Assembly: GCA_016188625.1 (NCBI GenBank)
Contig: JACPHL010000008.1
Span: 1 to 22,061, forward strand
DNA: 22,061 nucleotides
Direction: 5' to 3'
Origin: Candidatus Rokuibacteriota bacterium
GTDB taxonomy: Bacteria > Methylomirabilota > Methylomirabilia > Rokubacteriales > JACPHL01
In this document: piece after piece, positions 1-22,061 of the stretch
How positions within the stretch are numbered: the stretch's first letter is position 1
How the letters are laid out: each line of letters begins with the position of its first letter
Program-made: the position numbers and the translations under genes
The notes under the pieces: generated by a model
Databases searched by the model: none
What the model was told of the DNA's origin: nothing
What the model saw: the letters and a program-made list of their open reading frames with translations, nothing else

Positions 1-304
1 GGGCCCCGAAGTGGTCCGGCTTGATCCCGAGGGCGGTGAGGAGGGCCTTCTCGGCCGCCTCCGGGAGCCCCCTGGCCACGAAGGCCACCCCCAGCGTCGT
101 CCAGAGGTCGGGGTCCTTCCCGTCCCTCTGGAGGGCCGTCTCGAGGGTCGCGATGACCGCGTCCAGGGGGTGAGCGCCCGGGTCGAGCTGGGGCCCGGAA
201 TGGAACCCCGCGGTCAGGAGGAGGACGCTCAACAGGAGGACGACTCGCCCGAAGGCGGGCCGCGCAGTCGGGGCGGACGAGACGCCGTGGGTGGGACGAC
301 CCAT
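1..304 (-). CDS. Exported TPR-repeat protein (3' end beyond window)
   Basis: The frame starts with ATG at 304 and stays open to the left edge, so about 101 residues of the N-terminus are visible. Residues about 17-32 form a hydrophobic signal segment (FGRVVLLLSVLLLTAG) after a short basic start, so export or membrane anchoring is likely. From about residue 46 the sequence has the helix-turn-helix spacing of tetratricopeptide repeats: an ALQRDGKDPDLWTTLGVAF helix pair, then ARGLPEAAEKALLTALGIKPD. TPRs mediate protein-protein contacts; the partner is unknown. It starts 14 bp after the small His-rich gene on the same strand and probably shares its promoter. The Shine-Dalgarno is weak. Confident about the ORF and TPR character, not about any specific role. 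Confidence 0.72.
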   Translation of the reverse strand, partial: MGRPTHGVSSAPTARPAFGRVVLLLSVLLLTAGFHSGPQLDPGAHPLDAVIATLETALQRDGKDPDLWTTLGVAFVARGLPEAAEKALLTALGIKPDHFGA

Positions 305-318
305 GAGGGTCGCTTCAG

Positions 319-657
319 CTACTGCCGGACTCCCCGGGGAGATGAGTGCGAGGCGGCGTCGTGCCCGTGGCCATGGGCCGGGCCGTCATGGAGGTGATGG
401 AGGACATGGCGCCAGAGGTCATCCTTCTGGGCCGACTCCGGGGTCACGATCGCCTCTTCGCCCCCGGTCCCGAGCTTGAAGTGGGTCAGCCGAGCCCCCA
501 TGTCGTAGCTGAACTGCTGCGGGTTCTCGGACATCTTGTCCCAGAACTCCCGGTCCTGGGGGGTCCAGTCGCAGCACGCCGAGGCCGGAGTAGCCCCCAG
601 GCTGGCAAGGGCGAGCAGCCCAGCGATCACAAGCCCGATCCTCACGAGCCTCCCCAT
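319..657 (-). CDS. Small exported protein with Cys-Cys and His-rich tail
   Basis: A 112-residue protein of no family I recognise. ATG at 657 is chosen because GAGAGGTGG lies just upstream and because an in-frame ATG at 708 falls inside the -10 box of the promoter at 707-736. Residues 1-27 look like a signal peptide (hydrophobic IGLVIAGLLALASLGA, ending ASA). The predicted mature protein begins at or near a Cys-Cys pair (ACCDW), followed by an acidic/aromatic middle (FWDKM, FSYDMGARLTHF). The C-terminal third is rich in histidine (HVLHHLHDGPAHGHGHD), which suggests binding of a transition metal in the periplasm or outside the cell; this is inference. It is first in a two-gene unit with the TPR protein. 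Confidence 0.65.
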   Translation of the reverse strand: MGRLVRIGLVIAGLLALASLGATPASACCDWTPQDREFWDKMSENPQQFSYDMGARLTHFKLGTGGEEAIVTPESAQKDDLWRHVLHHLHDGPAHGHGHDAASHSSPRGVRQ

Positions 658-706
658 TGCCACCTCTCTTTCTGAGCCGATCGAGCGAGAAGACAGGGCC
701 AAATGC

Positions 707-736
707 ATTATGTTCTGGCCGCGGAGGGCGTGTCAA
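707..736 (-). promoter_or_regulatory. Sigma-70-type promoter for the His-rich/TPR unit
   Basis: Reading the minus strand, a perfect -35 TTGACA (736-731) is followed by an 18-bp spacer and CATAAT (712-707). Transcription would start near 700, about 43 nt before the ATG at 657. Confidence 0.65.
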
Positions 737-822
737 GGTCTAAAGTGCCGAGGGGGATCTGTGGTCCATCCCACAGCGCCGCCGGGCGGGCCCCGCCCCG
801 CCGCCGACCGGGATCGGATGCC

Positions 823-852
823 TTGACCCGCGCGGCGCCTGTTCGATAGGAT
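823..852 (+). promoter_or_regulatory. Candidate sigma-70 promoter for the HEAT-repeat gene
   Basis: TTGACC (823-828), an 18-bp spacer and TAGGAT (847-852) precede the ATG at 905 by about 50 bp. The interval 658-904 otherwise holds only this and the divergent promoter. Confidence 0.4.
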
Positions 853-904
853 GGCGGGTGGTCCTGCACCTACTGGTCCGGGATTCGCCTGAGTCGAGGA
901 GGAG

Positions 905-1849
905 ATGGCCGAGCCCTCCCGCTGTCTAGCCCGGGGAGAACGCGGCGCCCCCTGCCCCCATCCGGCGGTGGAGGGGGGGCTCTGCCCGCTCCACGCCCGG
1001 GCGGCCGCGGACCCGCCTCCGCCTTCGGGGAGCGCCCCCGCGACCCCGCCGGCCTCGGGGTGGAGCCGCCGGGACTTCCTGGGCGGGGTCCTCAGGCGGC
1101 GCAAAGAGGACGGGGCCACGATGCTCCGCGAGAGCGGCCTCGCCGGGGCCTTCGGGGCGATCCGCGACTTCGTCCGGGGGTACCGGAAGCTCACCCACGC
1201 CGTCGAGGAGAGCCTGGAGGCCAAGCTCCTCTTCGACGACCGCGCGAGCGAACTGCCGCGGGATATGGAGCAACGGGGGGAGTTCTGGCTCCGGGAGGCG
1301 GCGGAGGCGGCCGCCGGCGGCGCCTTCGACCCCACACGCCTGCCCGAAGACCTCGGCTCGGAGGACCCCGCGGTCCGAGAGGCGGCCAGGGCCGCCGCCA
1401 TCCGCCACGGGGATCCGTCCCTGCTCCCCCTCCTCGCCCCCCTGCTCGAGAGCGAGCGCCCCGCCACCCGGTCCGCGGTGCTGGAGATCCTGGGGAGCTG
1501 GAGGGACGTCCGGACCCTCCCCCTCCTGGCGCGTCGGCTGGAGGTGGACCCCGACCCGGGCGCGCGGGTCCGGGCGGTGCTGGCCCTGAAGGAGCTGGAA
1601 GATGAGAGGACGGTAGAGCCCCTGCTGGCGGCCACCGAGGACCAGGCGAAGGCGGTCCGGGTCTGGGCGGGCGCGGCCCTCAGGGAGCGCCTCCCCGGTC
1701 TCACGCGGGCCGAGCTGAAGGAGCGGGTGGAGGCCGCCTTATCCCGCCTCTCTGCGGCCCCCGGTCCGGGCCGTGGAGCCCCGGGCGAGAGCCCCGGGCC
1801 GGGGGGCCGAGGTCGGGGAGGGGGCGATCAGGAGGGGGGCGTCTTGTAG
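905..1849 (+). CDS. HEAT-repeat protein with N-terminal Cys/His cluster
   Basis: A 314-residue cytoplasmic protein. ATG at 905 follows GAGGAGG with good spacing. Residues 7-30 hold a compact cluster C7-x9-C17-P-H19-x7-C27-P-L-H30. This resembles the short zinc-binding motif (G-x-x-C...G-x-x-C-x-x-H) found at the ends of many unrelated bacterial and phage proteins. A Pro/Ala linker (about 35-52) follows, then a helical stretch, then HEAT-like repeats at about 150-275 (DPAVREAARAAAIRHGD, ERPATRSAVLEILGSW, DPGARVRAVLALKEL, AKAVRVWAGAALRERL). The C-terminus is a Gly/Pro/Arg-rich tail. HEAT repeats are scaffolds, so the role is unknown. Its last 22 bp overlap the convergent gene ending at 1828. 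Confidence 0.75.
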   Translation: MAEPSRCLARGERGAPCPHPAVEGGLCPLHARAAADPPPPSGSAPATPPASGWSRRDFLGGVLRRRKEDGATMLRESGLAGAFGAIRDFVRGYRKLTHAVEESLEAKLLFDDRASELPRDMEQRGEFWLREAAEAAAGGAFDPTRLPEDLGSEDPAVREAARAAAIRHGDPSLLPLLAPLLESERPATRSAVLEILGSWRDVRTLPLLARRLEVDPDPGARVRAVLALKELEDERTVEPLLAATEDQAKAVRVWAGAALRERLPGLTRAELKERVEAALSRLSAAPGPGRGAPGESPGPGGRGRGGGDQEGGVL

Positions 1850-2337
1850 GCCAGCCGGATGCGGTAGGAGAGGGTGTTGGGGCACCGCCCGCTCGAGCGG
1901 GGCATCCCCTTCTTGATCCGCTCGGTGAGGGTGCCGTCGTAGATGTAGGTCTTCCCCGTCTTGGCCTCGTACTCCTCGACGTCGTGCTCCATCCGGTCGG
2001 AGAACTCCTGGAGCGCGATCGTCTCGTCGGTCACCAGCGTCGTCGTCCGCTCGGTTCCCGGGCAGGCCAGGACGCCCTCGCGCTCGGCCTGGCCCGCCTG
2101 GATCATCTCGTGCAGCAGGAGGTCCACCTCGAAGCCGCCGGCGCGGCAGGCGGGGTTGCTGCAGGGGATCAGCCCCTCCAGGGTCTCGTCGGCGGCCGCG
2201 GCCCGCGCGGTCGTCCCGGTCGCCCCCTCCCCCTCCTCTCGGTACTCGACGGTCGCGTCCTCGAGCTGGGGGAAGGCGTCCTCGAAGGTCGCGAGCTCCG
2301 AGAAGAGCCGCCTGTCCCGTCGCATCGGAATCCCCAT
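1828..2337 (-). CDS. Four-cysteine hypothetical protein, last gene of transporter locus
   Basis: 169 residues, family not recognised. ATG at 2337 has an excellent Shine-Dalgarno (AAGGAGG) and lies 24 bp after the stop of the upstream permease gene, so it is probably cotranscribed with the importer. There is no signal peptide or membrane segment, so it is expected in the cytoplasm. Cysteines at 59, 64, 92 and 152 (PCSNPACRAGGFEV, LACPG, GRCPN) could form a metal site or act in redox. The first half is acidic, and the C-terminal 30 residues are basic. It sits where an ATPase gene might be expected but has no Walker A, ABC signature or other nucleotide-binding motif. The 3' end overlaps the HEAT gene convergently. 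Real gene likely; function unknown. Confidence 0.65.
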   Translation of the reverse strand: MGIPMRRDRRLFSELATFEDAFPQLEDATVEYREEGEGATGTTARAAAADETLEGLIPCSNPACRAGGFEVDLLLHEMIQAGQAEREGVLACPGTERTTTLVTDETIALQEFSDRMEHDVEEYEAKTGKTYIYDGTLTERIKKGMPRSSGRCPNTLSYRIRLAYKTPPS

Positions 2338-2361
2338 CGGTGCCCCTCCTTCCCCGGCCGC

Positions 2362-3282
2362 TCAGGCCCGGGGGAGATCGGCCCAACGGGCGAGGGCCCG
2401 CCTGAGCACGAGGTCCACCGCCAACCCCATGATCGCGATGACGACCATCCCCCCCATGATCACGGCCGAATCGTACCAGATCCGGGCATGGGTGATCATC
2501 CAACCGACCCCGGTCCCCAGGCGCGCGACCGCCAGCTCGGCGGCGATCAGCATCATCCAGCCGATCCCGAGGCCGATGCGGATCCCGATGACGATGTCCG
2601 GGAGGCTGGTGGGGACCTGGACCTCCCAGAAGACGTCAAACCGGTTGCCCCCGAAGGTGCGCACCGTCTCGATCTGGACGGGGTCGGCCTTCTTGAAGCC
2701 GTCCACGGTGCCGATCAGGATCGGGAAGAACGCCCCGAGGAACACCACGAACACGGCCGCGGGATTGCCGGCCCCCGCCCAGAGGATGAAGATGGGGAGC
2801 CAGGCCGGGGGAGGGATCCCCCGGATGAAATAGAGGATGGACCCCACGTACCCCCACAGGCGGCTCGACAGCGAGATCAGGAACCCCGTGGGGACCCCGA
2901 TCGCGATGGCCAGGCCGAAGGCGATGCTGAAGCGCCCCAGGCTGGCCAGGATGTGCTGCGGCAGCCAGCCCCGCTGCCAGTGCACGGCCATCTTGTCCAG
3001 CACGGCGGTGGGCGGGGGAAAGAAGACCGGGTTCAGGATGCCGAGGGTCGGCACGGCCTCCCAGAGGACCAGGACGACCCCGATGGTGAGGCCGCCGCGG
3101 GCCAGCACGGGGGGGGTGAAGCGGCGGACCGCCCAGAGGAGGCCCACGACGGCGACGATCGCGAGCAGAAACGCCTCGCTGGAGAGGACCGGGGCCGGGT
3201 CGTAGACGTACTCGTAGAGCGACGTCCAGCCGCCGGTGGGGGCCTTGTCGAACAGAAGCCGCCTGGCTGCCTCGGGATCCAT
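2362..3282 (-). CDS. ABC transporter permease, NitT/TauT (SsuC/TauC) type, copy 1
   Basis: 306-residue inner-membrane permease of the BPD_transp_1 fold. About 250 C-terminal residues show the family pattern: an LWEAVPTLGIL entry helix, FFPPPTAVLDKM, SLGRFSIAFGLAIAIGVPTGFL, and an EAA-like loop (EVQVPTSLPDIVIGIRIGLG) that docks onto the ATPase. The first about 75 residues add an extra hydrophobic helix (FLLAIVAVVGLLWAVRRF) not usual in this roughly 250-270-residue family. ATG at 3282 has GAAGGGG upstream. It is the third permease of the locus, 139 bp downstream of copy 2. The substrate cannot be read from sequence; characterised relatives import nitrate, taurine, aliphatic sulfonates or pyrimidine precursors. 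Confidence 0.88.
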   Translation of the reverse strand: MDPEAARRLLFDKAPTGGWTSLYEYVYDPAPVLSSEAFLLAIVAVVGLLWAVRRFTPPVLARGGLTIGVVLVLWEAVPTLGILNPVFFPPPTAVLDKMAVHWQRGWLPQHILASLGRFSIAFGLAIAIGVPTGFLISLSSRLWGYVGSILYFIRGIPPPAWLPIFILWAGAGNPAAVFVVFLGAFFPILIGTVDGFKKADPVQIETVRTFGGNRFDVFWEVQVPTSLPDIVIGIRIGLGIGWMMLIAAELAVARLGTGVGWMITHARIWYDSAVIMGGMVVIAIMGLAVDLVLRRALARWADLPRA

Positions 3283-3341
3283 CGCGCCCCTTCAGGGCCG
3301 GCCGGGACGAGGCGGGGTCCCTCGCCGGCAAGGCTCGGGTC

Positions 3342-3370
3342 CTTGTAACACAGCGGCGGCCGAAAGGCAA
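3342..3370 (-). promoter_or_regulatory. Possible internal promoter before permease copy 1
   Basis: On the minus strand TTGCCT (3370-3365), a 17-bp spacer and TACAAG (3347-3342) lie in the 139-bp gap between permease copies 2 and 1. Each box matches consensus at 4 of 6 bases, so this is tentative. Confidence 0.3.
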
Positions 3371-3421
3371 GCGGGCCGAGGCGCGGCGCCGTCCGGGAGG
3401 GCAGCGCGCCCCCGCCGCCCC

Positions 3422-4342
3422 TCACCAGGGGACGAGCCGCCGCTCGAGCTCCCGGAGCCCCGAGTTCAGGAGGACGCCGGTCCAGCAGATGAGCGTCATG
3501 GCCGCCAGCACGGTCGGCGAATCCACCTGCGTGTACGCCACGTGGATGAGCCAGCCGAGCCCGCTATCCGTCGCGATCAGCTCCGCCGTGGCGAGCACCA
3601 CCCACCCGAACCCGAACCCGACCCGGATCCCGGTGAGCACGGCGGGGAGCGCGGAGGGGACGGTGGCCTCCCGCACCTCGTCCCAGCGCCCCCCCCCGAG
3701 GGTGCGGATCACCTCCCGGTAGACCGGCAGGGCGTCGTGGATCCCGCGGATCGTGTTGAGGAAGATCGGGAAGAAGATGGCGAGCCAGACGATGAAGATG
3801 GCCGGCGGGTCGCCGAGCCCCAGCCAGAGGATCGAGAGCGGGGCCCAGGCGGGGGCGGGGATCATCCGGACGAACGTGATCACCGGGTGGAGCAGGGCGA
3901 AGGCCCGCGGGATGCTGGCGACCAGGACCCCGAGCGGGAAGGCGGTGCCCACCGCGAGGGCGAAGCTCAGGGTGAACCGTCGGAGGGTGGAGAGCAGATG
4001 CCACCCGAGGTAGCCGCTGAGCCAGAGCGCGTCCAGCTTCTGGAGCACGAGGGTGGGCGGGGGGAGCAGGATGGTGGTGATGAGACCGACCCAGACGGCG
4101 AACTCCCAGAGGAGGAGGAAGATCGACAGCGTCGTCACCCCGCGGACCAGCGGCAGGCCCCGCTCGCGGACGCGGAGCCCCTGGATCAGGACGCCCAGCG
4201 CCAGCGCGGCGAGCATGAACACGACCGGAGAGACGCGGCGGCCGCTCACGAAGCCGGTGAGCTCGGCGCCGAACGCCGACGGCGCCCAGCCGGCGGCGAG
4301 GAGGAGCCCGGCCGCGAGGAAGGCGGCGCGCCGGCCGCGCAT
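3422..4342 (-). CDS. ABC transporter permease, NitT/TauT type, copy 2
   Basis: 306 residues with the same fold as its two neighbours but clearly divergent from them. Characteristic stretches are LLLWEFAVWVGL, LLPPPTLVLQKL, TLRRFTLSFALAVGTAFPLG, PAPAWAPLSILWLGLGDPPA and an EAA-type loop (EATVPSALPAVLTGIRVGFG). The N-terminus looks like a cleavable signal peptide (RRAAFLAAGLLLAAGWAPSAFG), followed by another hydrophobic helix before the core, which is unusual for this family. ATG at 4342 has GGGGAGGG upstream and lies 10 bp after the stop of copy 3, so these two are surely cotranscribed. It probably pairs with copy 1 or 3 in an inner-membrane heterodimer; which pair forms is not visible. Confidence 0.88.
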   Translation of the reverse strand: MRGRRAAFLAAGLLLAAGWAPSAFGAELTGFVSGRRVSPVVFMLAALALGVLIQGLRVRERGLPLVRGVTTLSIFLLLWEFAVWVGLITTILLPPPTLVLQKLDALWLSGYLGWHLLSTLRRFTLSFALAVGTAFPLGVLVASIPRAFALLHPVITFVRMIPAPAWAPLSILWLGLGDPPAIFIVWLAIFFPIFLNTIRGIHDALPVYREVIRTLGGGRWDEVREATVPSALPAVLTGIRVGFGFGWVVLATAELIATDSGLGWLIHVAYTQVDSPTVLAAMTLICWTGVLLNSGLRELERRLVPW

Positions 4343-4352
4343 GCCCTCCCCG

Positions 4353-5228
4353 CTAGGGGACGAGCCGCCGCATGTAGCGGCTCTCCAGGTGCCTGATCCC
4401 GGCGTCGATCAGGGTGCCCAGCGCGCCGACCACGACCATCCCGCTCACCACGGTCGGCACATCCAGCAGGCTCCGGGCGTCCTCCATCATGTAGCCCAGG
4501 CCCCCCACGAGGTTCGTCGAGGCCAGCTCGGCGGTGATCAGGACGATCCAGCCGATCCCCAGCCCCACCCGGATCCCCGTGGTGATGAGGGGGAGCGCGG
4601 CCGGGATGATCACCTCCCAGGCGACGTCGAAGATATCGCCGCCGAAGTTCTGGACCGTCTCGACCTGCACCGGATCGGCCCGCCGGGTCGCGGTCAACGT
4701 GTTCAGGAAGATGGGGAAGAAGGCGCCCAGCCAGATGATGAAGATGGTGGGCGGGTTCCCCAGGCCGAACCAGAGGATGGCCAGCGGGAGCCAGGCCGGG
4801 GCCGGCACCATGCGGATCATCTCCAGGAACGGCCCCAGGTACTCCGACAGGGTGCGGAACCGGCCGATCAGGATGCCGAGCGGGATCGCGGTGACGACGG
4901 CGAGCCCGCAGGCGAAGAGGAGGCGGGAGACGCTCGCGATGATGTGGGGCTGGAGGTAGCCGACCGCCCACATCAGCCCGAGGTTGGAGATGACCGCGGT
5001 GGGGGGCGGCAGGAGCACCGGGCTCACGAGCCTGAGCTGGGAGACCCCCTGCCAGACCAGGAGGGTCGCGCTCCCGACGAAAGCCCCCCAAAGGAGGGAG
5101 GAGGGGACCCAGCGGGGGATCAGGAGGCGGGCCAGGAGCACCAGCAGCAGCACCGCGCCGATCCCCACAAGGAACGCGGAGACCGACATCACCTCTACCA
5201 GCTCGGGGAAATACCGGCCGTGCAGCAT
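4353..5228 (-). CDS. ABC transporter permease, NitT/TauT type, copy 3
   Basis: 291-residue inner-membrane permease, first of the three permease genes. The ATG at 5228 is preferred over an in-frame GTG at 5294 because GGAGGAGG precedes it at about 10 nt and because the extra residues would be Gly/Arg-rich and non-hydrophobic. After an N-terminal extra helix (AFLVGIGAVLLLVLLARLL) come the family landmarks LLPPPTAVISNLGLM, RFRTLSEYLGPFLEMIRMVP, PAWLPLAILWFGLGNPPT and the EAA-like EVIIPAALPLITTGIRVGLG. It is separated from the binding-protein gene by 330 bp containing a strong terminator, so the permeases are either read through at a lower level or have their own promoter, which I could not identify. 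Confidence 0.87.
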   Translation of the reverse strand: MLHGRYFPELVEVMSVSAFLVGIGAVLLLVLLARLLIPRWVPSSLLWGAFVGSATLLVWQGVSQLRLVSPVLLPPPTAVISNLGLMWAVGYLQPHIIASVSRLLFACGLAVVTAIPLGILIGRFRTLSEYLGPFLEMIRMVPAPAWLPLAILWFGLGNPPTIFIIWLGAFFPIFLNTLTATRRADPVQVETVQNFGGDIFDVAWEVIIPAALPLITTGIRVGLGIGWIVLITAELASTNLVGGLGYMMEDARSLLDVPTVVSGMVVVGALGTLIDAGIRHLESRYMRRLVP

Positions 5229-5502
5229 CCGCCTGGAGCCTCCTCCTGTCCCGCGCCGGGCCCCGGCGGAGCCCGGGATCGCCCGCCCTCTCACGATACC
5301 AGAAAAAAAGGGCTCTTCCGGGAATCGTGCGGGCTGGTGGCCCGAATGCCCGCTGGGGAGGCGTCAGCCCCTCGCTCCACACGCTCCGCGGCGCGCCCGC
5401 CTGTGGCTCGCCGGGCGGGGCCCCTCCTCTTCGCTTTTCGCCCGCCTGTCGGCTTCCCCACCCGGCAGGAGCCCCCTCACCCACTCGAAAGCCGGAAGAC
5501 CC

Positions 5503-5538
5503 AAAAAAAGAGGCGAGGGAGAGTGCCTCCCTCGCCTC
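5503..5538 (-). terminator. Intrinsic terminator after the binding-protein gene
   Basis: A perfect 12-bp stem (5538-5527 with 5521-5510) and 5-nt loop are followed on the minus strand by seven T (5509-5503). It lies 20 bp past the stop codon at 5559. The rest of the 330-bp gap (5229-5558) shows no gene; a second A7 run near 5303 lacks an adjacent stem. Confidence 0.9.
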
Positions 5539-5558
5539 GGGGGGGATGAGGGGACGGG

Positions 5559-6569
5559 CTAGGCCTTCTTCTTGCCCAGCTCGGCCAGCGCCGCCCGCTG
5601 GTAGGCGTCGTTCAGGTTGTGCTGGATATTCGCCGTCTCGGCGACCCCCAGCGCCACCCCCGCCTCGGCGAACTCCTGCGAGCCGAGCGGGTCGATGTTG
5701 ATGGTGTTCTTCTGCCGGTCCTGCCCGAAGACGATACGGATCTCCTTCTCGGTGATCCCGCACCACTTGGCGGAGGACTTCACGTTCTCCTCGAAGTTCG
5801 CCCGCATGAACCGGTAGCCCCGGATGTGGGTCTTCATGACCTTCACGGCGGCGTCCCGGTTGGCGTCCGCCCACTTGGTGTTGTACGCCACGCGGCAGCA
5901 GACGTGGAACGGCCAGATCTCGCCGGACCACATGATCGGCTTGGCGTACTTGGTGTACTCGGCGTGGGTCCCCCACGGCTCCCAGAGGATGGCCGCGTCC
6001 AGATCGCCCTTCTCCAGGCCCACCAGGATGTCCTGGATGTGGGAGAAGTTCCTCACGGTGGCGTGCTTGAAGGGGTCGACCCCGGCCTCCAGCATCTTGT
6101 AGCGGACCACGATGTCCGCCGTGGCGGCCCGGATCGTCCCGATGTTCTTCCCCCGGAGGTCGGTGAGCTGCTTGATGGTCGTGGGGCGGGCGAAGGGGAC
6201 GACGACGGCCGAGGACTCGGTCGCCGTCCCGGACACGATGTTGAACGGGACGCCAGGGCGACTGCAGATGAAGATCGAGGGGGCCGAGCCGATGTACCCC
6301 GCCTGGAGGGCCCCGGTGATGACCCCCTCGCCGATGGGTCCCGACCCGGCGAAGAGGACCGGCTTCACCTCGAGACCTTCGTCCTGGAAGTAGCCCTGAT
6401 CGAGCGCGTTGAAGAGCGGGGAGTGATGGGTAGCCTTGAGGTAGCCGACGTTGACGGGCGACTGAGCCCGCGTGGTCCGTATGAACGGACCGACCGAGGC
6501 CGCGGCGGCTGTACCCGCCACCAGACCCGTCAGTTTGAGAAACTTCCGCCTCGTGACATGTGCACTCAT
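5559..6569 (-). CDS. Tat-exported NitT/TauT-family substrate-binding protein
   Basis: 336 residues. It captures an unidentified small solute in the periplasm for the ABC importer. The N-terminus carries a textbook twin-arginine signal (T-R7-R8-K-F-L-K) with a hydrophobic core and a likely cleavage after TRA at residue 35, so it would be exported folded. The mature part follows the SsuA/TauA/NMT1 pattern: VGYLKATHHSPLFNALDQGY near its start, then FQDEGLEVKPV, GALQAGYIGSAPSIF, and LRGKNIGTIRAATADIVVRY at about 140. Tryptophans and a Cys-Cys (LWEPWGTHAEY, WPFHVCCRV) line the probable cleft. ATG at 6569 has AAAGGAGG upstream. It is first in the locus, under a strong promoter and closed by its own terminator, so it is probably made in excess over the permeases. 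Confidence 0.9.
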   Translation of the reverse strand: MSAHVTRRKFLKLTGLVAGTAAAASVGPFIRTTRAQSPVNVGYLKATHHSPLFNALDQGYFQDEGLEVKPVLFAGSGPIGEGVITGALQAGYIGSAPSIFICSRPGVPFNIVSGTATESSAVVVPFARPTTIKQLTDLRGKNIGTIRAATADIVVRYKMLEAGVDPFKHATVRNFSHIQDILVGLEKGDLDAAILWEPWGTHAEYTKYAKPIMWSGEIWPFHVCCRVAYNTKWADANRDAAVKVMKTHIRGYRFMRANFEENVKSSAKWCGITEKEIRIVFGQDRQKNTINIDPLGSQEFAEAGVALGVAETANIQHNLNDAYQRAALAELGKKKA

Positions 6570-6682
6570 CCGGGCCTCCTTTCTCCCAACTGCCCCTCAG
6601 CTAAAGGGCAGAACCTCCATCTCCGCTCGATCCCCCCACCTCCCTTCCGATATGGCGTGTATCACAGTAGACCAGAATATCC

Positions 6683-6698
6683 AGGTAATCTAGGTAAT
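6683..6698. repeat. Short direct repeat at the binding-protein promoter
   Basis: AGGTAAT occurs at 6683-6689 and again at 6692-6698 (period 9), overlapping the -10 box and start region of the 6696-6723 promoter. It lies in an AT-rich island (about 6650-6710) within very GC-rich DNA. The position suits a repressor operator, but no regulator is identified. Confidence 0.35.
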
Positions 6699-6723
6699 AT
6701 AGGCTAGAAAGGCGGCTTGTCAA
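6696..6723 (-). promoter_or_regulatory. Strong sigma-70-type promoter for the binding-protein gene
   Basis: Minus strand: perfect TTGACA (6723-6718), a 16-bp spacer, then TATATT (6701-6696; 5 of 6). The 5' leader to the ATG at 6569 would be about 120 nt, unusually long for this window. Confidence 0.7.
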
Positions 6724-6730
6724 GGGGGTT

Positions 6731-6757
6731 GTCGGGGACCACGTCCTGCGCCCCGAC
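6731..6757. other. Inverted repeat just upstream of the promoter -35 box
   Basis: GTCGGGG (6731-6737) and CCCCGAC (6751-6757) form perfect 7-bp arms around 13 nt, centred about 23 bp upstream of the -35 box of the binding-protein promoter. It could be an activator site or part of the termination region of the preceding operon. Confidence 0.35.
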
Positions 6758-6764
6758 AGGGAGG

Positions 6765-6787
6765 AAAGGGGGGGGCGGAAGCCCCCC
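6765..6787 (-). terminator. Probable terminator of the DUF4392/aminotransferase/zinc-ribbon operon
   Basis: A 7-bp all-GC stem (6787-6781 with 6776-6770) with a 4-nt loop, then C-rich sequence with a short T run, lies 10 bp past the zinc-ribbon stop codon. The T-tract is poor, hence moderate confidence. Confidence 0.45.
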
Positions 6788-6797
6788 TCCGAGGTAG

Positions 6798-7007
6798 CTA
6801 GGCGGATTCCTCGCCCCCGCCCTCTTCGGCGGGCAGGATCCTGGCCCCGCATCGGTAGCAGTAGTGGAACGAGATGGGGTTCAGCACCTGACACTCGGGG
6901 CAGGGACGCACGCGGGTGTGCTCCTGGAACTTCCGGCCGTAGTAGAGCGGCGTCCCGCAGTTGCCGCAGTAGAACTTCTCGGGCCGCGGCCCGGCCTCCT
7001 CGCCCAT
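6798..7007 (-). CDS. Small zinc-ribbon protein with three CxxC knuckles
   Basis: 69 residues with C14-x2-C17, C36-x2-C39 and C50-x2-C53 (YCGNCGTPLYYG, CPECQVLNP, YCYRCGARI). This is the spacing of rubredoxin-like or double zinc-ribbon modules; three pairs could bind one zinc and leave a pair for a partner or an incomplete second site. No signal peptide. Its ATG follows the aminotransferase stop by one base (TGAGATG), implying translational coupling, so it may serve the two upstream enzymes as a metal-binding accessory or regulator. That link is inference from position. It is last in the operon; a hairpin follows. Confidence 0.75.
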   Translation of the reverse strand: MGEEAGPRPEKFYCGNCGTPLYYGRKFQEHTRVRPCPECQVLNPISFHYCYRCGARILPAEEGGGEESA

Positions 7008-7008
7008 C

Positions 7009-8328
7009 TCACCACACCCCCTCGTCCTGGAGGGCCGCCACGGCCCGGGCGAAGGCCTGGACCGTGCGCTCGAGGTCCTCGGCGCCGTGAACCGCCGAGA
7101 TCCAGCCGTGGTAGAGCGAGACGTCCACCCCCTCGAGGAGGAGGGCGCAGCGGAAGCGGTGGTAGAGGCCGAGGGTCTTCGCCCGCATCGGCCCCGAGGC
7201 GCTCGGCGGCCCCTCCAGGGCCAGGTGGAAGATGGACGCCTCGCCGTGGACCGTCCCCGGGACCCCGGCCTTGCGGAAGACCGCGGCGAGGGCGGCGCGG
7301 AACTCCTCGCTCCTGGCGTTCAGCTCGGCGTGGAGGCGGCCGTCGGCGATGAGCTCGAGCGTCGCGATCCCGGCGGCCGCCGAGAGCGGGTTGGCGTTGA
7401 AGGTCCCGGCGTGGGCGACCCGGCGGGTCCGGTTCCAGGCGGGGTCGGCACCGAAGGCGAGGAGGCCCACGATCTCCCGCCGGCCGCAGACCGCGCCGCC
7501 CGGGAGGCCGCCGGCGACGATCTTGGCCAGGGTGGTGAGGTCCGGGGTCACCCCGAAGTGGGCCTGGGCCCCGCCCGGCGCGTAGCGGAACCCCGAGATC
7601 ACCTCGTCGAAGATCAGGACCGCGCCCCGCTCCTGGGTGAGCTGGCGGAGCTCCTTCAGGAAGCCCGGGGCGGTCGGGATCTCCCCGGCCTGGCCGCCGG
7701 CGGGCTCGAGGATCACCGCGCCGATATCGTCCCGACCGCGCAGGAGCCGCTCGAGGGCCCCGAGGTCGTTGGGGGGGCAGAGGAGCACCTCCTCCAGGGC
7801 CGCCCCCGGGATCCCCGCCGAGAGGGGGATCTCGTAGGGGGGCTGGACCCCCGCGGCGACCCCGTCGTGCCAGCCGTGGAAGTGGCCGGTGAACTTCACG
7901 ACCCTCGGCCGGCCGGTAAAGGCCCGGGCCAGGCGGATGGCGAGGTGGGTCGCCTCGGTCCCCGACATGGTGAAGCGGACCAGCTCCGCCGAGGGGACCA
8001 GCCGCTGGATCCACTCGGCCCAGGCCACCTCGAGCTCGTGGCAGGCGCCATAGTGGGTCCCCCGCGCCACCTGATCCTGGACCGCCCTGACCACCGCGGG
8101 GTGGGCGTGGCCGAGGAGGAGCGCCCCGTGCCCCATCCAGTAGTCGATGTACTCGTGGCCGTCCACGTCCCACTTCCGGGTCCCCCGGGCATGGGTCACG
8201 TAGGGGGGGAAGGGGGTCAGGTGGCGGATGTCGTGGGTGATCCCGCCGGGGATGACGCGGCACGCCCGCTCCCAGAGGGCCCAGCTCCGGGCGCGGCTGG
8301 CCTGGTAGCGTTCGATCACCGAAGCCAT
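7009..8328 (-). CDS. Class-III aminotransferase, glutamate-1-semialdehyde aminomutase-like
   Basis: 439 residues, PLP-dependent, cytoplasmic. Family signatures in order: GTRKWDVDGHEYIDY (49-63), MSGTEATHLAIRLARA (121-136, phosphate-binding), HFHGWHD (149-155), LIFDEVISGFR with PLP-ring Asp241, and TLAKIVAGGLPGGA with the Schiff-base Lys269. The length and these motifs match the HemL-like branch. HemL converts glutamate-1-semialdehyde to 5-aminolevulinate, but many homologues are aminotransferases of other substrates, and no hemA or other tetrapyrrole gene is nearby. The start ATG is one base after the upstream stop (TGAGATG) with GGGAGGG ahead. The partnership with a D-glutamate-cyclase-like gene points to a glutamate-derived substrate, but this is only a hypothesis. 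Confidence 0.88.
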   Translation of the reverse strand: MASVIERYQASRARSWALWERACRVIPGGITHDIRHLTPFPPYVTHARGTRKWDVDGHEYIDYWMGHGALLLGHAHPAVVRAVQDQVARGTHYGACHELEVAWAEWIQRLVPSAELVRFTMSGTEATHLAIRLARAFTGRPRVVKFTGHFHGWHDGVAAGVQPPYEIPLSAGIPGAALEEVLLCPPNDLGALERLLRGRDDIGAVILEPAGGQAGEIPTAPGFLKELRQLTQERGAVLIFDEVISGFRYAPGGAQAHFGVTPDLTTLAKIVAGGLPGGAVCGRREIVGLLAFGADPAWNRTRRVAHAGTFNANPLSAAAGIATLELIADGRLHAELNARSEEFRAALAAVFRKAGVPGTVHGEASIFHLALEGPPSASGPMRAKTLGLYHRFRCALLLEGVDVSLYHGWISAVHGAEDLERTVQAFARAVAALQDEGVW

Positions 8329-8329
8329 C

Positions 8330-9235
8330 TCAGCCCTCCCAGCGCGTGGCCCGGCGCCCGTCGCCCTGGGCCAGCCCGTATTCGGTCAGCTCGCGCAGGA
8401 GCCCGAGGAGTCGCTGGTGCAGGGCGAGGGGGAGGCCGTCCACCGTGGGCGCGGCCTGGCCCGTGATCCCGTCCACGCCTCCCACCTCCACCTGGGCCTC
8501 GATGAGCCGCCGCTCCTCCTCGGGGGTGGGGAGGAGCTGGCGGCCGGCCAGGAGCGAGAGATAGGCGACCAGCGCCCACGCCCCCCAGTTGGAGGTCCCG
8601 GCCACCACCAGATGGTCGGTGGCGACGGTGGAGGCGATCGTCGCCCCATGGGGCAGACAGCGACCCACCGCCCGCCGGACGCGCCCCATCCCGACCTCGT
8701 TCCCGCCGTCCCCCACCCCCACCGTGACGAGGCCCCGGCGCCGGAGGAAGAGGCGGTCCAGGGGGGCGTTCCAGGCCGTCACGGAGAGCCCCCGGGTATT
8801 GTAGTACTCCCCGTCGGCGGCGCGGCCGGGGCGTTCGATCGCCACCAGATGGGTCGGGCGGAGCGACCGGAGGGCCGTCCGCGCCTCCCGGAGCGCGGCG
8901 GCGGGCTCGCCCGGGAGCGGGATCAGGGGGAGTGGCTCGCCGAGCGCCTTCCCGCTCGCCTCGAGGAGCGGCAGCACGGGGAGGTCGGCCAGGTAGTGGA
9001 CGGCCTTGCCGAGCCGGTGAAGGGCCCGGCCCAGCGCGACCGTCCCCGACGGCCCGTCGGTCTCCGCCGCCTCCCCGGGCCGGACGACGAACCCGGTGAG
9101 GAGGAGGCAACCGGCGCCCCCGAAGAGGCTCTCGGCGGCGCGGCGCGCCTCGCCGGGCCGGACGAGCCTGGCGATGCCGCGGCCGCCGGCATCCAGGGCG
9201 ACGAGGGTCTCGATGGGATCGAGGGAACCGGCCAT
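8330..9235 (-). CDS. DUF4392 / D-glutamate cyclase-like protein
   Basis: 301 residues covering the whole DUF4392 domain (the C-terminal domain of mammalian DGLUCY, which interconverts D-glutamate and 5-oxo-D-proline). Landmarks: GRGIARLV at 18-25, CLLLTGFVV at 43-51, ERPGRAADGEYYNTRG at 134-149, GVGDGGNEVGMG at 173-184 and ATDHLVVAGTSNWGAWAL at 205-222. The last two are the most distinctive. Start choice: ATG at 9235, because the domain begins right after it; upstream in-frame sequence is antisense to cysM and low-complexity. There is no clear Shine-Dalgarno, and the start codon lies in one arm of an inverted repeat (9233-9259). First gene of a tightly coupled three-gene operon. Reaction inferred from the family only. 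Confidence 0.82.
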   Translation of the reverse strand: MAGSLDPIETLVALDAGGRGIARLVRPGEARRAAESLFGGAGCLLLTGFVVRPGEAAETDGPSGTVALGRALHRLGKAVHYLADLPVLPLLEASGKALGEPLPLIPLPGEPAAALREARTALRSLRPTHLVAIERPGRAADGEYYNTRGLSVTAWNAPLDRLFLRRRGLVTVGVGDGGNEVGMGRVRRAVGRCLPHGATIASTVATDHLVVAGTSNWGAWALVAYLSLLAGRQLLPTPEEERRLIEAQVEVGGVDGITGQAAPTVDGLPLALHQRLLGLLRELTEYGLAQGDGRRATRWEG

Positions 9236-9259
9236 GGTAGCGGGGTAGAGGCTACCATG
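9233..9259 (-). promoter_or_regulatory. Perfect inverted repeat containing the DUF4392 start codon
   Basis: CATGGTAGC (9233-9241) and GCTACCATG (9251-9259) are perfect 9-bp arms around a 9-nt loop. In the minus-strand mRNA the start codon at 9235-9233 would be paired in the 3' arm. It may work as an RNA hairpin limiting translation or as a DNA operator in the 73-bp divergent gap before cysM. Confidence 0.55.
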
Positions 9260-9308
9260 TTCCCCGCGACGAGGCAAACGCTTTCCCCCGTGATAAGCTG
9301 GACTTGAG

Positions 9309-10304
9309 ATGGCCTCGCCGCGCCCCTCGCCCCGGCCTTCCCGGGCCAGGCGGCCGGCCCCGCCGGGGGCGCCCCTCGCGGGCTCCGTCCTCGACCTCAT
9401 CGGCCGGACGCCCCTGGTGGAGCTCCGGCGGCTCGCCCCCTCGCCCGAGATCCGCCTCTTCGCCAAGCTCGAGGGGCAGAACCCCACCGGGAGCCTCAAG
9501 GACCGGATCGCCCTGGCCATGATCGAGGCGGGCGAGGCCTCGGGCGTCCTCACCCCCGACAAGACCATCCTCGAGCCGACCAGCGGCAACACCGGGATCT
9601 CCCTGGCCCTGGTGGGCCGGCTCAAGGGCTACCGGGTCACGGCGGTGATGCCGGAGAACGTGAGCCTGGAGCGCCAGCGGCTCCTGGCCGCCTTCGGCGC
9701 CGAGGTGATCCTCACCGAGGGGGCCCGGGGGACGAACGGGGCGATCGAGGTCGCCCAGCGGTTGGCCAAGGACCCGCGCTACTTCATGCCGTTCCAGTAC
9801 GGCAACCCCGCCAATCCCCGCGCCCACTACGAGGGGACGGCCCGGGAGCTCCTCGAGGCCCTCCCCGAGATCGGCTGCTTCGTGGCCGGGCTCGGGACCG
9901 GCGGGACGCTCATGGGGGTCGGCCGGCGGCTGAAGGAGGCCGCTCCCCGAACCCGCGTCATCGCCGTGGAGCCGGAGCCGGGGGAGCAGGTCCAGGGGCT
10001 CCGGAGCCTGGAGGAGGGGTTCGTCCCCCCGATCCTCGACCTCGCCCTCCTGGACGGGAAGGTCCTCGTCAAGGGGCTGGACGCCCTGGCCGCCACCCGG
10101 CTCCTCCTTCAGCGCGAGGGGATCTTCGCCGGCCTCTCCTCCGGGGCCGTCCTCCACGCGGCGCTCCGCGAGGCGCGCCGGCTGCGGCGGGGGACGGTCG
10201 TGGCCCTCCTCGCCGACGGGGGGTGGAAGTACCTCTCGGCCGGGTTCTGGACCGGCCCCCTGGCCGCGGCCCGCGAGGAGCTGGCCGCCAAGCTCTGGTG
10301 GTGA
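9309..10304 (+). CDS. cysM: PLP-dependent cysteine synthase, CysM (O-phosphoserine) type
   Basis: 331 residues of the beta-family (OASS) fold, cytoplasmic. It forms cysteine from an activated serine and a sulfur donor. Visible: IGRTPLVELRRL at 31-42, the PLP lysine K64 in NPTGSLKDR, the TSGNTG substrate loop at 91-96, GTGGT for PLP phosphate (197-201), and GIFAGLSSGAVLHAAL. The C-terminal WKYLS and ending -LWW resemble mycobacterial CysM rather than CysK. R232 (QGLRSLEEGFVP) aligns by eye with Arg220 of M. tuberculosis CysM, the residue tied to O-phosphoserine use. No sulfur-carrier (CysO) or Mec gene is adjacent. A disordered Pro/Arg-rich extension precedes the domain, so the true start may be slightly downstream; no strong Shine-Dalgarno is seen. 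Confidence 0.85.
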   Translation: MASPRPSPRPSRARRPAPPGAPLAGSVLDLIGRTPLVELRRLAPSPEIRLFAKLEGQNPTGSLKDRIALAMIEAGEASGVLTPDKTILEPTSGNTGISLALVGRLKGYRVTAVMPENVSLERQRLLAAFGAEVILTEGARGTNGAIEVAQRLAKDPRYFMPFQYGNPANPRAHYEGTARELLEALPEIGCFVAGLGTGGTLMGVGRRLKEAAPRTRVIAVEPEPGEQVQGLRSLEEGFVPPILDLALLDGKVLVKGLDALAATRLLLQREGIFAGLSSGAVLHAALREARRLRRGTVVALLADGGWKYLSAGFWTGPLAAAREELAAKLWW

Positions 10305-10311
10305 GGCGGGG

Positions 10312-10803
10312 CTACTGCGCCGCGGGAAGTTGGGGGATGACGAAGTACATCTCCTCGGCCCAGCGCCCCTCCTTGTCGAGGAACACCACCAGCCCTTCGT
10401 CCCAGATGAGGGTCGGCCGCCCGGTCTTCGAGTCGGTCCCCTGCTGGCTGGGGCGCCCCCAGCCGACCTGGAGGCTCGCGAGCGGGAAGCGGTTCGCCCC
10501 GGGGTAGAGGATGAGGGCCCGCACCGTCTCCGGCTTGAACCCCTCGGGCCCGAGCAGCCCGAACTGGACCTCGAGCTTGATCAGGCCGGCCGGGGCCGCC
10601 TCCCCCTCGTAGAGCCACTCCCGGGTCTCGTACCCTTCTTCCCGGCCGCTCCGCTCCCGGGTGGGGGGGCCGAAGAGCCCACGCACGTCGTCCTGGGTGG
10701 ACTGCCCCGGGGTGACCCCGCCCCACTCCGCGGCCGGGAGCGCGGCCGGGATCAGGAGGAGCCAGAGGAGGAGGCCCGCGAGGCGCCGCGGCCCGCTGAT
10801 CAC
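10312..10803 (-). CDS. Exported protein with BamE/SmpA-like domain
   Basis: 163 residues starting at GTG 10803, which overlaps the stop of the CBS gene (GTGA), a standard translational-coupling junction. A signal peptide is evident (RRLAGLLLWLLLIPAALPAA, cleaved before EWGG). There is no lipobox cysteine, so it is periplasmic rather than a lipoprotein. The mature start WGGVTPGQSTQDDVRGLFG is the helix-turn typical of SmpA/OmlA/BamE-like domains (pattern I-x-P-G-x-T-x-x-D-V-x-x-L-x-G-P-P), which act in outer-membrane assembly or as general envelope-binding modules. The remainder is beta-rich (LIWDEGLVVFLDKEG). Convergent with cysM, leaving 7 bp between stops. Its role beside a CBS protein is unclear. 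Confidence 0.7.
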   Translation of the reverse strand: MISGPRRLAGLLLWLLLIPAALPAAEWGGVTPGQSTQDDVRGLFGPPTRERSGREEGYETREWLYEGEAAPAGLIKLEVQFGLLGPEGFKPETVRALILYPGANRFPLASLQVGWGRPSQQGTDSKTGRPTLIWDEGLVVFLDKEGRWAEEMYFVIPQLPAAQ

Positions 10804-11414
10804 CGCCGCCCGGCCTCGTGGGAGAGGACGGCGTAGCCCGCGGCGGTCAGGGCCGCGACGATCGGATGGGGGTCGCACGGCTCCAGCCTGAAGGTGTAGA
10901 CCCGCCCCTGGACCCCGGGGGGCGAGGTGAGGACCGCCATGCTGATGACCTCGCACCCCTCCTCCCGGATGATCCGGGAGACCTCCTGGAGGGCCTCCAG
11001 CGCCGGCACCACCACGTCGATCCGGGTGCTGGCCCGGAGGAGCCCGAACAGCTCCACGACGACCGAGAGGAGGTCGGTCTCGGTGACGATCCCGACCAGG
11101 GCGTCCCCCTCCACCACCGGGAGGCAGCCGATCTTCCGGGTCACCAGGAGCCGGGCCGCCTCCTCCACCGGCGCCTCGGGGCCGATGGTGAGCGGGGACT
11201 CCACCATGATCTCCCCCACCGTGGCCTCGGCCAGCCCCGGGGAGAGGAGGACCGGGCGGAGGTCGCGCTCCGAGACGATCCCGATCAGCCGGTCGTCGGC
11301 GACCACGGGGAGGTGACGGAACCGGCGGTCGCGCATGAGCTGGTAGGCCCGGATGGCCGGCTGATCCGGTCGGATCGTCACCACCTCCGCCGCCATGATG
11401 TCCCGGACCTGCAT
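10800..11414 (-). CDS. CBS-pair protein with C-terminal ACT-like region (AcuB-like)
   Basis: 204 residues, cytoplasmic. Two CBS motifs are clear: VRDIMAAEVVTIRPDQ through HLPVVADDRLIGIVSERDL (about 3-54) and VGEIMVESPLTIGPEA through CLPVVEGDALVGIVTETDL (about 66-116). Each ends in the G-I-V-S/T-E-x-D-L that binds the ribose of AMP, ATP or similar ligands. The last about 75 residues (RIDVVVPALEALQEVSRIIREEG) look like an ACT fold, as in AcuB proteins, so it is probably a ligand-sensing regulator. It follows the AIR-synthase-like gene by 58 bp; that gap includes a 12-codon ORF (11470-11432) starting 2 bp after the upstream stop, probably meaningless. It overlaps the next gene by 4 bp. Confidence 0.85.
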   Translation of the reverse strand: MQVRDIMAAEVVTIRPDQPAIRAYQLMRDRRFRHLPVVADDRLIGIVSERDLRPVLLSPGLAEATVGEIMVESPLTIGPEAPVEEAARLLVTRKIGCLPVVEGDALVGIVTETDLLSVVVELFGLLRASTRIDVVVPALEALQEVSRIIREEGCEVISMAVLTSPPGVQGRVYTFRLEPCDPHPIVAALTAAGYAVLSHEAGRR

Positions 11415-11472
11415 CGTCGGCGTTCCCCCGGTCAGGAGCCGAGGGCGAGGAAAGCCTTGCTCGGACGCATGG

Positions 11473-12486
11473 TCAGGCGAAGAGCTTGGTGATCTCGTCC
11501 TGGGGGAAGACGGGGAGGGGGCGGACCCGCCCGTGCTCGATCAGGGCGGTCCCCTCCTCGGGCGGCACGACCTGGCCGATGAAGGCGCAGTCGATCCCCT
11601 CCCGCGCGCAGGCGTGGAGCACCCGGGCGGCGTCGGCCGGCGCCAGGGCGAGGAGGAGGGCGCCCGAGGCGATGGTCCCCAGCGGATCCAGGCCGAACTC
11701 CCCGCAGAGCGCCTTCCCCTCGGGGAGGATGGGGATCCGCTCGGCCTCCACCCGGAGCCCCACCCCCGAGGCCTCGGCCAGCTCCCAGAGGCCGGTGGCG
11801 ATCCCGCCCTCGGTGGGGTCGTGCATGGCGTGGCAGGGCCCGAGCTCCACGGCCAGGAGGGCCTCCGGGACCACGCTGATCCCCGGGGCGTGGAGGTACC
11901 CCTTCGCGCGCGCGAGGAACGCCTCCGGGAACCCGCGGGCGCGCAGCTCGGCCTCCTTGACGCGGGCGATGACGGAGGTCCCCTCGACGGGCACGCCCTT
12001 GGTGAGGAGGAGCGCGTCGCCCGGCCGGGCCCCGCCCGTGGTCACCAGCCGGTCCTTGGCCACCTCGCCGAGCATGACCCCGGCCACGATCGGGCGGTCC
12101 AGCCCGTGGGTCACCTCGGTGTGGCCGCCGACCAGGGAGACCGAGAGCTCGCGGCACGCCTCCCCGAGCTGGGCGAAGAGGGCCTCCGCGGAGGCCTCGG
12201 TGGCCCGCCCCTCGGGGAGCAGGCAGGTCGCGAGGAACCAGCGGGGCCGGGCGCCGCGGACCGCGAGGTCGTTGGCGTTGACGACCAGGGCGTACCAGCC
12301 GAGGTCCTCGGTCACGAAGGTGACGGGGTCGGTGGTGGCCACGAGGTAGCGGTCGCCGAGATCGAGGACGGCCGCGTCCTCCCCGACCTTCGGGCCCACC
12401 ACCACCCGCTCGTCCAGGGGGGCGTACTTGGCCAGGAAGGTCGCCAGGAGCTGGGCGCGCAGCTTCCCGACGGGGAGGACGGACAT
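11473..12486 (-). CDS. AIR-synthase/HypE-like ATP-dependent protein
   Basis: 337 residues of the PurM/SelD/ThiL/HypE superfamily, which uses ATP to activate an oxygen atom on the substrate. Motifs: KVGEDAAVLD at 33-42 (nucleotide/Mg site), NANDLAVRGARPRWFL at 70-85, GGHTEVTHG at 120-128, and MHDPTEGGIATGLWELAEAS at 221-240. It most resembles the archaeal HypE-like subgroup. True HypE ends in a Pro-Arg-Ile-Cys whose cysteine carries the thiocarboxamide; here the end is FPQDEITKLFA with no cysteine, and no hydrogenase maturation gene is near, so hydrogenase work is unlikely. The ATG overlaps the stop of a 19-codon leader ORF (TGATG) and has no Shine-Dalgarno of its own. Substrate unknown. Confidence 0.85.
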   Translation of the reverse strand: MSVLPVGKLRAQLLATFLAKYAPLDERVVVGPKVGEDAAVLDLGDRYLVATTDPVTFVTEDLGWYALVVNANDLAVRGARPRWFLATCLLPEGRATEASAEALFAQLGEACRELSVSLVGGHTEVTHGLDRPIVAGVMLGEVAKDRLVTTGGARPGDALLLTKGVPVEGTSVIARVKEAELRARGFPEAFLARAKGYLHAPGISVVPEALLAVELGPCHAMHDPTEGGIATGLWELAEASGVGLRVEAERIPILPEGKALCGEFGLDPLGTIASGALLLALAPADAARVLHACAREGIDCAFIGQVVPPEEGTALIEHGRVRPLPVFPQDEITKLFA

Positions 12487-12545
12487 CAGGGCTGCTCGCG
12501 CGCGAGGGCGCGGGACCGGGGTTCTGGGGTGACGTGGAACGGCAT
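12486..12545 (-). CDS. Leader ORF of 19 codons coupled to the AIR-synthase-like gene
   Basis: ATG at 12545 follows GAGGGAG at good spacing and about 17 nt from the predicted transcript start. It encodes MPFHVTPEPRSRALAREQP and its TGA shares a base with the ATG at 12486 (TGATG). The downstream gene lacks its own Shine-Dalgarno, so the leader probably delivers ribosomes to it. There is no run of a single regulatory amino acid, so classic attenuation is not indicated. Confidence 0.5.
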   Translation of the reverse strand: MPFHVTPEPRSRALAREQP

Positions 12546-12568
12546 GGCTCCCTCGTGGGGCGCTCCCC

Positions 12569-12598
12569 AGTATAGTCGGCCCGCGCGAGGGGCGTCAA
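12569..12598 (-). promoter_or_regulatory. Sigma-70-type promoter of the AIR-synthase/CBS/BamE-like operon
   Basis: Minus strand: TTGACG (12598-12593), an 18-bp spacer, TATACT (12574-12569; 5 of 6). The start point near 12562 places the leader ORF immediately downstream. Confidence 0.7.
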
Positions 12599-12621
12599 GC
12601 CGGCCCCATCAACGGCTTGAC
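12594..12621. promoter_or_regulatory. Palindrome containing both divergent -35 boxes
   Basis: GTCAAGCCG (12594-12602) and CGGCTTGAC (12613-12621) are perfect 9-bp arms with a 10-bp spacer. Each arm contains nearly all of the -35 hexamer of one of two divergent promoters. One dimeric protein bound here could control both directions. Confidence 0.5.
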
Positions 12622-12645
12622 TTGACGACGCCCGTGGGGTAGTGT
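12617..12645 (+). promoter_or_regulatory. Candidate promoter for the small membrane protein gene
   Basis: TTGACT (12617-12622), a 17-bp spacer and TAGTGT (12640-12645) lie 22 bp before the ATG at 12668. The -10 is weak. Confidence 0.45.
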
Positions 12646-12667
12646 CGCTCAGAATTCAGGGCGCCGA

Positions 12668-13090
12668 ATGGACATTCCGTCGCGGCTCGCCATCTACTTC
12701 CGGGACCAGATCCTTCCCGCCCTGTTCACCGCCGCGCTCGCCATCCTCGAGCTCCTGCGCTGGATCGACCTCGTCCCCGTCGCGCCCCAGATCGAGCGGG
12801 ACTACGGGAGCTACGGGATCCTCCTCGCCGTCTCCGCGGCCATCGTCGCCAGCGGCGCCTTCATCCGGGAGAACCAGGACTTCGGCGTCGCGAACTTCCT
12901 CCTCACCGTGGTCAGCGGCCTCATCATGCTCCCGCCGTTCATCGTCGCGCCCGAGGGGCGCCCCCTGGGGCTCTACCCCGAGCAGTTCCGGATCATCTCG
13001 GTCTTCGCCTACCTCGGGCTGCACGTGACGGCCGGGATCTTCGTGGGCGGCCTCTGGACGGTTGTGCTGAAGGCCTTCTACCGCGAGTAG
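12668..13090 (+). CDS. Small four-helix inner-membrane protein, function unknown
   Basis: 140 residues with four predicted membrane helices: about 15-33 (ILPALFTAALAILELLRWI), 50-65 (GILLAVSAAIVASGAF), 74-93 (ANFLLTVVSGLIMLPPFIV) and 112-134 (SVFAYLGLHVTAGIFVGGLWTVV). Short charged loops contain RDQ, RENQD and an ending KAFYRE. It has no recognisable catalytic or transport motif. It is transcribed divergently from the AIR-synthase-like operon through the shared palindrome at 12594-12621, which hints at coregulation. The predicted 5' leader is only about 15 nt and has no strong Shine-Dalgarno. I do not recognise the family. Confidence 0.7.
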   Translation: MDIPSRLAIYFRDQILPALFTAALAILELLRWIDLVPVAPQIERDYGSYGILLAVSAAIVASGAFIRENQDFGVANFLLTVVSGLIMLPPFIVAPEGRPLGLYPEQFRIISVFAYLGLHVTAGIFVGGLWTVVLKAFYRE

Positions 13091-13145
13091 GCGCGCGGCG
13101 GCGCCCGGCCGCGGCGCGGACGGGGAGCGCGCGAGGGCCCGGCGT

Positions 13146-13544
13146 TCAGGCGCAGCCGGATCGCGGCGTGCCCGGGGCCCGCCGCGGGACCAGCGTGCAG
13201 GCGAAGGTGGCGGGCTGCCGCCGGTCCTCCTCGAGGGTGGCCTGGAGCCGGGCGAGGGTCCGATCGCGCCTGGCCAGGCCCACGCCGTAGATGGCCAGGT
13301 CGTTGACCAGCCTCACGTAGAAGGCGTGCGGCGCGTCGCCCCCGTCCCGCATGCAGGGCGCCGGCTTCTGGGCGACGCGGAGGAGCGGGCCGAAGGCCTC
13401 CACGTACCCCGCCAGGACCGGCTCGTCGCGGAGATCGCGGGGGACCTCCGGGAAGCGGGCGAGGAGCTCGTCCACCGTCATCGGCGCGGACGCCGGCCGG
13501 GCCTTGGCCTCGACATCCCGCGAGAGCCGGACCTGCATCGCCAT
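13146..13544 (-). CDS. Hypothetical protein
   Basis: 132 residues, unrecognised, soluble, with no signal peptide. An N-terminal segment (TVDELLARFPEVPRDLRDEPVLAGYVEAFGPLL) is followed by CMRDGGDAPHAFYVRLVNDLAIYGVGL and a basic tail with single cysteines near the end. It starts at ATG 13544 only about 3 nt from the predicted transcription start (promoter 13554-13583) and has no Shine-Dalgarno, so it may be translated from a leaderless message. Convergent with the membrane-protein gene; the 55-bp gap is GC-rich without a clear terminator. Codon bias agrees with neighbouring genes, supporting a real gene. Confidence 0.55.
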   Translation of the reverse strand: MAMQVRLSRDVEAKARPASAPMTVDELLARFPEVPRDLRDEPVLAGYVEAFGPLLRVAQKPAPCMRDGGDAPHAFYVRLVNDLAIYGVGLARRDRTLARLQATLEEDRRQPATFACTLVPRRAPGTPRSGCA

Positions 13545-13553
13545 GGCTGGCTT

Positions 13554-13583
13554 ATGATACTACGGTATTCATCCCCGCGTCCA
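13554..13583 (-). promoter_or_regulatory. Candidate promoter for a leaderless hypothetical gene
   Basis: Minus strand: TGGACG (13583-13578), an 18-bp spacer and TATCAT (13559-13554; 5 of 6). The start would fall at about 13547, almost at the ATG (13544). Confidence 0.4.
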
Positions 13584-13694
13584 GGGCCCGCGGCGGCCCA
13601 GGCGGCCCACCCGTTCTCCGGCTGCCCCTTTGTGATCCCGGCCCGAGCAGGGAGTCGAGCCCCCCGCGGGCGCGCGGTCAACCCCGGGACTCGG

Positions 13695-14717
13695 CTATTC
13701 GGGCGGCTTTCCCGTGGTGCGGAAGAACCGGTAGCGATCGGCGGAGCGGACCTTGAGGACGTGGAGGCGTGATTCACGCAGCACGACCAGGGTGATCTCC
13801 TCGCCGAACGGGGTCTGCCAGAGGCGCCGGTAGAACTCCTCCGGGCTCCCCACCTGCTCCCCGTTGATCCTCACGATCGTATCGCCGCGCCGGAAGCCCG
13901 CCTGCCTCGCCGGCCCGACGGGAGAGACCCCCCCTACCACGACGCCGTGATCGCCGGGGAAGACATAGACGCCGATCCAGGGGCGGGGTCGGCGGCTCAT
14001 CACCCGACCCCGGCTGATCAGCTCGTCCTTGGTCGCGGTGAAGTATTCGATGGGAATGGCGAGGTTGACCACGGGGCGGTCGCCGAGCCTCAGGGAGGTG
14101 ATGCCGATGACCTCCCCCCGGACGTTCACCAGGGGGCTCCCGCCGAAGGCGGGGTTGTAGGGGGCCACGATGAAGGCGCGATCGATCATGTACTCCCAGT
14201 AGCCGGCGAAGCTCCGGACCTCCCGCACGCTCCCCTGGGCGACCACCAGGTCGTTGTCGGCGTCGACCCCGACCGTGGCCGTGGTGTCCCCTACGGCCAC
14301 CCCGGACGAATCGCCGAGGGGCGCGGCGGGCCACGGCCCCTCCCCCTCGAGCTTGATGACCCCGAGGCCGGGCTCCAGGTCGAGGCCGATCAGCGTTGCG
14401 GGGACACGGCGGCCATCGCGGAGGGCCACCTGGATGATCTCGGCATCCAGGAGGACATAGCTCACCGTGAGCGCGTATCCTGCGGGATCGAAGATCACCC
14501 CGCCCCCCCACCGCTCCGGTCCCAGCGTCAGCACGGAAGGCCGATCAAGGGGGACCCGGACCCTTATGCCCACCACGGCGGGGTGGACCCGCTGGACGTG
14601 CGAGGGAACGGGCGGCGGCTTGAGAAGTTCGGGCCTTGGGTCCGGCTCTATCGGAGCGCCCCAAACGGCCTGCGGCATCGAGAGGGCGACGAGCAGCGCC
14701 AGCACCACGGGCCTCAT
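13695..14717 (-). CDS. Degenerate HtrA/DegP-like protein with PDZ domain, catalytic triad lost
   Basis: 340 residues. ATG at 14717 has a perfect GAGGAGG; frame further upstream would run into tRNA-Leu. A signal peptide (VVLALLVALSMPQAVWG) indicates the periplasm. Residues about 42-235 are an S1C trypsin-like fold and 247-325 a PDZ domain (WIGVYV, PARQAGFRRGDTIVRINGEQV). Aligned by eye to HtrA, all three catalytic positions are replaced. The His of T-N-x-H-V is Tyr87 (ALTVSYVLL), the Asp of T-D-L-A-V is Gly117 (LEPGLGVIKL), and the Ser of G-N-S-G-G-P-L is Gly192 (AFGGSPLVN). The fold-defining segments remain intact, so this is probably a pseudoprotease with a binding or chaperone role rather than a decaying gene. 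Confidence 0.82.
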   Translation of the reverse strand: MRPVVLALLVALSMPQAVWGAPIEPDPRPELLKPPPVPSHVQRVHPAVVGIRVRVPLDRPSVLTLGPERWGGGVIFDPAGYALTVSYVLLDAEIIQVALRDGRRVPATLIGLDLEPGLGVIKLEGEGPWPAAPLGDSSGVAVGDTTATVGVDADNDLVVAQGSVREVRSFAGYWEYMIDRAFIVAPYNPAFGGSPLVNVRGEVIGITSLRLGDRPVVNLAIPIEYFTATKDELISRGRVMSRRPRPWIGVYVFPGDHGVVVGGVSPVGPARQAGFRRGDTIVRINGEQVGSPEEFYRRLWQTPFGEEITLVVLRESRLHVLKVRSADRYRFFRTTGKPPE

Positions 14718-14755
14718 GGGCAGCCTCCTCACGCCCGCTGACCGCGCGGGATCGC

Positions 14756-14843
14756 TGGTGCCGGGAGGGGGAGTCGAACCCCCACGGGCGCAGAGCCCAA
14801 CGGATTTTGAGTCCGTCGCGTCTCCCTGTTCCGCCATCCCGGC
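14756..14843 (-). tRNA. tRNA-Leu (anticodon CAA), CCA encoded
   Basis: Class-II tRNA on the minus strand. Acceptor arm GCCGGGA (14843-14837) pairs with TCCCGGC (14766-14760), followed by discriminator A (14759) and CCA (14758-14756). The anticodon loop CTCAAAA between ACGGA and TCCGT gives CAA (reads UUG). A long variable arm and the GGTTCGA T-loop are present. It lies 11 bp after a small membrane-protein gene and 38 bp before the HtrA-like gene, all on the same strand. Confidence 0.97.
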
Positions 14844-14854
14844 AGGAGCCCTCG

Positions 14855-15058
14855 TCAGCCGCTGAAGAACTTATCCACCGACTGGACCACCAGGAGGACC
14901 CACTTCTGCAGGCGGTGGCACATTCCCAGGCGGGTGCCTCGGGGAAGCTGGGCGCAGACCCCCAGCGCGAGGCTCAGGAACAGCATCGCCCACGTGAAGA
15001 TCCAGAGCAGGGCGCGGCGGAAGCCACCGCGCGGGACATCTTCTTCTCGTGATCCCAT
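14855..15058 (-). CDS. Small single-helix membrane protein
   Basis: 67 residues from ATG 15058 (GAGCGAGGGG upstream). The start is preferred over an in-frame one at 15199, which would read antisense through tRNA-Ala. A basic N-terminus (RGGFRR) leads into a membrane helix (ALLWIFTWAMLFLSLALGVCA), then a short amphipathic C-terminal segment (LQKWVLLVVQSVDKFFSG). Cysteines at the helix end and in GMCHR could be membrane-proximal. No family recognised. The gene is 11 bp upstream of tRNA-Leu on the same strand and may be cotranscribed with it. The coding call is moderate because of the small size. Confidence 0.5.
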   Translation of the reverse strand: MGSREEDVPRGGFRRALLWIFTWAMLFLSLALGVCAQLPRGTRLGMCHRLQKWVLLVVQSVDKFFSG

Positions 15059-15132
15059 CCCCTCGCTCCGCCGATCGGTCGTGGATTCGGGGGCTATGAT
15101 AGCACACGCGCCTCCGGCGGAAGGCCCTGAGC

Positions 15133-15161
15133 TTGACAAACCCGGGGTGAGCGGATAAGGT
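15133..15161 (+). promoter_or_regulatory. Promoter of tRNA-Ala
   Basis: Perfect TTGACA (15133-15138), a 17-bp spacer and TAAGGT (15156-15161) sit 11 bp before the mature 5' end of tRNA-Ala at 15173. Confidence 0.6.
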
Positions 15162-15172
15162 AGAGGTCCCGT

Positions 15173-15248
15173 GGGGCTGTAGCTCAGCTGGGAGAGCACG
15201 AGGCTGGCAGTCTCGGGGTCAGGGGTTCAAATCCCCTCAGCTCCACCA
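15173..15248 (+). tRNA. tRNA-Ala (anticodon GGC), CCA encoded
   Basis: Acceptor GGGGCTG pairs with CAGCTCC, followed by ACCA. The D-arm is GCTC...GAGC. The anticodon stem CGAGG/TCTCG holds the loop CTGGCAG, giving anticodon GGC (reads GCC). The T-arm is AGGGG-TTCAAAT-CCCCT. All 76 nt are present including the encoded CCA. Confidence 0.97.
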
Positions 15249-15258
15249 GGCCTACTCG

Positions 15259-15293
15259 CGGGGTTACGGGCCAGCCGTAGCCCCGTTCTCATT
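15259..15293 (+). terminator. Terminator after tRNA-Ala
   Basis: An 11-bp stem with one G-T pair (15259-15269 with 15275-15285) and a 5-nt loop, followed by TTCTCATT, begins 10 bp after the tRNA. The T-tract is interrupted. Confidence 0.55.
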
Positions 15294-15331
15294 CCCGGCG
15301 CTTCGGAGTCCGCGGAGGAGGGAACGCGGGA

Positions 15332-15847
15332 GTGAGTCGCCTGACCGTGAACGTGACGACCCTCAGGCGATCCCTTCGGGCCGGCCAGGGAGGGGCGCTC
15401 CTCGTCCTGCTCGCGGCGTGCGCGGGCCCCCAGGCGGTGATGGCCCCCGCGCCCGGGGCCCTCGTCCCGGGCTACGAGGAGACGGGGAAGGCCTCCTGGT
15501 ACGGGCGCTGGCACCACGGGCGACTGACCGCCAGCGGGGAGGCCTACGACATGCACCGGATGACCGCGGCCCACCGGACCCTGCCGCTCGGCGCGCGGGT
15601 GGTCGTCGAGAACCTGGAGAACGGGCGGACCGCCGAGGTCCGGATCAACGACCGCGGCCCCTACGTCGCCGGCCGCATCCTCGACCTCTCCCGCGCCGCC
15701 GCCCGCGCGCTGGGCGCCCTCGCGCCCGGGGTGATCCCGGTCCGGCTCCGCGTCATGGAGCTCCCGGGCGACGCGAGGGCGGCCGCGGCGAAGCCCCCAC
15801 GAACAGAGCTGGAGCCTCTCTCCCGTCAGATCGAGTCGTGGCGCTGA
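15332..15847 (+). CDS. rlpA: RlpA-like septal/envelope lipoprotein (DPBB fold)
   Basis: 171 residues beginning at GTG 15332, 9 nt after GGAGGAGGG. Residues 1-30 form a lipoprotein signal with lipobox L-A-A-C30, so it is lipid-anchored, probably to the outer membrane. The RlpA double-psi beta-barrel follows: GKASWYGRWHHGRLTASGE (about 52-70), MTAAHRTLPLGARVVVENL and RINDRGPYVAGRILDLS (about 104-120) with the catalytic-type Asp107. RlpA proteins are lytic transglycosylases that cut peptidoglycan strands lacking stem peptides. The C-terminal SPOR domain of the longer septal versions is missing, as in many short homologues, so septal targeting is uncertain. Next gene is 52 bp downstream. Confidence 0.9.
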   Translation: MSRLTVNVTTLRRSLRAGQGGALLVLLAACAGPQAVMAPAPGALVPGYEETGKASWYGRWHHGRLTASGEAYDMHRMTAAHRTLPLGARVVVENLENGRTAEVRINDRGPYVAGRILDLSRAAARALGALAPGVIPVRLRVMELPGDARAAAAKPPRTELEPLSRQIESWR

Positions 15848-15899
15848 CCGGGCCCGAAGGGTAACCGAACCCGAACCTGATCGAGGAGGACCGACGCCG

Positions 15900-16517
15900 A
15901 TGAAGCTCCTGACCGATACCGTGGTGCCGGCCCGCACGGGGAAGGCGTTCGTCGTCCAGCGAGGCCAGCGCATCCGCGTCCTCGAGGTGGAGGGCGGGCA
16001 GATCGGCGACTTCGTCGCCTTCAACGCCGGAAACCTCCGGGAGCGCTTCAGCCAGGGCCGGACCAAGGCCAACCAGGGGAAGATCCGGATCAGCACCGGG
16101 GACAGGCTCTACTCGAAGTCCAACAGCGTCCTCCTGACCATCGTGGAGGACACCTACGGGATCCACGACCTCCAGTACGGGATGTGCAGCCGCTGGATCT
16201 TCGAGAGCCCGGACTACCACGGCTTCGCCTCGACGCTCCCGGTCGGCGGCCCGCTCGGGCGCCCCGCGTGGGGGTGCTGGGAGAACCTGACCGAGGCCCT
16301 GAAGGCCTGGCAGATCCCGCCCGAGGACATCCCCGACCCGCTCAACCTCTTCCAGACCGTCGAGATCGACCCCGGGACCGGGCGGATGGGGATCGTCCCC
16401 GGCCGGTCGAAGCCCGGCGACTACGTGGACCTCCGCGCCGAGATGGACTGCCTGACGGCCCTCTCCGCCTGCCCCTGCACCGGCCGCCCGCTCCGCGTCC
16501 AGGTCTACGAAGAGTGA
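15900..16517 (+). CDS. DUF1989 (urea carboxylase-associated) family protein
   Basis: 205 residues, cytoplasmic. The start ATG has GAGGAGG about 10 nt upstream. The sequence matches the DUF1989 pattern: VVQRGQRIRVLEVEGGQIGD with GDFVAFN (36-42), TGDRLYSKSNSVLLTIVED, HDLQYGMCS (89-97), WGCWENL, PDPLNLFQTVEID, GDYVDLRAEMDCLTALSACP (173-192). His89, Cys96, Cys184 and Cys191/193 are probable metal ligands. Relatives are encoded beside urea carboxylase/allophanate and aminomethyltransferase genes, and their exact reaction is not settled. Here it sits between an RlpA gene and the methionine cluster with no urea genes, so its role is open. Confidence 0.85.
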   Translation: MKLLTDTVVPARTGKAFVVQRGQRIRVLEVEGGQIGDFVAFNAGNLRERFSQGRTKANQGKIRISTGDRLYSKSNSVLLTIVEDTYGIHDLQYGMCSRWIFESPDYHGFASTLPVGGPLGRPAWGCWENLTEALKAWQIPPEDIPDPLNLFQTVEIDPGTGRMGIVPGRSKPGDYVDLRAEMDCLTALSACPCTGRPLRVQVYEE

Positions 16518-16525
16518 CCGCCGGG

Positions 16526-16554
16526 TTGCGCGTCCCGCCTCGTTCTGTTACGAT
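16526..16554 (+). promoter_or_regulatory. Candidate promoter of the methionine cluster
   Basis: TTGCGC (16526-16531), a 17-bp spacer and TACGAT (16549-16554) lie just before the GTG at 16567. The -35 is weak and the leader would be very short; no SAM- or SAH-type riboswitch is recognisable there. Confidence 0.35.
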
Positions 16555-16566
16555 CGCGGCGTTTCG

Positions 16567-17586
16567 GTGACGGAGTCGCGCGTGGACCTGCTCATCGCCA
16601 GCACCGGCAGCTACCCCCGGATCGGGGACGCCCCCGAGGCCCAGCGTCACCGCCAGGCCTTCGCCCGCCGGGAGCGGGGGGAGCTCTCGGAGCAGGAGTT
16701 CGAGGCCGTCCAGGATCGGGTGACCGAGGAGGTCATCCAAGAGCAGGTCGAGGCCGGGCTCGACCTGGTCACCGACGGCCAGATCCGCTGGTACGACCCG
16801 ATCTCCCACCTCGCGCGCCGGCTCGAGGGCGTGGAGATCGACGGCCTCCTCCGCTACTTCGACACCAACTGCTACTTCCGCCAGCCCGTAGTGCAGGGGC
16901 GGCTCGGCTGGACGGGACCGGTCCTCCTCCGGGAGTTCCGGCTCGCCCGCCGGCTCTCCCCCCGGCCGGTCAAGCCGGTCCTCACCGGCCCCTACACCCT
17001 GGCGCGCGGCTCGCTCCTCCGGACCACCGCCTACCGCGGCCTCCGCGACCTCACGCTGGCCTACGCCGAGATCCTCGCCCGGGAGGTCGAGGCCCTGGCC
17101 GGCGAGGAGGTCCCCCTCATCCAGGTGGACGAGCCGTCGATCCTGGCCCACCCCGAGGATCTCGATCTCCTCGGCGAGGCCCTCGGGCGCCTGGCGGCGG
17201 CGAAGAGGCGCGCCGAGCTGGGGCTCGCGACCTACTTCGGGGACGCCGCCCCCCTCTACCGGGAGCTGCAGCGCCTGCCGATCGATCGCCTCGGCCTCGA
17301 CTTCACGTATAGCCCGAAGCTCCCGGCCCTCATCGCCGAGCAGGGGGCCGAGAAGCCCCTCGCCCTCGGCCTCTTCGACGGTCGCAACACGCGGCTCGAG
17401 CGCCGGGAGGAGATCTTCCCGATCCTCGACCGGATCCTCCCCCGCCTCGCGGCCCCGAGCGTCCACCTCTGCCCCTCCTCGGGCCTCGAGTACCTGCCGC
17501 GGGATCGCGCGCGGGCGAAGCTCGAGACGATGCGGGCGGTCCGCGACGCCTACCGGGCCGAGCGCCCGGACGGGGGCCGCCGATGA
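16567..17586 (+). CDS. Stand-alone MetE N-terminal-domain homologue
   Basis: 339 residues from GTG 16567, a (beta/alpha)8 barrel. It matches the N-terminal, non-catalytic half of cobalamin-independent methionine synthase rather than the catalytic half. Compare with E. coli MetE (recalled): GDFAWYD becomes GQIRWYD (71-77), WFNTNYHY becomes YFDTNCYF (97-104), TTYFEGV becomes ATYFGDA (221-227), LINGRNVW becomes LFDGRNTR (269-276). QVDEP is at 186-190. The zinc His-x-Cys is absent, as expected for this half. The R-E-L-K-K stretch that grips the folate polyglutamate tail is replaced by DAPEAQRHR (21-29), so folate binding may differ. The catalytic-half gene follows after 94 bp, so the two probably form a split MetE. 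Confidence 0.82.
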   Translation: MTESRVDLLIASTGSYPRIGDAPEAQRHRQAFARRERGELSEQEFEAVQDRVTEEVIQEQVEAGLDLVTDGQIRWYDPISHLARRLEGVEIDGLLRYFDTNCYFRQPVVQGRLGWTGPVLLREFRLARRLSPRPVKPVLTGPYTLARGSLLRTTAYRGLRDLTLAYAEILAREVEALAGEEVPLIQVDEPSILAHPEDLDLLGEALGRLAAAKRRAELGLATYFGDAAPLYRELQRLPIDRLGLDFTYSPKLPALIAEQGAEKPLALGLFDGRNTRLERREEIFPILDRILPRLAAPSVHLCPSSGLEYLPRDRARAKLETMRAVRDAYRAERPDGGRR

Positions 17587-17607
17587 GACACCCGCCTCTT
17601 CCTGTCG

Positions 17608-17669
17608 CCACCCGCCCGCGGCCCCGGGCGGTGGGGGGGCTTGGGGGAGGAGCGACGCCGCTCCCCCCC
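17608..17669 (+). other. Two strong stem-loops between the MetE halves
   Basis: The first pairs 17608-17618 with 17625-17634 (10 bp, one bulge, 6-nt loop). The second pairs 17650-17654 with 17659-17663 around a 4-nt loop and extends outward through one mismatch to 17644/17669. The second ends 11 bp before the GTG at 17681, directly ahead of AAGGTGG. No T-tract follows, so they look more like mRNA processing, stability or translation-control elements than a terminator. Confidence 0.45.
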
Positions 17670-17680
17670 AAGGTGGACCA

Positions 17681-18682
17681 GTGAGCCGGGAGCTGCTCCG
17701 GCGCCTCGGGCTCGACCTCCCGCCCCTCCCCACCAGCACCGTCGGCTCCTTCCCCAAGCCCGAGCCGCTCCTCGAGGGGCGGCGCCGGTTCGCCCGGAAC
17801 CAGATCACCCGGACGGAGCTGGAGCGGCTCGAGCGGGAGGCGACGGCGTTCTGGGTGAGGACCCAGGAGGAGCTGGGGCTGGACGTCCTGGTGGACGGGG
17901 AGCAGTACCGGGGGGACATGGTCGCCTACTTCGCCGAGCTGATCCCGGGCATGAAGACCGGCAGGCTGGTCCGCTCCTACGGGAACCGCTACTACAGAAA
18001 GCCGGTCATCGTGGGGGAGGTCGCCTGGCCGGGGCCGATGACGGTGGAGTGGTGGAAGTGGACCCAGTCGCTCACCGGGAAGCCGGTGAAGGGGATGCTC
18101 ACCGGCCCTTACACGGTCATGGACTGGTCGTTCGACGAGCACTATCCGAACCGCGCCGCCGCCTGCCTGGCGCTGGCCCACGCGCTGCGCCGGGAGGTGG
18201 AGGCCCTGGTCGAGGCCGGGGCCAGGATCATCCAGATCGACGAGCCCGCGCTCTCGGTCCGGCCCGCGGAGCTCCCCCTGGTGGTCGAGGCGATGCACGT
18301 CCTGACCGACGGCCTCGACGCCTACTTCATCAACCACGCCTGCTACGGGGCCTTCGAGACCATCTACCCGGGGATGCTCGACCTCCCCTCCCACAACCTC
18401 GACCTGGCCATCTCCCAGAGCGCGCTCGACCTCCTGGCGATCTTCGCCCGGCACCCGTTCACCAAGGACCTCTCCGTCGGCGTCCTGGACGTCCACTCCC
18501 ACGTCGTCGAGACGCCGGCCGAGGTCAAGGCCCGGGTCCGGCGGGGGCTCGAGGTCCTCCCGCCCGAGCGGGTCTGGGTGGATCCGGACTGCGGGCTCAA
18601 GACCCGGTCCGTGGACGAGGCCCGGGGCAAGCTCGAGGCGATGATGGCCGCGGTCCGGGAGCTCCGCCAGGCCCTCGCCTGA
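17681..18682 (+). CDS. MetE C-terminal (catalytic) domain homologue, methionine synthase-like
   Basis: 333 residues from GTG 17681 with AAGGTGG upstream. It follows the catalytic half of MetE closely: STVGSFPKP (19-27), SYGNRYYRKPVIVGEV (99-114), PMTVEWWKWTQSLTGKPVKG (119-138), MLTGPYTVMDWSF, IIQIDEPAL (183-191), VWVDPDCGLKTR (298-309). It should transfer a methyl group to homocysteine using a zinc-bound thiolate. Ligands H219 and C221 (NHACYGAF) and C304 are present. The Glu ligand (E. coli E665, in TIETS) aligns by eye with Ala in LDLAISQS (about 244). This may signal a different ligand set or methyl donor. Its TGA overlaps the next ATG (TGATG). Confidence 0.85.
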   Translation: MSRELLRRLGLDLPPLPTSTVGSFPKPEPLLEGRRRFARNQITRTELERLEREATAFWVRTQEELGLDVLVDGEQYRGDMVAYFAELIPGMKTGRLVRSYGNRYYRKPVIVGEVAWPGPMTVEWWKWTQSLTGKPVKGMLTGPYTVMDWSFDEHYPNRAAACLALAHALRREVEALVEAGARIIQIDEPALSVRPAELPLVVEAMHVLTDGLDAYFINHACYGAFETIYPGMLDLPSHNLDLAISQSALDLLAIFARHPFTKDLSVGVLDVHSHVVETPAEVKARVRRGLEVLPPERVWVDPDCGLKTRSVDEARGKLEAMMAAVRELRQALA

Positions 18683-20523
18683 TGGCCTCTCCCCTGCTCG
18701 CCCGCCTGGCCGAGGGCCCGCTCCTCGCCGACGGCGCGATGGGGACGATGCTCTACGCCCGCGGGGTCCCCCTCGACGCCTGCTTCGACATCCTGAACCT
18801 CCAGAACCCCGAGCTGGTCCGGACCATCCACGCCGAGTACGTCGCGGCCGGCGCCGACCTGATCGAGACCAACACCTTCGGGGCCAACCGCTTCAAGCTC
18901 GCCATCCACGGCCTGGAGACCCGGGTCCGCGAGATCAACCGGCAGGGGGCGAAGGTGGCCCGCGACGTGCGGGAGGCGATGGGGCGGGACGTCTTCGTCC
19001 TGGGCTCCATCGGCCCGTTGGGCAAATACCTCAGACCGCTGGGGGGCGTGACGCCGGAGGAGGCCCGGCAGGCCTTCGGCGAGCAGGCCGAGGGGCTCCT
19101 CGAGGGGGGCGTGGACGGCTTCATCCTGGAGACCTTCTCCGACCCCGCCGAGCTGGCCCTGGCCGTCGCGGCGGTGCGCGCGGTCTCCGACCTCCCCATC
19201 CTCGCCCAGACCACCTACTCGGACGACGGGGTCACCTTCCTCGGCCAACCCCCCTCGGAGGTCGCCCGGCTCCTCCGGGACCTCCCGGTCCAGGTGATCG
19301 GGGCCAACTGCTCGGTCGGCCCGAGCGTGCTCCAGCAGGTCATCGAGCAGATGGCCCCGGAGGCCGGCGGGTGCTACCTCTCGGTCCTGCCGAACGCGGG
19401 CCTCCCCTCCCGGGTCGGCGACCGGCTGATCTACCTCGCCTCCCCGGCCTACTTCGCCGCCTCGGTCGACCGGCTCCTCGAGGCGGGGGCCCGGATCGTG
19501 GGCGGCTGCTGCGGGACGACCCCGGAGCACATCCGGGCGATGCGCGAGGCGGTGGACCGGCACGTCCCGGGCGCGGTGCGTGCCCGCCGGGCCGTCGTGG
19601 TCACCCCGAGGGAGGAGGCGCCGCCGCTCCGGCCGAGCGCCGAGCCGACCCTCCTGGCGAGGAGGCTCGAGGCCGGCGAGTTCGTCGTGACGGTGGAGCT
19701 GGACCCGCCGCGGGGCCATCAGATCGAGAAGCTCGTCCAGGGGGCGAAGCTCCTCCGGTCGAAGGGCGTGGAGATCGTGGACATCAACGACGGCGCCCTC
19801 GGCCGGGTCCGGATGGCGGTCCTGCCGACCGCGCTCCTGGTCCGGGAGGCGACGGGGCTCGAGATCAGCCTCCACTTCACCTGCCGGGACCGGAACCTGA
19901 TGGGGATCCAGGCTGAGCTGCTCGGGGCCCACGCCCTCGGGGTCCGGAACATCCTGGCGATGACCGGCGATCCGCCCCGCGTCGGGGACTACCTCAACGC
20001 CACCGCCGTCTTCGACGTCGAGGCGATCGGCCTGGTCCGGATCCTGGCCGGCTTCAACCGCGGGGTGGACGCCTCGGGGACCTCCATCGGGGAGCCGTGC
20101 CGCTTCGCGATCGGCGTGGCGCTGAACCCGGCGGCCGAGGACCTCGGGCGGGAGGTCGAGCGCTTCCACCGGAAGGTGGAGGCCGGCGCCCAGTGGGCCC
20201 AGACCCAGCCGGTCTACGAGCTCGAGGTCCTGGAGCGGTTCTTCGAGCGCGCCGGCCCCCCGCCCATCCCCATCATCGTCGGGATCCTGCCGCTCCACAG
20301 CGCCCGTCACGCCGAGTTCCTCCACCACGAGGTCCCGGGGATCTCGGTGCCGACTGAGGTGCGGCAGCGGATGCGAGAGGCGGGGGACCGGGCGCAGGCG
20401 CTCGGGATCGCCTTCGCCCAGGAGACGCTCCGAGCCGTCCGGGGGCGCTACCAGGGCGCCTACCTGATGCCCTCCTTCGGCCGCTTCGAGGTGGTCGCCG
20501 AGGTCCTCGACGCCCTGGAGTAG
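18682..20523 (+). CDS. Bifunctional homocysteine S-methyltransferase / 5,10-methylene-THF reductase
   Basis: 613 residues starting at ATG 18682, sharing one base with the previous stop. Residues about 1-300 are a homocysteine S-methyltransferase domain: LLADGAMGTMLYARG, ETNTFGANR (62-70), and zinc cysteines C210 (GANCSVGP) and C276-C277 (GGCCGTTP). Residues about 325-613 are a MetF-type FAD-dependent reductase: FVVTVELDPPRGH, HFTCRDRNLMGIQAELLGAH, NILAMTGDPPR and AQWAQTQPVYE. This is the arrangement of Bacillus YitJ and related fusions, combining methyl-THF formation with transfer to homocysteine. No cobalamin-binding domain is present, unlike MetH. Cotranscription with the split MetE puts two homocysteine methylation routes in one operon. 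Confidence 0.92.
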   Translation: MASPLLARLAEGPLLADGAMGTMLYARGVPLDACFDILNLQNPELVRTIHAEYVAAGADLIETNTFGANRFKLAIHGLETRVREINRQGAKVARDVREAMGRDVFVLGSIGPLGKYLRPLGGVTPEEARQAFGEQAEGLLEGGVDGFILETFSDPAELALAVAAVRAVSDLPILAQTTYSDDGVTFLGQPPSEVARLLRDLPVQVIGANCSVGPSVLQQVIEQMAPEAGGCYLSVLPNAGLPSRVGDRLIYLASPAYFAASVDRLLEAGARIVGGCCGTTPEHIRAMREAVDRHVPGAVRARRAVVVTPREEAPPLRPSAEPTLLARRLEAGEFVVTVELDPPRGHQIEKLVQGAKLLRSKGVEIVDINDGALGRVRMAVLPTALLVREATGLEISLHFTCRDRNLMGIQAELLGAHALGVRNILAMTGDPPRVGDYLNATAVFDVEAIGLVRILAGFNRGVDASGTSIGEPCRFAIGVALNPAAEDLGREVERFHRKVEAGAQWAQTQPVYELEVLERFFERAGPPPIPIIVGILPLHSARHAEFLHHEVPGISVPTEVRQRMREAGDRAQALGIAFAQETLRAVRGRYQGAYLMPSFGRFEVVAEVLDALE

Positions 20524-20558
20524 GGGATAACGACCGGCGACGTAATGAGTTCATCCGG

Positions 20559-21317
20559 TCAGCCGCGCCCGAGGAACGGCATCTTCGTCGCCATGATGGT
20601 GATGAACTGCACGTTGGCGTCGAGCGGCAGGCTCGCCATCAGCACCACCGCGCGCGCCACGTGCTCGACATCCATCGTCGGCTCGGCGGCGATTGTCCCG
20701 TTCGCCTGGGGCACGCCCTGCGCCATCCTGGCCGTCAGCTCGGTCGCGGCGTTGCCGATGTCGATCTGGCCGCAGGCGATGTCGTACTTCCGCCCGTCGA
20801 GCGACGTGGACTTGGTGAGCCCCGTGATGGCGTGCTTCGTCGCCGTGTAGGGCACCGAGTTCGGCCTCGGGGCGTGCGCCGCGATCGAGCCGTTGTTGAT
20901 GATCCGCCCGCCGCGGGGGATCTGGTTCTTCATGATCTTGAACGCCTCCTGGGTGCAGAGGAAGGCGCCGGTGAGGTTGACGTCCACAACCGCCTTCCAC
21001 TGCTCGTACGTCAGCTCCTCGAGCGGCACCGGCGGCGCGCCTGTCCCGGCGTTGTTGAACAGGAGGTCGAGCCGCCCGAACGTTTCCCTCGTCCTGGCGA
21101 AGAGCGCCCGCACGGCCGCGGGATCGGCCACGTCGGTGGGGACGACCAGCGTCCGGCCCCTCGACGCCTCTCCCTCCCGGGCGGTCGCCTCCAGGAGCTC
21201 CTTGCGGCGTCCGGCGAGGACGACCGCGTAGCCTTCGCGCATGAGGGCGAGCTCGACGGCCTTGCCGATTCCCGTTCCCGCGCCCGTGATGAGGGCGACC
21301 TTTTGAAGCGAGCGCAT
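20559..21317 (-). CDS. Short-chain dehydrogenase/reductase (SDR)
   Basis: 252 residues, classical SDR, cytoplasmic NAD(P)-dependent oxidoreductase. ATG 21317 is chosen over an in-frame ATG at 21347 because GGAGGAGG lies 9 nt upstream and the Rossmann strand starts right after (KVALI). Motifs: TGAGTGIG at 11-18, TDV at 61-63, NNAG at 88-91, catalytic Ser144 ([10 protein letters not shown]), Tyr157 and Lys161 (YTATK). Arg37/Arg38 after the second strand (AGRR) favours NADP(H). The usual P-G loop after the active site is replaced by [17 protein letters not shown], a pattern seen in one SDR subgroup. Substrate unknown. Convergent with the methionine cluster, 35 bp between stops. Confidence 0.9.
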
Positions 21318-21360
21318 GGTTCGATTCCTCCTCCACTGGATCAGCACGATCTTGTCACGA

Positions 21361-21382
21361 CGGCTGAGGTGGCCCTCAGCCG
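21361..21382. other. 8-bp perfect hairpin between the SDR and HEPN genes
   Basis: CGGCTGAG (21361-21368) and CTCAGCCG (21375-21382) with a 6-nt loop sit 69 bp past the HEPN stop and 43 bp upstream of the SDR start. No T-run follows on either strand, so this may be an operator of the SDR gene or a weak terminator of the MNT-HEPN pair. Confidence 0.4.
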
Positions 21383-21451
21383 CGCCGGCGGCCGAGGCGG
21401 CGGTTCAGGACTTCGAGCCAGGACCGACGGAAGGACGGCGGGAAGAATGTT

Positions 21452-21868
21452 TCACCGGGCATCCTCCCCGAGCCTGGCCCTGACGACTCGAATCACGTCG
21501 CCGGCGAGCCCCAGGGCCCGGCGGGCATCGCCCTCCTCGAATGCCTCGGCGGGGATCCCCCCTGGAAGGCTGTTGGGATACCGGGTCGGAACGTAGTAGA
21601 GGTCGAGCGGGGCGGCCCTCGGCCTGAGCGTGAGGAAGTCGCCGTCGAGGCTCCCGCACTCCCGGGCCAGGTCCGCCACCGAGTGGCCGAGCACCTGCTC
21701 GGCCCCGCGGGCATAGAGGAACGCCTTCAAGGCCTTCTCGGCCGCCTGATGGCAGAGAAAACAGGCGAGGCTGTAGCGCCTGCCGGCCTGGGAGTACTCG
21801 GCGTCGCTCAGGTCATGCTCAGCCTGCCTGAGCCAGCGGAGCCCTTCGGCCTTCGGATCAGGCCTCAT
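21452..21868 (-). CDS. HEPN-domain protein
   Basis: 138 residues, all-helical. The N-terminal helix (LRWLRQAEHDLSDAEYS) and the core YSLACFLCHQAAEKALKAFLYARG (32-55), then LGHSVADLAREC, are the classical HEPN (PF05168) pattern. The R-x4-6-H ribonuclease motif is not clearly present: the only nearby pair, RGAEQVLGH, has seven residues between Arg and His. It is therefore more like the MNT-associated HEPN group than the RNase toxins. The C-terminal half (DLYYVPTRYPNSLPGG) carries the R-Y-P-x-x-x-P often seen after the HEPN core. Its ATG overlaps the upstream nucleotidyltransferase gene by 11 bp, so the two are coupled. It may be a toxin-antitoxin-like or accessory module. Confidence 0.85.
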   Translation of the reverse strand: MRPDPKAEGLRWLRQAEHDLSDAEYSQAGRRYSLACFLCHQAAEKALKAFLYARGAEQVLGHSVADLARECGSLDGDFLTLRPRAAPLDLYYVPTRYPNSLPGGIPAEAFEEGDARRALGLAGDVIRVVRARLGEDAR

Positions 21869-22061
21869 AGACGACCTTGCCCCGCGCGATAGCGGAGCGG
21901 ACGAAGGAGTTAGCCTCGGCCATGGCGCTGAACTCTTCGGGCGTGTACACGAAAAGGTCGAGCCCGACCGAAGGGCTCAGCACCCGGTAGAAGCGATCCA
22001 GGCGTCGGGTAAACGACTCCCCCGACGGGGCGATCAGGATGAGGTCCAGATCGCTCATCTC
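21858..22061 (-). CDS. Minimal nucleotidyltransferase (MNT), 5' end beyond window
   Basis: The frame runs off the right edge; 66-67 C-terminal residues are visible. It opens with SDLDLILIAP, the second part of the G-S-x-x-x-G...S-D-x-D-L active-site motif of the Pol-beta-type nucleotidyltransferase fold, so the missing part should hold the G-S loop. The third carboxylate is in VGLDLFVYTPEEF. ATG at 22058 is inside the motif and is not the true start. Such MNTs AMPylate or nucleotidylate a target and are usually paired with a HEPN protein, as here (11-bp overlap). No substrate can be assigned. Confidence 0.82.
   Translation of the reverse strand, partial: EMSDLDLILIAPSGESFTRRLDRFYRVLSPSVGLDLFVYTPEEFSAMAEANSFVRSAIARGKVVYEA

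Follow-up and report, generated by a model that had tools for sequence, protein, structure and literature searches.

The window, a stretch of 22,061 nucleotides from a Candidatus Rokuibacteriota genome (assembly GCA_016188625.1, contig JACPHL010000008.1), carries two adjacent genes corresponding to the two halves of the methionine synthase MetE, followed by a gene in which a homocysteine S-methyltransferase is fused to an MTHFR. These genes, together with the tRNAs found upstream, are located as follows:

14756-14843, minus strand: tRNA-Leu (CAA)
15173-15248, plus strand: tRNA-Ala (GGC)
16567-17586, plus strand: N-half of the split MetE (GTG start, 339 aa, Meth_synt_1)
17681-18682, plus strand: catalytic C-half of the split MetE (GTG start, 333 aa, Meth_synt_2)
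18682-20523, plus strand: fused homocysteine S-methyltransferase/MTHFR, PRK08645-like (613 aa, PF02574 and PF02219)

The N-half and the C-half are two open reading frames, separated by a stop codon and a 94-nt gap. This gap holds a G+C-rich, very stable hairpin just 5´ of the catalytic-half start (-64.5 kcal/mol, z -2.4, for the stretch 17584-17690). The identity of the third gene is supported by its match to NF006396 (712.4 bits versus a cut-off of 453). Its ATG overlaps the stop codon of the C-half by one base (TGA at 18680-18682, within TGATG at 18680-18684) and, because of this overlap, the C-half and the fused MTHFR gene are probably translated together. Immediately upstream of the MetE pair lies a DUF1989 gene of the urea-amidolyase-associated type (15900-16517). 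An Rfam search detected no riboswitch upstream of the pair, its only matches being the two tRNAs.

Identity of the two MetE halves

Split MetE has been described mainly in archaea, and also in Sulfobacillus, with PF1268/PF1269 of Pyrococcus furiosus as a representative; these proteins were predicted to use methyl-folate or another methyl-pterin as methyl donor (Price et al. 2021, PMC7857596). The preliminary description of the locus had mentioned such archaeal genes and had read, correctly, the two window proteins as the N- and C-halves of MetE rather than as two copies of the catalytic half. Profile scores for PF08267 and PF01717, active-site residues and sequence motifs bear out this reading at the coordinates listed above.

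The best profile match of the first protein is PF08267 (Meth_synt_1, 102.5 bits), with PF01717 in second place (82.9 bits). Its AlphaFold model, built from an alignment of relatives (mean pLDDT 94.8), finds its best fold match in the N-terminal barrel of Streptococcus mutans MetE (2nq5, residues 1-363, Z 37.2). The C-barrels follow closely (Z 33-34), as expected for duplicated barrels, and in the profile comparison with E. coli MetE the N-part scores 172 and the C-part 166; fold and profile scores alone part the two barrels only slightly for this protein. The discrimination comes from the residues: neither the zinc nor the homocysteine residues are present in the protein or its relatives, whereas the motifs of an N-barrel are (FDTN, TYFGD and GLFDGRN, the last being GLxDGRN across the relatives), which rules the protein out as a catalytic-half paralogue. 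The N-barrel of MetE is disabled in the same manner, with a Tyr replacing the first zinc Cys (Pejchal and Ludwig, PMC539065). By its sequence, the first protein is assigned as a MetE N-half with a disabled zinc/homocysteine site.

The preliminary description had also pointed to the loss of the R-E-L-K-K folate-tail motif from the N-half. The exact string is indeed absent; however, it is missing across the whole split family and is consequently no distinguishing mark of this protein, nor is the site empty. Arg29 falls at the position of E. coli Lys20, in a column that is Arg in 91 of 91 N-halves when a three-residue insertion is allowed in the alignment. Another residue, Arg96, adjacent to the position of T. 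maritima Lys104, stands ahead of the FDTN motif in each of the 41 N-halves aligned. Separately, the N-half of one Glu-type genome (locus L074, 5013-5980) is split into two frames, 5013-5444 and 5441-5980, by a frameshift or an assembly error.

The second protein matches PF01717 with 267.3 bits. It also scores against NF003317 (369.7 bits, under the cut-off of 406) and against TIGR01371 (302.7 bits, under the cut-off of 929.95). Its AlphaFold model, likewise obtained from the relatives' alignment, has a mean pLDDT of 91.4, dropping locally to about 71-72 at residues 241-260, and superposes on residues 389-733 of Thermotoga maritima MetE with a Z of 40.8 and an rmsd of 1.9 Å over 332 residues.

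The Glu zinc ligand exchanged for Ala

The C-half positions that correspond to the metal and pterin sites of MetE are the following, all on the plus strand:

18125-18127: Trp149 (E. coli W561, T. maritima W539), pterin-stacking in MetE (PMC539065)
18335-18337: His219 (E. coli H641), zinc ligand position, from alignment and sequence
18341-18343: Cys221 (E. coli C643), zinc ligand position, from alignment and sequence
18401-18403: Asp241 (E. coli T663), beta strand 6, candidate substitute or second-shell ligand
18407-18409: Ala243, codon GCC (E. coli E665, T. maritima E642), position of the Glu ligand
18590-18592: Cys304 (E. coli C726), zinc ligand position, from alignment

The retention of His219, Cys221 and Cys304 with Ala in place of Glu, suspected in the preliminary description, is upheld by alignment to solved MetE and to the E. 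coli protein, on which the placement of Ala243 rests. Ala243 replaces the Glu zinc ligand, leaving a predicted zinc set of His219, Cys221 and Cys304. It could be objected that single-residue calls from draft metagenome genomes can be wrong and that a Glu really occupies the site. This is scarcely credible here: the flanking residues align gap-free (NLDLAISNS versus NFDLEMSNS), and Ala is found in thirteen genomes of several families. Among 21 homologues of the C-half in the phylum, 13 have Ala and 8 have Glu, and since the Ala is encoded by two codons, GCC and GCG, a sequencing error can be discarded.

A different possibility is that another side chain supplies the fourth zinc ligand and that the enzyme works as an ordinary MetE. 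Asp241 is the most plausible candidate, and in core MesB proteins an Asp does occupy the Glu position itself (PMC7857596, PMC7005905). Asp is found at the 241 position in all 100 C-halves counted (23 of 23 Ala-type and 77 of 77 Glu-type rows), with Thr in E. coli and Ser in T. maritima. Nevertheless, a residue just as invariant in proteins that keep the Glu must already have another job, and at i-2 on the strand Asp241 should sit deeper in the barrel. Moreover, in neither half do the columns that distinguish the two types introduce a His, Cys, Asp or Glu near the zinc site that only Ala-type proteins have. A substitute ligand is hence considered unlikely.

The distribution of the Ala variant was analysed by a scan of GTDB with one genome per species, which retrieved 385 relatives, the best 80 of which were read at the site. 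These best 80 of 385 comprise 10 Ala, 1 Asp and otherwise Glu proteins; they span Acidobacteria, Methylomirabilota, Hadarchaea, Zixibacteria, Elusimicrobia, Omnitrophota, Dehalococcoidia and others, and all 10 Ala loci among them belong, by title, to Rokubacteria/Methylomirabilota. An N-half is present at the locus in 73 of the same best 80 of 385, nearly always directly upstream. The split MetE family is widespread and common in uncultured bacteria, and the Ala form is fixed in 13 Methylomirabilota/Rokubacteria genomes from several families. In the searched literature, which included few subscription journals, no report was found of an Ala at this site in split MetE, of the bacterial spread of the family or of its presence in Rokubacteria.

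With the trait columns masked, the tree places a single change to Ala: the Ala proteins constitute one branch, weakly supported (83/52), with Glu-type Methylomirabilota beside it. The Ala form therefore appears to be a late, derived branch of single origin inside the Glu family, which speaks against the earlier suggestion that the pair is an intermediate between full MetE and the core enzymes. Three further residues accompany the change (E. coli numbering): 642 is Ala, 662 is Leu and 666 is Ile, each in 23 of 23 Ala rows, a set that includes duplicates of some genomes. At these positions Ile, Phe and Met, respectively, predominate in the Glu proteins.

Among closely related genes, dN/dS is 0.06-0.11 for the Ala type versus 0.08-0.12 for the Glu type; the value of 0.23 between the window and locus L071 comes from a more distant pair with high dS. 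As indicated by the shared origin, the linked changes and the low dN/dS, the Ala change is old and retained, and the gene is under strong purifying selection and not decaying.

Methyl donor and role in methionine synthesis

In T. maritima MetE the folate is held by Trp539, Glu583, Lys104, Arg15, Lys18, Arg493 and Arg496, and an Asp-Met-Val loop joins it to homocysteine (PMC539065). The window C-half has the equivalents of S433, E484, D489, M490, R515, W561, D599 and H694. Across 101 split C-halves, the Ala type included, no variation is seen at the equivalents of Trp539, Arg493, the loop Asp and Met, and His672, nor at the three homocysteine residues, the Ser among these being unread in one incomplete row. 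The variable positions among the catalytic and pterin residues tested in this set are E665, V491, K518 and E605.

Locus neighbourhoods of the pair vary between phyla. The fused gene is the sole MTHFR detected in the window's genome (one PF02219 match), and an MTHFR is detected in 12 of the 13 Ala genomes. A conserved operon of the pair with MTHFR was not found in the best 80 of 385 relatives; among the loci compared, the adjacency is seen in this window only. Three Methylomirabilis-like Ala loci have a short-chain dehydrogenase after the C-half; one of these three dehydrogenases was scanned and is nearest to pteridine reductase, under the model cut-off. One of the Ala-type loci (L073, 3248-7754) encodes on a single strand a metallo-hydrolase, a homocysteine S-methyltransferase, the N-half, the C-half and the pteridine-reductase-like gene.

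The invariant pterin residues, the adjoining MTHFR and the pteridine-reductase-like neighbour favour methyl-folate as the putative donor of the Ala pair. An altered methyl donor had been suggested in the preliminary description, and could be a corrinoid protein or another compound, as in the core synthases MesA-D. The missing folate-tail string and the corrinoid proteins encoded in the window genome would fit such a donor. However, core synthases work without an N-half, which here is kept beside the C-half in most relatives. Furthermore, W561, R515, the loop Asp-Met and H694 are invariant in the split C-halves, whereas core-like paralogues in this phylum mostly no longer have the Trp, the loop Asp or the His. 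With the homocysteine and folate sites intact in both Ala and Glu types, and the only MTHFR detected in the genome starting within the stop codon of the C-half, a donor other than methyl-folate is very improbable.

The distribution of MetH bears on the role of the pair. MetH, full or fragmentary, is found in 1 of the 24 genomes that encode the pair and in 58 of the 71 that do not (Fisher P 7e-12, in a test that takes genomes as independent, though they are related). Within one Methylomirabilis-like genus, three genomes have the Ala pair and no MetH, eleven have MetH and no pair, and one has neither. No full MetH exceeds the cut-off in the 13 Ala genomes; these are drafts, in which a missing MetH may in single cases be an assembly gap. 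The window genome (84% complete) shows neither a full MetH nor a PF02965 match, and its PF01717 matches include no full-length MetE. This pattern is as expected if the Ala pair is the methionine synthase of its genomes.

It can also be argued that the Ala pair does not make methionine, either methylating another thiol or being non-catalytic, with methionine supplied by the fused homocysteine methyltransferase or by corrinoid clusters. Homocysteine S-methyltransferase genes do lie near the pair, both in the window and at the three Methylomirabilis-like Ala loci (immediately upstream in two of them and about 1.3 kb upstream in the third). Clusters of homocysteine-methyltransferase and corrinoid-protein genes occur in Rokubacteria, where they might make methionine, and the window genome has them on contigs C115 and C341. 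In addition, zinc binding was doubted in MSBL-1 MesC proteins with a Gly at the same position (Price et al. 2021, PMC7857596). Against this stand the homocysteine residues S, E and D and the zinc residues H, C and C, invariant in the Ala type, and the dN/dS values given above. Moreover, a TIGR02082 search finds homocysteine-methyltransferase-type matches also in genomes with MetH, yet a consistent absence of MetH only in those with the pair. A role outside methionine synthesis is accordingly judged rather improbable, the enzyme having apparently retained its function despite the Ala.

As a separate observation, the gene row on contig C341 (locus L151, 49-3294) encodes a homocysteine-methyltransferase-like protein, an MtgC/MtbC-like corrinoid protein and a 345-aa protein that resembles, by eye, a URO-D-type methyltransferase. 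Perhaps this row serves the demethylation of methylated amines or betaine.

Proposed zinc mechanism and relation to known synthases

In resting MetE the zinc is coordinated by a His, two Cys and a Glu; homocysteine arrives opposite the Glu, which has to release the zinc as the metal shifts to the substrate side. In MetH and BHMT, with three Cys ligands, homocysteine is bound without inversion (PMC539065). The Glu would no longer coordinate the zinc once inversion is complete, and catalysis may therefore survive its replacement. It is proposed, with somewhat more confidence than doubt, that the window pair is a working 5-methyl-folate-dependent split MetE with a three-protein-ligand zinc, in which homocysteine binds without Glu displacement.

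According to this proposal, the N- and C-halves would pair face to face like the barrels of MetE, and the donor would be 5-methyl-tetrahydrofolate made by the MTHFR encoded beside them. The homocysteine thiolate would bind a zinc whose sole protein ligands are His219, Cys221 and Cys304. In the absence of the Glu the zinc would already face the homocysteine side, its fourth ligand being water or a nearby group, and substrate binding would require no Glu displacement, much as in MetH and BHMT with their three-cysteine sites. The linked residues 642 (Ala), 662 (Leu) and 666 (Ile) may repack the space of the lost carboxylate.

More tentatively, and with slightly less confidence than doubt, the Ala lineage may represent a naturally evolved, active His-Cys-Cys MetE that works without Glu displacement or zinc movement and has become fixed in a bacterial group in place of MetH. 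What the Glu ligand and the zinc movement do in MetE has so far been argued from structures of enzymes in which the Glu is present. The Ala lineage and the closely related Glu proteins (65-70% identical to that of the window) constitute matched enzymes for asking whether the Glu serves catalysis, the hold on zinc in the resting state or the protection of the cysteines.

Judged by the features used by Price et al. for split MetE, the locus encodes two adjacent proteins of fewer than 400 aa, a C-component of 333 aa with Meth_synt_2 and an N-component of 339 aa scoring higher for Meth_synt_1 than for Meth_synt_2, in an 84% complete genome with no full MetH and no other known synthase. It differs from the archaeal systems in the Ala for the Glu ligand, the bacterial Methylomirabilota host and the joining to a fused methyltransferase/MTHFR gene. 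As far as sequence comparison goes, the pair is ordinary as a split MetE and unusual in its metal site. The commonness of split MetE in uncultured bacteria matters for the genome-based prediction of methionine prototrophy and cobalamin need; annotation rules that require His-Cys-Glu-Cys or a single-chain MetE would miss these organisms.

With canonical MetE (E. coli, T. maritima; TIGR01371) the pair shares the two barrels, the homocysteine site, the pterin Trp, the DM(V) loop, the catalytic His, and the zinc His and two Cys. Unlike it, the pair is encoded by two genes, has no Glu ligand, retains of R-E-L-K-K just an Arg at the Lys20 position and has a shorter loop after the QIDEPA motif. The likeness to MetH and BHMT, a proposed three-protein-ligand zinc and no inversion, is one of working and not of family; there the ligands are three Cys, differently placed in the barrel.

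A non-liganding residue at the Glu position has a natural precedent in the MSBL-1 MesC proteins, with Gly at Glu665, just as MesB proteins have Asp (PMC7857596). Those MSBL-1 genomes, however, probably encode a split MetE as well, and a different function was suspected for their MesC proteins by the authors, whereas the Ala pair occurs in MetH-less genomes. The core enzymes MesA-D are homologous to the C-half and mostly have the same His-Cys-Cys zinc ligands; among these core types, the literature places MesA closest to split MetE. The core enzymes lack an N-half and rely on corrinoid proteins or an oxygen-dependent partner, in contrast with the pair described here, with its N-half and its retained pterin residues.

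Finally, core MetE-like paralogues in Rokubacteria adjoin a short MTHFR-like gene (G049:C52:24662-26268, G048:C69, G050:C116, G051:C9 and G054:C471). They have a His-Cys-Glu-Cys zinc set, Asn-Met-Ile for Asp-Met-Val and an Arg for the pterin Trp. The paralogue and the MTHFR-like gene possibly constitute a separate two-gene methyltransfer module.
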